NCBI RefSeq assembly: GCF_014200435.1
Contig: NZ_JACHBR010000001.1
Location: forward strand, 1,860,001 to 1,924,000
Length of the DNA: 64,000 nucleotides
DNA from: Sphaerisporangium krabiense
GTDB lineage: Bacteria > Actinomycetota > Actinomycetes > Streptosporangiales > Streptosporangiaceae
Direction: 5' to 3'
Position 1 is the first letter of the stretch; the number at the start of each line of letters is the position of its first letter. The notes below the pieces were generated by a model. It was not told the DNA's origin and searched no databases. It was given only the letters and a program-made list of their open reading frames with translations. Shown here one piece after another: positions 1-64,000 of the stretch. The translations under genes were made by a program, and so were the position numbers.

Positions 1-778
1 CTCGTTCACCGGCTCGACCGAGGTCGGCCGCTCGATCGTGCGGGCCAGCGCCGGCAACCTCAAGCGGGTGACGCTCGAACTCGGCGGCAAGGCTCCCTCG
101 ATCATCGCCGCCGACGCCGACATCGACGCCGCGGTCGCCGGGAACATCGCCGGCAGCGTGCTCAACAGCGGCCAGGTCTGCGCGGCGTACACCCGCTTCT
201 ACGTCGATCGCAAGCGTGAGGACGAGTTCGTCGCCAAGCTCGCCGACGGCGTGAGCGGCATGCGCCTCGGCCCCGGCCTGGACGAGTCCACCCAGCTCGG
301 CCCGCTCGTCTCCGCGGAGCACCTGCGCTCGGTGGAGCAGTTGGTCGCCACGGGGCCGGCGGAGGGCGCGGAGCTCGTCACCGGCGGGCGGCGCGCGGCG
401 GACAAGGGATGGTTCTTCCAGCCGACGGTCTTCGCCGGGGTGAAGGACGGGATGACGATCGCCACCAAGGAGATCTTCGGTCCGGTCTTGTCGGTGCTCT
501 CCTACGACGACGAGGACGAGCTGGCCGCGGTGATCGCCCGGGCGAACCAGACCGAGTACGGCCTGGCGGCGACGGTCTGGACCAAGGACCTCACGGTGGC
601 GAACCGGGTCGCCGAGGGCATCCGCGCGGGTGCGATCTTCATCAACATGCCGTCGATCCCCGACATGGCCGCCCCCTGGGGAGGGTTCAAGGCCAGCGGC
701 TGGGGCCGGGAGATGGGGTCGCTCGCCATCGACGCCTACACCGAGGTCAAGGCCGTCTGGTGCCACTACGGAAGCTGA
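1..778 (+). CDS. Aldehyde dehydrogenase, C-terminal part (cut by window start)
   Basis: NAD(P)-dependent oxidation of an aldehyde to the acid is the family reaction. The reading frame is already open at base 2 and begins inside the protein with SFTGSTEVGR, the end of the cofactor-binding fold. The general-base segment ELGGKAPSII and the catalytic cysteine in NSGQVCAA follow, then the typical KEIFGPVLSV and the C-terminal PWGGFKASGWGREMG segment. About half of a normal ~490-residue enzyme is present; the N-terminus lies outside the window. The GTG at 38 is internal and not a start. It reads towards the cupin gene at 949, 170 bases away, so the two may belong to one catabolic locus. The substrate cannot be told from the sequence. 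Confidence 0.95.
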   Translation, partial: SFTGSTEVGRSIVRASAGNLKRVTLELGGKAPSIIAADADIDAAVAGNIAGSVLNSGQVCAAYTRFYVDRKREDEFVAKLADGVSGMRLGPGLDESTQLGPLVSAEHLRSVEQLVATGPAEGAELVTGGRRAADKGWFFQPTVFAGVKDGMTIATKEIFGPVLSVLSYDDEDELAAVIARANQTEYGLAATVWTKDLTVANRVAEGIRAGAIFINMPSIPDMAAPWGGFKASGWGREMGSLAIDAYTEVKAVWCHYGS

Positions 779-908
779 GCGCGGACGGCCGGCCGGAGCA
801 CGGGTCTTCGGCGGCCGACCACGCTCGTCCGTCGCACGCCGCCCGCGAGGAGCGGGGAAAAGGCCCACTTTTGTGGTGACGAGTGCCTCGAATGCGGAAA
901 GTCCGTTT

Positions 909-925
909 CCTACGGTTTCCGTAGG
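909..925. promoter_or_regulatory. Inverted repeat upstream of the first cupin gene
   Basis: CCTACGG and CCGTAGG (7-bp arms, TTT spacer) lie 12 bases before the AAGGAG ribosome binding site at 937-942. The centre contains CGGTTTCC, which recurs in the leader of the substrate-binding protein gene (3181-3188). It could be an operator or a small mRNA hairpin close to the RBS; no binding protein can be assigned. Confidence 0.4.
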
Positions 926-948
926 TCAGCTGATTGAAGGAGATCAAC

Positions 949-1419
949 ATGTCAAGCCCCTATGAGCGGCTCTTCGTCCGGAAGATGCAGAACTGCGCCG
1001 ACGATCTCGTGAACGAGGGCGCGAGCGCGGGCGTCGCCGAGCCGGACAACATCGGCGAAGCGCTCGCACTCGTCCGCTCGCAGGACGTGCCCGAGAGCCA
1101 GATCCACATGACCTACTGCTGGATCAAGGAGTGCAGCGAGCCTGTTCACTGGGTGAACGAGCACGTGCACGACTACGACGAGGTGCTGATCTGGACGGGG
1201 AACAACCCCGACGACCCCCACGACCTGGGCGCCGAGATCTACTTCGACATCGAGGGTCACCGTCACGTCGTCACCCAGAGCGGTTCGGTCTACATTCCGG
1301 CCGGCACCCGCCACTGCCCGCTGGGCTTCAACCGGGTGGACCGGCCGTTCCGCTTCAGCGCCCTGTCGCTGGCCCCCACCTACGCCAACCGGGACTACGT
1401 CCCCACCACGTCCGAGTAG
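949..1419 (+). CDS. Small single-domain cupin protein (paralogue 1)
   Basis: A soluble 156-residue protein. Cupin motif 1 is the stretch HVHDYDE followed by a glycine (H-x-H-x3-E), and motif 2 is SVYIPAGTRHCPLGFN, so three histidines and one glutamate are placed to bind a divalent metal. The ATG at 949 is chosen because AAGGAG (937-942) sits six bases upstream; an in-frame TTG at 934 has no such site. The gene is clearly paralogous to the cupin at 8176: both have the block HCPLGF-x2-VDRPF near the C-terminus. The two lie at either end of a peptide-type ABC importer and an AraC regulator. Enzyme (isomerase, dioxygenase or cyclase-like) or ligand-binding protein are both possible; the reaction is unknown. 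Confidence 0.88.
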   Translation: MSSPYERLFVRKMQNCADDLVNEGASAGVAEPDNIGEALALVRSQDVPESQIHMTYCWIKECSEPVHWVNEHVHDYDEVLIWTGNNPDDPHDLGAEIYFDIEGHRHVVTQSGSVYIPAGTRHCPLGFNRVDRPFRFSALSLAPTYANRDYVPTTSE

Positions 1420-1470
1420 AGGAACCGGTACTCGATCACGGCGGGCGGGCGCGGAGAACGCGCCGGCCCG

Positions 1471-1569
1471 CCGTTCGCGTTCCCGGGGGACCGCGGCCTC
1501 CCCGAGCCGGCGCGGACGTGGAACGCGAACGGCGCCGTCCCCGGCCTGGCGGCGGGGACGGCGCCGTTC
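1471..1569. terminator. Nested inverted repeats between convergent genes
   Basis: A perfect 17-bp stem joins 1527-1543 (starting GAACGGCGCC) and 1553-1569 with a nine-base loop. A second perfect 13-bp inverted repeat joins 1471-1483 (CCGTTCGCGTTCC) to 1520-1532, overlapping the left arm of the first, so the two hairpins exclude each other. The site lies between the cupin gene and the convergent substrate-binding protein gene and most simply acts as a bidirectional terminator. Confidence 0.7.
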
Positions 1570-1586
1570 GACGGCGGCGGGTCCGG

Positions 1587-3131
1587 TCACCCGACCGAGA
1601 CGCCGCCGTAGAGGTAGGCCGAACGGCCGAGCACGTCGGGCTGCAGGCCGCGCACCCTGGTGGTGTAGGGGGTCAGGTCCTGCGAGGTGACCGCGATGAT
1701 GCTGCCGCCGCGCTCCCACTGGATCTTCTGCAGCTTCTGGATGTCGCCGCACTGCTGGTCGGCGTCACTGCTCGCGAACAGGTCGGCGGCGATCTTGTTG
1801 AACTCCGGGTCGTCGAAGTGCGCCGCGTTGTTCCCGCCCTTGGGCAGCAGGTGGTCGGTGATCGCGTTGATCATGGGCGAGCTGGTGATGTTGATGATGA
1901 ACGGCCACTCCAGCCACTTGTTCAGCAGCGTCGCGACGTCCATCTTCCGCACCGTGACGGTGACCCCGGCCTCGCTGGCCTGCTGGGCGAACAACTGGGC
2001 CAGCTCCATCATCCCGGGGAACGCCCCGTCGGTCACGAGCTCGACCTTGAGGTCGCTCTGCCCCGCCTCGGCCAGCAACTGCTTGGCCTTGGCGATGTCC
2101 TGGGCGCGCTGGGCCACGTCCGGCGCGGGACAGGAGCTGCTCACCCCGTTGTAGTCGTTGGCCGGCTTGGCGAAACCACCGAACGCGTTGCTGGCGATCT
2201 GCTCCCGGTCGACGATCAGCTTCATCGCCTCGCGGACCCGGACGTCCTTGAACGGCGCGATGTCGGTGCGCATGTCCAGCGACAGCACGTTCATGCTGTC
2301 GCTCTTCAGCACCTTGACCCCGCCGGCCTCAAGGGTCTTGGCGTCGGAGAAGGGGACGGACGGCGCGACGTCGATCTGCCCGCCCCGCAGCGCGTTGGTG
2401 ATCGCCGTCTGGTCCTGGAAGAAGCGCACGTTGAGCGTGCCGAACCCGGGCTTGGTGCCCCAGTACGCGTCGTACCGTTCCAGAACGGCCTGCGCCCCCG
2501 GAGAGAAGCTCTTCACGGTGAACGGCCCGGTGCCGTCCACCTTGTCCTTGGTGGAACTCGCGCCGATCATCTTGAAGGAGCTGTAGGCCCACGCGGCGGC
2601 GAACGGGCCGAACGGGCGCTTCAGGTGGAACTCGACGGTCAGGTCGTCGACCTTCTTCTGCCCGTCCGGGTCGACGAAGTCGAGGTTCGCGGCGAAGGGA
2701 TAGCCCTTCTCGGTCAGCAGCGACCTGACGCTGAAGATGACGTCGTCGGCGCCGAACGTCTTACCGCTGTGCAGCTTCACGCCGGGCCGGAGCTTGACGG
2801 TCCACACGTCCAGCTTCTTGTTGGGCGTCATGGACTCGGCCAGGGCGTACTTCACCGAGCCGTCCGGGGCGTACATGGTCAGCTGGTCGAGGGTGTTCTG
2901 CCAGAGCACCTCCTCGGAGATCGTCTGCTGCGGCGCGTACGGATAGAGCATGTCCTTCGTGCCCCCGACCACTCCGAGGCTGAGCTGCCCCGAGTCGCCA
3001 CCGGCCGATTCCGCCCCGGTCTTCTCCGGCGGAGAGCAGGCGACTGTTGCGGCTGCGACGAGCATCAGGGCAAGACCTGGCGCACCCACCTTCCATCGCC
3101 GGCTGCGGCGTTGCCACGTTGACAAGCGCAT
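1587..3131 (-). CDS. ABC importer substrate-binding lipoprotein (peptide/opine family 5)
   Basis: Extracytoplasmic solute receptor of a DppA/OppA-type importer, 514 residues, the usual size of family 5 binding proteins. The N-terminus has a charged stretch (RLSTWQRRSRRWK), a hydrophobic core and a lipobox ending VAC at about residue 32, so it should be lipid-anchored outside the membrane. Internal blocks such as SMTPNKKLDVWTVKLRPGVK and LHSGKTFGADDVIFSV are the family 5 signature region. It is divergent from the permease genes that start at 3427, with a 295-base leader rich in inverted repeats. Family 5 ligands include peptides, nickel, opines, glutathione and sugars, so the ligand is open. 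Confidence 0.93.
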   Translation of the reverse strand: MRLSTWQRRSRRWKVGAPGLALMLVAAATVACSPPEKTGAESAGGDSGQLSLGVVGGTKDMLYPYAPQQTISEEVLWQNTLDQLTMYAPDGSVKYALAESMTPNKKLDVWTVKLRPGVKLHSGKTFGADDVIFSVRSLLTEKGYPFAANLDFVDPDGQKKVDDLTVEFHLKRPFGPFAAAWAYSSFKMIGASSTKDKVDGTGPFTVKSFSPGAQAVLERYDAYWGTKPGFGTLNVRFFQDQTAITNALRGGQIDVAPSVPFSDAKTLEAGGVKVLKSDSMNVLSLDMRTDIAPFKDVRVREAMKLIVDREQIASNAFGGFAKPANDYNGVSSSCPAPDVAQRAQDIAKAKQLLAEAGQSDLKVELVTDGAFPGMMELAQLFAQQASEAGVTVTVRKMDVATLLNKWLEWPFIINITSSPMINAITDHLLPKGGNNAAHFDDPEFNKIAADLFASSDADQQCGDIQKLQKIQWERGGSIIAVTSQDLTPYTTRVRGLQPDVLGRSAYLYGGVSVG

Positions 3132-3426
3132 TTAGGTCTTCCTCCTGAGGCTCGGTGTCTGGCGGAAACCGCCACGACGTCGGTTTCCAGTTGACGGAGT
3201 CAATCGCCAGACACCGGAGGCGTCTTGTGCGGCAGCGCACGAACCCTTGTCGTCGCGAGCACTCTGTCGTCCGGGCAGGCCGGAGGGCCGGGCCGGACCC
3301 GCGGGGCGCCGCCGGCGTGCGTTGCGCAACAACCGCATTGCACGCAGGTGCAAGACGCCGTCCCACCGGTCTGCTGGGATCGACATCGCCTTCGGGCACA
3401 GGTGAGGACGACGCGAAGGAACGGGA
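3132..3426. promoter_or_regulatory. Divergent control region with nested inverted repeats
   Basis: No gene is visible between the divergent binding-protein and permease genes. An 11-bp inverted repeat, GGTGTCTGGCG at 3154-3164 and CGCCAGACACC at 3205-3215, encloses a second one, GGAAACCG at 3164-3171 and CGGTTTCC at 3181-3188. Both lie in the 5' leader of the minus-strand gene. They could be operators for the AraC or GntR regulators nearby, or a folded mRNA leader. The short ORFs here look like chance. Confidence 0.5.
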
Positions 3427-4443
3427 ATGGTCGCGGAACTACCCGGTGCAACCCTGTCGGCAGGCCCCCGCCGCAGTCTCGCTCGACGCCGGTCCACGAC
3501 CGTGCTCGGCCGGGTCGGGTGGATGGTCGTCCAGGCGGTCCTGATGCTGTTCGTGGTGTCGACCCTGGTCTTCTTCGCCACTCAGGCCATGCCGGGCGAT
3601 GTCGCCAAGGTCATGCTCGGCATGTCCGCGACGCCGGAGCGGGTCGAGGCCCTCCGGCACCAGCTCGGCCTGGACCGTTCGCTCATCAGCCAGTACTGGC
3701 ACTGGCTGAGCGGCGTGCTCCACGGAGACCTCGGCACCTCGCTGACGAGCGGACGGCCGGTCTCCCAGCTGCTCGGCGAGCGGCTGGCGAACTCCGCCAC
3801 GCTGAGCGTGTTCGCGATCGTGCTGATCCTGCCCCTGTCGCTGCTGGTCGGCATCCTCGCCGCGCAGTTCAGGGACAGCGTCTTCGACCGCACGTTCCTC
3901 TGGACGTCGATGGTGGCCAACGCGCTCGCCGACTTCGTCGTCGGAACCCTGCTGGTCGCGCTGTTCGGCACCACCGTGTTCCACTGGTTCCCGCCGGTGT
4001 CGCTGATCCCGGCGGGGGACATGCCGTGGTGGCACCCGCAGGCGCTGACGCTGCCGGTGGCCACCTTGGTGATCGGCGGCGTGATGTACCTGTCCCGGCT
4101 GATCCGCGTCTCCTTCATCGACGTGCTCAACAGCGAGTACGTCGAGATGGCACGGCTCAAGGGGCTCGGCCCGACCCGGATCCTGCTCACCCACGCGCTC
4201 CCGAACGCGCTCGCCCCGGCCGTGCCCGCGGCGAGCCTGGTGGCGGCCTTCACCGTCGGCGGCGTGGTGGTGGTCGAGTACCTGTTCGGCTATCCGGGCA
4301 TCGGGGCGTTGCTGATCGACTCGATCACCAACCGGGACCTTCCGGTCATCCAGGCCGTCGTGCTGGTGATCGCCGCCGTCTACTACTTCTTCAACCTACT
4401 GGCCGACCTGCTGCACACCGGCAAGAGCGGAGAGCGGAGGTGA
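3427..4443 (+). CDS. ABC importer permease, DppB/OppB type
   Basis: First membrane subunit of the peptide-type importer, 338 residues. After a basic N-terminus there is a first transmembrane helix (VLMLFVVSTLVFFATQ) and then the DppB-type periplasmic segment with AMPGD and RHQLGLDRSLISQYWHWL. Five further hydrophobic segments follow. The cytoplasmic EAA loop that docks on the ATPase is visible as EYVEMARLKGLGPTRILLTH. The ATG at 3427 follows an AAGGAACGGGA stretch. It is followed at once by the second permease and the fused ATPase, so 3427-7112 is one transcription unit that needs the divergent binding protein. Confidence 0.93.
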   Translation: MVAELPGATLSAGPRRSLARRRSTTVLGRVGWMVVQAVLMLFVVSTLVFFATQAMPGDVAKVMLGMSATPERVEALRHQLGLDRSLISQYWHWLSGVLHGDLGTSLTSGRPVSQLLGERLANSATLSVFAIVLILPLSLLVGILAAQFRDSVFDRTFLWTSMVANALADFVVGTLLVALFGTTVFHWFPPVSLIPAGDMPWWHPQALTLPVATLVIGGVMYLSRLIRVSFIDVLNSEYVEMARLKGLGPTRILLTHALPNALAPAVPAASLVAAFTVGGVVVVEYLFGYPGIGALLIDSITNRDLPVIQAVVLVIAAVYYFFNLLADLLHTGKSGERR

Positions 4444-4448
4444 GCACC

Positions 4449-5345
4449 GTGTCGGAGACCGTGGACGCGGTCGACCTGAGTCCGAGCACCCCGGATACCT
4501 CCGCGCCACGGCGGAACCGGCCCGGCGCGCTGCGGATCCTTCGCTCGGGGCAGGTGCGGCTCGGATGCGCGCTCGTCCTGCTGACCATGGCGTTCGCCCT
4601 GATCGGGCCGCTGCTGACGCCGCACGACCCGGCCAAGAGCATCGCGCTGCCCTACGCGGTGCCGGGCGACGGGCTGCCACTCGGCGCGGACCAGCTGGGA
4701 CGCGACGTGTTGTCCCGCGTGCTGGCCGGTGGCTTCCACCTGGCGTGGATGGCGCCGACGGCGGCGATCGCCGCGGTGGCCCTCGGCGCGCTGGTGGGCA
4801 TCGCGGCCGCCTTCTACGGCGGTATGACCGACATCGTGCTGATGCGGATCATGGACGTGCTGCTCGCGTTCCCGGCCCTGCTGTTCACGCTGCTCTTCGT
4901 CTCCGTGATCGGCCCCAAGCCGTGGCTGCTGGTGGTGCTGACGGCGGTCGGCATGACGCCCGGCGTCGCGCGGGTGATCCGCGGCGCGGCGCGACCGCTC
5001 AACGACCGCGAGTACGTCATGTGGTCCCGTACCGCCGGGATCCCCTCCCGGACCATCCTGCTGCGCTGCTTCCTGCCCAACGTGTCCTCTCCCTTGCTGG
5101 TGGAGCTCGGGATGAGGCTGATGTGGTCGATCGGGATCCTCGCCGCGATCAGCTTCCTCGGCTACGGCATCCAGCCGCCGGCCGCGGACTGGGGCCTGAT
5201 GATCAGCGAGAACCGCACCGGGCTGGCGAACATGCCGTGGGCCGTGCTGGCCCCGGTCACCTGCATCGTGTTGTTCACGATCGGCGGCAACCTGATCGCC
5301 GAGGGCGCCGCCCGGGTGATCGCTCGTACCGAGGGGCGTGGCTGA
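4449..5345 (+). CDS. ABC importer permease, DppC/OppC type
   Basis: Second membrane subunit, 298 residues from the GTG at 4449, which has GGAGG (4436-4440) eight bases upstream. A GTG at 4440 that overlaps the previous stop is an alternative adding three residues. The N-terminal cytoplasmic tail precedes the first helix (LGCALVLLTMAFALIG), followed by the DppC-type segment LGADQLGRDVLSRVLAGG. The EAA loop is seen near EYVMWSRTAGIPSRTILLRC. It pairs with the DppB-type protein just upstream to form the translocation pore. The far longer open frame that begins at 3225 is the result of high G+C and not a fusion. Confidence 0.92.
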   Translation: MSETVDAVDLSPSTPDTSAPRRNRPGALRILRSGQVRLGCALVLLTMAFALIGPLLTPHDPAKSIALPYAVPGDGLPLGADQLGRDVLSRVLAGGFHLAWMAPTAAIAAVALGALVGIAAAFYGGMTDIVLMRIMDVLLAFPALLFTLLFVSVIGPKPWLLVVLTAVGMTPGVARVIRGAARPLNDREYVMWSRTAGIPSRTILLRCFLPNVSSPLLVELGMRLMWSIGILAAISFLGYGIQPPAADWGLMISENRTGLANMPWAVLAPVTCIVLFTIGGNLIAEGAARVIARTEGRG

Positions 5346-7112
5346 ATGAGTGCGATCGAGGTCCGCGGCCTGACCATCGCGTTGCGCGACGGAAGCCCCA
5401 TCGTCAAGGACGCCTCGTTCGACCTGGAACCGGGTCAGGTCCTCGGCGTCGTCGGCGAGTCGGGCTCGGGCAAGAGCACCATGTCGCTGGCGATGCTCGG
5501 CTACGCCCGGCACGGCGCCCGGATCACCGCCGGTCAGGTGCGGGTCGACGGGACCGACGTGCTCTCGCTCGGGCCGCGCGCGCTGCGCCGGTTCCGCGGC
5601 AACGTGGTGGCCTACGTCCCGCAGGATCCCGCGACGGCGCTGAACCCGGCGCTGCGGATCGGCGTCCAGCTGGCGGAGGGGCTCGAAGGGGACGCCAAGG
5701 AGGTCGACGCGCGGATCCGCGAGGTGCTCGCCGCGGTCGGGCTGCCGTCGGACGACGCCTTCCTGCACCGCCGCCCCCGCGAGTTGTCCGGCGGCCAGCA
5801 GCAGCGGGTGGCGCTGGCGATGGCGGTCGCGCCACGTCCACGGCTCACCGTGCTGGACGAGCCGACGACGGGCCTGGACGTCACCACCCAGGCGCGGGTG
5901 CTCTCCCTGGTGGCCCGGCTCTGCGCCGACAACCAGATGGCGGCCATCTACGTCTCCCACGACCTCGCCGTGATCGGGGAGGTCGCCGACCGGGTCGCCG
6001 TGATGTACGGCGGCATGATCGTGGAGGAGGGTCCCACCCGGGAGGTCGTGGCCCGGCCCGCGCACCCGTACACCCGGGCGCTGCTCGCCGCCGTGCCCTC
6101 GGCCCGGGAGCGGATGCGGCTCACGTCGATCCCCGGCCGCGCTCCCGGAGTCCACGACAGGCACCCTGGGTGCGTTTTCGCCCCGCGCTGCGCCTTCGCG
6201 GTGGAGGAGTGCACCACGAGCGTGCCGTCGCTGATCGACCTGACGCCGGGCCACGCGGCGCGGTGCATCCGCGCCGAAGAGATGCCCGAACGTCCACGTC
6301 AGAACGCCGCCGCCCCCGCCTCCGCGGTGCAGGACGCCGCGCCGGGCGAGGCCCCGCTGCTGCGGGTACGGGACCTGACCGCCGGCTACCGCGACCGTCA
6401 GGTGCTCTTCGACGTCTCCTTCGACGTGGTCGAGGGAGAGTGCCTGGCCGTCGTCGGCGAGTCCGGCAGCGGCAAGACGACCATGTCCCGCAGCCTGATC
6501 GGGCTGCAGGAACGCTGGGGCGGCTCGGTCGAGCTCGGCGGGACGGCCCTCGCGCCGACCGCCGGCCGGCGCACCCAGGACCAGCGCCGGGCCATGCAGT
6601 ACATCTTCCAGAACCCGTACGGCTCGCTCAATCCGCGGGGCACGGTCGGGGACAGCGTGGCCGAGCCGCTACGGCACTTCTTCGGGCTCGGCGCCAAGGC
6701 GGCACGGCTGCGGGTGGCGGAGCTGCTGGAGCGGGTGGAGCTTCCCGGCCACCTGGCCTCCCGGTACCCCGCGGAGCTGTCCGGCGGGCAACGCCAGCGG
6801 GTCGCCATCGCCCGGGCCCTCGCCTGTGAGCCGACCGTGCTGATCTGCGACGAGGTCACCTCGGCGCTGGACGTGTCGGTGCAGGCGGCGATCGTCGAGT
6901 TGCTGCGGAGCCTGCTCCACGACGGGCTCGGCATGGTGTTCGTCACCCACAACCTCGCCGTGGTCCGCAGCCTCGCCGACAGCGTGATCGTGCTGAGCGG
7001 GGGGCACGTCGTCGAGCACGGCGACACCGGCGCGGTTCTCACCGAACCGCGGCACGCCTACACCCAGGCCCTGCTCGCGGACACCCTGGAGGTGTCCGCG
7101 GCCGCCGGTTGA
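5346..7112 (+). CDS. ABC importer ATPase with two fused nucleotide-binding domains (DppD-DppF)
   Basis: Powers the peptide-type importer. The 588 residues hold two complete ATPase halves: Walker A GESGSGKST near residue 40 and again GESGSGKTT near residue 378, signature motifs LSGGQQQRVALA and LSGGQRQRVAIA, and Walker B segments LTVLDEPTTGLD and VLICDEVTSALD. Between the halves is the oligopeptide-transporter C-terminal cysteine motif (HPGCVFAPRCAFAVEEC), which in relatives binds an iron-sulfur cluster or a metal. In most systems DppD and DppF are separate genes, but fusions are common in actinobacteria. The start abuts the stop of the upstream permease. Confidence 0.95.
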   Translation: MSAIEVRGLTIALRDGSPIVKDASFDLEPGQVLGVVGESGSGKSTMSLAMLGYARHGARITAGQVRVDGTDVLSLGPRALRRFRGNVVAYVPQDPATALNPALRIGVQLAEGLEGDAKEVDARIREVLAAVGLPSDDAFLHRRPRELSGGQQQRVALAMAVAPRPRLTVLDEPTTGLDVTTQARVLSLVARLCADNQMAAIYVSHDLAVIGEVADRVAVMYGGMIVEEGPTREVVARPAHPYTRALLAAVPSARERMRLTSIPGRAPGVHDRHPGCVFAPRCAFAVEECTTSVPSLIDLTPGHAARCIRAEEMPERPRQNAAAPASAVQDAAPGEAPLLRVRDLTAGYRDRQVLFDVSFDVVEGECLAVVGESGSGKTTMSRSLIGLQERWGGSVELGGTALAPTAGRRTQDQRRAMQYIFQNPYGSLNPRGTVGDSVAEPLRHFFGLGAKAARLRVAELLERVELPGHLASRYPAELSGGQRQRVAIARALACEPTVLICDEVTSALDVSVQAAIVELLRSLLHDGLGMVFVTHNLAVVRSLADSVIVLSGGHVVEHGDTGAVLTEPRHAYTQALLADTLEVSAAAG

Positions 7113-7169
7113 CGACGCGCGGGGGAACGCGGCCATGCGTTCCCGCGCCCGCACGAAAGGACGAGGACC

Positions 7170-8057
7170 ATGACCAGAGCCTCGCGCTCGCCGCTTCCCG
7201 TCCACGTGATCGAGGGAGGAGGGGTCCGGGACGCGCCGCAGTTCGAGATCGGCCCGGTGCTCAGCCACGGACCCCGGGAGACCGCGGCGATCCCTCACCG
7301 GCACGAGTTCCTGGAGATCCTCTACGTCCGCGAGGGACGGGGGACGCACGTCATCGACGGCACGGCGTACCCGATCGCGGCGAACCGGCTGTACCTGGTT
7401 CGCCGGGGGCAGGTGCACGCCTGGGTGACTCCGGAACCCCTGGACGGAACCGTGGTGGTCTTCGACGAGCCCTTCCTCGCGGGGCCGGGAGCGCCCGCCT
7501 CCGTCGACTTCAACCATTACCCGAACATGCTCTGCCCCGGCGCCGGGCAGATCCCGAGGCTCGAAGGGCTGCTCGCGGCCATGGCCGACGAGGACGCCGA
7601 GGGCGACGACCGCGCGGACCTCATCGTGCGGCACCTGCTTTCCGCGCTGCTCCTGCTGTGCCAGCGGTTCGACGGTTTCACCGCGCCCGAGGGATCGCGT
7701 GCCGGTCTCTCGACGGAACTCAGCGTGGAATTCACGAAACTCGTCGCGGAGCGGTCGTCCGCGACGCTCACGGTGCGGTCGGCCGCCATGCGCCTGGGGG
7801 TCACCTCGGGATATCTGCGTGAGGTGGTCGTCGCGCAGACCGGGCGGACACCGGGACAGATCATCCGCTCGGCGGTGCTGACCGAGGCGCAGCGCCTCCT
7901 CGCGAACACGGACATGACCTGCGCGCAGGTGGCGGATCGGCTCGGCTTCGAGGACGCCTCGTACTTCTCGCGGTTCTTCCGGCGCGAGGCCGGCGCGCCG
8001 CCGTCGGCGTACCGCAAACAGGCCCGCGAAAAGTACCAGGCTTGCCTCGGTGCATGA
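7170..8057 (+). CDS. AraC-family transcriptional regulator with cupin sensor domain
   Basis: 295 residues. The N-terminal part is an AraC-type arm/cupin (IPHRHEFLEILYVREGRG, residues about 33-50), which normally binds the small-molecule inducer. The C-terminal ~100 residues hold two helix-turn-helix units, the first in LTVRSAAMRLGVTSGYLREV and the second ending in the family signature LGFEDASYFSRFFRREAG. The ATG at 7170 follows GAAAGGACGAGGACC. Its position between the importer genes and the second cupin suggests it controls this locus; the repeats at 909-925 and 3154-3215 are candidate targets. The inducer is unknown. Confidence 0.92.
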   Translation: MTRASRSPLPVHVIEGGGVRDAPQFEIGPVLSHGPRETAAIPHRHEFLEILYVREGRGTHVIDGTAYPIAANRLYLVRRGQVHAWVTPEPLDGTVVVFDEPFLAGPGAPASVDFNHYPNMLCPGAGQIPRLEGLLAAMADEDAEGDDRADLIVRHLLSALLLLCQRFDGFTAPEGSRAGLSTELSVEFTKLVAERSSATLTVRSAAMRLGVTSGYLREVVVAQTGRTPGQIIRSAVLTEAQRLLANTDMTCAQVADRLGFEDASYFSRFFRREAGAPPSAYRKQAREKYQACLGA

Positions 8058-8074
8058 ATGGGATCGGATATGAA

Positions 8075-8119
8075 GAAATTCGTACTATTGGCCTGACCCG
8101 CTGAGGATAGTGCGATTTC
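8075..8119. promoter_or_regulatory. Imperfect inverted repeat between the AraC gene and the second cupin
   Basis: GAAATTCGTACTAT (8075-8088) and ATAGTGCGATTTC (8107-8119) are complementary apart from one unpaired base and one wobble pair, around an 18-base loop. It lies just after the AraC stop and 57 bases before the cupin start. It may terminate the upstream transcript or be an operator for the cupin. Confidence 0.4.
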
Positions 8120-8175
8120 TGCGGATCCATGAACAAAGCCGAAACGCGGCAATGGCGCGATGAAGGGAATAGGAA

Positions 8176-8625
8176 ATGAGCGGCAAGTACGACCACCTGT
8201 TCGTCACCAACTTCAAAGAGTGCGCGTCCGACATGGTCTACGAAGGTGACGTCGCCGGTCAGCGGCTGCCGCCGAACCTGAGCGAGCCGCTGGCCGCCAT
8301 GCGCGCGGCCGACGTGGCCTCGGCGTCCACCTACATCACGACCAGCTGGGTGTCGCAGATCGACCACGAGGTCGAATGGGTGCGCGAGCACGAGCACATC
8401 TACGACGAGGTGCTGATGTTCGTCGGCAACGACCCGAACAACCAGAACGACCTCGGCGGCGAGGTGTACATGACGATCGAGGGCGAGAAGCACGTGTTCA
8501 CCACGACGACCTCGGTCTTCATCCCCGCCGGCACCAAGCACTGCCCGCTCGGGTTCCACAAGGTCGATCGCCCGTTCCTGTTCTTCGCGGTCGCGCTCAG
8601 CGGCACCGGGAACTACATGCCCTAG
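8176..8625 (+). CDS. Small single-domain cupin protein (paralogue 2)
   Basis: 149-residue soluble cupin. Motif 1 is HEHIYDE followed by a glycine and motif 2 is SVFIPAGTKHCPLGF, so the four presumed metal ligands (three His, one Glu) are conserved with the cupin at 949. The N-terminal layout is also shared: DHLFVTNFKECASDMVYEG here, ERLFVRKMQNCADDLVNEG there. The start at 8176 follows GAAGGGAATAGGAA. The C-terminus ends a few residues after VDRPFLFFAVALSG and is shorter than in paralogue 1. Two paralogues in one locus could act as a hetero-oligomer or on successive intermediates. The reaction is not known to me. Confidence 0.88.
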   Translation: MSGKYDHLFVTNFKECASDMVYEGDVAGQRLPPNLSEPLAAMRAADVASASTYITTSWVSQIDHEVEWVREHEHIYDEVLMFVGNDPNNQNDLGGEVYMTIEGEKHVFTTTTSVFIPAGTKHCPLGFHKVDRPFLFFAVALSGTGNYMP

Positions 8626-8655
8626 TTGCAGGCCCGGACGGCCGGCGCACGTCGC

Positions 8656-8690
8656 CGGCCGGGGCCGGACGAGCGCGCCGGCCCCGGCCG
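8656..8690 (+). terminator. Hairpin terminator after the second cupin gene
   Basis: A perfect 13-bp stem, CGGCCGGGGCCGG at 8656-8668 and its complement at 8678-8690, with a nine-base loop, starts 30 bases after the cupin stop. There is no T-run after it, as is usual for high-G+C actinobacterial hairpins. Confidence 0.7.
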
Positions 8691-8752
8691 ACGACATCGC
8701 CCGGCGGAACGCGCCGAACCGGCCGTCATGAGAGCCGGTATGAGGAGGGAAA

Positions 8753-9403
8753 ATGGCGAGAACGGCGCGTTCGTCGAAGGTCGATCAAGCCTACGAGATC
8801 ATAAAGAATCGCATCACGGACGACACCTACGGCCCCGGAACCCGTCTCGTGTTCGACCAATTGGCGCGCGACCTGGATATCAGCGCGGTTCCGGTCCGTG
8901 AGGCGGTCCGCCGGCTGGAGGCCGAAGGGTGGGTGACCTACCAGCTCAACGTCGGCGCCCAGGTGGCCACCTTCGACGTCGAACAGTACCGCGCCGCCAT
9001 GGAGGCCCTCGCGCTCCTGGAGGGCTACGCCACCGCCACGGCCGTCCCGCACATCGACGACCAGACCCTGCGCAAGGCCCGCGCCCTCAACGACCAGATG
9101 CGCAACGCCCTCCCCCGCTTCGACCCCCTCGCCTTCACCCGGCTCAACCACGCCTTCCATGCGCTCCTGTGCGAGAAGTCCCCGAACCTCCACGTGCGCG
9201 GCCTGCTCGAACGAGAATGGCAACGCCTCGACCTGCTCCGCCGCACCAGCTTCAGCATGGTCCCCCGCCGCGCCGGCGAGTCGGTACACGAGCACGACAC
9301 CTTGCTCCACCTGATCGCGGCCAGTGCCGACCGGACGACGATCGAGATCTTCAGCCGCCGGCACAAGCTGAACACCCTGCGCGCGGTGGCGCAGCAACCC
9401 TGA
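8753..9403 (+). CDS. GntR-family regulator, FadR/FCD subfamily
   Basis: 216 residues. The winged helix occupies about residues 8-75, with DQLARDLDISAVPVREAVRR as the recognition region and EAEGWVTYQLNVGAQV as the wing. The rest is an all-helical FCD ligand domain; histidines in NHAFHALL, EHDTLLHLI and SRRHKLN fit the usual metal/carboxylate pocket. The ATG at 8753 has GAGGAGGGAA just upstream. Relatives sense small organic acids from catabolic pathways, which fits the aldehyde dehydrogenase/importer neighbourhood. The preceding hairpin suggests its own promoter. Confidence 0.93.
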   Translation: MARTARSSKVDQAYEIIKNRITDDTYGPGTRLVFDQLARDLDISAVPVREAVRRLEAEGWVTYQLNVGAQVATFDVEQYRAAMEALALLEGYATATAVPHIDDQTLRKARALNDQMRNALPRFDPLAFTRLNHAFHALLCEKSPNLHVRGLLEREWQRLDLLRRTSFSMVPRRAGESVHEHDTLLHLIAASADRTTIEIFSRRHKLNTLRAVAQQP

Positions 9404-9464
9404 CCGGGCATGGAGTCCGGAACGGCCGGGCGGAGCGCTCCCTCCCATCCGTGCCGATCTCCGC

Positions 9465-10574
9465 TCAGCTGCTCGCGATCCCCGGCAGGACCAGGTCCGT
9501 CGTGTTCGGGTAGTCGGCCAGCCGGCGTGCCTTCCCGGTGCCGACGTCGACTCCGTAGGCGCGCGTGCGCTTCTCGTCCGTCACCATGACCGTGAGCTCC
9601 GATCCACTGCGCCAGAGACCCGTGACCAGGACGGGCTGACCCTCGGGAAGGCCGTGGATCGGCACCTTGCGCAGCTTGCGCCCGGTTCTCGTGTCGAGCA
9701 GGGTGAGCGTGCGCAGCTCTTGGACCCACTTCTTGTAGTCGCGTCTCTCGAAGGCGGCGACCGTGCGTCCGTCCGGAGCGAGTTCGCTGAAGCCCATGAA
9801 CTCGCCGTCGAAGCGCACCGGCTCGCCTCCGCCGGTGACGGGCATCAGCCACAGGTCGGTCTTGAGGTACCGGACGAGTTCGGCGACGCCGTTCCTCACC
9901 CCGATCGCCTCGTACGCGCCGGGCACCCGCACCGTCGTGCCGGTTCGCACGTCGATCAGCAGCCCGGGCTCCTTGCTCCCCTCGCGCGGGTCGAACACCA
10001 CGTAGCGGCCGTCGTCGGAGAGCACGAGCATGGAGCCCGCACCGATGCGTGCCTCCTTCACCGTGACAGGGGACGTCACCCGCGCGCCGCTCATCAGGTC
10101 GCGCACCACGTGCGCCTGGGCCTGCCGGCTGTAGTAGGCGAGCTTGCGCCCGTCCCGGCTGATCGCGACGGGCACGCGACGGTTCCCGGCGGTCATGGCG
10201 AGCGCCTGCGGCAGCCGGTAGGTCCTGCCGTCGTGGGTGACCACTCGCCACTCCACGGCGCCGCAGTCGAAGCCCTTGCGCCCCTTGCCGGTCTTGCAGG
10301 GCGTCTCGTACGCGTATTCGAGCGGTCCCACCTCGCCCTCGGGCAGGTCGCGCACCGCCTGCGCCTGTCCCGGCACGGCCGCTTCGTAGGGTTTGGACGG
10401 CATCACGGCGGCCGTCACCACCGCCACCGCCGCGACCGTGGCCACCGTCGCGGCGGCGGACAGCATGGCGGTCGCGCGCCGCCGGCGCCGGTGGCCCGCG
10501 AGCACCAGGTCGGCCAGGTCCACCGCGGGCGCCTCCTCGGCGATGCCGCTCAGCGCTCTGCGCAGCCTTGTCAT
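9465..10574 (-). CDS. Membrane-anchored beta-propeller-like protein, probable partner of the SigE-type sigma factor
   Basis: 369 residues from the ATG at 10574, which overlaps the sigma factor stop by four bases (ATGA), implying translational coupling. The first ~40 residues are cytoplasmic, followed by a basic patch (AGHRRRRRAT) and one transmembrane helix (ATVATVAAVAVVTAAVM). The large outer domain has repeated short blocks such as DGRKLAYYSRQ, DDGRYVVFDPREG and DGRTVAAFERRD, which look like WD40/Tol-Pal propeller blades. Genes of this shape regularly follow SigE-family sigma genes, which suggests an anti-sigma or sensor role. There is no zinc-binding anti-sigma motif, so that role is inferred. 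Confidence 0.8.
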   Translation of the reverse strand: MTRLRRALSGIAEEAPAVDLADLVLAGHRRRRRATAMLSAAATVATVAAVAVVTAAVMPSKPYEAAVPGQAQAVRDLPEGEVGPLEYAYETPCKTGKGRKGFDCGAVEWRVVTHDGRTYRLPQALAMTAGNRRVPVAISRDGRKLAYYSRQAQAHVVRDLMSGARVTSPVTVKEARIGAGSMLVLSDDGRYVVFDPREGSKEPGLLIDVRTGTTVRVPGAYEAIGVRNGVAELVRYLKTDLWLMPVTGGGEPVRFDGEFMGFSELAPDGRTVAAFERRDYKKWVQELRTLTLLDTRTGRKLRKVPIHGLPEGQPVLVTGLWRSGSELTVMVTDEKRTRAYGVDVGTGKARRLADYPNTTDLVLPGIASS

Positions 10575-11089
10575 CGTGTCACCTCCTGGAACTCGGAAAG
10601 GGAACGCGGCTCGGCCAACTCGGGCGCGAGCGCGCGCAAGCGGGCCAGCGCGCGATGGGTCTGGCTCTTGACGTTGCCGACCGAGCAGCCGAGCGCCTCG
10701 GCCGTCTGCGCCTCGGTGAGGTCCTCCCAGAAGCGCAGCACGATCACGGCGCGCTGCTTGCGCGTCAGCCGGGCCAGCGCCTGGCGCAGCATGATCCGGT
10801 CGACCGTCTCCTCGTCGTAGGAGGCGCCGTGCTCGGGCGGAGAGGCGCTCGGCCACTCCACCTGCAGCCGGCGCCGCCACGAGATGTACTGGTTCACCAG
10901 CGCCTTGCGCGTGTACGCCTCGGGGTTGCCGTTCACGGACAGCTTGGGCCACTGTCCGACGACCTTGATCAGCACGCTCTGCAGCAGGTCCTCGGCGAGG
11001 TGGGCGTCTCCCGTGAGCAGGTACGCCGTCCGCATCAGCGTCTGCTGGCGGGCGAGCACGAACTCGCGGAAGCCGTCGTGACGATCCAA
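10571..11089 (-). CDS. ECF RNA polymerase sigma factor, SigE family
   Basis: 172 residues from the TTG at 11089, chosen because AGGAGGT (complement of 11094-11100) lies four bases upstream; a longer frame to 11158 lacks such a site. Region 2 spans about residues 8-80, with LMRTAYLLTGDAHLAEDLLQ. Region 4 spans about 105-160, with LARLTRKQRAVIVLRFWEDL and the helix-turn-helix LTEAQTAEALGCSVGNVKSQ. This is the actinobacterial SigE-like group usually annotated as SigE family, 170-190 residues. It is followed directly by the propeller-like membrane protein. Target promoters are not identifiable here. Confidence 0.93.
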   Translation of the reverse strand: MDRHDGFREFVLARQQTLMRTAYLLTGDAHLAEDLLQSVLIKVVGQWPKLSVNGNPEAYTRKALVNQYISWRRRLQVEWPSASPPEHGASYDEETVDRIMLRQALARLTRKQRAVIVLRFWEDLTEAQTAEALGCSVGNVKSQTHRALARLRALAPELAEPRSLSEFQEVTR

Positions 11090-11178
11090 TGTGACCTCCT
11101 CTCGCCCGTTCCCAACGCGACCCACCGGGCGAAAGGTTGCAGGCGGCGGTGATCCCACGCCGGCGATGCCGTCGCGTG

Positions 11179-11928
11179 TCAGGCGTCACGCAGGCGCAGC
11201 GACAGCGCTCCGGCCAGGAGCGCGGCCGCGGACCAGATGGCGAGGACGCCGAGGCCCGCCCAGGGGGCGATGGGCAGGTCACGGAGATCGGTGGTGGCCT
11301 GGACGGCCAGGCCGGCCGTCATGGGGCCGATCCGCTCGAGCAGGCGCTGCCCGTGCGGATCGCCGATCGCCTGGGAGAGGACGGGGAAGAGGTAGAGCAT
11401 GCCGAGGACGATCCCGATGCCGGTCGCGGAGTCCCGGACGGCGGTGGCGACGCCGAGGCTGAGCAAAGCCACCAGAACCAGGTAGAGGACCGACCCGGCC
11501 GCCGCGCGCAACGTGGGCCCGTCGGCCAGGGTCGGGGCCGGGTGGCCGCGGCCGGGGAGGATGAGCCGCGCCGCCAGCAGCGACCCGAGAACCGCGACGG
11601 TCCCGGCCGCGGCCACGACGCCGGTGAGGGTGACGGCCTTCGCCGTGAGGACGGCGCCCCGACGCGGTGTCGCCGCCAGGGTGGCACGGATCGTGCCCGA
11701 GCCGTACTCACCGCTGATGGCCAGCACGGCCAGGACGGCGACCAGCGCCTGGCCCAGCGCGACTCCGGTGAGGCTGAGCCTGGTCACGTCCACGCGGCCG
11801 CCGCGGTTCATCACCGACGTCACCACGACGCTCACGGCCACGGTCAGCGCGACGGCGCCGAGCAGCAGCCACAGGGAGCCGGCGAGGGTCCGCGTCTTCG
11901 TCCACTCCGCGTGCAGGGCCGCTCTCAT
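11179..11928 (-). CDS. ABC-2-type exporter permease (second permease)
   Basis: 249 residues. It begins MRAALHAEWTKTRTLAGS, the usual start of actinobacterial ABC-2 permeases, with about six hydrophobic segments and the conserved loop YGSGTIRATLAATPRRG after the second. The ATG at 11928 has AGGAGGGA upstream and overlaps the stop of the larger permease by four bases. With that permease and the ATPase it forms an exporter; the substrate is unknown. Together with the divergent two-component system it resembles the systems that pump out membrane-active compounds and are induced through a kinase. Confidence 0.88.
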   Translation of the reverse strand: MRAALHAEWTKTRTLAGSLWLLLGAVALTVAVSVVVTSVMNRGGRVDVTRLSLTGVALGQALVAVLAVLAISGEYGSGTIRATLAATPRRGAVLTAKAVTLTGVVAAAGTVAVLGSLLAARLILPGRGHPAPTLADGPTLRAAAGSVLYLVLVALLSLGVATAVRDSATGIGIVLGMLYLFPVLSQAIGDPHGQRLLERIGPMTAGLAVQATTDLRDLPIAPWAGLGVLAIWSAAALLAGALSLRLRDA

Positions 11929-13457
11929 GCGTCCCTCCTGCGGAGAACCACGGCCGCCAGGACGAGGCCGGCCACCGCGTAGCCGGCCAGGACGGCGTAC
12001 CCGGCCCACGGCGCCAGCGGGTAGTAGCCGTCGTACGGCGTGTAGATGCTCGTGACCTGGTGATACGGCACAAGCGTCTGCTGGACGGCGAAGGCCGCGG
12101 CCGGCGTCACCCGAGCCAGCCGGTTCGACACGTCGGCGGGCAGGAACGGGACTTGGGCGACCAGGAGGTAGGGCAGCACGAGGACCGCGACGACGCCGGT
12201 CACCGCCGCGGCACCGCGCCGGAACACGGCGCCGGCGGCGAGAGCCAGGATCGCGGCGGTCGCGAGCAGGGCCGCGGTCCCGAACGCGATCCGCGAGTGG
12301 GCCGCGAACGTCACCGGGAACAGGTACACGCCGTGCGCCCGCGCGAGCCTCTCGCCGAGCGGAACCGCGACGACCGCTCCCACCAGCCCGGCGACGAAGG
12401 TGACGGCCCCGAGGACGACGGCCTTGGCCGCCAGCACCCGGCCCCGCCTCGGGACGGCGGCCAGGGTCGTGCAGATCGTGCCGTCCCGGTATTCGGCGGT
12501 GACGAACTGCGCGCCCACGACGATCACGGCGATGAGCGCGGCGAACGTGCCGGTGAGGATGTCCGCGAGGGTGCCGCCGGTCGGCAGGGTCTGGCGGAGG
12601 GCGGGGGCGATGTCGCCGGCGCCGGTCACGGTGAAGCGGCCGTCGGACCACGTGAACGAACCCGACGTGTTCCGCGGGTAGCCGGAGAAGCTGGGGGATT
12701 CGGCTCCCACCTGGTCGCCTGTCCAGTCGCCACCGGCCCAGCCCCCCTGGACACGGAGGTCCCCGAAGTCGGCCGTGGACACGCTGGGGACCGTGCCCAT
12801 GCCCTCCACGGAAGGCGGAGACGCGACGAACGGCCCGCCCTGCGCGGTCGGCCCGAGTCCGTCCACGTGCACGGTGCCCATCTTGGTCCAGTGCGTGCCG
12901 TCGGCGGAGGCGTAGCCGGTGATCGCGTCGCCCGAGCGGTCCAGACGCAGCCGGCGGGGAGAGGCGGCGGAGACGGGGCCGGGGATGCCGGCCGTGCCGC
13001 CGACGTAGCCGTGCTGCATCCGCACGCCGTGGCCGCCGGTGACCATGATCGCCGCGTAGGGGGATCCCTGACGGGTGCTCTCCTTGATGATGAGCCCCGC
13101 CTTCGCCCACGGCACGCTGCCGGGCCGCAGGTCCGCGGGACCCGTGGGGACGGCGCTCCTGAGTGCGGAGACGGAGACGGTGATGCCGCCGTCTCCGGTC
13201 AGCGGCCGGTGCACGAAGTAGAAGCTGTCGGTCACCGGCGCACCACCGGGTCCCACCGGAACGGCCGGCGCGCCACGCTGGTCGCTGCTGACCCCGGCGA
13301 GCAGGGCGACCAGCACCACCATCGGCGCCACGGCCACCATCGCGAGCACCCACCCCCGGACGGAGCGGAACTTGGTCCACTCGGCGTGCAGCACCTGGAG
13401 AAAGCCGTCCCGCCCGGCCCGCTGGGCCGATCGGTACCGCGTCATGACGGGGGTCAC
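11925..13457 (-). CDS. ABC-2-type exporter permease with an extracytoplasmic lectin-like insert
   Basis: 510 residues, about twice the usual length. The N-terminus (LHAEWTKFRSVRGWVLAM) and first helix are ordinary. Residues about 60-290 are then a non-membrane domain with beta-sandwich blocks: DSFYFVHRPLTGDGGITV, PWAKAGLIIKEST, GHGVRMQHGYVGG and SGDAITGYASADGTHWTKMG. These read like the DUF1349/laminin-G-type concanavalin fold. The remaining five helices follow, including the YRDGTICTTLAAVPRRG loop. The insert sits between helices 1 and 2 and so should face outside, where it could bind a glycan or the exported compound. Four-base overlaps with both neighbours show one operon. An ATG at 13445 is an alternative start. 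Confidence 0.85.
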   Translation of the reverse strand: MTPVMTRYRSAQRAGRDGFLQVLHAEWTKFRSVRGWVLAMVAVAPMVVLVALLAGVSSDQRGAPAVPVGPGGAPVTDSFYFVHRPLTGDGGITVSVSALRSAVPTGPADLRPGSVPWAKAGLIIKESTRQGSPYAAIMVTGGHGVRMQHGYVGGTAGIPGPVSAASPRRLRLDRSGDAITGYASADGTHWTKMGTVHVDGLGPTAQGGPFVASPPSVEGMGTVPSVSTADFGDLRVQGGWAGGDWTGDQVGAESPSFSGYPRNTSGSFTWSDGRFTVTGAGDIAPALRQTLPTGGTLADILTGTFAALIAVIVVGAQFVTAEYRDGTICTTLAAVPRRGRVLAAKAVVLGAVTFVAGLVGAVVAVPLGERLARAHGVYLFPVTFAAHSRIAFGTAALLATAAILALAAGAVFRRGAAAVTGVVAVLVLPYLLVAQVPFLPADVSNRLARVTPAAAFAVQQTLVPYHQVTSIYTPYDGYYPLAPWAGYAVLAGYAVAGLVLAAVVLRRRDA

Positions 13458-14389
13458 CGCGGCGGCTCCGCGGGCGTCGCGGCGTGGAACTCGACCGCGT
13501 CGCGGGTGAGCTCCAGGTAGGCCTCCTCCAGAGTGGCGCGGTACGCCGACACCTCGGCGAACGGGACCGCGCTCGCGCGCAGCAGCGTCACGACACGCTC
13601 CGAAGGCAGGCCGGAGACGGTCAGGGCGTCCCGGCCGGTGGCCGTCACGGTGGTGCCGGCACGCGCGAGCACCGTCGTCGCGTCCGGACCGGCCGTGGTA
13701 CGCAGGGCCACCCGGTTGCCGGACGCGGCCGCGATCAGGCCGGCCACACTCGTGTCGGCGATGGCCCGGCCGCGCCCGGCCACGACGAGATGGTCGGCCG
13801 TGTCCTGCAACTCGCTCATCAGATGGCTGGACACCAGCACGGCACGGCCCTGCGCGGCCAGCGACCGCAGGAACCCGCGCATCCAGACGATGCCTTCCGG
13901 GTCCATGCCGTTGAACGGCTCGTCGAGCATGACGATCGGCGGGTCGCCCAGCAGGGCCGCGGCGATCCCGAGCCGTTGCCGCATGCCGAGCGAGTAGCCC
14001 CCGGCCCTGCGCCGGGCCGCCGGGCTCAGGCCGACCTGCTCGATCACCTGGTCGACCCGCCGCGCCGCCAGGCCCTGGGAATGCGCCAGCCAGAGCAGGT
14101 GATCGCGACCGCTCCGGCTCGGGTGCAGCGCCGCCGGGTCCAGCAGCGAACCGACATGGGCGAGCGGGCGCCGAAGGCCGCGGTACGGCTTCCCCTCGAT
14201 CAGCGCGGTGCCCTCGTCCACCGCGACCAGCCCCAGGATCACGCGCATCGTGGTGGACTTCCCTGCCCCGTTCGGCCCCACGAAGCCGGTCACCAGCCCG
14301 GGATGGACGGAGAAGGACATGCCGTCGAGGGCCTGGGCCGCCCCGTACCGCTTGCGCAGCCCGGCGACGACGATCCCTGGGGCGCTCAT
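13454..14389 (-). CDS. ABC exporter ATPase
   Basis: 311 residues from the ATG at 14389 (MSAPGIVVAGLRKRYG). Walker A GPNGAGKST, signature YSLGMRQRLGIA (with S replaced by L in the SGG core, a common ABC-2 exporter variant) and Walker B IVMLDEPFNGMDPEG are visible, with an H-loop in LVSSHLMSEL. The C-terminal ~90 residues are the regulatory extension found in antibiotic and bacitracin-type exporters. It is the first gene of a three-gene operon. A longer frame to 14698 exists, but it crosses the divergent promoter region and its extra N-terminal sequence is not ATPase-like. Confidence 0.92.
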   Translation of the reverse strand: MSAPGIVVAGLRKRYGAAQALDGMSFSVHPGLVTGFVGPNGAGKSTTMRVILGLVAVDEGTALIEGKPYRGLRRPLAHVGSLLDPAALHPSRSGRDHLLWLAHSQGLAARRVDQVIEQVGLSPAARRRAGGYSLGMRQRLGIAAALLGDPPIVMLDEPFNGMDPEGIVWMRGFLRSLAAQGRAVLVSSHLMSELQDTADHLVVAGRGRAIADTSVAGLIAAASGNRVALRTTAGPDATTVLARAGTTVTATGRDALTVSGLPSERVVTLLRASAVPFAEVSAYRATLEEAYLELTRDAVEFHAATPAEPPR

Positions 14390-14570
14390 CGGGGTGAGCA
14401 GCCGACTCGATGTGGTCTCATGCGGGTAGATGTACATGGCGCCTGGTTCCCGCCCGGTCTCGGCCGCCGCGACCCGGTTGGAACCCGCGAGCTGGCATCG
14501 TTGGGTACGTGACACGCCGAACCGGCGGCCCGTCCCGCCGCCCTCCTCGCCCGTCCGGTGGTGGTCCCCG

Positions 14571-15233
14571 GTGAGAGTCCTGGTGGTCGAGGACTTCGAG
14601 GTGCTGGCCCGCTCCATCGGCACCGGACTGCGCCGCGAGGGGATGGCCGTCGATGTCGTGCTGGACGGGACCGACGCCGTCGACCGCCTGGCCGTCAACC
14701 GCTACGACGTGGTCGTCCTCGACCGGGATCTGCCCGGCGTCGGCGGTGACGACATCTGCCGGCGACTGGCCGGCGACCGCTCCGGCACCCGCGTGTTGAT
14801 GCTCACCGCGGCCGACACGATCGAGGACCGCGTCGAAGGGCTCGGCCTCGGCGCGGACGACTACCTGCCCAAGCCGTTCGCCTTCGCCGAACTGGTGGCC
14901 CGTGTCCGCGCCCTGGCCCGGCGGGCCACCCCACCGCTTCCTCCCACTCTGTCCTGCGGGGACGTCACCCTCGACCCGGCCCGCCGGGCGGCGTTCCGCG
15001 CCGGCCGGCGCCTCGAACTCAGTCCGAAGGAGTTCGCCCTGCTCGAATGCCTGCTCGCCTCGGCGGGCCTGGTCCTGCCCGCCGAGGAACTTCTGGCACG
15101 GGTCTGGGACGAGGCGGCCGACCCCTTCACGTCCGCGGTCAAGCACACCGTGCACCGGCTGCGCGCCAAACTCGGCGACCCCCCGGTGATCGAGACCATC
15201 CGTGAAGGCGGCTACCGGATCGGGCCGGCGTGA
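14571..15233 (+). CDS. Response regulator, OmpR/PhoB family
   Basis: 220 residues from the GTG at 14571 (VRVLVVEDFEVLA). The receiver domain has the acidic pair VVED, the phosphorylation site in DVVVLDRDLPG and the conserved lysine in YLPKPFAF. The winged-helix output domain spans about residues 125-218, with LSPKEFALLECLLASAG and VKHTVHRLRAKLGDPP. It is divergent from the exporter operon with 181 bases between starts, so it probably controls that exporter. The kinase gene begins inside its stop codon. Confidence 0.93.
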   Translation: MRVLVVEDFEVLARSIGTGLRREGMAVDVVLDGTDAVDRLAVNRYDVVVLDRDLPGVGGDDICRRLAGDRSGTRVLMLTAADTIEDRVEGLGLGADDYLPKPFAFAELVARVRALARRATPPLPPTLSCGDVTLDPARRAAFRAGRRLELSPKEFALLECLLASAGLVLPAEELLARVWDEAADPFTSAVKHTVHRLRAKLGDPPVIETIREGGYRIGPA

Positions 15234-16342
15234 CGGCCCGCCCACTCCCTCGGCGGTCCTTGCAGGCCCGGCTCACGTTCTTCTACGCCACGGGCCTCTT
15301 CGTCGCCGGGGTCGTCGTGCTCCTGATCGTCGAGGTCCCGCTCGCCGGCGTCGAGTCGGTGACGCGCGTCGGCGGTCCGCCTTCTGGTGCGATCACCGGC
15401 ACCGGGGACGGGATCGGCCCGCACCGGCTCCTCGCCGTCTCCGCCGTCGCGCTCGCCGCCCTCATTCCCATCGCCCTCGCCGGCGGCTGGTTCGTCGCCG
15501 GTCGCTTCCTCAGGCCGCTGCGGGCCATCACCGCCACCGCCACGGCCATCTCCGCGGGAAACCTCCACCGGCGCCTCGGCCTCGGCGAGCCCGCCGACGA
15601 GCTGACCGAGCTGGGCCACATCCTCGACGACCTGTTCGCCCGCCTCGAAGCCTCCTTCGACGCCCAGCGGCACTTCGTCGCCAACGCCTCCCACGAGCTG
15701 CGCACTCCCCTCGCCGGTCTGCGGACCCTCCTCGAGGTGACGCTCGCCGATCCCGGCGCGGACGCCGGCACCCTCCGCTCGGCCTGCGAGGAGGCCCTCG
15801 CTCTCGGCGGACACCAGGAGCGACTCGTCCGGGCGCTGCTCGCCCTGGCCGTCAGCGAGCGCGGCGTCACCCGCAGGGACACCCTCGACCTGGCGCACGT
15901 CGTCGCGGGAGTACTCGCCTCCCGCCGCGACCAGGCGGCACGGAAGGGCATCGACGTCGCCGAACGTCTGACGACCGCGGTGACGTCCGGGGACCTGGGG
16001 CTGATCGAAAGCCTCGTCGCCAACCTCGTCGACAACGCCGTCCGTCACAACCACCCGGACGGGCATGTCCAGATCACCACGCGGGCCTCCGGCACGGAGG
16101 TGACCCTCACGGTCGCCAACAGCGGGCCGGTCGTTCCCGAGGATCAGATCGAGCGGCTCTTCCAACCCTTCCAAAGGTTGGCCGCCGACCGGGACGGCCG
16201 CCGCGAGGGCTACGGTCTCGGCCTCGCCATCGTCAACGCGGTCGCCCAAGCTCACCAGGCCGCCCTCACCGCCGGCCCGCGCCCTCACGGTGGCCTGACG
16301 GTCACCGTCCGGTTTCCGGTCAGGGCGACGGCGCGCCGGTGA
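15230..16342 (+). CDS. Sensor histidine kinase paired with the upstream response regulator
   Basis: 370 residues; its GTG overlaps the previous stop (GTGA). Two transmembrane helices (about residues 15-40 and 65-90) enclose a short extracytoplasmic loop of about 30 residues, typical of kinases that sense within the membrane or through a partner transporter. A HAMP segment follows, then the H-box ASHELRTPLAGLRTLLE, the N-box NLVDNAVRHN and the G-box GYGLGLAIVNAVAQAH. The short loop and the adjacent exporter with a bulky outer domain suggest the exporter could take part in sensing. The last 23 bases overlap the convergent nuoN. Confidence 0.93.
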   Translation: MTARPLPRRSLQARLTFFYATGLFVAGVVVLLIVEVPLAGVESVTRVGGPPSGAITGTGDGIGPHRLLAVSAVALAALIPIALAGGWFVAGRFLRPLRAITATATAISAGNLHRRLGLGEPADELTELGHILDDLFARLEASFDAQRHFVANASHELRTPLAGLRTLLEVTLADPGADAGTLRSACEEALALGGHQERLVRALLALAVSERGVTRRDTLDLAHVVAGVLASRRDQAARKGIDVAERLTTAVTSGDLGLIESLVANLVDNAVRHNHPDGHVQITTRASGTEVTLTVANSGPVVPEDQIERLFQPFQRLAADRDGRREGYGLGLAIVNAVAQAHQAALTAGPRPHGGLTVTVRFPVRATARR

Positions 16343-17738
16343 AGAGGGGCAGGACGGCTCCTCCGGCGATGCCCAGGGCGAGGGAGGAGGCGGCGGCGAG
16401 GTAGGCGGTCGTGGCGGACCAGCGGCCGGCGGGGGCGTGGACGTCGGCGGGGACGCCGGGCGTTCGGAAGAGAGGGGTCAGCCAGCGGAGGTAGTAGAAG
16501 AGGCTGGCGACGGTGTTGGCCACGGCCAGGGCGGCCAGCCAGGTGTAGTCGCCGTTGACGGCGGCGGCGAAGACTTCGAGTTTGCCGAGGAAGACGCCGG
16601 TGGGCGGGGTGCCTACCAGGCCGAGCAGGCAGACGACGAGGACGGCGGCCAGGCCGGGGTGGCGGTGGGCCAGGCCGCGGTAGTCGTCGAGGGTGCGGGC
16701 GCTCGGGAGTTCGGTCACGACGGCGAACGCGCCGAGGTTGGTGACGGCGTAGGCGGCGAGGTAGAACAGCAGGGCCGGCTGGGCGAGGTCGCTGCGGGTG
16801 GCGACGGCCACGGCCATGAGCAGGTAGCCGACCTGGCTGATGGTGGAGTAGGCGAGCAGCCGCTTGACCGAGGTCTGGAAGAACGCGGCCAGGTTGCCGA
16901 GCGTCATGGACAGGGCGGCGAGCACGGCGAGCAGCAGCGGCCAGTTGACCTCGCTCGCGGGGAACGCCTGGTGGAGGAGCCGGAAGGCGGCGATCAGGCC
17001 GCCGATCTTGGGGAGGGTGGTGACGTACGCGGCGACGGGCGCCATGGCGCCGTCGGTCACGTCGGGCACCCAGTAGTGGGCCGGCACGCCGCCGATCTTG
17101 AACAGCAGCCCGGCCAGCACCGCGACGAGGCCGACGGCGACCAGCCCGTACGGGGCGGAGGGCAGCGCCGGGCGCAGCTCTCCGTACAGGGTGGCGTGGC
17201 CTGCGGCGTAGAGCACGCTCACCCCGGCGAGCATGACGACACCCGTCAGAGCTCCCATCAGGTAGTACTTCAGGGCGGCTTCGGTGCTGGTGGCGTCCTT
17301 GGCGAAACCGGCCAGCGCATAGGCGGGGACGCTGGCGAGAAGGTAGCCCGCGAAGAGCATCAGCAGGTCATTGGCGCCGATCATGGCGAGGGTCCCCCCG
17401 CCCGTCAGGAGCAGCAGCACGTAGTACTCGGCCTCGCGCTGGTTCCCGCGCAGCCACTCCACCGACATCGCGCCCACCGGCACCAGGGCGCCGAGCACGA
17501 TCAGCCGTCCCGCGCCGGTGGCGGTGTCGACCGCGAAGGCGCCGGAGAAGACCAGTTGGTCTCGCCCGCCGGCCATCGTGACCGCGGTGACGACGACGCC
17601 GGCCACGCAGGCCGCGGCGGCCAGGGCCGCGACGACCCACTGGCGGCGGCGGGGCAGCCACGATCCGGCGAGCAGCCCGGCGACGGCGGCGACGAGCAGC
17701 GCCGTCTCGGGGACGAGGGCGGCGAGGTTCTCGTTCAC
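16320..17738 (-). CDS. nuoN: NuoN-like complex I antiporter subunit lacking the key glutamate
   Basis: 472 residues, about 13-14 helices, in the size range of NuoN. The lysine positions of the proton path are kept (FKIGGVPAHYWVPDVTDG and TTLPKIGG). In the helix that normally reads LFxxLExLSLP this protein has LFAGYLLASVP: the essential glutamate is replaced by leucine at residue 133. ALKYYLMGALTGVVML downstream confirms the alignment. It is the last gene of the operon and overlaps nuoM by four bases. In canonical complex I the lost glutamate is needed for proton pumping by this subunit, so pumping here may be impaired or different. Confidence 0.9.
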   Translation of the reverse strand: MNENLAALVPETALLVAAVAGLLAGSWLPRRRQWVVAALAAAACVAGVVVTAVTMAGGRDQLVFSGAFAVDTATGAGRLIVLGALVPVGAMSVEWLRGNQREAEYYVLLLLTGGGTLAMIGANDLLMLFAGYLLASVPAYALAGFAKDATSTEAALKYYLMGALTGVVMLAGVSVLYAAGHATLYGELRPALPSAPYGLVAVGLVAVLAGLLFKIGGVPAHYWVPDVTDGAMAPVAAYVTTLPKIGGLIAAFRLLHQAFPASEVNWPLLLAVLAALSMTLGNLAAFFQTSVKRLLAYSTISQVGYLLMAVAVATRSDLAQPALLFYLAAYAVTNLGAFAVVTELPSARTLDDYRGLAHRHPGLAAVLVVCLLGLVGTPPTGVFLGKLEVFAAAVNGDYTWLAALAVANTVASLFYYLRWLTPLFRTPGVPADVHAPAGRWSATTAYLAAASSLALGIAGGAVLPLFTGAPSP

Positions 17739-19234
17739 CGGGCGACCAGGCCCACCAGGGTGCGGCCGGCCGGTTCGATGACGTCCAGCAGGAAGCGCGG
17801 CGCGACGCCGATGACCAGCCCGAGCGTCAGCAGCGGCGCGATGGAGAACGTCTCCGCGGCGACCATGTCGCCGAAGCCGCCGGCGCCGGTGGAGGAGGGC
17901 AGGCGCAGGGAGCCCATGAACATGCCGCGCAGCGCCCTCAGGAACAGCGCGGCGGTGATGAGGATGCCGGTCAGGGCGATGGCGGTGGCGACCGCCTGGG
18001 AGGCGAGGCTGCCGGTGAAGATCTGGAACTCCGCGATGAATCCGGAGAAGCCGGGGATGCCCAGGCTCGCGAACGCCGCGACACCGGTCGCGGTGGCCAG
18101 CTTAGGCGAAGGCGCGGCCAGTCCGGAGTACCGGTCCATCTCGTAGGTGCCGCCGCGGTCGTAGAGCACGCCGGAGAGCAGGAAGAGCGCGGCGGTGAGC
18201 AGACCGTGGCTGACCATCTGGGTGACGGCCCCGGTGACGGCGAGCGTACGGGCTTGCACGTCGGTGCCGGCGAGCACGCCCGCCGCGCCGACCGCGAGGA
18301 CGATGTAGCCCATGTGGTTGACGGACGTGTAGGCGATCATGCGTTTGAAGTGCGTCTGGCCGAGGGCCACCAGCGCTCCGTACACGGCGGAGACCGCGCC
18401 GACGACGATGAACACCATGGCGTATTCGCGCCAGGTGCCGGGGAGCAGCGGCATCGCGATGCGGACGAAGCCGTAGGCGCCCATCTTCAGCAGGATGCCG
18501 GCGAGGATGGCGGACCCGGCCGCGGGCGCGTCGGTGTGCGCCGGGGGCAGCCAGGTGTGGAAGGGGACGGTCGGGGTCTTGACGGCCAGGCCGGCGCCGA
18601 TCGCCAGCAGGACCAGCGCGGCGTACGCGCCCCGGCCTGCCAGGGGGTTCGCCCGGGTCAGGTCGAGCATGTCGAAGGTGTGCGGCGTGGCCGCCAGGTA
18701 CAGGCCGATGAAGCCGAGCAGCAGGGCGAGCGAGCCGATGAAGGTGTACAGGAAGAACTTCAGCGCCGCCGCGCGCCCCTGCTCGCCGTGCCCCCAGCCG
18801 GCGATGACGAAGAACATGCCGACGATCGACAGGTCGAAGAAGACGAAGAACACGATGAGGTCCAGCGCGACGAACAACCCCAGGCACACCGTCTGCAGGA
18901 AGAGGAACAGGCACGTGTAGGCGCGGACCCTGCGGGTCTCGCGCAGCGAGTACACGGCGACGGCGAGGAAGAGCAGGCAGGTGAGCGCCACCAGCGGCAG
19001 GGACAGGCCGTCCACGCCCACGTGGTAGCTCACTCCTGCGCTCGGGATCCAGCGCACCCGCTGCTCGTACCGCAGGCCGCCGCCGGCGCCGAAGTTCGCC
19101 CACAAGGCGATGACGAGCGCCAGGTCCGCCGCGGCGGTGGCGATCCACACCCATACACAGGCACGGCCGGGAAGCCTGCGCGCCACCAGGACGGCGCACG
19201 CCAGCAGCGGCAGGAAGGTGACGACGGTCAGCAC
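17735..19234 (-). CDS. nuoM: NuoM-like complex I antiporter subunit
   Basis: 499 residues, about 14 helices. Typical blocks are VGVDGLSLPLVALT, the lysine in LAVKTPTVPFHTWLPPAH, and AGSAILAGILLKMGAYGFVRI. The glutamate that usually follows FFVFF is an aspartate here (FFVFFDLSIVGM, residue 134), and the usual proline three residues after it is glycine, so the acidic charge is kept on a shorter side chain. The start at 19234 lies three bases after the nuoL stop on this strand and the end overlaps nuoN. It belongs to the membrane arm of the complex I-like assembly. Confidence 0.93.
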   Translation of the reverse strand: MLTVVTFLPLLACAVLVARRLPGRACVWVWIATAAADLALVIALWANFGAGGGLRYEQRVRWIPSAGVSYHVGVDGLSLPLVALTCLLFLAVAVYSLRETRRVRAYTCLFLFLQTVCLGLFVALDLIVFFVFFDLSIVGMFFVIAGWGHGEQGRAAALKFFLYTFIGSLALLLGFIGLYLAATPHTFDMLDLTRANPLAGRGAYAALVLLAIGAGLAVKTPTVPFHTWLPPAHTDAPAAGSAILAGILLKMGAYGFVRIAMPLLPGTWREYAMVFIVVGAVSAVYGALVALGQTHFKRMIAYTSVNHMGYIVLAVGAAGVLAGTDVQARTLAVTGAVTQMVSHGLLTAALFLLSGVLYDRGGTYEMDRYSGLAAPSPKLATATGVAAFASLGIPGFSGFIAEFQIFTGSLASQAVATAIALTGILITAALFLRALRGMFMGSLRLPSSTGAGGFGDMVAAETFSIAPLLTLGLVIGVAPRFLLDVIEPAGRTLVGLVAR

Positions 19235-19237
19235 GGG

Positions 19238-21109
19238 TCACCTCACCAGCAGCAGGAGGAGGAGCAGCACCCCGAAGCCGATCGCGGCCTGGACGTAGTA
19301 CTGGTGCAGCAGGCCGGTCTGCGGACGCCGCGCCCACCGGCCCAGGCGGCGTGCCCCGGCCGCGACCGCGCCGACCGACGCGTCGATCCCGTGGTCGTCG
19401 AAGCGAGCCGCGAGCCGGGCGGCGGACATGCCCGTGCGCCCGACGCCCCGGACGGCGGCGTCGAGGACACGGTCGTCGAAGGCGGCCAGCAGCCGGGCCA
19501 GCGCCATCACGGGACGGGCCACCAGCGCGTGCGCGCCGTGCTCCAGCCCCAGCCAGCGGACCGCCCATCGGCCGCGCTCCACCGGCGTCACGACGGGGCG
19601 GGTCCTGCTCCACCAGGCGAACGCGGCGGCGGCGAGCGCGACGGCCGCGGACAGGCCCAGCTCCCACCCTTGGGGCGAGGGCTCACCGGCACCGCCGACG
19701 GCCGCGCGCAGCCACGCGGAGAGCCCGGGAAGCCCGAACACTCCCAGCGTGGCGGCGGCGAACGCGAGCGCCACCAGCGGCGGCTTCATCGGCCAGGTGA
19801 CGCGCCGGGTGCCCTGTCGCTCGGTGTCGTAGCCGTCCTCGGCGTCGGCAGGCAGCGGTCGCCACACGTACCACAGTGCCTTGACGCTGTAGAGCGCCGA
19901 GACGGCGGCCGCCGCGAGGCCGGCGCCGTACGGCCAGAGACCGCGCTCGACGGCCGCGGCCAGGATCTCGTCCTTGGCGACCCACAACGACAGCGGCGGG
20001 AGTCCCGCCAGGGTCAGCGCCCCGGTGGTGAAGACGGCGCCGGTCACGGGATAGGTCCGGGCCGCGCCGCGCAGCGCGGGGAGCTGTTTGGTGCCGAGGG
20101 CGGTCAGCCAGGCCCCGGCGGCCAGGAACAGCCCGGCCTTGGTCGCGGCGTGGGCCATGAGCTGCGTGGCGCCGCCGGCGACGGCGCCGCTTCCGGCGGC
20201 GAGCACCATGAAACCCACCTGGGCGGCGGTGGAGGCCGCGAGCAGTTGCTTGAGATCGGTCTGCGCGACCGCGACGAGCCCCAGGAGCAGCGCGGTGAGG
20301 GCGCCGGCCCAGGCGACGAACGGCCCGGCCCAGCCGGTGGCGGCCGCCAGCGGCACCAGCCGCAGCAGGAGGTAGGCGCCGGCGGCGACCATGGTGGCCG
20401 AGTGCAGCAGCGCGGAGACCGGGCTCGGGCCCTGCATCGCCCGCGAGAGCCAGAAGGAGAAGGGCAGTTGTGCGGATTTGCCCAGCGCGGCGCACACGAC
20501 CCCGGCGGTGACCACGTGCAGCCAGGGCGACGCGACGGCCGGCAGCGCGTTCAGGCTCAGCGTGCCGGCGCCGCCGGCCAGGGCCGCGCCGGCGGCGACG
20601 TAGAGCCCGAGATCGGCGGTCCTGGTGGTGAGGAACGCGATGTCGGCGGCGCGCACCCGGCCTGGCCGGCGCCACCAGTACCCGATCAGCGCCCAGCTCA
20701 TGGCCCCCATCACCTCCCACGCCATGAGGAGCGACGCGAGCGTGGTGGCCGTGACGGTGACGAGCATGGCGCCGGCGAAGATCAGCATGAGGCCGAAGAA
20801 CCGTCCCCGGTTCTCGCCGGGGCCGAACTCGCCCGCGGAGAAGACGAGCACGGCGACGGTCACCGCGGCGACCGTGACCACCATGACGGCGGACAGGCCG
20901 TCCACCGCCAGCCCGGCGCGGATCCCGGCGAGGAGCGGCGCGCTCGCCCGGGGCCGCAGCGCCGCCGCGGCGACGGCCAGGGCGAGCGTCGTCCCGGCCG
21001 CGGCGACGCCCAGCGCGGGGACGTACCGGTCGAGCAGGTGCCCGGCGAGCGCGAGCCACGCGCCGGCCCCGAGCGGCACGGCGATGAGCGCCCACAGTAG
21101 CGCGCTCAT
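19238..21109 (-). CDS. nuoL: NuoL-like complex I antiporter subunit
   Basis: 623 residues from the ATG at 21109, which overlaps the nuoK stop by four bases. The antiporter core is well kept: glutamate in LLMAWEVMGAMSWALIGYW, lysine in LGKSAQLPFSFWLSRAM, and GPSPVSALLHSATMVAAG. The usual acidic LPDAM is LSRAM here. The C-terminus has the extended region that carries the lateral helix in canonical NuoL, ending in a last hydrophobic anchor. This is the least altered of the three antiporter-like subunits in the operon. The longer open frame reaching 21439 is an artefact of high G+C. Confidence 0.93.
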   Translation of the reverse strand: MSALLWALIAVPLGAGAWLALAGHLLDRYVPALGVAAAGTTLALAVAAAALRPRASAPLLAGIRAGLAVDGLSAVMVVTVAAVTVAVLVFSAGEFGPGENRGRFFGLMLIFAGAMLVTVTATTLASLLMAWEVMGAMSWALIGYWWRRPGRVRAADIAFLTTRTADLGLYVAAGAALAGGAGTLSLNALPAVASPWLHVVTAGVVCAALGKSAQLPFSFWLSRAMQGPSPVSALLHSATMVAAGAYLLLRLVPLAAATGWAGPFVAWAGALTALLLGLVAVAQTDLKQLLAASTAAQVGFMVLAAGSGAVAGGATQLMAHAATKAGLFLAAGAWLTALGTKQLPALRGAARTYPVTGAVFTTGALTLAGLPPLSLWVAKDEILAAAVERGLWPYGAGLAAAAVSALYSVKALWYVWRPLPADAEDGYDTERQGTRRVTWPMKPPLVALAFAAATLGVFGLPGLSAWLRAAVGGAGEPSPQGWELGLSAAVALAAAAFAWWSRTRPVVTPVERGRWAVRWLGLEHGAHALVARPVMALARLLAAFDDRVLDAAVRGVGRTGMSAARLAARFDDHGIDASVGAVAAGARRLGRWARRPQTGLLHQYYVQAAIGFGVLLLLLLLVR

Positions 21110-21411
21110 CCTTCGAGGTCCTTGGCCATGTCCGCCATGTCGATCCGACGGGTCCTGAAGATGGCGGTGGTGACCGCGAAGCCCATGGCCATCTCGACGG
21201 CCATCGCCACGACCGCGGCCACGACGATGACCTGCCCGCTCCCCACGGCGGGCGCGAGGAAGCGCCAGAACGCGGCGGCGCCGACGATGACGCCGCCGAT
21301 CATCAGCTCGATGCCCATCATGATCATCACGATGGACTGCTGGGCCAGCGCGCCGAAGAGGCCGATCGCGAAGAGCCCCGCGGCCAGCAGGAGGAACAGG
21401 TGCAGGGTCAT
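21106..21411 (-). CDS. nuoK: NuoK-like complex I membrane subunit
   Basis: 101 residues with three transmembrane helices, the normal size. Both glutamates needed for proton transfer are present: one in MMGIELMIGG (helix 2) and one in VAMAVEMAMGFAVTTA (helix 3). A short charged tail (RTRRIDMADMAKDLEG) follows. It overlaps both neighbours by four bases, as expected for a co-translated complex. The retained glutamates show that the central hydrophilic axis is under selection even though other parts of the complex have decayed. Confidence 0.93.
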   Translation of the reverse strand: MTLHLFLLLAAGLFAIGLFGALAQQSIVMIMMGIELMIGGVIVGAAAFWRFLAPAVGSGQVIVVAAVVAMAVEMAMGFAVTTAIFRTRRIDMADMAKDLEG

Positions 21412-21968
21412 CGGCCCACACCTCCCCCCGCGGGATCACGCGGCGGGCGCCGGTCGAGGTCGTCGCCGAACCGGTCGTAGCGCCCGCGGCGGGTGGCCAG
21501 CACGATCGCCCCCACGATCGTGGCCAGCAGGACGAACCCGAGCACGATCATCGTCAGCATCTGCGCTCCCATGAGGGACTCCCCCACCTGGAACGTCGTG
21601 TCCGCGGGCGGCGAGCCGGTCCGCCGCGGCCAGGGCACCAGGAAGATCCCGGCGGCCAGCGCCACGAAGACGGCGGCGCTGACGGCCAGAGAGCCGCGCT
21701 TGTTGTGCAGCATCGACATCGGCATCAGGCCCGCCGGGTTCATCATGTAGGCGATCATGAACACCGCCATGAGGGCCATCTCCATGACCATCATCAGGAT
21801 GGTGACGACCCCCAGATACGGCAGTCCGAGCAGCACCACCTCACCGCCCACGCAGATCAGCGACGTCAGCAGCGCGAACGTCGCCCTGGCCATGGAGTCG
21901 AAGCGGAACACCATCCCGCCACTGACCAGAGCCAGCACTCCGAGGATCCAGAACGCCGCCACCTCCAC
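21408..21968 (-). CDS. nuoJ: NuoJ-like complex I membrane subunit
   Basis: 186 residues, five hydrophobic segments, with the typical opening WILGVLALVSGGMVFRFDSM and the helix-3 segment LLGLPYLGVVTILMMVMEMA. In canonical NuoJ that helix contains a pi-bulge and conserved tyrosine/glycine; the usual EFLAxxQVxVYVGA is altered here to EVVLLGLPYLGVVTI. The tail is hydrophilic and arginine-rich (RRGRYDRFGDDLDRRPPRD). It is followed by nuoK with a four-base overlap and preceded by nuoH nine bases upstream. The nuoI ferredoxin gene normally found between H and J is absent. Confidence 0.88.
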   Translation of the reverse strand: MEVAAFWILGVLALVSGGMVFRFDSMARATFALLTSLICVGGEVVLLGLPYLGVVTILMMVMEMALMAVFMIAYMMNPAGLMPMSMLHNKRGSLAVSAAVFVALAAGIFLVPWPRRTGSPPADTTFQVGESLMGAQMLTMIVLGFVLLATIVGAIVLATRRGRYDRFGDDLDRRPPRDPAGGGVGR

Positions 21969-21977
21969 CAGTGCCCC

Positions 21978-22904
21978 CTAACGGCCGTTCAGGACGACCA
22001 GCGCCGGGACGAACGCCTGGAGGATGGACAGAGGGAGGACGACGACCCAGGCGAACTCCACATAGCGGTCGGCCCGGACCAGCGGGAGCCGTCGTCGTCC
22101 CCAGACCAGCAGGGCGAGCACGGCCAAGGTCTTGATCACCGACCAGGTCCAGGCCGGCAGGACGGGGCCGGCGCCGCCGCCGAGGAACAGCGGGACGGCC
22201 ATGGCCGATCCCGCCGCCAGCAGCAGCCACCGGCCCGCCGAGAGCAGCAGCCGGTCGACTCCGGACGTCTCGCCGAACACGCCCCCGGCGATGTCCCGGC
22301 CGGCCGGGTAGGCGAAGCAGCCGAGGAAGCCGAACGCCAGCACACCCGCGAGGTACACCACGAACGCCAGCGGCATCCACACCACGAACCACAGACCGCC
22401 CTGCGCGGCGGCGATGTCGCCGACCCGCAGCGACTCCGCCCGGATGGCGGGCGTCATGAGCGCGAACATCAACGGAAGTTCGTAGGCCAGCCCCTGCGCG
22501 AGGAAGCGGTACCCGCCGATGAGGCTGAACACGGAGTTCGGCCCCCAGCCGGCCAGCCACAGCCCGGCCCACGTCAGCACCTCCATCGCGTTGAACCACA
22601 CGACGCCCACCGACAGGTCGGCGACCACCACGTCCCCGACGGGGACGACCAGGACGGCCAGCACCGCCGCGACGGGCACCGTGATCACACCGAGCCGCCA
22701 CAGCGGCACGTCGGACGCGGGCAGCCGGCGGGGCTGCGCCACGAGCAGGCGCGGCACTTCCAGGAGGGGGCGGGCCGACATGGTGATCGGCCGTCCCGCG
22801 TCCCGCGCGGACAGGGCCGCGTCGTAGACCACCGCGCTCAGCGCGAAGGCCACCAGAAGCGCGGGGACCGCGAACAGGCTCCACCACGGCGTGACCTCAC
22901 CCAT
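21978..22904 (-). CDS. nuoH: NuoH-like complex I membrane subunit with degenerate quinone site
   Basis: 308 residues, about eight helices. The homology is clear in AGWGPNSVFSLIGGYRFLAQ, in the glutamate-bearing LAYELPLMFAL and in the C-terminal EFAWVVVLPLSILQ. The two loops that build the quinone chamber in NuoH are not recognisable: the early ERR...RxGPN segment reads YDAALSARDAGRPITMSARP, and the PFDLPEAExELVxG...EYS loop is reduced to YPAGRDIAGGVFGETSGVDR. A normal quinone reaction is therefore unlikely. It overlaps the NuoB/NuoD-like gene by eight bases. Confidence 0.88.
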   Translation of the reverse strand: MGEVTPWWSLFAVPALLVAFALSAVVYDAALSARDAGRPITMSARPLLEVPRLLVAQPRRLPASDVPLWRLGVITVPVAAVLAVLVVPVGDVVVADLSVGVVWFNAMEVLTWAGLWLAGWGPNSVFSLIGGYRFLAQGLAYELPLMFALMTPAIRAESLRVGDIAAAQGGLWFVVWMPLAFVVYLAGVLAFGFLGCFAYPAGRDIAGGVFGETSGVDRLLLSAGRWLLLAAGSAMAVPLFLGGGAGPVLPAWTWSVIKTLAVLALLVWGRRRLPLVRADRYVEFAWVVVLPLSILQAFVPALVVLNGR

Positions 22905-24087
22905 GGGCGGCTTCCGCGGGCCGCGCCGCCAGTTCGTCCGGGTCGGGATCGAGGCTGGCCACGATCAGCCGGGCCGCGGCCATCTCGGCGCCCTCCAGCA
23001 GCGCGGGCAGCACTCCGGCCAGGGCCGCCGACGGCGAGCGCGGGCCGCGCGCCGGGCCGCGCGGGCCCTCGTCCCGCGCGGGATCGAGCGGGCCCGGTTC
23101 CGCCAGCCGGTCCAGGTCCTCCAGCACCGTGGCGAGCCACAGCCGGTAGCGGGCCGTCACGTCGCCGTCCGCACGCGCCGCCGGCCCGCCGACGCCCGCG
23201 GCCGCCGCCTCGCTCGCCGAGAGCGGGCCCAGCCCGCGGGTCATCCAGGACAGCGTGCGCGACCGGCCGACCCGCCGCGCGAAACGCCGCACGCCCGGCC
23301 CGGCCGTCGCGGGCGCCGCGCCGTGCAGAAGCTCGTCGCGCAGCCGCCGCGCGGTCGTGGCCGCCGCGGGCCATCCCGCCACGGACAGCAACCTCCCCAT
23401 GCTGTCGAGGTGCGCCGCCGCCCGCCGCCGGCTCGCCTCCCCGACGGTGACGTGCTCTCCCGCGGCGGCACGAGCCCACGGCTCGGTCCAGAAGGGCGCC
23501 GCGGACGGCGCGTGGCCCGGCGCCGGCGCCACGAGCACGGCCCGCTGGACGACGTCGCCCTGCACGGTGAGGCGCAGGATCAGGCCGCCCGGCCAGTCGG
23601 CGAGGAACGGCCCGAGCGCGACGTGCAGCCGGTCCAGCGTCAGCCCGTCCCGGTCGGGGCCCTGCTCGGCCATCGGCAGCCCGGCGGGCATCTCCGTCTC
23701 GCCGTCGCCGTGCCCGCCCGCGTCGTCCGCCTGGCCCAGGTCTCCGCCGGAGAGGGAGACCGGGGCGGTCGCCGATGTCCGGTCGGCCAGGTGAGAGCGG
23801 GCCGCTTCGAGGGCCCCGGCGACCTCGCCGGCGTCGTCCACCTGGGTCCGGAAGCGCGGGGCGGGCATGTCCCGCCACAACCGTTCGAGCGCCGGCTCCA
23901 GATCAGGGCCGCAGGGACCCGTGATGAGCAGGATGTCGGCGTCCGCCGGTGTGAGCGCGAGCGGGAGGTCGCGCAGGCGCAGTTCCCGCTCCGCCGCCAG
24001 CCGTACCCGCGTGCCGCCGGGCGGCGTGGCCGGCAGCACGTGCGGACGGGCGGCCACGGCCCGCAGCGGCACGGCGGTCAGGTCCAT
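22897..24087 (-). CDS. Degenerate NuoB-NuoD-like fusion protein of the complex I-like operon
   Basis: 396 residues from the ATG at 24087, overlapping the nuoA end by ten bases. Residues about 48-80 (DILLITGPCGPDLEPALERL, then WRDMPAPRF) match the middle of NuoB, but the Cys-Cys and later cysteine ligands of cluster N2 are absent. Residues about 152-190 (LDRLHVALGPFLADWPGGLI, then LRLTVQGDVV) resemble the start of NuoD/49-kDa, with the GPxHPSTHG motif lost, and MGRLLSVAGWPAAATTARRL recalls the hydrogenase large-subunit fold. No [NiFe] or quinone ligand motifs are seen. It is soluble and probably caps the membrane arm structurally. NuoB and NuoD parentage is inferred from short motifs. Confidence 0.7.
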   Translation of the reverse strand: MDLTAVPLRAVAARPHVLPATPPGGTRVRLAAERELRLRDLPLALTPADADILLITGPCGPDLEPALERLWRDMPAPRFRTQVDDAGEVAGALEAARSHLADRTSATAPVSLSGGDLGQADDAGGHGDGETEMPAGLPMAEQGPDRDGLTLDRLHVALGPFLADWPGGLILRLTVQGDVVQRAVLVAPAPGHAPSAAPFWTEPWARAAAGEHVTVGEASRRRAAAHLDSMGRLLSVAGWPAAATTARRLRDELLHGAAPATAGPGVRRFARRVGRSRTLSWMTRGLGPLSASEAAAAGVGGPAARADGDVTARYRLWLATVLEDLDRLAEPGPLDPARDEGPRGPARGPRSPSAALAGVLPALLEGAEMAAARLIVASLDPDPDELAARPAEAAHG

Positions 24088-24428
24088 CGCAGCGCGCCCT
24101 CCCGCCAGGCGTAGGCGACACCGGCGAGGAGGATCGCCAGGAAGACGAACATCTCGATCACGGCGCCGACGCCGACGGCGGAGATGACCCGCACCCACGG
24201 GTACATGAACACCATCTCCATGTCGAAGGCCAAGAACAGCATCGTCACCGGATACCAGCGCACGTGGAACCTGCTCACCGCGTGCTGGGCCGGTTCCAGC
24301 CCCGACTCGAAGGGGCGGGCGACCACCGGGACGGCGGTCACCCGCACCCACCAGGCCGCGCCGTAGAGCACCGCCACCATGAGCGAGGCGAAGCCCAGCA
24401 GTGCGACGGCGGCGGCCGATCCGCTCAC
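24078..24428 (-). CDS. nuoA: NuoA-like complex I membrane subunit
   Basis: 116 residues, three helices, first gene of the operon. The core is recognisable: FESGLEPAQHAVSRFHVRWY, then FLAFDMEMVFMYPWV with the conserved Asp and Glu of helix 2. The cysteine of the canonical YECG motif in the first loop is serine here (FESG); that loop lies at the quinone-site entrance, in line with the loss of quinone motifs in NuoH. The short tail AYAWREGALRWT follows helix 3. Confidence 0.9.
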   Translation of the reverse strand: MSGSAAAVALLGFASLMVAVLYGAAWWVRVTAVPVVARPFESGLEPAQHAVSRFHVRWYPVTMLFLAFDMEMVFMYPWVRVISAVGVGAVIEMFVFLAILLAGVAYAWREGALRWT

Positions 24429-24444
24429 AGGTCCGGCGCCGTCA

Positions 24445-25851
24445 CTACGGGCAGCGCGGGGTCTCGAAGACGACGCCGTCCAGGAGGTTGCCGGTCGCCG
24501 GGTTGCCGCCCGCGGTCGACACCGACCGGAAGGAGAACCGGGTGACGGTCTGTCCCGGCGGGACGACGTAGGTGCCGGTGTAGCGGCGCCAGGCGGTGTT
24601 GCCGTCGGTGATGTCGGGCGAGGAGGCCCCGGCGGGGGTCTGCGCCACGGTCGCGCCGGGCGCGCCGATGAGCACGTGCATCGTGTCGGCGCCGGCGACG
24701 CCCCGGTGGTACAGCGACCACGTCATGACGGTTCCGGGAACGGTGGGCAGGTCCTGGTACAGCGTGGAGAACATGTTGGCGTTGAGCTCGGCGAACTGCT
24801 GCCCGTCGGCCGCCGGGACCCCGCCGTAGCCGGTGCGCCAGAACTCCACCAGCTTGTCGGTGGCGGTGGTGTGCCAGCCGATGGCCGGGTTGGTCGAGGC
24901 GTCGGGCAACATCTGGTATCCGGTCACCGGTGGCGCCTCGAAGCCGCCGTTGGCCAGGGTGACGGGCGTGTCGGTGCAGGGGACGGCGACGGTCACCTTG
25001 GCGGTGGCGGTGCCGCAGTCGGTGGTGATCGTGTAGGTGAAGGTGTCGGTGCCGACGAAGCCGGGGGCGGGGGTGTAGACGACGGCGTTGCCGGAGACGG
25101 TCGCGGTGCCGTGGCCGGGGGCGGTGACGCCGCTGATCACCGGGGCGGTGGCGGTGTCGTTGGCCAGGACGGGCACGGTGACGGGCCTGCCCTGTGCGGT
25201 GGCGGTGTCGTCGGCGGCCGAGGTGGGCGAGATCGACTGACCGTTGACGATCTGGATCGGCGGGGCGGGGGTGTTGTTCCCGAGCTGGCCCGGGAAGGCG
25301 ATGACGCTGCTGATCCCGCTCGGCCGGATGGTCATGCCGCGTCCGGCGGTGCCCTGGCGGACCCGGAAGGTGATGACCTTGGCGGACGGGTCGGTCTTGG
25401 AGCCGGGCGAAGTGATCGACAACGTGGTGCCGTTGATCGCGCCGGTGCCCGACTGGCCGATGACGTCGGCGCCGGCCAGCAGGGACGACAGGTCCCAGGT
25501 GGTGGTGTAGGTGCGCACGAGCAGCGGCCACTGGCTCGTGCGGTGGGTCAGGGTGACGGTGAAGGTGCTCCCCGGCGCGATCTGCCCGCCCCAGAGGGAC
25601 GGAGAGGTGACGACCGAGACCGACCCGCCGCCGAGCCGCATGCCCAGCACGTTCTTCCAGTAATAGTCGACGGGGTAGTTCGCCTGCCCCTGCCGGACAC
25701 AAGGCCCGGCCGCGGCGTGTGTGACGGTCCGCGCGGCGGGCTGCCGCGTCGTGGCGCCGGCCGGCGCCGGCGTTCCCGGCGTCATCAGCAGTGCCGTCAC
25801 GGCGCAGGCCAGTACGGCGAGCGCGGACCTCGGGCGTTGTGACATCACCAT
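24445..25851 (-). CDS. Secreted cell-surface protein with Ig/cadherin-like repeat and DUF642-like C-terminal domain
   Basis: 468 residues from the ATG at 25851, with CGGAG four bases upstream; starts at 25896, 25869 and 25845 are also possible. A signal peptide is evident ([20 protein letters not shown], cut near AGA). Residues about 50-230 form a beta-rich domain of repeats. Next comes a cadherin-like tandem-repeat module ([12 protein letters not shown], then [20 protein letters not shown] and [12 protein letters not shown]). The C-terminal ~150 residues begin [13 protein letters not shown] and have the layout of a galactose-binding/DUF642 carbohydrate-binding domain. There is no sortase motif or final anchor, so release or wall binding is likely. 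It lies just upstream of the nuo operon on the same strand; any link is unproven. Confidence 0.78.
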
Positions 25852-26075
25852 GGAACTCCGATCGGTCATGAGGAACACATCCAAGATCAAATCCACAGTG
25901 ATGTTACCGAGAGTGATGTGATCGTCGCCGCTTGTGCCGTCGCGAAGATTCCGTGTCGTACCCGCGTCCCCGGCGACGAGTGATCACGGAAGTCTCCGCG
26001 TCCTGACGCGAAATGATGGCCCGGCTCCCGACATAGGCCTAGGTGTCCGTACATCGCGACATGAAGGAGGCGGCC

Positions 26076-26120
26076 ATGGGGATGCCGACGACATCGGGGA
26101 CGGGACCGGCCCGTGGCTGA
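26076..26120 (+). CDS. 14-residue leader peptide overlapping the sigma factor start
   Basis: An ATG at 26076 sits five bases after a perfect AAGGAGG (26064-26070). The frame MGMPTTSGTGPARG ends in TGA at 26118-26120, eight bases inside the sigma factor gene whose GTG is at 26113. The sigma gene itself has no good ribosome binding site. This arrangement would make sigma factor translation depend on ribosomes finishing the leader. No other start codon is available in the sigma frame upstream. Confidence 0.5.
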   Translation: MGMPTTSGTGPARG

Positions 26121-26661
26121 GGAGCCGGCCAGGTTCGAGTCCGTGTACCGAGCGACATACGGCCAGATCACGGCCTACGCGGCCCGCCGCTGTGACTCGC
26201 CGCAGGATGCGGCGGACGTCGTCGCGGAGACCTTCGCCATCGCCTGGCGGCGGATCGCCGAAGTGCCGGAGGGAGAGCAGGCCACGCTGTGGCTGTACGG
26301 CGTGGCACGGAAGGTGCTGGCCAACCACTATCGGGGCGAGGTGCGCCGCCAGGCCCGCAGCGTGGAGCTCGACGCCGAGATGGCCGACCTGTACGAGGCC
26401 GCGCCCGACAGCGGGGTCGAGCTGACGGCGATCGCGCAGATCTTCCGCACCCTGCCGGACGCCGATCGGGAACTGCTGTCCCTGGTCGCCTGGGAGGGGC
26501 TGGACCGGCAGCAGATCGCCACCGTGCTCGGCCTGTCCCGCAACGCCGTGCGCATCAGACTCCACCGCGCCCGCAGGCGCTTCGCCCGCGCGCTCGCCGA
26601 GGCGGACGTGCACTTCGCACTGGAAGGCCGGTTGACCCCGGCCGAGGGACGGTTCTCATGA
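26113..26661 (+). CDS. ECF RNA polymerase sigma factor
   Basis: 182 residues from the GTG at 26113. Region 2 spans about residues 8-75 (FESVYRATYGQITAYAARRC, then DVVAETFAIAWRRIAEVPEG). Region 4 spans about 105-160 (LLSLVAWEGLDRQQIATVLG, then SRNAVRIRLHRARRRFARAL). A 14-residue leader peptide with a strong ribosome binding site overlaps its start, and the downstream gene begins in its stop codon (ATGA). The pair looks like a sigma/anti-sigma unit for an envelope signal. Its target promoters are unknown. Confidence 0.92.
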   Translation: MAEEPARFESVYRATYGQITAYAARRCDSPQDAADVVAETFAIAWRRIAEVPEGEQATLWLYGVARKVLANHYRGEVRRQARSVELDAEMADLYEAAPDSGVELTAIAQIFRTLPDADRELLSLVAWEGLDRQQIATVLGLSRNAVRIRLHRARRRFARALAEADVHFALEGRLTPAEGRFS

Positions 26662-27620
26662 AGGACATCGACGACATCGACGTGATCACACGGAAGCTGG
26701 CCCGGGTGGAACCGGGCAGGCCGGGCGGGCACGCGGCCGGCCCCGGGGCGCGCGAGCTGCTGACCGCGATCACCGCCGAGCGGCCGGAACCGTCCGCCCC
26801 CCGGCCCCGGCGCCACTCCGCCCGGCGGCTGACCGTGGGGCTGGTGGGCGCGGGGCTGCTCGCCGGGGGCATCGTCGTGGGGCCGAGCCTGCTGCTGAAG
26901 GACGGCGGCACCTCCTCCTACGCGGTCACCAAGGACTCTGACGGCGTCGTGTACGTCCAGGTCCGGAACTTCCGCGACAAGGCAGGACTGGCGAAGCGGC
27001 TGGAAGAGCTCAACGTCCCGGCCATCGTCGACTACGCGCCGCCGGGCATGTGGTGCGAGGAGCCGCGCGGCGCCTATGCCGAGGACGTTCCGCGCGGCCT
27101 GTACTCGGTGCCGGAGAACATTCCCGGGGAGGAGGGCGGCGAGGGCTGGCAGATGCGGATCGACACCAAGCTGTTCAAGCCGGGCCAGACGTTCGTCTGG
27201 ACGATCAGCGACCGCTCGACCAGCACGATCCTCATGAGCGGCCCGGTCGCCCCGTGCGTCCTGGTGCCCGACGCGTCCCGCGAGGTGAGGGTGATCGAGC
27301 CCGACTATCGGCCGGCGACCACGAAGGGCGGCTCGCTCTCCGGCTTCCGGGTGGACGAGAAGACGGTCGGAGAGGTGCGGCCCGAACTCGAGAGGCGCGG
27401 GTTGAAGGTCACCTATCTGATCATGGCGGTCGCGCCGGACAATCCGGGCGGCTTCGGCGAGGTGCGCACGCAGAGCCGGCCCGTCGGCGACGACTGGATC
27501 GTCTGGGAGGCGGAGCAGTCCATCCGCCGGCCGGGGCTGATCCGCCTGCTCGTCACGGAAAAGCGCTTCGACAGGAACCCTGTTTACGGCGGTCCGCGCG
27601 ACGACGTCATCAAGGAATAG
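26658..27620 (+). CDS. Single-pass membrane protein with PASTA-like C-terminal domain, probable anti-sigma factor
   Basis: 320 residues, coupled to the ECF gene by ATGA. Residues 1-55 are cytoplasmic (MKDIDDIDVITRKLARVEPG) and resemble the short sigma-binding tails of CU044_5270-type proteins. One helix follows (LTVGLVGAGLLAGGIVVG). The outer part has two cysteines (GMWCEEP and APCVLVP) that could form a disulfide. Residues about 230-310 look like one PASTA-type repeat (TVGEVRPELERRGLKVTYLI, then VGDDWIVWEAE). PASTA modules bind peptidoglycan or cell-wall precursors, so a cell-wall signal is plausible. The anti-sigma role is inferred from gene order. Confidence 0.75.
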   Translation: MKDIDDIDVITRKLARVEPGRPGGHAAGPGARELLTAITAERPEPSAPRPRRHSARRLTVGLVGAGLLAGGIVVGPSLLLKDGGTSSYAVTKDSDGVVYVQVRNFRDKAGLAKRLEELNVPAIVDYAPPGMWCEEPRGAYAEDVPRGLYSVPENIPGEEGGEGWQMRIDTKLFKPGQTFVWTISDRSTSTILMSGPVAPCVLVPDASREVRVIEPDYRPATTKGGSLSGFRVDEKTVGEVRPELERRGLKVTYLIMAVAPDNPGGFGEVRTQSRPVGDDWIVWEAEQSIRRPGLIRLLVTEKRFDRNPVYGGPRDDVIKE

Positions 27621-27816
27621 CCGCGCCGCCAGAAGGCGCGTACGTCACCGGAGCCGAAAGTGTGAACGGAACGGAGACGGCATCGGCGCGGACCACCGAA
27701 TAGCTCACCAACGCCATCCCCGCGCCAATGCCGTCTTCGCTTCGCCGATATACCGGCGGTAACATCACACCGTGGACGCTTGACACCACTCCTTCAGTGC
27801 CTACGGAGGTCGGCGG

Positions 27817-28212
27817 TTGCATCGATGCGCGGAGCAGGGACCGGATGAAAGCAGGCTGACGGGGACGCGTGACCGGCTTCTCAGGGCCGAGGAGGCGGCG
27901 CGGCTGGCCGATCTCTTTCGCCTGCTCGGTGATCCCACCCGCGCGCAACTCCTGTACGCGCTTCTCGAATCCGGCGAGTTGTGCGTCTGTGATCTGGCAT
28001 CGGTCGTCGCCGTGACGGACACCGCCGTTTCGCATGCTCTCCGCCTGCTCCGCACCGCAGGTATCGTGACAAGTCGCCGCGCCGGGCGGATGATCTACTA
28101 CCGGCTCGCCGACGTGCACGTGCGCATGCTGCTGGATCTCAGTCGTGAGCATCTGCGCCACGAGCTTCCCCGCCAGGACCAATTCACGGCATATCCCGTC
28201 GAAGGCGCATGA
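27817..28212 (+). CDS. ArsR/SmtB-family metal-responsive repressor
   Basis: 131 residues from the TTG at 27817, six bases after GGAGGT. The winged helix includes FRLLGDPTRAQLLYALLESG and VTDTAVSHALRLLRTAGIVT. Possible metal ligands are the cysteines in GELCVCDLA (the alpha3N-type site of ArsR/CadC proteins) and the aspartate/histidines in the last helix (LADVHVRMLLDLSREHLRHE), which match the alpha5 zinc/nickel/cobalt site (D-x-H...H-x2-H). Having both makes a sensor of Zn, Co or Cd plausible. The ZIP transporter 1.1 kb downstream on the same strand is a likely target. Confidence 0.9.
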   Translation: MHRCAEQGPDESRLTGTRDRLLRAEEAARLADLFRLLGDPTRAQLLYALLESGELCVCDLASVVAVTDTAVSHALRLLRTAGIVTSRRAGRMIYYRLADVHVRMLLDLSREHLRHELPRQDQFTAYPVEGA

Positions 28213-28510
28213 AGGCTGAATGCAGAGCGGGCCGAGAACCGGCCGATAATGGGTACATTTCCACCATAATGCGCTCTTCCTGCATTCATAGCGGAAAGCT
28301 CCCACCATGGCGTCAACCACCAAGCCCTGACGCCCGCTTGGGGTTCCAGCTACATCTGAACAATTAATCAGAGGTTGCAGTATCAGCGTTTCCCGGCCGA
28401 TGGCGCAGGGTAATCATCCAGTCGCGGACCGTTATTAGGCTGGAAAAGGGGCATTCGCGGGATGTGCACCGCACGCTCCGAAACGCCTGAAGGGCTTGGT
28501 GAGGCAGGCC
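28213..28510. other. Gene-free stretch, relatively A+T-rich
   Basis: About 300 bases with a visible drop in G+C (around 28230-28450). No tRNA or coding frame with actinobacterial codon use is seen. A weak inverted repeat, TCTGA at 28355-28359 and TCAGA at 28368-28372, flanks ACAATTAA. The A+T content fits a promoter region for the DivIVA/ZIP pair, but I cannot assign elements with confidence. Confidence 0.4.
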
Positions 28511-29275
28511 ATGTCAGACGAACACCGGGACCACGACCCGCATCATCGAGACCACGTACCGGAGCACGTCGTCACCGGGACCTCGATGCCGGCGGTCACT
28601 TCGAACCACCGTGACGGCGGCGGGGTGACCCCGGCCGACGTCCACCACAAAGTGTTCTCCACCGTCCGCTTCCGCGAGGGATACGACATGGCGGAAGTGG
28701 ACGGCTTCCTCGCGCAGGTCGAGGCCACGCTGACCGGCCTCCTGCACGAGAGAGCCGTCCTGACCGCCCGGCTCGGCGCGCTCCCCCGTTCCGGCGACCC
28801 GTCCCAGACCTCGGCCGGCGAGAACGTGGCGCGCATCGTCGCCGTCGCGCAGCAGGCCGCCGATCAGGTGATCCGCGACGCTCACGAGCAGGCGGCCGAG
28901 ATCATCACCCAGGCGCACGCCCGCGCGGACGCCGTCGAGGACGCCGCGGCCGCCGCGGCCGCCGTGCGCGAGCGCGACGCCGCGACCCGGCACCGCGCGG
29001 CCATGGCGGAGCTGGACGGCCTGCGCTCGACCCGTGAGCGCCGGATCCACGAGCTGTACGCCCTGACGCGTGACTACGGCGCCCGCTTCACCGGCAGCAT
29101 GGAAAGCCAGGCCCGGCAGATCCACGCGCTCGTCCGGGACCTGGAACGTCAGGCGGACGCGTTGTTGCGCGAGCTGGACCCCTCCTCGGCGCATGCCGCC
29201 GCGACGGAGCAGCCCGCGGCGGAGGACGCCGGGCCGCTCGGCCGGACCCCACAAGCCGCCGGACCATCGAAGTGA
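28511..29275 (+). CDS. DivIVA-domain coiled-coil protein
   Basis: 254 residues from the ATG at 28511 (GAGG six bases upstream; the TTG at 28496 is less likely). The histidine-rich N-terminus DEHRDHDPHHRDHVPEHVV is unusual. Residues about 40-75 are a clear DivIVA N-terminal domain: TPADVHHKVFSTVRFREGYD then MAEVDGFLAQVEATL. Coiled coil follows to about residue 230, rich in Ala/Glu/Arg. DivIVA proteins mark curved membranes and cell poles. The canonical actinobacterial DivIVA/Wag31 is longer and lies with ftsZ genes, so this is a paralogue. The ZIP transporter gene starts inside its stop codon, which suggests a joint function, perhaps placing or tuning the transporter. Confidence 0.85.
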   Translation: MSDEHRDHDPHHRDHVPEHVVTGTSMPAVTSNHRDGGGVTPADVHHKVFSTVRFREGYDMAEVDGFLAQVEATLTGLLHERAVLTARLGALPRSGDPSQTSAGENVARIVAVAQQAADQVIRDAHEQAAEIITQAHARADAVEDAAAAAAAVRERDAATRHRAAMAELDGLRSTRERRIHELYALTRDYGARFTGSMESQARQIHALVRDLERQADALLRELDPSSAHAAATEQPAAEDAGPLGRTPQAAGPSK

Positions 29276-30087
29276 CGGCGATCATGCTGAACCATTGGTC
29301 ACAGGCCGGAGGGCCCGTACTGAACGGACAGGCGCCCCGTGGCGGGGCATGGATCGCCGTGATCCTCGTGTCCCTGTCCACGCTCGCGGGATCGTGGCTC
29401 GTCAGAGCCAACTCCCGGCGCCTGGCGGGCTGGCTGGCGGCCGCCTCCGCGGTGATGCTCATCACCGCGGTGACCGACATGCTCCCCGACGCCTGGAGGG
29501 ACGCGCGGGAGGAAGGCGTCGCCCTCTGGGTGATCGGGATCGCCATGGCCGTGGGCTTCCTGGTCATCACCTACTTCACCCGCAAAGGATGCGGCCACGA
29601 CCACTCGGGGAGCCGGCCGGCGGGAGCTCACGCGCCCGGCCGGCATCGGCCGATCAAGCAGGTCATCGACGCCGCGCTGTTCGGCGGAATGGGCACGGCG
29701 ACGGCGCTGACCGCGCACCGGGCCATCGAGGGGGCGACGCTGGCGCTCACCGGGTCGGTGGTCGTCGTCCTGGCGCTGATGGTGCACTCCGCCAGCGAAG
29801 GGCTCGCGCTCACGGCCCTGCTGGACATCGCCGGGCAACGCGTGGCGCCATGGATGGTCGCCGCCTGCGTGAGCCCGGCCGTCGGGGTCGTCACCGCCTT
29901 CGTCAGCCCGATCCCGGGCGGAGCCGTTCCGGTGCTGCTGGCGATGGTCACCGGCGTGATGCTCCGGACGGCGTTCGTGGGGCTGAAGCTCGCCACCCGG
30001 GAGCGGGGCGGGCTGTCGCCCTGGCAGGTGACGGTGGCCGCGGCCGCCGCGGTCGGCATCGGCGCCCTGCTGCTGCTCGCGCACTGA
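29272..30087 (+). CDS. ZIP-family metal transporter
   Basis: 271 residues, about seven to eight helices; imports Zn, Fe or Mn in this family. The two metal-site helices are clear: HRAIEGATLALTG and HSASEGLALTALLD, each with the H-x3-E pattern. The loop between helices 3 and 4 has a small histidine/cysteine cluster (RKGCGHDHSG), the usual variable metal loop. A GTG at 29272 overlaps the DivIVA-domain gene stop; the ATG at 29284 is an alternative start. A perfect palindromic hairpin ends the unit at 30097-30134. The ArsR sensor gene lies upstream on the same strand. Confidence 0.88.
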   Translation: MTAIMLNHWSQAGGPVLNGQAPRGGAWIAVILVSLSTLAGSWLVRANSRRLAGWLAAASAVMLITAVTDMLPDAWRDAREEGVALWVIGIAMAVGFLVITYFTRKGCGHDHSGSRPAGAHAPGRHRPIKQVIDAALFGGMGTATALTAHRAIEGATLALTGSVVVVLALMVHSASEGLALTALLDIAGQRVAPWMVAACVSPAVGVVTAFVSPIPGGAVPVLLAMVTGVMLRTAFVGLKLATRERGGLSPWQVTVAAAAAVGIGALLLLAH

Positions 30088-30096
30088 CCGGTCACG

Positions 30097-30134
30097 ACTC
30101 CGGCGAGAGAGCCGTACGGCTCTCTCGCCGGAGT
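30097..30134 (+). terminator. Perfect 38-bp palindrome after the ZIP gene
   Basis: The sequence is its own reverse complement over 38 bases (ACTCCGGCGAGAGAGCCG at the left arm, centre GTAC). As RNA it folds into a 17-bp stem with a four-base loop, ten bases after the ZIP stop. It is symmetrical, so it would also act on transcripts coming from the convergent amino-acid importer operon. Confidence 0.8.
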
Positions 30135-30242
30135 TCTCGCGCGGGTCAGGGCCTAATCGGCCGTCGGGTGGTCATGGTCGTCGTGGCACGCCTCCGCGTG
30201 ACTCCGGTGGCCGGCCGGGTGTCGCGGGAGGAGGGATCGGGA

Positions 30243-31037
30243 TCAGCTGGTGTTCTCCAGCGCCGGGGGAGGGGTGTCGGCGTCGGGCATCAGCCGCAGG
30301 AACGACTTGGCGCGGGGCGTGGAGGGGTTGCTGAAGAAGACGCGTGGCGGGTGGTCTTCGAGGATGTAGCCGGAGTCCATGAAGACGACGCGGTCGGCGA
30401 TCCGCCCGGCGAAGGCGACGTCATGGGTGACCAGCACCATCGCGATGCCACGCGCCGCGAGGCCGCGCATCGTGCCGAGCAGGGCGTCGCCGAGCTCGGG
30501 GTCGAGCGCGGAGGTCGGCTCGTCGAAGAGGATGACCTCCGGGTCCATGGCCATGGCCCGGGCGATGGCCACGCGTTGCCGCTGTCCGCCCGAGAGCCTC
30601 GCCGGATGCCGATCCCGCGTGTCGTCGATCCCCAGGCGCGCGAGCAGGCGCTCGCCGACCTCGATGGCGTAGGAGCGGGGCAGACCCCGCACCGATATCG
30701 GCCCTTCGATGACGTTCTCCAGGACCGTGAGGTGAGGGAAGAGGTGGAACTCCTGGAACACCATCGCGGTGCGGATCCGGATGTCGCGGATCGCGCGCCG
30801 CTGACGCCGGTCCGGCGGCGAGGAGCAGTTCACCGTGTGCCCCTGGACGCGGATCGTTCCCGCCTCCGGCCGTTCCAGCATGTTCAGGCAACGGATCAGG
30901 GTGGTCTTGCCGGCCCCCGAGGGCCCCATGACGGCCACGACCTCACCGGTGCGGACGGTCAGGTCGACGCTCTTGAGCACCTGCCGTTCACCGAAGTGCT
31001 TGTGCAGTCCCCGCGCCTCGATGGCCACCGCGTTCAT
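30243..31037 (-). CDS. Polar amino-acid ABC importer ATPase (GlnQ type)
   Basis: 264 residues from the ATG at 31037. Walker A GPSGAGKTT, Q-loop in VFQEFHLFPHLTVLENVIEG, signature LSGGQRQRVAIA, Walker B VILFDEPTSALDPE and H-loop VTHDVAF are complete. The HLFPHLTVLEN segment is typical of the polar amino-acid subfamily. Overlaps with the permease gene show one operon. The usual final C-terminal regulatory tail is short (LRLMPDADTPPPALENTS). The TGA stop is followed in frame by 29 further codons that encode a histidine-rich peptide (30153-30242); this may be chance. Confidence 0.93.
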   Translation of the reverse strand: MNAVAIEARGLHKHFGERQVLKSVDLTVRTGEVVAVMGPSGAGKTTLIRCLNMLERPEAGTIRVQGHTVNCSSPPDRRQRRAIRDIRIRTAMVFQEFHLFPHLTVLENVIEGPISVRGLPRSYAIEVGERLLARLGIDDTRDRHPARLSGGQRQRVAIARAMAMDPEVILFDEPTSALDPELGDALLGTMRGLAARGIAMVLVTHDVAFAGRIADRVVFMDSGYILEDHPPRVFFSNPSTPRAKSFLRLMPDADTPPPALENTS

Positions 31038-31681
31038 GCGTAGGCCCTCGCCATCCGCCGCTCCAGGATCTCCTGTCCCGCCGACAGCGCGCTGTTGACC
31101 AGCCAGTAGACGACACCGGCGATCACGAACGCCTCCACGTACCGGAAGGAGGAGGATCCGACGCTCTCCGCGACCCGGGTGAGCTCGACGACGGTGATCA
31201 CCGAGGCCAGCGACGTGTCCTTCATCAACGCGATGAAGCGGCTTCCGATGGCCGGGGTCGCCACCCGCAGCGCCTGCGGGAAGACGATCCGGCTCATGAT
31301 CCGGTGATAGGGCATCCCGAGGGAGCCCGCGGCCTCCCACTGGCCGCCGTGGACGGCCAGGATGCCGCCGCGGAAGTTCTCGCTCAGATAGGCGGCGGAG
31401 TAGAGCGTGAAGGCGAGGATCGCCGAAGGGATGGGCGGGATGCGCACGCCGAGCTGCGGAAGCCCGAAGTAGACGAGCATGAGCTGGATCAGCAGCGGAG
31501 TACCGCGGAACACCGAGACGTAGGCGATCGCGGCGACCTTGAGCACGCCGAACCGGGAGATCCTCGCCAGCGCGACCAGACCGCCGATCAGGAAGCCCAG
31601 GGCGAACGACACACCCCCCAGGACGACGGTGATCGCCAGCCCGCTCAGCAGGCTGGGCAGCGACGCGGTGATCAGGTCCAT
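31034..31681 (-). CDS. Polar amino-acid ABC importer permease
   Basis: 215 residues, five helices. The subfamily signatures are the N-terminal LLSGLAITVVLGGVSFALGF, the loop VSVFRGTPLLIQLMLVYFGL and the ATPase-docking segment GGQWEAAGSLGMPYHRIMSR. The final LTRVAESVGSSSFRYVEAF segment is typical of HisM/GlnP permeases. Its ATG shares a base with the TGA of the binding-protein gene, and its end overlaps the ATPase start. A single permease gene implies a homodimeric pore. Confidence 0.93.
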   Translation of the reverse strand: MDLITASLPSLLSGLAITVVLGGVSFALGFLIGGLVALARISRFGVLKVAAIAYVSVFRGTPLLIQLMLVYFGLPQLGVRIPPIPSAILAFTLYSAAYLSENFRGGILAVHGGQWEAAGSLGMPYHRIMSRIVFPQALRVATPAIGSRFIALMKDTSLASVITVVELTRVAESVGSSSFRYVEAFVIAGVVYWLVNSALSAGQEILERRMARAYA

Positions 31682-32616
31682 CACTCCTCCTTTCCAGTCG
31701 TTTGCGTGCCTGTCCCGCCGAGCTTCGGCGCGAGCCCGCGCAACTCGGCCGCCATGTCGAGGCCGTCGAACCAGCGGCGCGAGATGGACGACAGCGTGCC
31801 GTCGGCGATCATGCCGCCGACGGCCCCGTCGACCTCCCGCTTGAACGCCGTGGACTCCTTGCGGAACGACATGCCGAGCGCGTCGGTGCGCAGGATCGGC
31901 CCGGCGGGCCGGATGGCCAGCCCCTTCTCGGCGGTCAGGTGGAGACCGAGGAACCGGGACACCAGGGCGGCGTCCGCGCGCCCCCAGGACAGGTCGGTGA
32001 GGCCGAGCGTGGCGTTCTTGTAGATCCTCAGATCGGCGCCGGGGACGCGGGCGCGGGCGAACTCGGCCTCGACGGTGCCCTCCGACACCGCTATCCGCTT
32101 GCCCGCCAGATCGCTCAGGCCGTGGATCGCGGTATCGCCCCGCCGCACGAAGATCGACACGGCGTTGACGGCGTAGGGCCGGGAGAAGCCGACCTGTTCG
32201 CCGCGCCGTGCCGTGATCGTCTGGCCGGAGATCACGATGTCGAAGCGGTCGGCCCGGATGCCGCCGATGAAGCTCGCGTAGTCGGATCCGACGAACTCCA
32301 CCCGCGCGGCCTTCACGCGCCGTGCCACCTCGCGGGCGACGTCCACGTCGTACCCGGCGGGCCGGCCGTCGCGGTCGAGGAAGTTCCACGGCGGGTTGGC
32401 CTGGGTGAGCGCCACCCGCAGGACCCCGGCCGCGCGCACGCGTTCCAGCGTGTCCTCGCCCGTCCCGCCGGAGCACGCGACGCCGGTCAGGCAGGCCATC
32501 ATGATCACTGTGAGGGCGGCGGACACAGGAAGCCGGTGCCCGCCGCCTGTCATCGCCGGTTCCGCGAGCCGTCGCGCACGGCCGCGGATGGGTGGGAGGT
32601 TCGGCCGGGGGACCAT
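31681..32616 (-). CDS. Polar amino-acid ABC importer binding lipoprotein
   Basis: 311 residues from the ATG at 32616, seven bases after AGGAGGG. The lipobox LTGVAC follows a hydrophobic run at about residues 30-48. The family 3 binding fold is plain: LRVALTQANPPWNFLDRDGR, AGYDVDVAREVARRV, FDIVISGQTITARRGEQVGF and the C-terminal DGTLSSISRRWF. It is the first gene of the three-gene importer. The ligand is a polar or modified amino acid, not predictable further. The unusually long N-terminus before the hydrophobic run (about 25 residues, RGRARRLAEPA) could mean that the true start is the GTG/ATG nearer the signal, for example MTGGGHRLPVS. Confidence 0.92.
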   Translation of the reverse strand: MVPRPNLPPIRGRARRLAEPAMTGGGHRLPVSAALTVIMMACLTGVACSGGTGEDTLERVRAAGVLRVALTQANPPWNFLDRDGRPAGYDVDVAREVARRVKAARVEFVGSDYASFIGGIRADRFDIVISGQTITARRGEQVGFSRPYAVNAVSIFVRRGDTAIHGLSDLAGKRIAVSEGTVEAEFARARVPGADLRIYKNATLGLTDLSWGRADAALVSRFLGLHLTAEKGLAIRPAGPILRTDALGMSFRKESTAFKREVDGAVGGMIADGTLSSISRRWFDGLDMAAELRGLAPKLGGTGTQTTGKEE

Positions 32617-32648
32617 CGGAGCGCCCTCCTGCTGCCACGGTGGGGTGG

Positions 32649-33764
32649 TCAGTTCCGGGGAGACCGGTAGTGCGGCCCGTGCGGATCGGCGCAGTGGAAC
32701 ACGTCGACGCACGTCCCCGCGGCCGCGCCGGCGCCGTCGCCGAGCGGGACCGGATCGACCTGCAGAGTGGTGTGCGTGATGCCGTAGGCCGTGACGAGCA
32801 CCTCCTGCAGGTGGCGTCGCAGCGCGCCGCAGTCGCTGCCGGGGCCGGCGAACACATGCGCGGACACCGAGGCGTAGCCGGAGGTGAGTTCCCAGACGTG
32901 CAGGTCGTGCACCTCGGCGACCCCCGGCTGGCCCGCGAGCCGCGCCCCCATCTCGGCGGGGACCAGTCCGGACGGCGCGGCCTGGAGAAAGATCCGGGAC
33001 GTGTCGCGGACCAGGCCGTACCCGGCCTTCAGCATCAGCGCGGCGACGATCAGGGTCGCGATGGCGTCGCACCGCACGAACCCGGTGAGCATGACCACGA
33101 CTCCCGACACGGCCGTGGCGATGAACGCGAACAGGTCGTTCAGGATGTGCTGGTAGGCGCCCTCGACGTTGAGGCTGGACCGGTCGGCCTTGCTCAACAG
33201 CCAGGTGGCCGCGATGTTCACCGCGATCCCGATCAGCGCGGTGACCAGGACCAGGCCGCCTTCGACCTGCGGAGGCGCCAGCAGCCGCCGCACCGCCTCG
33301 TAGAAGAACAGTCCCGCCAGCACCAGCAGGGTGGCGCCGTTGAGCTGCGCCGACAGGATCTCGGCGCGCTTGAGGCCGTAGGTGAACCCGCCGCGAGGAG
33401 GACGCAGCGCCAGGCGCATCGCCACCAGGGCGAACAGGATCGAGGCCGTGTCGGTGAGCATGTGCCCGGCGTCGGAGATCAGCGCCAGCGACCGCGCGAC
33501 GAGCCCGGCGATCACCTCGCCCACCATGAACAGCAGCAGCAGGGCGAGCGCGGCGATCAGGTACCGCCGATCCGCGTCCGCCGAGACGGCATGCCCGTGC
33601 CCGTGCCCATGCCCATGCCCGTGCCCGTGCCCGTGGGCGTGAGCGTCCCGGACGGCCGGCTTGGGATGCGGCGTGCCTGTACGAGCGGGGGGCGACGCCT
33701 GCCCGTGCCCGTGTCCTTTCTCGTGGCCGTGCCGGTCGAAGTGATGTCGCGCCGGTCCCGTCAT
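32649..33764 (-). CDS. Cation diffusion facilitator metal exporter with histidine-rich N-terminus
   Basis: 371 residues. Exports Zn, Cd or Co in exchange for protons in this family. The N-terminus has a run of alternating His-Gly (codons 33595-33645 on the plus strand read as CCCGTGCCCATG-type hexamers) preceded by HEKGHGHGQ. Six helices follow. The metal site is complete: SDAGHMLTD in helix 2 and HILNDLFAF in helix 5. The C-terminal cytoplasmic domain has HDLHVWELTSGYASVSAHVF, the ferredoxin-like dimer domain. It is divergent from the BlaI repressor gene; a perfect palindrome lies in its leader. Confidence 0.93.
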   Translation of the reverse strand: MTGPARHHFDRHGHEKGHGHGQASPPARTGTPHPKPAVRDAHAHGHGHGHGHGHGHGHAVSADADRRYLIAALALLLLFMVGEVIAGLVARSLALISDAGHMLTDTASILFALVAMRLALRPPRGGFTYGLKRAEILSAQLNGATLLVLAGLFFYEAVRRLLAPPQVEGGLVLVTALIGIAVNIAATWLLSKADRSSLNVEGAYQHILNDLFAFIATAVSGVVVMLTGFVRCDAIATLIVAALMLKAGYGLVRDTSRIFLQAAPSGLVPAEMGARLAGQPGVAEVHDLHVWELTSGYASVSAHVFAGPGSDCGALRRHLQEVLVTAYGITHTTLQVDPVPLGDGAGAAAGTCVDVFHCADPHGPHYRSPRN

Positions 33765-34140
33765 GGAGAGACTCCTTCACGACCGCGCATCGCACCGCGC
33801 AACGATGCCTGAACCTCTGCTCATATGTAAAAGCGTAGGAAATATATTTCCCGTCCACCAGCGTTCCCGCGAATCTGATTGCGCGCGATCGCCATCACAT
33901 CCGCAGCTCAGCGGCACCTATCATCACTTATTCGGATTTAATGGAGGCGCGCGTCAGCGCACGCCACCGACCTCCACCGGTCCATACAGTACGAAATAGA
34001 GAAACATATGGAATTACGCACACTTATGCTTAGTTTTCGCACGCCGCACGCGCGCGACGGGGTCCGCCGTCCCGTGGCGTCCACGGCGCTCAGTATTCTT
34101 CTCCTCTCGGCAGGGCCCTGGAGCGGGCGGAGGTCGGCGG
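33765..34140. promoter_or_regulatory. A+T-rich divergent control region with a perfect palindrome
   Basis: 376 bases without a credible gene, between the CDF exporter and blaI-like starts, and clearly poorer in G+C than its surroundings. GGAAATATATTTCC at 33838-33851 is a perfect 14-bp palindrome 74-87 bases before the CDF start and is a good candidate operator for a metal sensor. The A+T content also fits promoters for both directions. Small ORFs here lack ribosome binding sites. Confidence 0.5.
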
Positions 34141-34503
34141 GTGCGACTGGGGAACCTCGAACGATCGGTCATGGAAGCGTTGTGGGATCGGCCGGACGGG
34201 ATGTTCGCGCAGGAGGTGGCCGACGCCCTCGATCCGCGGCCCGCGGTGACGACGGTGCTGACCGTGTTGGTCCGGTTGTCGCGCAAGGGGATGGTCGCGC
34301 GGGAACGGCGTGGCCGCGCTCACGTCTATCGGGCCGCCGGCGACAGGGACGCCTTCGTCGCCCAGGCCATGCAGGCGGCGCTCGACGAGGCGGGCGACGT
34401 GGCAGCCGCGGTGAGCCACTTCGTCGGGACGGTGTCGCCGGAGGTGGCGGCCGCCCTGCGTGAGGCGCTGAACGGCCGCGGCGACGACGAGGACGGCGCA
34501 TGA
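34141..34503 (+). CDS. BlaI/MecI/CopY-family repressor
   Basis: 120 residues from the GTG at 34141, downstream of CGGAGGTCGG. The winged helix is typical of the family: GNLERSVMEALWDRPDGMFA, then DPRPAVTTVLTVLVRLSRKG and RGRAHVYRAA. The C-terminal half is the helical dimer domain. Repressors of this family are inactivated by proteolysis or by ligand/metal; the gene after it, coupled by a four-base overlap, encodes the M56 protease, as in beta-lactam and actinobacterial stress systems. A 9-bp inverted repeat at 35489-35511 is a candidate target. Confidence 0.92.
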   Translation: MRLGNLERSVMEALWDRPDGMFAQEVADALDPRPAVTTVLTVLVRLSRKGMVARERRGRAHVYRAAGDRDAFVAQAMQAALDEAGDVAAAVSHFVGTVSPEVAAALREALNGRGDDEDGA

Positions 34504-35438
34504 CCGGCTGGATGCTCGCCACGGGAGCCGCGCTGCTGCCCGTCCTGCTCAACGGCCGGATGCTGGACCGGCTGGCGATGGCCCGGTGGACGCACCTGCG
34601 CCCCCGCGCGGCTCTGGCGCTGTGGCAGGCGATCGGCCTCGGCGCCGGGCTGGGCGCGGTGGGACTGGGGCTGGTGGCCGCCGTCGCGCCGCTGGCGGCG
34701 GCGTTCCCGCACGGGATGCACACCCTCGGCCGGCAGATCGTGCAGGGGCAGGGACTGCAGGGGCTCGGACCAGGACATATCGCCGGACTGGTCTGGTCGG
34801 CGGCCCTGATCGCCTGGCTCGTCACGCACACGGCCTGGGTCTGCGGCGCCACGCTCGCCGAGCAGAGACGTCTCCGCCTGCTGCTGGACGTCGTCGCCGA
34901 CCCGAGCCACACGCACGATTTCTCCGTGATCCCCAGCCCCACGCCGATCGCCTACTGCATCCCCGGCCGGCGCTCCCGGGTGGTGGTGAGCTCGGGCACC
35001 TTCGCCGTCCTCGACGATCAGCACATCGAGGCTCTGCTCGGCCATGAGCGGACGCACCTGAAAGGACGTCACGACCTGCTCCTGCTGCCGTTCATCGCCC
35101 TGGCCCGGGCTTTCCCCTGGCTCCCGGCGGCGCGGACGGCCCGTCAGGTGGTTCCCCTGCTCCTGGAGATGCTCGCCGACGACCGGGCGCGGCGGGTCCA
35201 CGGGGACGCGGTGCTCGCGCAGGCTCTTTACCGGATGGCGACGGCGGGTGCGGTGACGCCGACGCGGGCCCAGGCGTTCGCCGACACCGGTGTGGTGCAC
35301 CGCGTGCGGCGGCTGACCGGTAAGGGGGAGCACGACCGGCAGCGGTGGGCGCCGTCGGTGGCGTACGCGAGCGCGGGCGTCCTGCTGAGCGGGCCGGTCG
35401 CCGTGCTGCTCGCCCCCTTGGCCTGCGTCACCGTCTGA
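34500..35438 (+). CDS. M56-family membrane metallopeptidase (BlaR1-like, no sensor domain)
   Basis: 312 residues with about four or five helices. The zinc site is GHERTHLKGRHD (H-E-x2-H) near residue 180, preceded by SRVVVSSGTFAVLDDQHIEA, the normal approach to the active site. There is no penicillin-binding sensor domain at the C-terminus, so this is the short actinobacterial type. In the family the protease cleaves the cognate BlaI repressor; here the two genes overlap by four bases. The inducing signal is unknown. Confidence 0.92.
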   Translation: MTGWMLATGAALLPVLLNGRMLDRLAMARWTHLRPRAALALWQAIGLGAGLGAVGLGLVAAVAPLAAAFPHGMHTLGRQIVQGQGLQGLGPGHIAGLVWSAALIAWLVTHTAWVCGATLAEQRRLRLLLDVVADPSHTHDFSVIPSPTPIAYCIPGRRSRVVVSSGTFAVLDDQHIEALLGHERTHLKGRHDLLLLPFIALARAFPWLPAARTARQVVPLLLEMLADDRARRVHGDAVLAQALYRMATAGAVTPTRAQAFADTGVVHRVRRLTGKGEHDRQRWAPSVAYASAGVLLSGPVAVLLAPLACVTV

Positions 35439-35488
35439 CGCCTCGCAAGGGAGGCGGCTTTATGGCCGCCGTATGGCTCATGCCCTAG

Positions 35489-35511
35489 AACTTCTACGAC
35501 TTGTAGAAGTT
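35489..35511. promoter_or_regulatory. Inverted repeat, candidate BlaI-type operator before the DUF3105 gene
   Basis: AACTTCTAC and GTAGAAGTT are perfect 9-bp arms around GACTT, ending 18 bases before the DUF3105 ATG. The TAC...GTA core resembles the TACA/TGTA half-sites of BlaI/MecI operators, and a BlaI-type repressor is encoded 1 kb upstream. A terminator for the M56 gene is the alternative. Confidence 0.5.
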
Positions 35512-35529
35512 GTGAGGGATCGGAGCCAC

Positions 35530-36147
35530 ATGACCGACAGCGCGCACCAGACCCCCAGCAGGAAGGAGCGGCTCTCCGGCCTGCGGGCACGCCAGCACAA
35601 GGCCGAACGCCTGCGCCGGACCGTCGTGGTCGCGGGCTCCGCCGCCGCCGTCGGCGTCATCGCCACCACGGTCGTGGTGCTGGTCGCCGGCGAACGCGCG
35701 AAAGGCGCCCTGACGGAGGTACGGACGCTGAACATCTCGGCGCGCAAGCACACCACCGCGACGGTGACGTATCCCCACTCCCCTCCGGCCGGCGGAGACC
35801 ACGACCCGCGGTGGCTCAACTGCGGGGTGTACCCGGAGCCGGTGCGCGACGAGAACGCGGTGCACGCGCAGGAGCACGGCGCGGTATGGGTCACCTACCG
35901 GCCCGACCTGCCGCAGGCGGACGTCGCCCGGCTGCGCGCCCTGGTACAGGCCCAGCCGTACGCCATCCTCTCCCCCTACCAGGGCCTGACCTCCCCGGTG
36001 ACCGCCAGCGCCTGGGGTAGGCAGTTGGCCCTGCGCGGCCCCGACGACGCCCGCCTCCCGGCGTTCCTCCAGAAGTACGCCCAGAGCATCGACGCCCCCG
36101 AGCCCGGCGCTCCCTGCACAGGAGGCACGGGAGACCCCGTCGCGTGA
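35530..36147 (+). CDS. DUF3105 membrane-anchored protein
   Basis: 205 residues from the ATG at 35530 (CGGAG five bases upstream); a GTG/TTG at 35473 in the same frame lies upstream of the operator and is unlikely. Residues 1-35 are basic and cytoplasmic, one helix follows (VVVAGSAAAVGVIATTVVVL), and the outer domain carries the DUF3105 hallmarks: HSPPAGGDHDPRWLNCGVY, DENAVHAQEHGAVWVTYRPD and SPYQGLTSPVTASAWGRQL. The conserved histidines and a cysteine pair (WLNCGVY and APCTGG) suggest metal binding. The family often sits near copper or DUF305 genes. Its function is unknown; here it probably belongs to the BlaI regulon. Confidence 0.88.
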   Translation: MTDSAHQTPSRKERLSGLRARQHKAERLRRTVVVAGSAAAVGVIATTVVVLVAGERAKGALTEVRTLNISARKHTTATVTYPHSPPAGGDHDPRWLNCGVYPEPVRDENAVHAQEHGAVWVTYRPDLPQADVARLRALVQAQPYAILSPYQGLTSPVTASAWGRQLALRGPDDARLPAFLQKYAQSIDAPEPGAPCTGGTGDPVA

Positions 36148-36265
36148 ACGGCGAGGCATCATTGCAGGGTGCAACTTTTGCATAGGACAGTGGTTTGCTA
36201 AGGTCGGGAAGCGGTGTGCCGGGAAGTCTGGTCGGCGAGGTCATCACCGCTGCCCGGAGAAGATC

Positions 36266-36688
36266 ATGTACCCGCCGTCCTCGCCGTCTCACGGCCCCGA
36301 CCCCGGTGCGGCGGGGGAACTTCTGGTGACCTCGATGGTCGTGAGCTCACGATTCGTCGTGATCGGCCTTCGCGGACACCTCGGGCCGTCGACCTATAGC
36401 GCGCTCAAGGAGCGCCTGGCGTGGGCGCTGGCCCTCATGCTGCCGCCGCGGATCATCGTCGACGTCAGCGAACTGGCCTCGGCGCGGACCGAGGGCGTGA
36501 CGGTCCTGCGCAACGGGACCGACCACGCCCGCGCGGCCGGGGGCCTGCTCCTGGTCTGCGGGAACGCGGCCGTGCTGGGATCGGCGGAGGAGGGCGGGCC
36601 GTTGGACGTCCGCTCCACCATGGGAGAGGCGATCCGGGAGATCGCGCTCCATGGCGGCGATCAGGGCTCCGGCCAGCCCAGCGGGTAG
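36266..36688 (+). CDS. STAS-domain protein (anti-sigma-factor antagonist type)
   Basis: 140 residues from the ATG at 36266, after GGAGAAGATC. The STAS fold is recognisable in VVSSRFVVIGLRGHLGPSTY, PRIIVDVSELASARTEGVTV and HARAAGGLLLVCG. The serine that is phosphorylated in SpoIIAA-type proteins normally follows D/S-S; here the segment reads ELASARTEG, with serine and threonine nearby. Such proteins release sigma factors by binding their anti-sigma kinase. No kinase gene is adjacent. The last 28 bases overlap the convergent MarR gene. Confidence 0.82.
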   Translation: MYPPSSPSHGPDPGAAGELLVTSMVVSSRFVVIGLRGHLGPSTYSALKERLAWALALMLPPRIIVDVSELASARTEGVTVLRNGTDHARAAGGLLLVCGNAAVLGSAEEGGPLDVRSTMGEAIREIALHGGDQGSGQPSG

Positions 36689-37146
36689 TCGCCCTCGACG
36701 GGGACCTCACCGCCGGCCTCGTTGAAGCCGTTCATGGCCTCGACCAGAGCGCGCCGCTGCCCGGAGGTCATCCGGGCGACGATCTGCGTGATCTCGGCGC
36801 GCCGGCGGGAGGTGACCTCGTCGACGATGTGCCGGCCCTCCGGGGTCAGGGTGATGACGGCCTCGCGGCGGTTGTCCGGGTTGATCTGGCGGGCGACGAA
36901 ACCGGCGGCGGTGAGACGGTCCACCATCCGCATGGCGGTGGACGGGTTGACGTTCAGCCGTTCGGCCAGCGTGACCAGCTTGGTGCCGCCGTGCCCCGCC
37001 AGGACCACCAGCATCCGGAACTGGGGCAAGGTGATCTTGTCTTCCACCGCGGCCAGGGAGCGGGCGGCGATGGCCACCAGCAGCCGGGATCCGGTCAGGA
37101 CGGCCGACACCACCGCCTCGGGATCATCTCGCCTGGACTCGGTCAT
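36661..37146 (-). CDS. MarR-family transcriptional regulator
   Basis: 161 residues. The winged helix has LPQFRMLVVLAGHGGTKLVT, LAERLNVNPSTAMRMVDRLT and the wing DNRREAVITLTPEGR. The flanking helices form the dimer interface. The gene follows the APC permease on the same strand, separated by a hairpin at 37249-37274, so it probably has its own promoter. Ligand unknown; family members respond to phenolics or oxidants. Confidence 0.92.
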   Translation of the reverse strand: MTESRRDDPEAVVSAVLTGSRLLVAIAARSLAAVEDKITLPQFRMLVVLAGHGGTKLVTLAERLNVNPSTAMRMVDRLTAAGFVARQINPDNRREAVITLTPEGRHIVDEVTSRRRAEITQIVARMTSGQRRALVEAMNGFNEAGGEVPVEGDYPLGWPEP

Positions 37147-37248
37147 GCGATAGTTCTACCGAATCCGGCGGGCCGCTCCGCGACATTCGAGGACGCCGCA
37201 CCGCCGGCGCCGGGCTCCCGGCGGCGGGATCCGCGTGGAGCGGGCCCG

Positions 37249-37274
37249 CCCGGGCGGCGGAAGGGCCGCCCAGG
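37249..37274 (-). terminator. Hairpin terminator after the APC permease
   Basis: CCCGGGCGGC (37249-37258) pairs with GCCGCCCAGG (37265-37274) apart from one wobble, with a six-base loop, 30 bases beyond the permease stop on the minus strand. Confidence 0.5.
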
Positions 37275-37303
37275 CGGAATCGCGCGAAGCGGGGGCGCGG
37301 GCG

Positions 37304-38722
37304 TCAGCGCGCCGCGGTCTCCGGCGCGGTCGTGTCCTCCTCTTCCGGGCCGCGCAGCACCCACTTGTCGCGCCCGCGCAGCACCAGCGCGTAGTAGAGG
37401 GCCGCGACGGCGCAGACGCCCACCGTGATCAGCAGGCTGGTGCGCCCGGCCTCGGGGTCCATCGCGTTCTGCCAGATGACATAGGCCAGCGCCGCCAGGG
37501 CGAGCACCGGCGCGAGCGGGAACCACGGCATCCGGTAGGCGGCGTGCGCGGTGGTGCCGTTGCGCCGTCCGTTGATCGCGGCCAGGCACAGCGCCGCGTA
37601 GACCACGATGAGAGAGGTTCCGGTGACGACGAGCAGGAGCTTCTCGTCGGCGAAGCACAGGATGGTGGCGAACCCGCCGGTGACCAGCGTGGCGATCCAC
37701 GGGGTGCCGGTGCGGGGGTGGATGGCGGCCAGCGCCCGGCTGACCGCGCCCGGCCACGCCGTGTCCCTGCCGGTGCTGAACACCATGCGCGAGGAGATGA
37801 GGATGATCGCCAGGACGGCGTTGATGATGGCCAGCGCGATGGCGAGGCTGATCACCGTGTTCACGGTCTCGCCCGCCTGCGTGGAGACGAAGAGCCCCAT
37901 CATGTTGTCGGAGGCGAACAGCTCCTCCAGCGACGGCGCGCCGAGCAGCACGGCGGTGATCGGGACCAGCTCGGCCACGACCGTGATCGCCAGCGCCCAT
38001 AGGATGGCGCGCGCGATGCCGCGGTGGGCGTCCGTGGTCTCCTCGCCGAAGTAGACGGCCGAGCCGTAGCCGTTGTAGGCGAAGATGGCCACGGCCGCCG
38101 CGCCGACGATCAACCCGACCGAGACGGGGGCGACGCCGCCGTCCACGGCCGCGACGGGCGAGGTGAGCAGTTCGCCGAGCGATCGCGCCGGGTCGAAGAA
38201 CCCGAGGGCGCTCACCACGATCAGCGCGATCATCTCGATCGCCAGGAAGACACCGGTGATCCAGGCGTTGAGCTTGATGTCGAACACGGCGAGCACGGTC
38301 GCCGCCGCCGTCGTCACCGCGGCCACGACGGGTCCCGGCACGCCGGGGAACAGCACCGCCAGGTAGGTGCCGACGCCCAGCGCGATGACCGCGATGATCA
38401 GCAGCTGCGTGACCACCAGAAGGCCGAGGATGACGAAACCGGGCAGTTTGCCCAGGGTGCGGCCGACGATGGCGTACTCGCCGCCGCTGACCGGATAGGC
38501 CGAGGCCAGCTCGGCGTAGACGAAGGCCATGAAGATGCCCACGACCGCCGCCATCACGAAGCTCCAGAACGCGCCGCTGCCCGCCTGGCCCACCACGCCC
38601 GGCGCGATGATGAACACAGAGGACGCGGGCGTGATGGCCGAGAGCGTGATGAGCAGCGTGCCGAGCACCTTGAGACCTCGGCGCAGGGGCGGGCTGGAGG
38701 ATGACGACGACGGATCCGACAT
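37304..38722 (-). CDS. APC-superfamily amino-acid/amine permease
   Basis: 472 residues from the ATG at 38722, which has AGGAGG five bases upstream; a start at 38761 would lie inside the operator. About 12 helices. The conserved APC opening is LLITLSAITPASSVFIIAPG and the helix-3 region reads FVYAELASAYPVSGGEYAIV. Helix 6-8 blocks such as FAYNGYGSAVYFGEETTDAH fit the group that takes up amino acids or polyamines. It is divergent from a TetR gene, with an inverted repeat at 38742-38766 between them, and so is likely repressed by it. The P1 aminopeptidase encoded beyond the TetR gene could supply the amino acid that is transported. Confidence 0.92.
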   Translation of the reverse strand: MSDPSSSSSSPPLRRGLKVLGTLLITLSAITPASSVFIIAPGVVGQAGSGAFWSFVMAAVVGIFMAFVYAELASAYPVSGGEYAIVGRTLGKLPGFVILGLLVVTQLLIIAVIALGVGTYLAVLFPGVPGPVVAAVTTAAATVLAVFDIKLNAWITGVFLAIEMIALIVVSALGFFDPARSLGELLTSPVAAVDGGVAPVSVGLIVGAAAVAIFAYNGYGSAVYFGEETTDAHRGIARAILWALAITVVAELVPITAVLLGAPSLEELFASDNMMGLFVSTQAGETVNTVISLAIALAIINAVLAIILISSRMVFSTGRDTAWPGAVSRALAAIHPRTGTPWIATLVTGGFATILCFADEKLLLVVTGTSLIVVYAALCLAAINGRRNGTTAHAAYRMPWFPLAPVLALAALAYVIWQNAMDPEAGRTSLLITVGVCAVAALYYALVLRGRDKWVLRGPEEEDTTAPETAAR

Positions 38723-38741
38723 GGCGGCCTCCTCGGTCGTG

Positions 38742-38766
38742 GTTCTTTGACTGGTCATCAAAGAAC
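38742..38766. promoter_or_regulatory. Inverted repeat, candidate TetR operator
   Basis: GTTCTTTGA (38742-38750) and TCAAAGAAC (38758-38766) are perfect 9-bp arms with a seven-base spacer, 20 bases upstream of the permease start. The spacing and position between divergent TetR and permease genes are what a TetR-family operator would show. Confidence 0.6.
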
Positions 38767-38809
38767 TCGATCCCTGCCGACGTCAATAGCATGGTTGAGC
38801 ACGACTGAG

Positions 38810-38826
38810 TCACGATAGGTCACGAT
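38810..38826. repeat. Direct repeat TCACGAT in the TetR-side promoter
   Basis: TCACGAT occurs at 38810-38816 and again at 38820-38826, a ten-base period (one helical turn), 38 bases before the TetR gene. It may be a second binding site or chance. Confidence 0.35.
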
Positions 38827-38863
38827 CTGGCCGCTCTTGCGTTCTTCGAAGATCGGTTGAAGA

Positions 38864-39478
38864 ATGGCCGGCATGCCACGACCAAGCCGAGCACATCACC
38901 GGCGCGGCGAGCTCGTCGCCGCCGCTCGCCAGGCCGTCCTCGACCGGGGCGTGCTCGGTCTGCGACTGCGCGACGTCGCCGACAAGGCCGACATGTCCCC
39001 CGGCTCGGTCCTGTACTACTTCCCGACGCTCGACGACCTGCTGTACGAGGTGCAGCGCGACGCCGTCGAACGGTTCTGCGTGGACCGCGAGGAGGCGGCG
39101 CGCCATGAGACCGACCCGCGCCGCAAGCTCGTGCGCACCATCAAGGCGGGCCTGCCCAGTGGTAAGGACGACGAGCTGTGCGTCCTGCTCTACGAGCTCG
39201 GCGCGTACGCCCGCCGCACCCCCGCCTACGCCGCCGAGCACATCCGGCTGTACGAACGCCAGGCCGGCCTCTACACCGCGATCCTCGAAACGGGCGCGGC
39301 GACCGGGGTGTTCGCCCTGACCCGCGACGCCGCCACCATCGCGCGCGGCCTCGTCGCCCTGGAGGACGGCCTCGGGCTGCACATCACCCAGGCCGTGCCC
39401 ACCTTCACCCCATCGGCGGCCGAGGCGATGCTCATCGCCTACGCGGCCGACGCCACCCGCTGCGAACTGGATGTCTGA
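38864..39478 (+). CDS. TetR-family transcriptional regulator
   Basis: 204 residues from the ATG at 38864 (an ATG at 38873 is an alternative). The helix-turn-helix is RRGELVAAARQAVLDRGVLG, LRLRDVADKADMSPGSVLYY, then FPTLDDLLYEV. The C-terminal ligand domain is of the BetI-like type (MFxLTRDAATIARGLVALED-like end). It is divergent from the APC permease and its stop shares one base with the start of the aminopeptidase gene (TGATG), so permease, regulator and peptidase form one regulatory unit. Confidence 0.92.
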   Translation: MAGMPRPSRAHHRRGELVAAARQAVLDRGVLGLRLRDVADKADMSPGSVLYYFPTLDDLLYEVQRDAVERFCVDREEAARHETDPRRKLVRTIKAGLPSGKDDELCVLLYELGAYARRTPAYAAEHIRLYERQAGLYTAILETGAATGVFALTRDAATIARGLVALEDGLGLHITQAVPTFTPSAAEAMLIAYAADATRCELDV

Positions 39479-40557
39479 TGCGTGCCCGTGACCTCGGCCT
39501 GCCCCTGACCGGAGAAACCGGGCCGCTCAACGCGATCACCGACGTGCCCGGCGTCGAAGTCGGCTACACCACCCTGATCGAGGGCGACGCGGTCCGCACC
39601 GGCGTCACCGCGATCCTGCCGCGCCCCCGCGAGGACGTCCACCTGCCGTGCGCGGCCGGCCGGTTCTCGCTGAACGGCAACGGCGAGATGACCGGCACGG
39701 TGCTGCTCGACGAGACCGGCGCGCTGCGGCTGCCCGTGCTGATCACCAACACGCACGCCGTGGGGCCGTGCCACCGGGGCGTGATCGACTGGACGGCGCG
39801 GGAGAAGCCGCGCGTCGCCGACGAGTGGCTGCTGCCCGTCGTCGCCGAGACCTGGGACGGCTATCTCAACGACATCAACGGCCCGCACGTCCGGCCCGAG
39901 CACGCCGTCGCCGCGATCGACGCCGCGGCCGGCGGGCCGGTCGCCGAGGGATCGGTCGGCGGCGGCACCGGGATGAACTGCTACGCCTTCAAGGGCGGCA
40001 GCGGCACCTCGTCCCGGGTGGTGCCCTACGGCGCCGACACCTACACGGTCGGCGTGTTCGTGCAGGCCAACTTCGGGTCCCGCAGGGAGCTCACGGTGTG
40101 CGGCGTGCCGGTCGGGACGCTGCTGGCCGACGACAACCCCATGGAGGACGGCGACTGGCAGCACCCGCCCGGCGCGGGATCGGTGATCGCCGTCGTCGCC
40201 ACCGACGCGCCCCTGCTGCCCGGACAGTGCTCGGCGCTGGCCCGGCGGGTGCCGCTCGGCCTGGCGCGCACCGGCACCACGGGCTCGCACTTCTCCGGCG
40301 ACATCTTCCTGGCGTTCTCCACCGGCAACGTGCTCACCCCGTCGGAGTTCCCGCGGGGCGAGCCGGGTTACGACCGGCTTCGTCACATCCCGTGGAACCG
40401 GCTCGACGACTTCTTCGCCGCCGTGGTGCTCTCCGTCGAGGAGGCGGTGCTCAACGCCCTGGTCGCGGCCACCACCATGACCGGACGGTCCGGCCGCCGC
40501 TCCCCCGGAATCCCCGTGGACCGCCTGGTGGACGCGGTGCTCACCTCCCGTCGCTGA
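39478..40557 (+). CDS. P1-family (DmpA-type) self-cleaving aminopeptidase
   Basis: 359 residues; ATG at 39478. The family comprises N-terminal-nucleophile hydrolases that cut themselves to expose a serine and then release N-terminal D-, L- or beta-amino acids or amides. Hallmarks are NAITDVPGVEVGYTTLIEGD, the oxyanion/structural block GSVGGGTGMNCYAFKGGSG, FVQANFGSRRELTVCGVP, and the C-terminal SHFSGDIFLAFSTGN, where the nucleophilic serine of the family lies (probably the Ser before GDI). It is coupled to the TetR gene. No signal peptide, so cytoplasmic. The last 17 bases overlap the convergent gene. Confidence 0.88.
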   Translation: MRARDLGLPLTGETGPLNAITDVPGVEVGYTTLIEGDAVRTGVTAILPRPREDVHLPCAAGRFSLNGNGEMTGTVLLDETGALRLPVLITNTHAVGPCHRGVIDWTAREKPRVADEWLLPVVAETWDGYLNDINGPHVRPEHAVAAIDAAAGGPVAEGSVGGGTGMNCYAFKGGSGTSSRVVPYGADTYTVGVFVQANFGSRRELTVCGVPVGTLLADDNPMEDGDWQHPPGAGSVIAVVATDAPLLPGQCSALARRVPLGLARTGTTGSHFSGDIFLAFSTGNVLTPSEFPRGEPGYDRLRHIPWNRLDDFFAAVVLSVEEAVLNALVAATTMTGRSGRRSPGIPVDRLVDAVLTSRR

Positions 40558-41539
40558 CGCCCGTCCTCCCGGACCGGGTGAGGAGGGTCTCGCGGACCCG
40601 CCGGAGGCGCGGTAGTCCGGCCAGTGCCGCCCGGGCCCGGTGCCGCATCGTCTCCGGGGTGCCCACGCCGAGGTCGTCCAGCAGCTCTTCGAGGGCGGCG
40701 GCGCCGTGCGGGGCGAAGGTCAGGCAGCGTGCGAAGGTGACGACGATCCACCAGGTCGCCTCGCGGTGCAGGCCCTGGTCGACGAGCTCGCGGGTGCCGT
40801 CGATGGAGATGTGCCGGGCCTCGGGGGTGAGGTCGCTGCCGTACGGCCGCGCCGGGTCGTAGGGCACGCGGTCGTAGACGTCGGCCAGCCGCTCCAGATG
40901 CGCGGCGACCCGCGACCTGGAGAGGTTCTCGCACCCGAGCCAGGCGAGCAACTCCTCGTGGAACCCGGCTCGGCCGTGGCTCGCGAGCACCTCCCGGGCC
41001 GCCACGTAGCGGCGGCGAACGGTCGGGTTGACGCCGGCGGCCGTCAGGACCACCAGCGTCGGCAGGCTCGCCGGGAACGCCCAGGCGAGCGCCCGCGCGG
41101 CGAGCGGCCGGCCGGTGTCGAGGCCGGCCAGGGTCTCGATGCGGGCCTCCAGCGCCGCGCATCGCGCGCGAACCCAGCGCGGGTGGGCGAAATCCCGTGC
41201 CACGGCGGCGTGCAGGGCCGCGAGCGATCCGTCCGGATCGGACACGAGGACGCCTCTGCTCAACCCGGGCGCCAAGGCCGGTGAGGCCAGCACCTGCTCC
41301 GCCGGCTGCGACGGCGCGTAGCTCACCTCGAGCAGCAGGCCCTCGTGCCGGAACTTGCCCAGCTTGGGCGGGACCTCGCCGCGCACCACGATCACCACGT
41401 CGACGTCGGAGGTGGCCGGGAGTTCCGCGTCCACCGGCGCCCAGGCGACCGAGCCGCTGATGTAGGCGCCCGCGAAGCCCGGAACCCGGTGGCCCGCCAC
41501 CCAGCGCGCCGCCACCGCCCGCGCCTCCCCGATCTTCAC
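40541..41539 (-). CDS. Nucleotidyltransferase-fold protein
   Basis: 332 residues. The N-terminus carries the nucleotidyltransferase signature ISGSVAWAP followed by SDVDVVIVVRG (G-S...D-x-D), the metal-binding pattern of the pol-beta superfamily. The helical C-terminal part (about residues 110-330) resembles the substrate domains of aminoglycoside adenylyltransferase-like proteins but has no specific motif I know. A DxD pair suggests it is active. Substrate unknown: antibiotic modification, tRNA or a toxin-like role are all possible. It stands alone, convergent with the peptidase gene. Confidence 0.8.
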   Translation of the reverse strand: MKIGEARAVAARWVAGHRVPGFAGAYISGSVAWAPVDAELPATSDVDVVIVVRGEVPPKLGKFRHEGLLLEVSYAPSQPAEQVLASPALAPGLSRGVLVSDPDGSLAALHAAVARDFAHPRWVRARCAALEARIETLAGLDTGRPLAARALAWAFPASLPTLVVLTAAGVNPTVRRRYVAAREVLASHGRAGFHEELLAWLGCENLSRSRVAAHLERLADVYDRVPYDPARPYGSDLTPEARHISIDGTRELVDQGLHREATWWIVVTFARCLTFAPHGAAALEELLDDLGVGTPETMRHRARAALAGLPRLRRVRETLLTRSGRTGVSDGR

Positions 41540-41624
41540 GGTCCGACTCTAGGGAGACGCCGCGCGCCGCCACAACGGGTCAGAACCTTCTCTCCACGGG
41601 CCGGCCGCCGGCCAGGGTGTGCGG

Positions 41625-42827
41625 TCAGCGGTGCAGCCGGAGGCTGGGCACGGGGTGCGGACCGTCGGTCTCCAGGCGGTACTCCTCACCGGACTTGTGC
41701 TGGTTGTCCTCGATGACCTGCTCGGACGGCGGCCGTTCACCGCCCATGACGGCCTCCTGCATGCGCTGGAAGCGTTCGTGGGCGTCCTGGACGTATCCGG
41801 TGCCGAGCGTGGTGTAGTCGATCTGGGTGGCGAGCAGGTCGCGCAGGAACCCCTTGTTCGGCTCGAACGTCACCGGGGCGGGCAGCTCCGGCGCGAGCAC
41901 CTGCTCGGGGTCGCGGCCGTCGTGCTTCTTGAACAGTTCCGCGGCCAGGCGCAGGTGTTCCAGCTCCATGTTCAGGTGCAGTTCCCAGATGCTCTTCACC
42001 TTGGGGTCGGACTCGGTCTCCATGAACGAGTGGTACAGGTAGCACTCGTTGTACTCGTGGTTGAGCAGCATCTCCCACCAGCTCTCGCCCGGGTCCACCA
42101 GCGACTCGTAGTGGGTGACGTGCTCCTCCTCCACCATTCCGATCTCCTGGTAGAGCTGCCGGGCGATGGGCTCCATGTAGGTGGGGCCGACGTTCATGTA
42201 GAAGTTCATCGTCTGCTGCTCGGCCGACATGATCGTCAACGCGTGCAGCTTGGAGATCGGCGCCGCGCTGTTCCTGTCGTACGGCTCCCGGACGTTGTCC
42301 ATCGGGTCGCGGTGGTGCAGGTAGGTGGGCCTGCCGGGCATGACCTCGGTCAGGGCGTCGACGATCTTCTCGGCCTTGCGGTGCTCGATCATCTCGTACA
42401 GGTTGGCGTACCGGTACAGGTGATCGAAGTCCTCCAGCACGCCGAACTCGTACGCCTGCCGCAGGTAGGGGTCGGGCTCCATCCGCGCCACCCACGCGGT
42501 CAGGTCCACCGCCACCTGCTCGTAGGCGATCGTCGTCTCCAGCACCGAGGCCAGGCCCGGCAGCAGCCAGTTCACCGCCTTCTGCTGCTGCGCCTCGATG
42601 TACCGCACCCGCGCGAGCTGCTGCTTGAGCTCCACGCTCGGGCAGTGCCGCGCCAGCTGGTGTCCGAAGAAGATGGCCTCGACCTCGATGCCGTTCATCG
42701 TGATGATCCGGCACCGGGTGTAGGGATCGGAGTGGTCCGGATCGATGGGCATGACGTTGAGCTCACGCCAGTCGCGCACCTGCTTGTCGAGCGGGATGCC
42801 ACGCTCCCGCAACGGGTTGAAGGCCAT
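41625..42827 (-). CDS. Large ferritin-like diiron protein
   Basis: 400 residues, all helical. Several diiron-type motifs are visible: EVEAIFFGHQLARH, TIAYEQVAVDLTAW, ANLYEMIEHRKAEK, MVEEEHVTHYESLV and NMELEHLRLAAELF. The E-x2-H patterns occur in both the first and second halves, so the chain probably holds two four-helix bundles. The ATG at 42827 follows GGGAG. It is divergent from the hemerythrin gene (193 bases apart). Proteins of this size and type are found in actinobacteria next to Mn catalases and are poorly characterised; oxygen or peroxide chemistry is likely, while iron storage is less so given the absence of cage-forming features. Confidence 0.78.
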   Translation of the reverse strand: MAFNPLRERGIPLDKQVRDWRELNVMPIDPDHSDPYTRCRIITMNGIEVEAIFFGHQLARHCPSVELKQQLARVRYIEAQQQKAVNWLLPGLASVLETTIAYEQVAVDLTAWVARMEPDPYLRQAYEFGVLEDFDHLYRYANLYEMIEHRKAEKIVDALTEVMPGRPTYLHHRDPMDNVREPYDRNSAAPISKLHALTIMSAEQQTMNFYMNVGPTYMEPIARQLYQEIGMVEEEHVTHYESLVDPGESWWEMLLNHEYNECYLYHSFMETESDPKVKSIWELHLNMELEHLRLAAELFKKHDGRDPEQVLAPELPAPVTFEPNKGFLRDLLATQIDYTTLGTGYVQDAHERFQRMQEAVMGGERPPSEQVIEDNQHKSGEEYRLETDGPHPVPSLRLHR

Positions 42828-43019
42828 CCCCGAACTCCCTCACGCTGGGTGGCTGCGGCGGGCCGATCGGTGACGGCCCGCTGTCGGCGGACGTACCCGA
42901 GGGCCGGCCGAGCGATGCCCCCGGTCGCCACTGGAGACGGCGCGTACTTGGTAAGGCAGGGGGTGAGCTGGGGAAACGCGGGGTAGGCCGTGGGCCGTGC
43001 ACGAGAGGAGACGCATCAC

Positions 43020-43607
43020 ATGACGGACACGCGGACCCAGGCCCCCGAGACGACGGGCGAGGACGACGTCATCGACCTGCTGGTGGCCCAGCACGGGATG
43101 ATCAGGGACCTGTTCGACGAGGTCGAGCAGGCGTCCGACGCCGACAGGTGGGAGACCTTCACCCGGCTGGTGCGCCTGCTGGCCGTCCACGAGACCGCCG
43201 AGGAGGAGATCGTCCATCCGTACGCCCGCCGCAAGCTGGACGGCGGCGACGCCATCGTGGACGATCGCCTGGCCGAGGAGAACGAGGCCAAGGAACTGCT
43301 CATGCGGATGGACCAGGCCGGTCCCGACGCGCCGGACTTCGCGGAGAACCTGGCCCTGCTGCGCGTCGCCGTGGAGGCGCACGCCCGCAGCGAGGAGCGC
43401 TACGAGTTCACCAAGCTGCGCGGCCACACCAGCGAGACCGAACGGCGGGCGCTGGCGGCGGGGGTGCGGGCCGCCGAGGCGATGGCGCCGACCCATCCCC
43501 ATCCCGGCATCGAGTCGGCCACCAAGAACATCCTCGTCGGCACCCCGGTGGCGATGATGGACCGCGTCCGCGACGTGATCCGCCAGGTCACCGGCAAAGG
43601 CGACTGA
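43020..43607 (+). CDS. Hemerythrin HHE-domain protein
   Basis: 195 residues from the ATG at 43020 (GAGAGGAG upstream). Iron ligands of the hemerythrin fold are in place: LLVAQHGMIRDLFDEV, VHETAEEEIVHPYARR and VEAHARSEERYEF. The C-terminal ~60 residues (THPHPGIESATKNILVGTPV) are a common extension in the actinobacterial group. The protein is soluble. Likely role: oxygen, NO or peroxide sensing or detoxification; it is divergent from the ferritin-like gene and near a Mn catalase gene, so it is probably part of the same stress response. Confidence 0.92.
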   Translation: MTDTRTQAPETTGEDDVIDLLVAQHGMIRDLFDEVEQASDADRWETFTRLVRLLAVHETAEEEIVHPYARRKLDGGDAIVDDRLAEENEAKELLMRMDQAGPDAPDFAENLALLRVAVEAHARSEERYEFTKLRGHTSETERRALAAGVRAAEAMAPTHPHPGIESATKNILVGTPVAMMDRVRDVIRQVTGKGD

Positions 43608-44054
43608 CCCGCGGACGTGGTCGAACAGCGGTTCCGCGTCATCTCGGCGCGCGACTCGTCGATCCGGTGGCGGGTCTCCTCCGGTTCGCGAGAGCTTGAG
43701 AGCCTCGACGATCCCCGCGGGCGCCGGGGAGTCCGGTGCTCTGGACACACCGGACTTTCGGCTGCGGGAACACGGCCCTCGGCCGGTCCGCGGGGATCGC
43801 GAGGCCGTCGGAGGCGGCCCACCGGCCGGCCCCACCGGTCACTCCGGTGAAGGGGCCGCCCGCGCCCAGGCCGGCGCCGCGACGTGGTTCCGTCGAACTC
43901 CCATGTCGGACGTTCGTGATGCGTCATCAGCGTGCTGTCGTGCTACTGAGCCCGTCCCGTACCCCTGTACGGGGCCTCTAACCTTTCGCACGGCCGTCAT
44001 GAAGGCCGTCCGGCACCCGGCGACCTCCTACGGCGCCGGGGAGATGGAGGGAAG
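43608..44054. other. Gene-poor stretch with gene remnants and a small hairpin
   Basis: 447 bases without an intact gene. The minus strand at 43631-43696 encodes a DUF3618-like fragment (see that entry). CCCGTAC and GTACGGG (43956-43962 and 43967-43973) form a small hairpin about 80 bases before the acidic small protein gene. The rest shows no recognisable coding content. Confidence 0.45.
43631..43696 (-). pseudogene. DUF3618-like N-terminal fragment
   Basis: The minus strand reads SREPEETRHRIDESRAEMTR, close to the opening of DUF3618 proteins (pattern P-E-x2-R-x2-I-x3-R-x-E-L). After this the frame gives RCSTTSAG and no transmembrane helix, so it is only a stub. It may be a relic of a DUF3618 gene next to the hemerythrin gene. 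The match is short and could be chance. Confidence 0.35.
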
Positions 44055-44255
44055 ATGTCGAAGAACGCGCGCCCCGACGACGAGGACGTGCCCTTGGCCG
44101 ACCGCCGTGCGGGGCAGGAGGACCAGCACGACGTGCCCGACTTCGCCGAGGAGTCCACCGCCTCCCCGACCGACCCGGCCGGGCAGCCGCACACCGACCC
44201 CGACCGGGACGTCTACGGAGACGACGAGGGCTACGAGGAGCCCACCCGGGCCTGA
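44055..44255 (+). CDS. Small acidic protein of unknown function
   Basis: 66 residues, start at 44055 directly after GGAGGGAAG, a strong ribosome binding site. The protein is highly acidic and probably disordered (DDEDVPLADRRAGQEDQHDV, ending DDEGYEEPTRA), without hydrophobic core or cysteines. It resembles small hydrophilic stress proteins in composition only. It sits in the ferritin-like/hemerythrin/Mn catalase island. I do not recognise a family. Confidence 0.6.
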   Translation: MSKNARPDDEDVPLADRRAGQEDQHDVPDFAEESTASPTDPAGQPHTDPDRDVYGDDEGYEEPTRA

Positions 44256-44443
44256 CCGGCGCACGGCTTCGCTCGCGCGGGCGCCGACCGAACCCGCCGG
44301 GCTGACGGGGGACGCTCGCCGGTGGTCGCGGCGGACGACCCGCCTGCCGAGCCGTGCCCGTGGTGAGTTGAACGCCGCTCGCGGCGTGGCTGGCCGCACA
44401 GGCGCGTCCCGCGGCGGCCCCGCGGACGGGGCGGGCTGCGCTC
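44256..44443. other. No recognisable feature
   Basis: Between the small acidic protein and the cytochrome c remnant. Open frames here lack starts with ribosome binding sites and show no domain; the missing front part of the cytochrome oxidase subunit II gene cannot be traced in it. Confidence 0.3.
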
Positions 44444-44706
44444 GGGCTGCGCGTGCTCCAGGCGGCGGCGTGCGGATCCTGCCACACCGTCCGCGGCACC
44501 ACGGCGGCCGGGCGCATCGGCCCGGACCTCACCCACGTGGGCGGCCGGAAGTTCCTGGCGGCCGGGACGGTGCCGAACAACCGCGGCTTCCTGGCGGCGG
44601 GATTTCCAACTTCCGGACGTTCGAACCGGGCAACAAGATGCCGCCCCAGCCGTTGCCGTCCGGCCAGTCGCAGGCGCTCATCGCCTACCTCGAGACCCTG
44701 CGTTAG
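44444..44706 (+). pseudogene. Cytochrome c domain remnant of caa3-type oxidase subunit II
   Basis: From 44444 one frame reads GLRVLQAAACGSCHTVRGTT, with the heme motif C-G-S-C-H, then GRIGPDLTHVGGRKFLAAGT and VPNNRGFLAAG. The homology then jumps to another frame near 44608 and continues EPGNKMPPQPLPSGQ, with the Met heme ligand, to SQALIAYLETLR and a stop at 44704-44706. This is the C-terminal cytochrome c domain of CoxB-type subunit II, split by a frameshift with a few residues missing (the normal RWI-x-DP segment). There is no CuA domain, membrane helix or start codon upstream. It is followed by the coxA-like stub in the normal gene order. Confidence 0.8.
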
Positions 44707-44748
44707 GCGGCGGGCTCGGGCATCCGGGACGCGACGCAGGCGCTCGAC

Positions 44749-44973
44749 GTGGCGCAGGAGGCGGCGGGCGAGCGGGTCGCGCGCGAGTGGCAGGAGGAGC
44801 ACGGACTGCGCGGCTGGGTCACCTCGGTCGACCACAAGCACATCGGCCGCCGCTACATGGTGACCGGGACGGTCTTCTTCACGCTGGCCGGCCTGGAGGC
44901 GCTCGCCATGCGCACCCGGCTGGCCGTCCCGAACCCCCGGGTGCTCACGCCCGGCACCTACAACCAGCTCTTC
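44749..44973 (+). pseudogene. N-terminal stub of cytochrome c oxidase subunit I
   Basis: About 75 codons match the beginning of CoxA/CtaD: EEHGLRGWVTSVDHKHIGRR, YMVTGTVFFTLAGLEALAMR, then LAVPNPRVLTPGTYNQLF. The homology stops just before the first heme-ligand helix, and the frame continues into unrelated sequence. Another frame ends at 45014 with DEPPKPYASSVV; this could be the last residues of the same gene, which would imply an internal deletion, but that is a guess. No functional oxidase can be made. Confidence 0.8.
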
Positions 44974-45040
44974 TCGACGAGCCGCCGAAGCCGTACGCGA
45001 GCAGCGTCGTGTGACGCGACCCGCGTCACGCGCCGGCCGG

Positions 45041-45298
45041 TCACCGGAGCACGGCCCTGGTCAGCGCCGGGCGTCCCGGGAGTACCAGGTGGACCAGCAT
45101 CGACGCCTCCGGGGCGTGCTCCGAGTTCTCCGGGGGGCGGTGTGACGGCCAGTCGACGACGAGGCTGCCCGGAGTGGCGCAGATGATCAGCGTGCCGAGC
45201 GCCCGGCGCGCCGCCGCCCGGGCGGGCGGATCGCCGGCCGGGCACGGCAGCCGTTCCAGACGGCCGTCCCAGTCCCGGTCACGGACGAACCTCGGCAC
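45041..45298 (-). CDS. Hypothetical protein, 85 residues
   Basis: Starts at a GTG (45298) preceded by AGGGGGCGG on the minus strand, 27 bases beyond the Mn catalase stop and co-directional with it. The sequence (VRDRDWDGRLERLPCPAGDP, then ALGTLIICATPGSLVVDW) has some hydrophobic content but no clear helix or motif. It overlaps no other gene. It may be a genuine small gene or decayed sequence like that on its other side. Confidence 0.35.
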   Translation of the reverse strand: MPRFVRDRDWDGRLERLPCPAGDPPARAAARRALGTLIICATPGSLVVDWPSHRPPENSEHAPEASMLVHLVLPGRPALTRAVLR

Positions 45299-45325
45299 CG
45301 CCGCCCCCTGTGCGGCGCGGCGCTC

Positions 45326-46225
45326 TCAGGTGAGCTTGTCCTTGAGTTTGCCGAGCGGCCCGGTCTCGGTGCCCAGGGCCGGGCCCTTGGGCTCGCCGAG
45401 GCTGCCGTCGTAGGTGTCGTACAGCTTGGGGTCGGGCGGCGGCGCCATGCCCACGTCGCCCAGCGGCCGCGGATCCATCAGGTAGACGAACTCGTGCCGC
45501 CCGTCGGGCTGCGGACCCGAGGCCCAGCCGCCGAGGGTGCCCTCGGTGCCCTCCGACAGGTCCCAGATGGTCTGGGCGTGCTCGGCGTACTCCTCGTCCA
45601 ACAGCGCGTTGGGGGCCACGGTGTCCTCCAGGCCGTCGGCCTTGAGCTCCTCGATCGCCTTGAGCCACAGGTTCTGGTGCAGCGTGTCCCGGGCCAGGTT
45701 GAACTTCAGCATGTCCTTGACCCCGGGGTCGTCGGTCATGTTGTACAGCCGCGCGGTCTGCAACCGCCCCTGCGCCTCGGCGGCCACGTTCGCCCGGAAG
45801 TCGGCCAGCAGGTTGCCGCTCGCGACGATGTACCGGCCGTTCCAGGGGTAGCCGTTGCTGTCGGCCGGCAGCGGCCCGCCCCCGCCGACGATGGCCTGCT
45901 GCGGGTCCATGCCGCCCAGCACCGCGCCCACCACCGGGTCGGTCATGGCCATCTTCGTCACCGCCGTGGCCGGAGCGCCCTCCAGCAGGCGGGCGACCAT
46001 CGTGGCCAGCATCTCCACGTGACCGATCTCCTCGGTCGCGATGTCCATGATGAGGTCCTTGTACTTGCCGGGCATCCGGCAGTTCCACCCCTGGAAGAGA
46101 TATTGCATGGTGACGGTCATCTCACCCCAGGCCCCGCCGATCAGTTCCTGGAGCTTGCGGGCGTAAACGGGGTCGGGCTTGTCGGGCTTCGCCTCGAACT
46201 GCAGCCGCTTGGTGTGCATGAACAC
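45326..46225 (-). CDS. Manganese catalase
   Basis: Decomposes hydrogen peroxide with a di-manganese centre; 299 residues, normal size. Metal ligands: Glu in IGGAWGEMTVTMQYLFQG, Glu and His in ATEEIGHVEM, Glu in ANVAAEAQGRLQTARL and His in LARDTLHQNLWLKAI. The C-terminal part (YLMDPRPLGDVGMAPPPDP) matches the actinobacterial/Bacillus YjqC-type group. The GTG at 46225 has AAGGAG seven bases upstream; an ATG two codons later is an alternative. It is part of a stress island with the ferritin-like and hemerythrin genes. Confidence 0.95.
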   Translation of the reverse strand: MFMHTKRLQFEAKPDKPDPVYARKLQELIGGAWGEMTVTMQYLFQGWNCRMPGKYKDLIMDIATEEIGHVEMLATMVARLLEGAPATAVTKMAMTDPVVGAVLGGMDPQQAIVGGGGPLPADSNGYPWNGRYIVASGNLLADFRANVAAEAQGRLQTARLYNMTDDPGVKDMLKFNLARDTLHQNLWLKAIEELKADGLEDTVAPNALLDEEYAEHAQTIWDLSEGTEGTLGGWASGPQPDGRHEFVYLMDPRPLGDVGMAPPPDPKLYDTYDGSLGEPKGPALGTETGPLGKLKDKLT

Positions 46226-46509
46226 GGGACCGCTCCTTCATCGCTGACGGGGAAGACCATGGGAACCGGCCGGCGCCGATCGCCACGGCGGGACGCCTTC
46301 CCCATGCGATCACGCACGGCGACGTCTCCCTGATCGGGACACGACCCCCGATACCGATTCATGCCACGACGTTGCATTCGATAAGGCAGGTAGCCTGTTT
46401 ATTACGCTTTCCAGGTCGGGCGGCGGCAATTCGCTGGACCATTGCCATGCGGCGGTTCGACGGCGCTCATCAGGTGATTTCGCCACATATAAGCGGGTAT
46501 GCCGGAGTC

Positions 46510-46692
46510 ATGGCTGGTGCGCGGGAAAGCTGGCATCCCGGTATGAAAGCGCCGCGGAGCGGAATCTACGAATGCGACGGTCCCTGTGGACACCTGTGGT
46601 CCACCGAGGTCTCAGGCCACCGATTCCCGCCCCTCCCGGCCGAGTGCGACGGCCTCAGATGGCGCCTGATCACCGCGAGGCCGCCCGCGTGA
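46510..46692 (+). CDS. Small zinc-ribbon-like protein (YjzC-like)
   Basis: 60 residues. After a short lead (HPGMKAPRSGIYECDGPCG) it has a CxxxC pair followed by TEVSGHRFPPLPAECDGLRW, with a further cysteine. The pattern G-x-Y-x-C...C-G-H...G-H-x-F-P-P recalls the small YjzC-type proteins, in which cysteines and histidine bind zinc. Position next to the Mn catalase gene, on the opposite strand, suggests shared stress control. The start codon is uncertain (46510 or 46543). Confidence 0.55.
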   Translation: MAGARESWHPGMKAPRSGIYECDGPCGHLWSTEVSGHRFPPLPAECDGLRWRLITARPPA

Positions 46693-46721
46693 CCTCCGCC
46701 GGGCGGCGCGCCGCCCGGCCC

Positions 46722-47477
46722 CTATGGGCGGCGTCGCAGCAGGTAGGTGTCCATGATCCAGCCCTTGCGGCGGCGGGCCTGGTCGCGTAGCTCGCGGATG
46801 CGGCCGGCGACCTCGGCGACCGGGCCGTCCACCAGGATCTCGTCGGGAGTGCCCACATAGGCGCCCCAGTAGATGTGGAAGTCGCCGTCCAGGTCGCCGA
46901 AGGCGGTGTGCGCGTCCAGCATGACGACCAGGTCGTCGGCCGTGGCGCCGCCCTCGGCCAGGCGGCGGCCCGTCGTGACGTGCAGCGGACGGCCCACCCG
47001 GGTCAGGCTCACCCGGTGGCGCGCGGCCAGCGCGGACACGCTGCTGATCCCCGGGATGACCTCGTGGTCGAAACGGACGTCGCCCCGGGCGAGGATCTCC
47101 TCGACGATGGCGAGCGTGCTGTCGTACAGGCCCGGATCGCCCCACACCAGGAACGCGCCGGTCTGCCCGTCGGCGAGCTCGTCCCGGATGAGCCGTTCGC
47201 AGATCCGCGCGCGGCGGGACCGCCAGTCCTCCACCGCCGCGCCGTAGGCGGCGGAGGTCCGGTCGCGCTCGGGGTCACCGGCCTCCACCACGCGGTACGC
47301 GCCCTCGGCGTGCGCCTCGATGAGCTCCCGCCGCAGCCGGGTCAGGTCGTCCTTGACCTCGCCCTTGTCCAGGACGAAGAACACGTCGGCGCGGGCCATC
47401 GCCTTGACCGCCTGCAGGGTCAGGTGATCGGGGTCCCCGGCGCCGATGCCGATGATGAGGATGCGCTTCACCCGCAC
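46722..47477 (-). CDS. cobF: Precorrin-6A synthase (deacetylating)
   Basis: 251 residues from the GTG at 47477, seven bases after GGGGAGGG. Methylates C-1 of the corrin ring with loss of the acetyl group in aerobic cobalamin synthesis. The SAM-dependent tetrapyrrole methylase fold is clear: RILIIGIGAGDPDHLTLQAV, FLVWGDPGLYDST, VIPGISSVSALAARH and GRPLHVTTGR. The C-terminal DFHIYWGAYVGTPDEILVDG is typical of CobF. No other cob gene is within the window; cobF commonly stands alone in actinobacteria. The longer frame to 47735 would run into the divergent kinase gene. Confidence 0.93.
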   Translation of the reverse strand: MRVKRILIIGIGAGDPDHLTLQAVKAMARADVFFVLDKGEVKDDLTRLRRELIEAHAEGAYRVVEAGDPERDRTSAAYGAAVEDWRSRRARICERLIRDELADGQTGAFLVWGDPGLYDSTLAIVEEILARGDVRFDHEVIPGISSVSALAARHRVSLTRVGRPLHVTTGRRLAEGGATADDLVVMLDAHTAFGDLDGDFHIYWGAYVGTPDEILVDGPVAEVAGRIRELRDQARRRKGWIMDTYLLRRRP

Positions 47478-47625
47478 GAGTCTGCCCTCCCCGCCCGACG
47501 GGGCCACCGCCCGGGGTACGGGGAGATCGTGACCGCGGGCGCCGCGGCAGGAGGGCCGCCCCCGGGTACATCCAGAGCATGGCCGGGATGACGGGGCGGA
47601 CGCGTCCCGGGTCCGGGGGGTTGAT

Positions 47626-48723
47626 TTGCTGGACCTGTACCAGTCGATCCCGGGGCGTCGCAGGATGACCAGTCGGAGAGCGTGGCGGCACCGCTCCATC
47701 AGGACCCGCGTGACCACCGTGGCGAGCACCGTCACGGCGCTGGTCTGCCTCGCCTCGGCCCTGGCGCTGTCGCTCGCCGCCCCGCAGCCTCGGCTCTACG
47801 GCAGCCCGGCCGTGCTGGCCGGGCTCGTCGGCGGTTCCCTTCTGCTGATCACGGCCACCGCGCTCGGGACGTACTGGATGATGGGCAGGACCCTGCGGCC
47901 GGTGCGGGCCATCAGCAGGAAGCTCGCCACGATCCGGCCCTCCGACCTGGGCGAGCGGGTTCCGCTGCCGAGCCATGACGACGAGTTCAAGGAGCTGGCG
48001 CAGGCGACCAACCAGACGCTGGAGCGTGCGCACGCGGCGATCCAGGGCCAGTTGAGGTTCGCCTCGGAGACCTCCCACGACCTGCGCAACCCCCTCGCGG
48101 CCATGCGCACCGAGATCGAGGACGCGCTCATGGGCGGGGAGGAGACCGACTGGACGCAGACCGCCGGCAGGCTGCTGGAGTCCGTCGAGCGATTGCAGGG
48201 CCTGGTGACCGACCTGCTGGAGATCTCCCGGCTCGACGCGGGCGTCATCGGCCACCACGACCTCCTCAACCTCGCCGTCCTGGTGGACGGCGAGCTCGAC
48301 CACCGGCAGAGCAAGGTCAGGGTGGTCAGGAGGTTCAGCAGCGGCGTGATGGTCTACGGAGAGCGGGTCGGGCTGACCCGGCTGCTGCACAACCTCATGG
48401 ACAACGCCGAACGCCACGCCCACTCCATGGTCAAGGTCACCGTCGAGCACCGGGGCGACGCGGCGGTGCTGGAGGTGTACGACGACGGGAGCGGGGTGCC
48501 GCCCGAGCAGCGGGAGGTCATCTTCGAGCGCTTCACCCGGCTGCAGGAGGCGCGCGCCAAGGACAGCGGCGGCACCGGCCTCGGCCTGCCGATCGCCCGG
48601 CAGATCACCGAGGAGCACGGCGGCACCCTCGTCGTCGAGGACAGCCCGTCCGGGGCGCGCTTCGTCGCCCGCTTTCCCCGGCCGGGCGCGCCGGGCGGGG
48701 GCTTCACGCTCGTCCCGGAATGA
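47626..48723 (+). CDS. Orphan sensor histidine kinase
   Basis: 365 residues from the TTG at 47626, or 352 from the ATG at 47665; neither has a strong ribosome binding site. Two close transmembrane helices (VASTVTALVCLASALALSLA and GLVGGSLLLITATALGTYWM) enclose only about 15 outer residues. A HAMP linker, H-box FASETSHDLRNPLAAMRTEI, N-box LLHNLMDNAERHAH and G-boxes VYDDGSGVPP and GGTGLGLPIARQITEEHGG follow. No response regulator gene is adjacent. The minimal outer loop suggests membrane-state or partner sensing. Confidence 0.92.
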   Translation: MLDLYQSIPGRRRMTSRRAWRHRSIRTRVTTVASTVTALVCLASALALSLAAPQPRLYGSPAVLAGLVGGSLLLITATALGTYWMMGRTLRPVRAISRKLATIRPSDLGERVPLPSHDDEFKELAQATNQTLERAHAAIQGQLRFASETSHDLRNPLAAMRTEIEDALMGGEETDWTQTAGRLLESVERLQGLVTDLLEISRLDAGVIGHHDLLNLAVLVDGELDHRQSKVRVVRRFSSGVMVYGERVGLTRLLHNLMDNAERHAHSMVKVTVEHRGDAAVLEVYDDGSGVPPEQREVIFERFTRLQEARAKDSGGTGLGLPIARQITEEHGGTLVVEDSPSGARFVARFPRPGAPGGGFTLVPE

Positions 48724-48814
48724 CCGCGCCAGGGGACGGCACGGCGTCGGCCGCACGGACACGGTGAAGCGAGCGGCGTCGCCACGACGTCACACCGAGG
48801 GAATCCCGGGTTGA

Positions 48815-48847
48815 TATGACGCCACTATGATGTCATTATGGCGTCAT
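48815..48847 (+). repeat. Three tandem 11-bp repeats overlapping a start codon
   Basis: TATGACGCCAC, TATGATGTCAT and TATGGCGTCAT follow each other without gaps (48815-48825, 48826-48836, 48837-48847). The consensus is TATGRYGYCAY. The outer parts also form an inverted repeat, TGACGCCA with TGGCGTCA. The last repeat runs into the ATG at 48846 of the ribbon-helix-helix gene. Ribbon-helix-helix proteins bind such tandem sites spaced about one helical turn, so this is probably its autoregulatory operator. Confidence 0.75.
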
Positions 48848-49379
48848 GGACCTTGCGCCTTATGTCGATCGCCTCCGGCGTGAACTCGCGATCACCGCCG
48901 GGGCGGGCGGAGAGGAGGCTCGCGCGCTGGCCGAGCGCCTCGCCGCGACGCTCGAATCGGCCACCCGGCTCGCGCTGCTGGAGGCGCTGTCGGCCGCCAC
49001 CGACGAGATCACCCAGGACCTCGCGCCCGGCTCGGTCGAGGTGCGGCTGCGCGGGCGCGACCCCGATTTCGTCGTGACGCCACCACCGCCGCCACCGGGC
49101 GCCCGCCCGCCGGCCGAGAGTGACACCGGGCAGGCCGCGGGACCGCCCGCCCCGCCGCCGCCCCCGGAGGCCGACGAGGGGGGGACGTCACGGATCTCGC
49201 TGCGGATCCCCGAGCACCTCAAGCCGCGCATCGAGGAGGCGGCCGCACGTGAGGGGCTGTCGGTCAACGCGTGGCTGGTCCGCGCCGTCGCCGCCGCGCT
49301 CGACCCCGGCGCGGGCCGCCGCCCCGCCCCGCGCCCGGCGCAGCAGGCCGGCAACCGCTACACCGGGTGGGTGAGCTGA
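48846..49379 (+). CDS. Ribbon-helix-helix (HicB/Arc-like) regulator
   Basis: 177 residues. Residues 1-70 are helical (MDLAPYVDRLRRELAITAGA), then an acidic strand, then a proline-rich linker (PPPPPPGARPPAESD). The C-terminal residues about 115-150 hold the ribbon-helix-helix: SRISLRIPEHLKPRIEEAAA then REGLSVNAWLVRAVAAALD. The start lies within tandem 11-bp repeats and has no normal ribosome binding site, so transcript leader and operator overlap and repression would also block initiation. The next gene starts in its stop codon. It likely regulates the DUF4097-exporter operon. Confidence 0.85.
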   Translation: MDLAPYVDRLRRELAITAGAGGEEARALAERLAATLESATRLALLEALSAATDEITQDLAPGSVEVRLRGRDPDFVVTPPPPPPGARPPAESDTGQAAGPPAPPPPPEADEGGTSRISLRIPEHLKPRIEEAAAREGLSVNAWLVRAVAAALDPGAGRRPAPRPAQQAGNRYTGWVS

Positions 49380-50317
49380 TGACCACGCCCGCCGACGACG
49401 AAGCCGGAACGCCGGCCTTCGACACCCCGGAGCCCATCCTCGCCGTCCTCGACCTGGCGACCGCCACCGTCAGGATCACCGCGAGCGACCGCGCCGACAC
49501 CGTCGTCGAGATCCGCCCGAGCGACGGACTCAACGACGCCGACGTGCAGGTCGCCCGGCACACCTGGGCCGACTACGCCGACGGCAGGCTCCTGGTGCGG
49601 ACCGACAAGGAGCACGCGGGCTCGGGCTCCGGCTGGGGCCTCTCGCTGGGCAAGCTCGTCGAGTCGCCCGCGACCTGGGCGCGTTCGCTGCTGCAGGGCC
49701 CCGGCTCGGTCGACGTGACGATCGACCTGCCGTCCGGCTCCCGCCTCGACGCCAGGACGGCGGGAAGCGTCCTGTGCCGGGGACGCCTCGGCGAGGTGAC
49801 CGTCACCACCACCCACGGCGCCATCCGCGTCGAGCAGGCCGGCGGCCGTATACGGGTGAAGAGCACCTACGGCGACATCTCGGTCGGCCACGTCTCCGGG
49901 CACGCCGAGGTGACCACGACCCACGGCGGCATCCACATCGGCGAGATCGACGGCACCGCCGCGGTCAAGACGTCCCACGGCGACGTCCGCATCCGTCAGG
50001 TGACCGGCGAACTGCGGCTGAACAGCGCCCACGGCGACATCTCCGTCGGCCGCGCCCTGGCCGGCGTCGACGCCAGGACCGCGTACGCCGGCGTGGAGAT
50101 CGGCGAGGTGGTGTCCGGCTCGATAGGCCTGACCACCACCGGCGGCGGCCTCGACCTCGGGATCCGGGAGGGCACCGCCGCCTGGCTGGACGTGAGCTCC
50201 ACGTACGGCACCGTGGACGTCTCCCTCGACCCCGGCGGCGACCCCGGCCGGACGGACCGGATCGTCGAGGTGCGGGCGCACACCACCCACGGCGACATCC
50301 TCATCCACCGTTCCTGA
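49379..50317 (+). CDS. DUF4097 beta-helix protein
   Basis: 312 residues, ATG at 49379 sharing a base with the upstream stop. The body is a series of short beta-strand repeats in which THGAI, TYGDI, THGGI, SHGDV and AHGDI recur at about 20-residue steps (GEVTVTTTHGAIRVEQAGGR, then IRVKSTYGDISVGHVSGH and so on), the DUF4097/DUF4098 right-handed beta-solenoid. No signal peptide or helix is seen, so it is cytoplasmic. It sits between the regulator and a DrrAB-type exporter. The role of the family is unknown; an adaptor or scaffold is possible. Confidence 0.9.
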   Translation: MTTPADDEAGTPAFDTPEPILAVLDLATATVRITASDRADTVVEIRPSDGLNDADVQVARHTWADYADGRLLVRTDKEHAGSGSGWGLSLGKLVESPATWARSLLQGPGSVDVTIDLPSGSRLDARTAGSVLCRGRLGEVTVTTTHGAIRVEQAGGRIRVKSTYGDISVGHVSGHAEVTTTHGGIHIGEIDGTAAVKTSHGDVRIRQVTGELRLNSAHGDISVGRALAGVDARTAYAGVEIGEVVSGSIGLTTTGGGLDLGIREGTAAWLDVSSTYGTVDVSLDPGGDPGRTDRIVEVRAHTTHGDILIHRS

Positions 50318-50335
50318 CCACCGAAGGAGACGCTC

Positions 50336-51301
50336 ATGTCCGACGCGATCGTGGCCGAGGGCCTGGTCAAGAAGTACGGCGAGGTGGCCGCCCTCGACGG
50401 GATGGAGCTGACCGTCCCCGAGGGGACGGTGTTCGGGCTGCTCGGCCCGAACGGCGCCGGCAAGACCACCACGGTGCGAATCCTCACCACCCTGCTCAGG
50501 CCGGACGCCGGCCGCGCCACGGTCGCCGGGTTCGACGTCGTCCGTGACGCCCACCGGCTGCGCGCGCGCATCGGCGCCTCCGGCCAGTACGCCGCCGTGG
50601 ACGACCACCTCACCGGCGCCGAGAACCTGGAGATGGTGGGCCGCCTCTACCACCTCGGCACCGGGCCCAGCAGGCGGCGCGCCCGCGAGCTGCTGGAGCG
50701 CTTCGACCTGACCGACGCCGCCGACCGTCCCGTGCGGGGCTACTCCGGCGGCATGCGACGCCGGCTGGACCTGGCCGGCGCGCTGGTCGCGAACCCTCCC
50801 GTGCTGTTCCTCGACGAGCCCACCACCGGCCTGGACCCCCGGGCCAGGATCGGGCTCTGGGACGTCATCGCCGAGCTGGTCGCGCAGGGCACGACCGTGC
50901 TGCTCACCACCCAGTACCTGGAGGAGGCCGACCGGCTCGCCGACCGCGTGGCCGTGGTGGACCACGGGCGCGTGATCGCGCTCGGCACGGCCGACGAGCT
51001 GAAGGACCAGGTCGGCGGCGACCGCATCCAGCTGTCGGTGACTAGCGCGGCGAACCTGGAGAGCGCCGCCAGGACGCTGGCGCCCCTGGCCGCCGGGGAC
51101 ATGCAGGTCGACGCCGCCGGCCTGCGGGTGACGATCCCGGTCACCGGTGGCGCGGCCACCCTGACCACGGCGCTCGGCCACCTGGCCGCCGAGCGGATCA
51201 CCGTACGCGACGCCGGACTGCGCCGGCCGACCCTGGACGACGTGTTCCTGAGCCTCACGGGACGCGAGACCGACGAGAAGATCGAGGAGAGCGCCCGATG
51301 A
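50336..51301 (+). CDS. ABC exporter ATPase (DrrA-type)
   Basis: 321 residues, ATG after AAGGAGACGC. Walker A GPNGAGKTTT, signature YSGGMRRRLDLAGAL, Walker B VLFLDEPTTGLDPRA, and H-loop LLTTQYLEEADRLADRV are present. The C-terminal ~90 residues (LESAARTLAPLAAGDMQVDA onward, ending LSLTGRET) match the DrrA regulatory tail that couples to the permease. It overlaps the permease gene by four bases. Relatives export daunorubicin and similar drugs or lipids; no biosynthetic genes are near, so self-defence or envelope-lipid export is more likely. Confidence 0.93.
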   Translation: MSDAIVAEGLVKKYGEVAALDGMELTVPEGTVFGLLGPNGAGKTTTVRILTTLLRPDAGRATVAGFDVVRDAHRLRARIGASGQYAAVDDHLTGAENLEMVGRLYHLGTGPSRRRARELLERFDLTDAADRPVRGYSGGMRRRLDLAGALVANPPVLFLDEPTTGLDPRARIGLWDVIAELVAQGTTVLLTTQYLEEADRLADRVAVVDHGRVIALGTADELKDQVGGDRIQLSVTSAANLESAARTLAPLAAGDMQVDAAGLRVTIPVTGGAATLTTALGHLAAERITVRDAGLRRPTLDDVFLSLTGRETDEKIEESAR

Positions 51302-52101
51302 ACTCCCTGCGGCTCGCCGTCGCCGACGGCGTGACGATCGCCAAGCGCAACGCCCTGAAGATCCGGAGGGCCCCCGACCTGCTGGGCGGCGTGGTCATGC
51401 TCCCGACCGTGTTCGTGCTGCTGTTCACCTACGTCTTCGGCAGCATGATCGACCTGCCGGGCATCTCGTACGCCGAGTACCTGCTGCCCGGGATCTTCGT
51501 CCTGACGATCGTCTCCAGCGCGCAGATCACCGGCTACACGTTGACGCAGGACCTCCAGAAGGGCGTCTTCGACCGGTTCCGCACCTTGCCGATGTCGCCT
51601 TCCGCGGTGCTCACCGGCCAGACCTTCAGCGACGTGATCATGAATGTGACCAGCATCGTCACCATGGCGCTCGTCGGGCTGGCCGTCGGATGGCGCGTCC
51701 ACGGCTCGCCGTTCGAGGCCGCACTCGGGTTCTTGATGCTGCTGCTGTTCGCGTACGCCTTCTCCTGGGTGACGGCCACGGTCGCGCTGGCCCTGCGCAC
51801 GCCCGAGGTCTTCAACAACGTCGCCACCATCATGACGTTCCCGCTGGTCTTCCTGTCCAACGCTTTCGTCGACAGCGCGCGGCTGCCCGGGCCGCTGAAG
51901 CCGGTCGCCGAATGGAACCCGGTCTCCACGCTCGTCCAGGCCGCGCGCGACCTGTTCGGCAACACCAGCCCGGCCCTGCCCGTGCCCGGCGCCTGGCCGC
52001 TGCGGCACGCGGTGCCGGTGTCGCTGATGTGGTCGGTCCTGCTCCTGGTGGTGTTCGTGCCGCTGGCCACGCGGCTGTACAAGAGAGCCGTCAGCCGATG
52101 A
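51298..52101 (+). CDS. ABC-2 exporter permease (DrrB-type)
   Basis: 267 residues, six helices. The N-terminal AKRNALKIRRAPDLLGG and the ABC-2 signature region (FPLVFLSNAFVDSARLPG, with PLKPVAEWNPVSTLVQAARD) are typical of DrrB. Its end overlaps the DUF1707 gene by four bases. With the ATPase upstream it forms a complete half-transporter pair acting as a dimer. Substrate unknown. Confidence 0.93.
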   Translation: MNSLRLAVADGVTIAKRNALKIRRAPDLLGGVVMLPTVFVLLFTYVFGSMIDLPGISYAEYLLPGIFVLTIVSSAQITGYTLTQDLQKGVFDRFRTLPMSPSAVLTGQTFSDVIMNVTSIVTMALVGLAVGWRVHGSPFEAALGFLMLLLFAYAFSWVTATVALALRTPEVFNNVATIMTFPLVFLSNAFVDSARLPGPLKPVAEWNPVSTLVQAARDLFGNTSPALPVPGAWPLRHAVPVSLMWSVLLLVVFVPLATRLYKRAVSR

Positions 52102-52649
52102 GCGACGCACGCGTCTCGGAACCGGAGCGCGACAGGGTGGTGGAGCTGGTCCAGCGGGCGTACGCGGACGGCAGGCTCGGCCCCGCCGAGCTGGAGCGGC
52201 GGCTCGAACGGGCGCTCACCGCCACCTCCTCCCGCGACCTGGAGCCGGTCGTCGCCGACCTGCCGGGCCGGGAACCCGACGACCCCGACGACCCTGACGA
52301 CCCTGACGACATGGTCCACATCGCCTGCGCCGGCGGGCGCGTCACCCGGACGGGCGACTGGCACGTCCCTCGCCGGCTGCGCGTCGACTCCGAGTACGGC
52401 AGAGTACGGCTCGACCTGTCCGTTGCCCACGTCCCGCATCCGCGGATCGACATCGAGCTCTGGCTCGGGTACGGCAGCGCCACGATCATCCTGCCCGCCG
52501 GCGCGAGCGCGAACGCCGACGGGGTGCGCACCGAATGGGGCAGAGTGACCTGCAAGGCGGCGGGCCGCCAGATCCCCGGCAGGCTGCACGTCCAGGTCAC
52601 CGGTGAGCTCCCCTACGGCCGCCTGACCATCCGCACCGCGCGCAGGTGA
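52098..52649 (+). CDS. DUF1707 protein
   Basis: 183 residues, last gene of the operon. The N-terminal DUF1707 is clear: SEPERDRVVELVQRAYADGR, then LGPAELERRLERALTATSSR DL. An acidic repeat follows (PDDPDDPDDPDD, encoded by 9-base units at 52278-52310), then a beta-rich C-terminal domain (LRVDSEYGRVRLDLSVAHVP, then WLGYGSATIILPAG) that resembles the DUF4097-like strands of the gene two upstream. No membrane helix. DUF1707 proteins are common in actinobacteria and of unknown role; here gene order ties it to the exporter. Confidence 0.88.
   Translation: MSDARVSEPERDRVVELVQRAYADGRLGPAELERRLERALTATSSRDLEPVVADLPGREPDDPDDPDDPDDMVHIACAGGRVTRTGDWHVPRRLRVDSEYGRVRLDLSVAHVPHPRIDIELWLGYGSATIILPAGASANADGVRTEWGRVTCKAAGRQIPGRLHVQVTGELPYGRLTIRTARR
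52278..52310 (+). repeat. 9-bp coding repeat for Asp-Pro-Asp
   Basis: GACCCCGAC/GACCCTGAC units repeat in tandem inside the DUF1707 gene and encode an acidic linker. Such slippage-prone repeats are likely to vary in copy number between strains. Confidence 0.6.
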
Positions 52650-52751
52650 AGGGGCCCTGCGGGTCCGCAGCCGTGGATGCCATGGACAGGCCGTAGATCG
52701 GCTCGCTGTTGCGGTCGTCGAATGGTATTCAGGCTGGAATGTGCGAAGGGT

Positions 52752-53174
52752 ATGGTGAGGCGTGTGGCGACGTTCAGGATCAGCGAGGCCGCCGCGCTGC
52801 TCGGGGTCAGCGCGGACACCGTCCGCCGGTGGGTGGACGCCGGGCGGCTGGCCGCCGAGCGTGACGAGCACGGCCACCGGCAGGTGAACGGCGCCGATCT
52901 GGCCGCGTTCGCCCGCGCCCAGGTCGGGACGACCGGCGACGGCGGGTGCTCCTCGGCGCGCAACCGTTTCCGCGGGATCGTCACCGAGGTCCGCAAGGAC
53001 GCGGTGATGGCCCAGGTGGAGATCGCCGCCGGGCCGTTCCGCGTGGTGTCCCTGATGAGCCGCCAGGCCGCCGACGAGCTCGGCCTGGAGGCGGGCGTGG
53101 TCGCCGTCGCGGTGATCAAGTCGACCAACGTCGTCGTGGAGATCCCCGACCACGTGCGCGTGGCCAGCCCCTGA
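52752..53174 (+). CDS. MerR-like helix-turn-helix protein with molybdate-binding TOBE domain
   Basis: 140 residues from the ATG at 52752; the GTG at 52764 gives the more usual short N-terminus. A MerR/excisionase-type helix-turn-helix (FRISEAAALLGVSADTVRRW, VDAGRLAAERDEHGHRQV) fills residues about 5-60. The rest is a TOBE/Mop domain (ARNRFRGIVTEVRKDAVMAQ, then GVVAVAVIKSTNVVVEIP), which binds molybdate or tungstate. It lies ten bases before modA. This protein is the standard actinobacterial regulator or Mo store of modABC; it replaces ModE. Confidence 0.9.
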   Translation: MVRRVATFRISEAAALLGVSADTVRRWVDAGRLAAERDEHGHRQVNGADLAAFARAQVGTTGDGGCSSARNRFRGIVTEVRKDAVMAQVEIAAGPFRVVSLMSRQAADELGLEAGVVAVAVIKSTNVVVEIPDHVRVASP

Positions 53175-53184
53175 GGAGCCCCCC

Positions 53185-53985
53185 TTGGTGTTCAGCCGCA
53201 TGTCCCGATGGACCGTGACCCTCCCCCTCGCCCTCGCGCTGGCGGCCCTGACCGGCTGCGGGTCCGGCACGCCCGCGTCCTCCCCGGCAGCGGCCTCCTC
53301 CGGCGGCGGCGAGGCCACGACGCTGACGGTGTTCGCCGCGGCGTCGCTGACCGGCGCCTTCACCGAACTCGGCACGAGGTTCGAGGCCGCGCACCCGGGC
53401 ACGTCGGTGAGGTTCAACTTCGGCTCCAGCGCCACGCTGGCCCAGCAGATCACCCAGGGCGCGCCCGCCGACGTCTTCGCCGCCGCCAGCCCCGCCACGA
53501 TGAAGACCGTCACCGACGCGTCCCTCGCCGCCGCCCCGGCGACGTTCGTGCGCAACAGGCTCGAGATCGCCGTCCCGGCCGGCGACCCGGCCAAGGTCGA
53601 CGATCTCAAGGATCTGGCCGACCCGAAGGTCAAGGTCGCGCTGTGCGCCCCGCAGGTGCCGTGCGGCGCCGCGGCGCTCAAGGCGCTGGACGCCGCGGGC
53701 CTGAAGGTCACCCCGGTCACCCTGGAACAGGACGTCAAGGCCACCCTCACCAAGGTCCGGCTCGGCGAGGTCGACGCCGCCCTGGTCTACAGGACCGACG
53801 TGCTCGCGGCAGGCGGCGAGGTCAAGGGCATCGACTTCCCCGAGGCCGGCAAGGCGATCAACGACTACCCGATCGCGGCCCTGACCGCCGCCCCCGCCCC
53901 CGGCCTGGCCGAGCAGTTCGTCGACCTGGTGCTCTCCCCGCAGGGCAAGGACGTGCTGGCCAAGGCGGGCTTCGAGACGCCCTGA
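53185..53985 (+). CDS. modA: Molybdate-binding lipoprotein ModA
   Basis: 266 residues; TTG at 53185 or GTG at 53188 after GAGGAG. A signal with lipobox LTGC (about residue 25) anchors it outside the membrane. ModA signatures: LTVFAAASLTGAFTELGTRF, FGSSATLAQQITQGAPADVF, VRNRLEIAVPAGDPAKV and TKVRLGEVDAALVYRTD. The oxyanion-binding serines and tyrosine of the family are all present. First gene of modABC. Confidence 0.95.
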   Translation: MVFSRMSRWTVTLPLALALAALTGCGSGTPASSPAAASSGGGEATTLTVFAAASLTGAFTELGTRFEAAHPGTSVRFNFGSSATLAQQITQGAPADVFAAASPATMKTVTDASLAAAPATFVRNRLEIAVPAGDPAKVDDLKDLADPKVKVALCAPQVPCGAAALKALDAAGLKVTPVTLEQDVKATLTKVRLGEVDAALVYRTDVLAAGGEVKGIDFPEAGKAINDYPIAALTAAPAPGLAEQFVDLVLSPQGKDVLAKAGFETP

Positions 53986-53990
53986 CCCGC

Positions 53991-54833
53991 ATGAGCTCCA
54001 CGAGGACCGCCCCTGGACGGGGCTCTGACCGCGGCCGCGAGGCCCGCGCGGTCACGGGCCGCCTGCCGTGGACGCTGGTGACGCCCGCCCTGGCCGGCCT
54101 GGCGTTCCTGGTGCTGCCCCTGGCGGGGCTGCTGATCCGCGCGCCCTGGGCCACGCTCCCGCGGCGGCTGACCGAGCCGCACGTGCTGCAGGCGCTGCGG
54201 CTGTCGCTGCTGACCGCCACCCTGGCCACGGCCGCCTGCCTGCTGCTGGGCGTGCCGCTGGCCTGGCTGCTGGCCAGGGTGTCCTTCCCCGGCCGGCGGC
54301 TGGTCCGCGCCCTGGTGACCGTCCCCCTCGTGCTGCCGCCGGTGGTCGGCGGCGTCGCCCTGCTGCTCGTGCTCGGGCGGCGCGGCCTGGCCGGGCGGTG
54401 GCTGGAGGAGTCCTTCGGCGTCACGCTGCCCTTCACCACCGCAGGTGTCGTGATCGCCGAGGCGTTCGTGGCGATGCCGTTCCTGGTCATCAGCGTCGAG
54501 GGCGCGCTGCGCGCCGCAGACCAGCGGTTCGAGGAGGCCGCCGCCACGCTGGGCGCCTCCCGCTGGACCGTCTTCCGGCGGGTCACCCTGCCCCTGGTGT
54601 CCCCCGGTGTCGTCGCCGGGGCCGTGCTGTGCTGGGCCAGGGCACTCGGCGAGTTCGGGGCCACCATCACGTTCGCCGGGAACTTCCCCGGCACCACCCA
54701 GACCATGCCGCTGGCCGTCTACCTGGCGCTGGAGACCGAGCCGGAGGCCGCCATCGTGCTCAGCCTCGTCCTGCTCGCCGTCTCGGTGCTCGTCCTGGCC
54801 GGCCTGCGGGACCGGTGGGTGACCGGCCCATGA
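53991..54833 (+). CDS. modB: Molybdate ABC importer permease ModB
   Basis: 280 residues from the ATG at 53991, with about six helices. Characteristic blocks: LVTVPLVLPPVVGGVALLLV, EEAAATLGASRWTVFRRVTL (ATPase-docking EAA loop) and ARALGEFGATITFAGNFPGT, which is specific to ModB/CysT-type permeases. ATGA overlap with modC. Works with ModA and ModC to import molybdate for the molybdenum cofactor. Confidence 0.95.
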   Translation: MSSTRTAPGRGSDRGREARAVTGRLPWTLVTPALAGLAFLVLPLAGLLIRAPWATLPRRLTEPHVLQALRLSLLTATLATAACLLLGVPLAWLLARVSFPGRRLVRALVTVPLVLPPVVGGVALLLVLGRRGLAGRWLEESFGVTLPFTTAGVVIAEAFVAMPFLVISVEGALRAADQRFEEAAATLGASRWTVFRRVTLPLVSPGVVAGAVLCWARALGEFGATITFAGNFPGTTQTMPLAVYLALETEPEAAIVLSLVLLAVSVLVLAGLRDRWVTGP

Positions 54834-55861
54834 CCCTCGACGCCCGGCTGGTCGTCACCAGGCCCGCCTTCACGCTCGACATCTCCCTGCGGGTGGCGCC
54901 CGGCGAGGTGGTCGCCCTGCTCGGCCCGAACGGCGCCGGCAAGACCACGGCCCTGCGCGCCCTGGCCGGGCTCACCGGCGTCTCCGGCGGGCACATCACC
55001 CTGGACGGCGCGCCCCTGCACGACCTGCCGGCCGAGGCCCGTCCCATCGGCATGGTCTTCCAGGACTACCTGCTGTTCCCGCACCTGTCCGCCCTCGACA
55101 ACGTCGCCTTCGGGCCGCGCTGCCGCGGCGCCGGCAAGGCGGAGGCCCGCCGTACCGCCGCCGACCTGCTGGAACGCGTCGGCCTTGCGGAGCACGCCGC
55201 CGCCAAGCCCCGGCGGTTGTCCGGCGGGCAGGCCCAGCGCGTCGCCCTGGCCCGGGCGCTGGCCGTACGGCCGCGCCTGCTGCTGCTCGACGAACCCCTG
55301 GCCGCGCTCGACGCGCACACCCGGCTGGAGATCCGCTCGCGGCTGCGCCGGCACCTGGCCGACTTCGACGGCGCGACCGTCCTGGTGACGCACGACCCCC
55401 TGGACGCGATGGTGCTCGGCGACCGGCTGATCGTCATCGAGGACGGCGCGATCGTCCAGGAGGGCGCGCCGGCCGAGGTGGCCCGCCGTCCGCGCACCGA
55501 CTATGTCGCCCGTCTGGTCGGCCTCAACCTGTACCGCGGGGTCGCCGAGGGTTCCCGGGTCAAGGTGGGCGAGCTGCTGATCAGCACCGCCGGCCACCTG
55601 GAGGGACCGGCGTTCGTCGCGTTCGCGCCCGCGGCCGTGGCCCTGTACCGCTCGCGGCCGGACGGCAGCCCGCGCAACGTGTGGCAGGCCCGCGTCGAGG
55701 GCGTCGAACGCCACGGCGACAACGTCCGCGTCCACCTCGACGGCCCCCTCGCCGCCTTCGCCGACATCACCCCCGCCGCCGTGGCCGACCTCGACCTGAC
55801 GCCCGGCCAGGAGGTGTGGGCGTCGGTGAAGGCCACCGAGACCCACACCTACCCGGCGTGA
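54830..55861 (+). CDS. modC: Molybdate ABC importer ATPase ModC
   Basis: 343 residues, ATG overlapping the modB stop. Walker A GPNGAGKTT, Q-loop VFQDYLLFPHLSALDNVAFG, signature LSGGQAQRVALA, Walker B LLLLDEPLAALDAHTR. The C-terminal ~90 residues are a TOBE regulatory domain (NLYRGVAEGSRVKVGELLIS, then NVRVHLDGPLAAFADITPAA) through which molybdate can inhibit transport. It ends 25 bases before the convergent GT39 gene. Confidence 0.95.
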   Translation: MTLDARLVVTRPAFTLDISLRVAPGEVVALLGPNGAGKTTALRALAGLTGVSGGHITLDGAPLHDLPAEARPIGMVFQDYLLFPHLSALDNVAFGPRCRGAGKAEARRTAADLLERVGLAEHAAAKPRRLSGGQAQRVALARALAVRPRLLLLDEPLAALDAHTRLEIRSRLRRHLADFDGATVLVTHDPLDAMVLGDRLIVIEDGAIVQEGAPAEVARRPRTDYVARLVGLNLYRGVAEGSRVKVGELLISTAGHLEGPAFVAFAPAAVALYRSRPDGSPRNVWQARVEGVERHGDNVRVHLDGPLAAFADITPAAVADLDLTPGQEVWASVKATETHTYPA

Positions 55862-55886
55862 GGGGCATCTCCTGTCGAGAAGGGCG

Positions 55887-58334
55887 TCACCCGCAGCGGT
55901 AGAGGATGGGCTGTGCGGAGAAGGGGCCGGGCGCGGGGTTCGCCGGGGCGGCGGCGCCGCCGTACTCGGCGGGGGGCACGGGGGTGCAGTTCCGGCCGAT
56001 CCATTGGGTCCGTCCGGTCGAAGCGCCCATGCGTGGTGGCCAGGCGTCACCGGCGGAGAGGGCGAGCACGTAGCGCAGTTCGCCCGAGCGCAGCCATCGA
56101 TCCAGGTGGGCGAGGGACGGCGCGGGGTCGCCGCCCATGAAGCCGCCCATGCCGATCACGGTCTCGCGGGTGTTCATGATGTACGGCGCGGCCATGATCG
56201 CCCCGCCTTCGATGGCGAGCTTGATCCGCGCCCCGCCCGAATGGCGCACGGCGTAGTCCAGGACGCGGCGCTGCTCAGGACCCAGCTCGCCGCCACCGAA
56301 AGGACCGGGAAGACCGCCCCGCCGGGCCACGGGCCCGTTGGGCGTGGCAGGGCTCGGCGGATCGGGCGGCGGCGTGCGGCCGGGCGCGGGGGTCTGGACG
56401 GGGCCTGATGGATCGGAAGGCGGCGGGAAGCCGGGCATGAAGGCCTGGGCCGGGCCCGCGGCCGGGATCACGGCGCTGACGGGCGGGCCGAAGGCGGTCG
56501 CGACCGACCACACCGCGGGGGCGGCCAGCATCGGGACCAGCGCCGCCGTGAGCACGACCCGCCGGTCGCGGGCGGCGAGGAGGACGGCGATGCCGGCGAC
56601 GGCCGCGGCCGGGATGGCGATCCGCAGCCATCCGTGCCAGCCCGGCTCGCGGGACAGCAGCACCCAGGCCCAGGCGGTGGTCAGCGCGACCGCGCCCGGG
56701 AGCACGAGCCGTCGCGTCAGGCCGCCGCCTCGGCGCCGTTCCGTACGGCCGCCGCTACGGCCCCCTTCTGTCAGGCCGCTGGTTCGATGCCGTTCCGCCG
56801 GACCCCCGCTTCGGTGCCATCGTGCCGCCGCCGCGACTCCCGCGCCGGTCAGGGCCGCGATCGGCGGAACCAGCATGATGGTGTAATACGGGTGGAAGAT
56901 CCCCTGGGCGAGGCTGAAGACCAGGCCGTTCGTCAGCAGCCAGCCGCCCCAGAGGATCCACCCGGCCCGCCGGGCGCGCCTGCCCTGCTCTGTCGCACCG
57001 GCTTCCCGGACGCCCGCGCCGGCTTCCCGTACGCTGCTCCGCTCCGCGACACCGGCCGCCTGGACGGTGAGCTCCGCCGCCGCGTCGGCCGGGTGTTCCC
57101 TGGTCCCCTCCGCCGCGCCGCTTCCCGGGATGGGCTCCGGCGTTCGCCGCGACCGGGACCGTATCGCGGCCACCAGAGCGCCGCCGAGGACGGCCAGGGC
57201 GAGAGGGAGCAGCCAGGTCGCCTGGCCGCCGACCGCAGGGCCGAACATGCGCGTGATCCCCGGCGGGTCCCCGAACCCCGCCGCGCCTCCTGGCCCCGGG
57301 AAGGGGAACCGGCCCCCGGGCCCGTCGCCCGGCCTGTCCGGTCCCCCGAGCCCTCCAGGGCCACCGGAACCACCGAGATCGCCGGGACCGCCGGTGGGCC
57401 AGGCCGGTGGCCGGCCGCCGGGGGGTGAACCCTGCGGGACGCCTCCTGACGGCGGAGCCTGGGGGAAGCCGCCCCGTGGGGGACCCTGGGGGAAACCTCC
57501 GGAGCCGCCGAGGACGCGGCCGAGGCCGTTGTAGCCGATCACCAGGTCGCGGGCGGTGCCGTCCGCGCTGCCGCCGATGTACGGGCGCTCGCCGGGCCAC
57601 AGGTCGGCGGCGGCGACCCACCACAGCGAGCCGGCCGCCAGGACGACGGCGGCCATGGCGAGGTCCAGGGGCCACCGCCGGGGCCGGGTCGCCACCAGGT
57701 AGGCGAGCAGGAAGGCGGGCAGGCCGACCCAGGCGGCCAGCATCTTGGTGATGAACCCGCAGCCGATGAGCAAGGCGGCGAGCAGCAGCCAGCCGGTGGC
57801 GGCGCGCCGGGACGTCATCGGCGCGACGGACCTGGTGAGCGCGTAGGCGGCGGCGACCATGAGCAGGACGAGCAGGGTGTCGGGAAGGTTGTCCCTGTTG
57901 ATGACGACGGTGACCGGTGTGAGGGCCAGGACGAGGCTCGCGACGAGGGCGGCGGTCTCCCCGGCCCACCTGCGTACGGTCCGGTGGAGCAGGACCACCG
58001 TGGCGACGCCCTCGACCGCCTGCGGGAGCAGCAGCGCCCAGCCGTGGTAGCCGAAGATCCACGTCGAGATCACCTGCGGCCACAGCGCCATGGGGGGCTT
58101 GTCGACGGTGACGACCCCGGCGGGGTCGAACGAGCCGAACAGGAAGTTCGTGAAGCTCTCCGACATGGATCTGACGGCGGCGCTGTAGTACGCGTTGCCC
58201 CAGCCCCACGGCGCCCAGGCGTACAGCACGGCGGCGAGCAGGCAGACCGCCGCCAGGGCGACGGCGGGTGCGCGCGGACGGTCGCGGGCGGCCGGCTCGC
58301 CGGTGGGGATGGCGGGGGATTGGACGGTCACCAT
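55887..58334 (-). CDS. GT39-type membrane glycosyltransferase with long Gly/Pro-rich loop
   Basis: 815 residues, about 12-14 helices. The first outer loop has the catalytic/substrate acidic region of the ArnT/PMT fold: AWGNAYYSAAVRSM-like WGWGNAYYSAAVRSM and GVVTVDKPPMALWPQVISTW. It transfers a sugar from a polyprenyl-phosphate donor at the outer face of the membrane. A large outer insert at about residues 280-370 is nearly all Gly/Pro (GFPQGPPRGGFPQAPPSGG and similar), and another Pro-rich segment lies near residue 670. The C-terminal domain holds VIGMGGFMGGDPAPSLAHLD. It is 10 bases from the GT2/GtrA gene in one operon, which would make the lipid-linked sugar. Confidence 0.88.
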   Translation of the reverse strand: MVTVQSPAIPTGEPAARDRPRAPAVALAAVCLLAAVLYAWAPWGWGNAYYSAAVRSMSESFTNFLFGSFDPAGVVTVDKPPMALWPQVISTWIFGYHGWALLLPQAVEGVATVVLLHRTVRRWAGETAALVASLVLALTPVTVVINRDNLPDTLLVLLMVAAAYALTRSVAPMTSRRAATGWLLLAALLIGCGFITKMLAAWVGLPAFLLAYLVATRPRRWPLDLAMAAVVLAAGSLWWVAAADLWPGERPYIGGSADGTARDLVIGYNGLGRVLGGSGGFPQGPPRGGFPQAPPSGGVPQGSPPGGRPPAWPTGGPGDLGGSGGPGGLGGPDRPGDGPGGRFPFPGPGGAAGFGDPPGITRMFGPAVGGQATWLLPLALAVLGGALVAAIRSRSRRTPEPIPGSGAAEGTREHPADAAAELTVQAAGVAERSSVREAGAGVREAGATEQGRRARRAGWILWGGWLLTNGLVFSLAQGIFHPYYTIMLVPPIAALTGAGVAAAARWHRSGGPAERHRTSGLTEGGRSGGRTERRRGGGLTRRLVLPGAVALTTAWAWVLLSREPGWHGWLRIAIPAAAVAGIAVLLAARDRRVVLTAALVPMLAAPAVWSVATAFGPPVSAVIPAAGPAQAFMPGFPPPSDPSGPVQTPAPGRTPPPDPPSPATPNGPVARRGGLPGPFGGGELGPEQRRVLDYAVRHSGGARIKLAIEGGAIMAAPYIMNTRETVIGMGGFMGGDPAPSLAHLDRWLRSGELRYVLALSAGDAWPPRMGASTGRTQWIGRNCTPVPPAEYGGAAAPANPAPGPFSAQPILYRCG

Positions 58335-58344
58335 TGGAGGATCC

Positions 58345-59601
58345 TTACTTTCCGGCCGGATGGAGCATCCAGCGGCGCAGCACCAGGAAGCGGCCCACGG
58401 TGCCCAGGGCGCAGGCGCCGACCAGGACCGCGAGCTCCAGCCCGGAAGGAGGGTCCGGGACCACGGCGTGCAGTGTCAGCAGGGCGCCCGAGGTGAGGGC
58501 GTAGTACAGACCGAAGGCGGCCATGGCGAGCACGTGGATGCGCAGCGGCGAGCGCGGCGCCCGACCGTTCGGGGCGGGGAACGTGAGACGCCGGTTGGCC
58601 TCGGTGTTGAGCACCGTCGCGATCGACAGCGCGATCAGGTTCGCGGGGAGCACGGGCACCGCGAGCCGCAGCGCCGCGTACAGGCCGAGGTGGGCGACCG
58701 TGGACAGGGCGCCGACCACCGCGAACGAGGCGACATGCCAGCGCAGCGCGCCGTCCGCCGCCAGCACGGCGTCGGGATGCGCCGGCCGCAGCGCCGGCCT
58801 GCGGGGCAGGCCGGGGACCCGCGCGCGTCCCGTGACCTTGGCCCGGGCCACCCTGACCAGGCCGCGCAGATCGTCGAGCACGGTGCGGACCAGGTGGACC
58901 CGGCTGTCCACGTCCTCCACCCAGTCCACGGGGACCTCGTGGACGCGCAGGCCGTTGTACGCGGCCAGGAGCAGCAGCTCGGTGTCGAAGAACCAGGCGT
59001 CGTCCTCGACCCGCGCCAGGAGCGGCCGGATCACGTCGGTCCGCGCGGCCTTGAACCCGCACTGCGCGTCGCTGAACCGCACGCCGTGCGTGAGCCGGAT
59101 CAGCGCGTTGTAGCAACGGGAGATCAGTTCCCTGCGCGGCCCGCGGACGACCCGCGCCCCGGGGGCCAGGCGCGAGCCCACGGAGATGTCGGAATGGCCG
59201 TTGACCAGCGGCACCACGAGGGGTAGCAGCGCGTCGAGCCCGGTGGACAGGTCCACGTCCATGTACACCACGACGTCGGCCGCGCTGCGCGTCCAGGCGG
59301 TGCGCAGGGCCAGGCCCCGGCCCTTGCGCGGGAGGCTCAGCAGCCGCACGCCGGGCAGCCGCGCGGCGAGGCCGGCGGCGATGTCCGGCGTCCCGTCGGT
59401 GCTCGCGTTGTCGACGATGGTGATGCTCCAGGCGAAGGGGAAGGCCCGGGCCAGGTGGTCGCGGAGCACGTCCACGCAGCCGGCGAGCGCCCGCTCCTCG
59501 TTGTGGACGGGGACCACGATCTCCACCGTCGCGGTCCGGCCCGGAGGCGCGGACGAGCCGGAGCCCCAGGCCGCCTGGCCCGCACTCGGATGATTCGTCA
59601 C
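58345..59601 (-). CDS. Fused GT2 polyprenyl-phosphate glycosyltransferase and GtrA-like flippase
   Basis: 418 residues from the GTG at 59601; a TTG at 59724 would overlap the divergent promoter. Residues about 20-230 are a GT2 domain: EIVVPVHNEERALAGCVDVL, DNASTDGTPDIAA and the DxD site VVVYMDVDLSTG, as in dolichol/polyprenyl-phosphate mannosyl- or glucosyltransferases. Residues about 290-415 are a four-helix GtrA domain (ASFAVVGALSTVAHLGLYAA, then LNTEANRRLTF), thought to flip the lipid-linked sugar. Next gene is the GT39 enzyme that would use it. Confidence 0.9.
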   Translation of the reverse strand: MTNHPSAGQAAWGSGSSAPPGRTATVEIVVPVHNEERALAGCVDVLRDHLARAFPFAWSITIVDNASTDGTPDIAAGLAARLPGVRLLSLPRKGRGLALRTAWTRSAADVVVYMDVDLSTGLDALLPLVVPLVNGHSDISVGSRLAPGARVVRGPRRELISRCYNALIRLTHGVRFSDAQCGFKAARTDVIRPLLARVEDDAWFFDTELLLLAAYNGLRVHEVPVDWVEDVDSRVHLVRTVLDDLRGLVRVARAKVTGRARVPGLPRRPALRPAHPDAVLAADGALRWHVASFAVVGALSTVAHLGLYAALRLAVPVLPANLIALSIATVLNTEANRRLTFPAPNGRAPRSPLRIHVLAMAAFGLYYALTSGALLTLHAVVPDPPSGLELAVLVGACALGTVGRFLVLRRWMLHPAGK

Positions 59602-59781
59602 GGTGTCCGGTATGACGGGGGAATGTGAGAGCCCGCTGGGAGCGCACGGCGGCGGCCCCCGTGCCGTCACACCGGCACGGGCGTGACCTGCGTGTTCGCC
59701 TTCATACGCCGCATACCCTGACAAAAAGGTATGCCGTTCCCTTCTTGTGAACAGTCAGGGAATACCCGTACAACGGCGGCC

Positions 59782-60498
59782 ATGACCACGGACGAACGCG
59801 CACGGGTCCTGGTGGTGGACGACGAGCCGAACATCCGGGAACTGCTCTCCACCGCGCTGCGGATGAGCGGGTTCACCGTGTTCCTGGCCGCGGGCGGCGG
59901 CCAGGCCCTCGCGCGGGCCGAGCGGGACCGGCCCGACATCGTGCTCCTCGACGTGATGCTGCCCGACCTCAACGGCTTCACCGTGGCCCGCAGGCTCCGC
60001 CACCGGGACGGCAACCTGCCGGTGCTGTTCCTCACCGCCCGCGACGCCCACGCCGACCGCATCGCCGGTCTGACGGCGGGCGGCGACGACTACGTCACCA
60101 AGCCCTTCGACCTGGACGAGGTCGTGCTGCGGCTGCGCGCCGTCCTGCGGCGCAGCCGCCCGCGGCCCGCGCCGAGCGTGCTGCGCTGCGCCGACCTGGA
60201 GGTGGACGCCGAGACCCGCGCCGTACGCCGCGGCGACCGCGCGATCCACCTGTCGCCGACCGAGTTCAACCTGCTCCGGTACCTGCTGGCCAACACCGGG
60301 CGCGTGGTCGGCAAGACACAGATCCTCGACCAGGTGTGGGGCGACGACTTCGGCGGCGACGCGAGGATCGTGGAGTCGTACATGAGCTACCTGCGCCGGA
60401 AGATCGACGCCACGGCGCCGCCGCTGCTCCACACCCTGCGCGGCGTCGGCTACTGCCTCCGCCCCCCGATCGACCAGCAGGAACGGGAGACGCGCTGA
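59782..60498 (+). CDS. Response regulator, OmpR/PhoB family
   Basis: 238 residues from the ATG at 59782; an ATG at 59731 in frame adds 17 residues of doubtful value. Receiver: VVDDEPNIRELL, phosphorylation site DIVLLDVMLPDLNG, lysine in YVTKPFDLDEV. Winged helix: LSPTEFNLLRYLLANTGRVV, RIVESYMSYLRRKIDA. This is the TcrA/MprA-like group. It is divergent from the GT2/GtrA gene and convergent with the CotH operon. The kinase ending at 63903 on the other strand may or may not be its partner. Confidence 0.92.
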   Translation: MTTDERARVLVVDDEPNIRELLSTALRMSGFTVFLAAGGGQALARAERDRPDIVLLDVMLPDLNGFTVARRLRHRDGNLPVLFLTARDAHADRIAGLTAGGDDYVTKPFDLDEVVLRLRAVLRRSRPRPAPSVLRCADLEVDAETRAVRRGDRAIHLSPTEFNLLRYLLANTGRVVGKTQILDQVWGDDFGGDARIVESYMSYLRRKIDATAPPLLHTLRGVGYCLRPPIDQQERETR

Positions 60499-60531
60499 CC
60501 CGAAGGCCGGGCGCGCCGGCGGCCTCCGGGT
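60494..60531. terminator. Bidirectional hairpin between the response regulator and the CotH gene
   Basis: TGACCCGAAGGCC (60494-60506) pairs with GGCCTCCGGGTCA (60519-60531) except for one mismatch. The left arm includes the response regulator stop codon, and the hairpin lies between convergent genes. Confidence 0.65.
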
Positions 60532-60564
60532 CAGGCAAGGACACATGTCTCCACGCCTCTCGGC

Positions 60565-62181
60565 TCACCTCCCGCTGATCGCCTTGTCGGCCGCGAGTGC
60601 TTCCGTCCTGGTCTTCAGCGTGGCCCGCAGGGCGGCGGCCTCGGCGTCGGCCTTGGCCGCGTCCGCGCGGTCGTTGAGCTTGTACGAGCGCACCAGGCCG
60701 TCGAGCAGCTTCGCCGCCGTGCCGCCGGCCAGGATCCGCTGGTAAAGGTCGCGGTACTGCTCCTGGTAGAGCGCCTTGAAGGCGGGCGTCTTGAGGAACC
60801 TCTCCTTGAGCGCATGGCCCATACGCGGACCACCGGCCCCACCGGGACCGGCGGCCCCGCCCGGACCGCCTTGGCCGCTTGGGCCGCCGGGCGGCATGGC
60901 CTGCTGCCCGGGTCCCTGGGGCCGTCCCTGGGGCTGCGCTCCCTGCTGCTGTGCTCCCTGGGGCCGTTGAGGCCCGCCCCGGCCGAAGGCCATGCCGATC
61001 GTGTCGTTCACGCCGGCCTTGGCGTCGCCGTTGAACGCGAAGTTGAGGTCCCAGGTGACGACCGTGAACTTCTTGCTGCCCAGGTCGTACCACAAGTAGT
61101 AGTTGCGCCCCGGCCCGCTCATGTCGTCGAAGTTGATGAGAAGGTTCTGCAGGGCGAGGTAGCGGGCGAACGACCGCACCTCCACGCGGTCGGCGAGTCC
61201 CGCGGCGAACTCCGCGTCGGAGGACTTCTCCACCCACCGGACCAGGTCGATGACGGGTTGCAGGTCCCTCCCGCCGATCTTGTTGACCTGCTTGAAATCG
61301 GTGGTGTACGAGGTCTGGTCCTCCCCCTTGTAGGTGAAGGTGCTGCTGGCCAGCGACTTGTACAGGACGCCGTCGCCGAGCTCCTCGGCGTAGCCCTCGT
61401 CGAGGTACTCCACCAGCAGGCGCGGCGCCGAGGCGCGGCCGTTGACCGTGAAGGAGCCGTAGGCGGCCCGTTGCGTGGGCTCGCCGGCCGCCCCGACGAC
61501 CGCGATGGCGAGGGCCTCGTTCAGCAGGGTGGTGGACCCCATGGCCGCCGGCCGCACCGCGAGCTGGGTGCGGCCCTGGTAGCGCCGGCCCTCGACGAAC
61601 TCGTCGAAGCTGATCAGCCAGGGCAGCTTCTCCGGCTCCTCGGCCTTCATCGCGGCACCGGGCATCCCGCCGGGGGGCCGTCCACCGGCTCCCTCCTGCC
61701 GGCCCTGCCCCTGTCCTGGCGGCTGGGGCATCCCCGCGGGCGGCCGGAACCCTCCGGGAGGACCTCCGCCGGGGAACGCGCCGGACGACCGGGTCTTGCC
61801 CTTCCAGGTCAGGCCCATCAGGGTGGAGTTGCCCTTGAGCCGGACGCCGACGCCGCGCACGGTGGTGCCGTCGATCGTCAGGTCGGCTTCGAGGTACTTC
61901 TTGTCACCGTCCTTGAAGTACTCGGTGAGCATGTCCTGGTACGCCTCGTCCCGGAAGGTGATCTTCACGTCGTGCGGGACCGAGGCGTCGAACAGGTCCT
62001 TGGTCCCGGTCAGGTCCTGGGTGACGACGCGGGCCGAGGTGGATCCGGTGGTGATGACGTACGGACGGATCATGTCGCCGCCGAAGACGCCCACGCAGAC
62101 GGCGAGGAACGCCGCGCAGGCCGCGACGAGCCTCCAGTTCTGCCGGAGCCGGACCGGGATCCGCTGCCTGAAGCGCGCCAT
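60565..62181 (-). CDS. CotH-kinase-family membrane-anchored protein
   Basis: 538 residues, one N-terminal helix (LVAACAAFLAVCVGVFGG), remainder outside. CotH-fold signs: VRLKGNSTLMGL (glycine-rich/lysine strand), TTLLNEALAIAV, ALQNLLINFDDMSGPGRNYY and the metal-binding TVVTWDLNFAFNGDA. CotH proteins are atypical secreted kinases that phosphorylate surface proteins. Two Gly/Pro/Gln-rich stretches interrupt the fold (around residues 130-175 and 395-455: PQGAQQQGAQPQGRPQGPGQ). It is the last gene of an operon with DUF4956 and VTC genes. Confidence 0.87.
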   Translation of the reverse strand: MARFRQRIPVRLRQNWRLVAACAAFLAVCVGVFGGDMIRPYVITTGSTSARVVTQDLTGTKDLFDASVPHDVKITFRDEAYQDMLTEYFKDGDKKYLEADLTIDGTTVRGVGVRLKGNSTLMGLTWKGKTRSSGAFPGGGPPGGFRPPAGMPQPPGQGQGRQEGAGGRPPGGMPGAAMKAEEPEKLPWLISFDEFVEGRRYQGRTQLAVRPAAMGSTTLLNEALAIAVVGAAGEPTQRAAYGSFTVNGRASAPRLLVEYLDEGYAEELGDGVLYKSLASSTFTYKGEDQTSYTTDFKQVNKIGGRDLQPVIDLVRWVEKSSDAEFAAGLADRVEVRSFARYLALQNLLINFDDMSGPGRNYYLWYDLGSKKFTVVTWDLNFAFNGDAKAGVNDTIGMAFGRGGPQRPQGAQQQGAQPQGRPQGPGQQAMPPGGPSGQGGPGGAAGPGGAGGPRMGHALKERFLKTPAFKALYQEQYRDLYQRILAGGTAAKLLDGLVRSYKLNDRADAAKADAEAAALRATLKTRTEALAADKAISGR

Positions 62182-62187
62182 GGCCGC

Positions 62188-62865
62188 CTACAGGTCCGTC
62201 TGGTCGTATCCGGTGAGGACGGTGACCGCCTGCCCGTGGTTGCGCTCGCCCAGGGCGCTGATCACGTCGGCCGGCTCCTTCCCCTTCTTGATCTTGACGG
62301 TGTACATCAGCTCGATCAGCGCGCCCCCTCGGATGGACTCCATGCTGACCAGCTCGAACTCGTCGGTGTGCCGGACGAGCACGTCCTGGATCGCCTCGGT
62401 GTAGTCGCCGTCCGGCGGGACCTGCACCTTGACCACCTGGCGCCGCACGTTCAGGGCGAACCAGTCGAACCTGTGCATGACCAGGATGATCAGCGAGATG
62501 GCCACCGCGGCCACGACCGCGAGCACGTAGAAGCGGGTGCCGACGGCCATGCCGACGCCCATGACCAGGAAGATGAAGCCGACGTCGCGCGTCTCCTTGA
62601 TGGCGTTGCGGAAGCGGACCACCGACAGGGCGCCGACCAGGGCGAAGGCGCGGGCGATGTTCGAGCCGACCACCAGCATGATCAGCGCGATGAGCATGCC
62701 GAGGATGACGAGCGTCTGCACGTACGACTGGCTGTAGGACACGTTGCGGTGCGTGGCCCGGTAGACCCAGCCGATCACCACGCTGAGGACGAAGGACAGC
62801 GACATGGCGATGGCGATGTCCGCCACGCTGAAGGTGCCGGAAAGGTCCTGGAAGGAGAAGTCCAT
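62188..62865 (-). CDS. DUF4956 membrane protein
   Basis: 225 residues, with four helices in the first ~120 residues and a soluble ferredoxin-like C-terminal domain (VQVPPDGDYTEAIQDVLVRH, then ELVSMESIRGGALIELMYTV). The signature FALVGALSVVRFRNAIKETR DV between helices 3 and 4 is the hallmark of this family. Starts five bases before the VTC gene end and six before CotH on this strand, so co-translated. It is probably the membrane partner of the VTC domain or CotH protein; its activity is not known. Confidence 0.9.
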   Translation of the reverse strand: MDFSFQDLSGTFSVADIAIAMSLSFVLSVVIGWVYRATHRNVSYSQSYVQTLVILGMLIALIMLVVGSNIARAFALVGALSVVRFRNAIKETRDVGFIFLVMGVGMAVGTRFYVLAVVAAVAISLIILVMHRFDWFALNVRRQVVKVQVPPDGDYTEAIQDVLVRHTDEFELVSMESIRGGALIELMYTVKIKKGKEPADVISALGERNHGQAVTVLTGYDQTDL

Positions 62866-62870
62866 AAGGG

Positions 62871-63812
62871 TCAGACCTCCGAAGGGACGATCGGCCGCAC
62901 GGGCGGGTGGCCGCTGACGTCATGGTCGTCGTGGTTCTCGGGCGCCTCATGGGGGTCGAGGTCGCCGCCGGGGACGTGGAAGACGGAGCGCGGGGCCAGC
63001 CCGTAGGCCTCGACGCTCTGGCAGTACTTGGACACGCGCATCACTTCGAGCTCGCGCGCGGCGGTCAGGTCGGTGAGCCAGTACGGGACGCGCTCGTTGG
63101 CCTTCACCTCGATGATCGTCTTGCCCGGCGGGACGATGAACCGGTTCTCGACGTCGGCGCCCAGGTGGAAGTCCCTGTCGCGGCCCCGTACGCGCCGGTC
63201 GAAGGTGACCCGCAGCCCGAGGTCGGCGTCCGTGCCCATGAAAGCGTGGCGCTGGTACCCGGTCATGGTCGTGGCCCGTAGATCGAGCCGGCAGACCAGG
63301 TCCAGGACCTCTTCGAGGAAGGCCCGCTGCGCCGGGTCGTGATCCACCATCACGCGCTCGTCGCACAGGCGCAGCGCGTCGCGGTACGGCAGGCGCACCC
63401 GGCGCTTCTGCGTGACGCGGTTGACGCGCTGCTTGATCTCCACGAAGACGGGCGTGCCGGCGTCCACCACGGAGCGGTCGCCGTAGTGCCGGACGCGCAG
63501 CTTCCTGCGGAACTTCAGACCTTCGATCTTCTCCCAGTAGAACCGCAGGTTCCGGGTGTCGTAGTAGACGCTCCAGACGCCGTACCCGCGGTCGCCGCTG
63601 TGGCCGTCGCGCACGAGCCGCCCCTCGATGTCGCGCATGAGCTCCGTGGCCCTGGCGTTGTCGGCGACGTACTTGATCTCGAAGCGGTTGAAGGCGTGCA
63701 GCGTGCTGGGCGCCCGCAGCCGGTGCCCCGCGTCGCCGTTCGCCTCGGCCGACGACGGCCGTTCGGCACCGTCCTGACCTGCGCGGATTTCCCTCTTACG
63801 GAATCTGAGCAT
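62871..63812 (-). CDS. VTC-domain protein (polyphosphate polymerase-like)
   Basis: 313 residues, soluble. The tunnel-fold signature residues are visible: FNRFEIKYVADNARATELM, VWSVYYDTRNLRFYWEKIEG, KFRRKLRVRHYG, TPVFVEIKQRVNRVTQKRRV and TIIEVKANERVPYWL. In yeast Vtc4 this fold makes polyphosphate from ATP; the basic residues and glutamates are kept here. It is the first gene of the VTC/DUF4956/CotH operon, a combination seen in other actinobacteria. Product polarity or target (free polyphosphate or a protein) is open. Confidence 0.9.
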   Translation of the reverse strand: MLRFRKREIRAGQDGAERPSSAEANGDAGHRLRAPSTLHAFNRFEIKYVADNARATELMRDIEGRLVRDGHSGDRGYGVWSVYYDTRNLRFYWEKIEGLKFRRKLRVRHYGDRSVVDAGTPVFVEIKQRVNRVTQKRRVRLPYRDALRLCDERVMVDHDPAQRAFLEEVLDLVCRLDLRATTMTGYQRHAFMGTDADLGLRVTFDRRVRGRDRDFHLGADVENRFIVPPGKTIIEVKANERVPYWLTDLTAARELEVMRVSKYCQSVEAYGLAPRSVFHVPGGDLDPHEAPENHDDHDVSGHPPVRPIVPSEV

Positions 63813-63902
63813 GTCCCTCCTCCCGCGTCAGGGCATATCCGACAGGAGAAAGCTGGGAACAATGTGTGAACGAAAACGAACAGAAGATGAACGACAAATC
63901 GC

Positions 63903-64000
63903 TCAGTCGAGACAAAACGGGCGCGCGAGCGGGAGCAAAACGAGGAAAGCCGTGCCCTTGCCGGGAGCGCTCACGACCTCGATCCGGCCGCCGTGCGCCT
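63903..64000 (-). CDS. Sensor histidine kinase, last 32 residues (cut by window end)
   Basis: The minus strand reads AHGGRIEVVSAPGKGTAFLV and then LLPLARPFCLD before TGA (63903-63905). This is the end of the kinase ATP-binding domain (G2 box region, H-G-G-x-I-x-V-x-S-x-P-G-x-G-T). The rest lies beyond the window. It is upstream of and co-directional with the VTC operon, 90 bases away. Confidence 0.85.
   Translation of the reverse strand, partial: AHGGRIEVVSAPGKGTAFLVLLPLARPFCLD

Follow-up and report, generated by a model that had tools for sequence, protein, structure and literature searches.

What can the membrane arm of respiratory complex I be doing in an operon from which the redox parts are missing? 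This question is raised by a window of 64,000 nucleotides (the whole stretch of DNA that was analysed) from the actinomycete Sphaerisporangium krabiense, in which eight complete open reading frames run on the minus strand from 24428 to 16320 in the order nuoA, BD, nuoH, nuoJ, nuoK, nuoL, nuoM, nuoN. BD is our shorthand for what we take to be a NuoB'-NuoD' fusion, encoded between nuoA and nuoH. A sequence-only reading of the window had proposed that selection maintains this arm for a task other than quinone reduction, such as ion or proton exchange. Here we argue that the BD-type operon is probably a copper-handling membrane machine and not a respiratory pump.

An operon of the same kind has been described before. 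A partial nuoAHJKLMN operon, published as 'marine adaptation genes' (PMC3314556, PMC4018334, PMC6002675, PMC6676996, PMC8622039), has, going by its descriptions, an identical gene set. One of these papers (PMC6676996) reports a matching gene order in which nuoA is followed by a 'hypothetical protein', drawn as having no homologues, and then by nuoH. In the passages available, the operon is read as a part of NADH dehydrogenase that pumps protons or sodium and serves seawater life or osmoadaptation, and those passages make no mention of a NuoB-NuoD origin, missing redox sites, a Met set or copper linkage. Among the literature matches listed (open-licence PMC texts and the starts of abstracts), no copper link for the BD-type operon was recognised. 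The nuo2 cluster of Streptomyces (SCO4599-4608), a second incomplete cluster described as having no C, D, E, F, G or L, differs in that the available part of its source does not describe it as a BD operon (PMC9239103). New here are the BD clade, its copper and heavy-metal flanks, the HMBD or His linkers, the NuoJ/NuoK Met set, and a NuoN that has lost its TM5 Glu beside L and M subunits that retain their Lys/Glu residues.

Results

An intact operon and its clade

The eight genes of the window are as follows, with their Pfam matches.

24428-24078 (-): nuoA-like; PF00507 (chain 3), 96.5 bits
24087-22897 (-): BD, 396 aa, ATG start; truncated NuoB, linker, and NuoD without ligand motifs
22904-21978 (-): nuoH-like; PF00146 (NADHdh), 143 bits
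21968-21408 (-): nuoJ-like; PF00499 (chain 6), 50 bits; carries the Met set, E63 and H88
21411-21106 (-): nuoK-like; PF00420 (chain 4L), 42 bits
21109-19238 (-): nuoL-like antiporter subunit; PF00361 (Proton_antipo_M), 174 bits
19234-17735 (-): nuoM-like antiporter subunit; PF00361, 215 bits
17738-16320 (-): nuoN-like antiporter subunit; PF00361, 185 bits

The genes are packed with overlaps, as the sequence-only reading had it: five junctions overlap by 4-10 nt, and the other two are gaps of 3 and 9 nt. All seven membrane-arm subunits (A, H, J, K, L, M, N) exceed their Pfam cut-offs. No open reading frame for NuoE, NuoF, NuoG, NuoI or NuoC is found among the eight genes, so the absence of the NADH module (E, F, G), C and I noted earlier holds within the operon. 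That the BD-type operon is not noise is shown by its gene order, which recurs at homologous loci, and by dN/dS values of 0.34-0.44 in BD and 0.20-0.48 in the remaining subunits; on the strength of these values we also rejected a pseudogene. Some copies in relatives are broken. One genome (G115, locus L031) has a lone BD fragment with no neighbours.

In an L+M+N tree, 50 BD-type operons stand apart from 5 canonical ones with support 1.0, which places them in one clade. Most of the deep branches are copper-linked; the first branch to meet the window's group is L096, a locus with no metal hit, and the copper-linked L114 follows deeper in the tree. The earlier suggestion was to look for a second complete nuoA-N operon in the genome; matches to NuoB, NuoD and NuoF lie in one cluster at C1:1383-1387k, away from the BD operon. 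Another nuo cluster, at C1:1216-1233k, has no NuoD match of its own.

The fusion protein without redox ligands

On its own, the BD of the window matches the NuoB Pfam model weakly (E 0.0047, residues 44-92) and the 49-kDa model more weakly still (E 0.21, residues 277-308). Two of its homologues pass the 49-kDa cut-off, at 48.6 and 30.4 bits against 24, and a 21-row BD profile gives matches of about 1e-8 restricted to model positions 41-82, which we take as true NuoB, and of 5e-8 restricted to about 264-367, which we take as NuoD. When the AF2 model of BD, itself mediocre (pLDDT 65, pTM 0.49, from a 5-row alignment), was searched with Foldseek, the 50 matches listed of 401 were NuoD/49-kDa or related hydrogenase-type chains, the best at E 1.5e-3 and none reaching E 1e-3.

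In canonical NuoD the quinone motif is GPxHPxTHG. This motif and the N2-cluster ligands of NuoB are absent from BD in alignments of 29 and 21 rows, built without L012, L031 and L033-L037, homologues that are incomplete or repeated pieces. The window's BD has one Cys in its 396 residues and reads GPFLADWPGGL at the quinone-motif site, where the family pattern is GPxLxDWPxGL. The claim that the fusion keeps NuoB and NuoD traces without the Fe-S cysteines or GPxHPSTHG is thus upheld by the relatives' profiles, the single Cys and the altered motif. In the same two alignments no His or Cys column of the BD core reaches invariance or comes close to it, and the conserved alternative ligands that would speak against redox loss are therefore not seen in the core. 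A canonical NADH dehydrogenase was rejected because the ligands of the canonical subunits are absent; judged by sequence, quinone reduction by the known route should be impossible for the complex.

HMBD (heavy-metal-binding) motifs occur in the linker of 13 of 62 BD proteins, with five HMBD domains over the cut-off in Sulfitobacter, and 26 further linkers are His-rich (at least six His), so that 39 of the 62 are of a metal-binding type and 23 have neither feature; the window's own linker contains 2 His, lacks an HMBD motif and is not His-rich. Metal binding at this peripheral protein is, to go by these motifs, predicted to be common in the family and not of the redox-cluster kind.

Rewriting of the membrane arm

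Residues were counted over 51 sequences or over 49, the latter excluding L110 and L117 (one record, split NuoH), which are kept in the 51-sequence and 62-BD sets; some NuoA, NuoH and NuoN columns of the 51-sequence counts were misaligned or mis-chosen, and for those the alignment blocks and 49-sequence counts were relied on. The alignment confirms that NuoH has lost both of its quinone-side loops, the N-terminal and the TM5-6 one, as had been claimed for the quinone chamber; its canonical E at position 225 is R in 47/49. The loop Cys is indeed absent from the window's NuoA (FESG for YECG). We rejected this loss as a diagnostic mark, since plastid NdhC (YESG) is without the Cys too. NuoA has family gains of its own, His55 (R[FY]H) and Met75, each in 49/49.

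The residues of the proton path are largely in place. NuoK retains E35 and E73, and NuoL has E132, K211, H236, K324 and K379 in all 51 sequences, in keeping with the earlier statement that NuoK keeps both glutamates and NuoL its Glu/Lys pair. K219, K250, H343 and E402 of NuoM are likewise present in 51/51, with the TM5 acid changed from Glu to Asp in the window, while NuoN keeps K244 and K386 in 51/51 and K214 in 46/51. The TM5 Glu of NuoN is lost, position 133 being L in 43/49 and Glu in 0/49. Neither of these two TM5 changes was on the list of the sequence-only reading.

A methionine array in NuoJ and NuoK

Ten columns of NuoJ (26, 59, 60, 64, 67, 71, 75, 84, 86 and 137) are Met in 49/49 BD-type sequences and in 0-1 of 30 canonical ones, these NuoJ/NuoK controls being the best-scoring matches of one search. 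Position 76 is Met in 48/49 against 0/30, and M60 replaces a Tyr present in 30/30 canonical NuoJ; over the first 150 residues the Met count is 16.7 (12-19) in the BD type and 4.3 (1-7) in the canonical. NuoK adds M29, M31, M70 and M74, which are Met in 49, 46, 49 and 45 of 49 against 0, 0, 0 and 1 of 30. Elsewhere in the arm, measured against three canonical sequences, NuoA gained one Met column at the level of at least 90%, and H, L, M and N gained none. The Met residues of NuoJ TM3 show no significant preference for a single face of the helix (R 0.45, p 0.15).

From their conservation, these 10-11 NuoJ and four NuoK columns are putative soft-metal ligands, and the E-channel (NuoJ/NuoK) is, besides the lost Glu of NuoN, the most-changed part of the BD-type family. 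The new residues are invariant across two phyla. CTR1 and CusA, which are not known to share a protein family with the BD-type operon, are Met-based Cu(I) transporters with rows of Met in the membrane path.

Copper and heavy-metal genes in the neighbourhood

A NuoM-like match was found in 377 plasmid records, and 20 were opened, chosen for spread from hits H1-H33 and not at random; copper or heavy-metal genes stand in the fetched flanks of 15, whereas none is present in those of the other 5. The distance from the operon to an ArsR, P-type ATPase or CueR gene is at most 0.5 kb in M. paragordonae, Curtobacterium and Roseivivax. Plasmids are rich in metal genes generally; control regions on plasmids had such genes in 0/4, a small sample chosen from a 30-row listing. 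Strong copper or metal markers, scored with reference proteins derived from the plasmid loci and the window, flank 14 of 18 loci outside the Streptomycetaceae and 1 of 20 random regions (Fisher 5e-6). L110 is counted in the 18-locus flank set and L117 in the 20-record one, and the five own-genome control regions cover three places, as two pairs overlap.

For the Streptomycetaceae, the group to which the window belongs in these counts, strong copper markers flank 2 of 19 operons, or 3 with a borderline CsoR at L049, a rate not distinguishable from that of the random regions (1/20). Upstream of nuoA the window itself has only an ArsR-family gene at 3.4 kb, a weak ZIP-like gene at 4.8 kb and, further off, a DUF3105 gene. 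CsoR-like palindromes precede nuoA at 5 of 51 loci against 0.36 expected, although two of these boxes adjoin a CsoR gene and could serve as the operator of that gene; the window has no match to the box, and a CueR-like pattern was found upstream of nuoA at 0/51 loci. DUF305 was present in 24/24 Streptomycetaceae carriers of BD and 100/126 non-carriers (p 0.015), a difference that does not separate the two when only the more complete genomes are taken (21/21 and 96/109, p 0.13). CsoR-family copy numbers, judged by eye only, looked uninformative.

Discussion

With A, H, J, K, L, M and N homologues, B/D remnants and the same relative gene order, the operon is plainly kin to respiratory complex I (NDH-1, nuoA-N). 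It differs in lacking C, E, F, G, I, the Fe-S ligands and the quinone motif, and in its Met-rewritten E-channel and missing NuoN TM5 Glu. That the arm is under selection for something other than quinone reduction, as first proposed, is borne out by the absent ligands and the dN/dS of 0.20-0.48. We see about an even chance that the eight genes specify a complex I derivative which, free of redox parts, moves a soft metal, most likely Cu(I), through a Met-lined E-channel, coupled to protons and probably outward. The observations behind this are the loss of the redox parts, the Met array, the retained proton-path residues, the 39 of 62 metal-binding linkers, and the copper genes beside most of the relatives examined outside the Streptomycetaceae. 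From them we infer copper as the substrate, passage through NuoJ and NuoK, the direction and the proton coupling; members in the Streptomycetaceae would do likewise, although copper linkage is mostly absent there.

In such a machine BD, by homology, would cap the membrane arm at the former site of the quinone module, and its metal-binding linker would, in many relatives, receive the metal before the channel does. Cu(I) would then pass from BD into the old E-channel and cross the membrane, the invariant Met of NuoJ and NuoK standing in for residues of the coupling region along its path, while L and M, with their retained Lys, Glu and His residues, would let protons run the opposite way, so that the proton motive force would drive copper movement, probably as export. 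Somewhat more tentatively, the fuller picture may be that of an ion-driven metal pump, a complex I without electron-transfer machinery that has a Met-lined Cu(I) E-channel, is driven by protons through its antiporter subunits, and, carried on plasmids together with copper-resistance genes, has become distributed over Actinomycetota and Pseudomonadota.

Ion or proton exchange, the example given at first, survives as a rival: a Mrp-like cation/proton antiporter that would help against salt or pH stress, which comes near the published reading of marine adaptation or osmoadaptation. The antiporter residues of L and M are retained, NuoL is homologous to the Mrp A/D models, and comparative-genomics papers, in the passages available, place the operon in marine or salt-tolerant strains; Mrp cation/H+ antiporters are likewise described as redox-free and built from the same antiporter modules (PMC7419157, in part). 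Mrp, however, has subunits A-G (PMC3314556, in part), where the operon has an A-H-J-K-L-M-N arm plus BD, and MrpB, E, F or G was identified among none of the seven subunits, which Nuo models match best. An antiporter would also leave the J/K Met set, the HMBD/His linkers and the copper neighbours unexplained, the NuoN TM5 Glu is missing in 49/49, and some of the carriers in print originate from sites rich in copper (SM254; K. marina SO9-6). The Met residues and copper neighbours thus point further than ion exchange, which we regard as unlikely, and the missing ligands argue against the published assignment to an NADH dehydrogenase.

Copper might instead only gate the arm, with metal at BD and J/K opening or closing a proton or ion conductor and not being transported. 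The metal-binding linker does belong to the protein standing where complex I has its driving module, and the proton path is retained, yet a sensor would seem to need no 10-11 invariant Met in NuoJ and four in NuoK, and we think this quite unlikely. A Met-lined path could also serve copper import or delivery to cuproenzymes such as cytochrome oxidase or multicopper oxidase, in line with the multicopper oxidase, cupredoxin, DsbA, cytochrome c or oxidase-assembly genes in several flanks; P1B ATPases, CueR/CsoR and CopB/MCO sets point to copper excess, which makes import improbable. That the complex docks on canonical complex I subunits as a hybrid redox enzyme is very improbable: a canonical NuoB/D/F cluster is present in the genome, and hybrid use has been proposed in print, in the part available, for a different nuo2 cluster, but here BD, devoid of ligands, fills the operon position of NuoB and NuoD, the quinone-side loops of NuoH are lost and the eight genes travel together on plasmids. 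A decaying duplicate without function, which the broken copies might suggest, is scarcely credible given dN/dS of 0.20-0.48 and new residues invariant across two phyla.

The copper reading predicts a copper or silver phenotype, and a function that is lost once the Met residues of NuoJ are changed. Complex I still poses the question of how chemistry at one end is coupled to the movement of protons in the arm, and a natural variant without quinone chemistry, its E-channel rewritten, offers a way to probe what that channel is able to transmit. Were copper the substrate, a respiratory scaffold would here carry a metal transporter, and genes annotated as parts of NADH dehydrogenase, and reported in several papers as a marine or osmotic adaptation, would take on a new meaning.

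Conservation of the operon and its fusion protein

The gene set matches a partial nuoAHJKLMN operon described, in passages of five papers, from Salinispora, Streptomyces and Kocuria (PMC3314556, PMC4018334, PMC6002675, PMC6676996, PMC8622039). One of these passages reports the same order including a hypothetical protein, for which it shows no UniProt or PDB homologue (PMC6676996). The passages from all five treat the operon as an ion-pumping part of NADH dehydrogenase, proton or sodium/proton, and propose that it benefits cells living in seawater or exposed to osmotic stress; according to one, the carrier SM254 was isolated from copper-rich mine fluid.

The eight genes lie where the sequence-only reading had placed them, all on the - strand, and are packed as it had claimed, with overlaps at five of seven junctions. 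The Pfam matches of A, H, J, K, L, M and N exceed the cut-offs, and BD, the NuoB-NuoD fusion, taken alone gives only faint matches to NuoB (residues 44-92, E 0.0047) and NuoD (residues 277-308, E 0.21). The NuoB and NuoD traces proposed for it hold up among its relatives: distant homologues retain more of NuoD in the alignment, two pass the 49-kDa cut-off, and a BD profile also matches proteins that we take to be true NuoB and NuoD. In an AF2 model of mediocre quality, NuoD-type chains are the first structural matches. The redox motifs are absent, as had been noted: judged against the canonical motifs, the NuoB part stops before the final cluster ligands are reached, and in the NuoD part GPxLxDWPxGL takes the place of the quinone-binding His motif.

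BD is a genuine, conserved protein. Of 150 genomes of the family (Streptomycetaceae, as treated here), 24 have a homologue, as do four named Streptomyces; a 21-row profile finds one at E < 1e-20 in 36 of 396 genomes across the phylum. Loci whose sequence covers the genes share the order A-BD-H-J, and those with long stretches share the full eight-gene order; one genome, G115 (L031), has just a BD fragment. Against four Streptomyces, BD has a dN/dS of 0.34-0.44 and the other subunits have values of 0.20-0.48, which bears out the selection on the membrane arm previously suggested. A broken Pseudarthrobacter copy (L193, 8209-9371) has an IS3 transposase gene between the start of BD and nuoH, the operons of Streptomyces NBC_00080 (L120) and R. 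oxybenzonivorans (L198) are truncated, and NuoH is split in Rubrobacter marinus (L117). The window's genome also has a second nuo cluster (L056, G000:C1:1216-1233k) with matches to A, B, H, J, K, L, M and N; the canonical NuoD of this genome belongs to the other cluster.

Methionines, proton-path residues and linkers

The proton-path residues surveyed in NuoL and NuoM are retained in all sequences, among them the Glu/Lys pair noted in NuoL, the NuoM TM5 acid being Asp or Glu with one gap; all or nearly all sequences retain the NuoK glutamates, also noted earlier. NuoN has lost its TM5 Glu in 49/49. Ten NuoJ columns are Met in 49/49 and one in 48/49, against 0-1/30 in canonical actinobacterial controls (the best-scoring matches of their search), and four NuoK columns are Met in 49, 46, 49 and 45 of 49 against 0, 0, 0 and 1 of 30. 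The gained Met are concentrated there: NuoA gained one, and H, L, M and N none; NuoJ E63 and H88 are invariant (49/49). The placing of NuoJ TM3 Met on one helix face is not significant (p 0.15), so the case for a Met path comes from composition and conservation rather than geometry. NuoA H55, NuoL H602 and NuoH R225 (numbered as in the window's proteins) are invariant or nearly so in the BD-type family and absent from three canonical sequences.

Among 62 BD proteins, 13 carry heavy-metal-binding (HMBD) motifs; in 26 others the linker that joins the NuoB part to the NuoD part has 6 or more His, and 23, including the window's, have neither. Five HMBD domains pass the cut-off in Sulfitobacter BD.

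Metal genes around the operon

NuoM and BD served as queries against plasmid records, of which we opened 20, chosen for spread rather than at random. In 15 of them the flanks fetched contain copper or heavy-metal genes: Mycobacterium paragordonae, Arthrobacter FB24, Halomonas KO116, Sulfitobacter faviae, M. avium HP17, Pseudonocardia alni, Curtobacterium C1, Acuticoccus, Rubrobacter marinus, Roseivivax marinus, Nitratireductor, Pseudarthrobacter, Ornithinimicrobium, Roseovarius indicus and Paracoccus 75233. Two are weak cases, Pseudarthrobacter (a four-helix copper-binding protein > 11 kb off) and Ornithinimicrobium (DUF305 and ArsR). The fetched flanks of Rhodococcus pyridinivorans, Gordonia hongkongensis, Thioclava and the truncated NBC_00080 and R. 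oxybenzonivorans copies held no metal gene, nor did those of four plasmid controls with canonical-type NuoM (two being S. meliloti plasmids that closely resemble each other, and another a lone NuoM gene). Three alphaproteobacterial plasmids (L065, L196, L197) encode a DUF6629 protein upstream of the operon, and two of the three have patatin-like phospholipase genes nearby.

Reference proteins from the plasmid loci and the window were then compared with other loci by phmmer, counting P1B ATPase, CsoR, multicopper oxidase, DUF305 and HMA as strong markers. Outside Streptomycetaceae these occur at 14 of 18 loci (one of the 18, L110, is on a record that was also among the plasmid matches opened) against 1 of 20 random regions (Fisher 5e-6); of five further regions of the window's genome, which represent three places, none has them. 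Within Streptomycetaceae they occur at 2 of 19 loci (3 with a borderline CsoR match), as at random, with single weaker matches (ArsR, CueR, CopD) at L004, L048 and L050. CsoR-like palindromes stand upstream of nuoA at 5 of 51 loci (0.36 expected); those of L058 and L114 adjoin a CsoR gene, and the streptomycete one, at L053, lies in a stretch with no metal match. A search of the window found no such palindrome. The first three features below are the only matches to the metal reference set near its operon; the kinase ORF of the fourth shares 23 nt with the end of nuoN.

Features near the window's operon
27817-28212, + strand: ArsR-family regulator, a few kb upstream of nuoA (HTH_5 over cut-off)
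29272-30087, + strand: ZIP-like permease (weak), a few kb upstream of nuoA
35473-36147: DUF3105 protein
14430-16342, + strand: response regulator and histidine kinase, oriented towards nuoN (judged from translation only)

Interpretation

The operon is a redox-dead derivative of complex I with a rewritten E-channel, under selection and mobile, and most of the relatives examined from outside the window's family have it linked to copper genes. We give about an even chance to a role in copper transport, in which Cu(I) would be the substrate, may pass through NuoJ and NuoK, would be driven by protons and would probably be exported. A plain cation/proton antiporter seems to us unlikely.

In a tree of L, M and N, 50 BD-type operons separate from five canonical ones with a split support of 1.0. 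Streptomycetaceae members make up two groups that branch among copper-linked lineages, and support for some inner nodes is weak (0.211). L096, which has no metal match, is the first to join the window's group, followed by the copper-linked Pseudonocardia L114 (0.987). The simplest reading is that most streptomycetes have lost the copper linkage.
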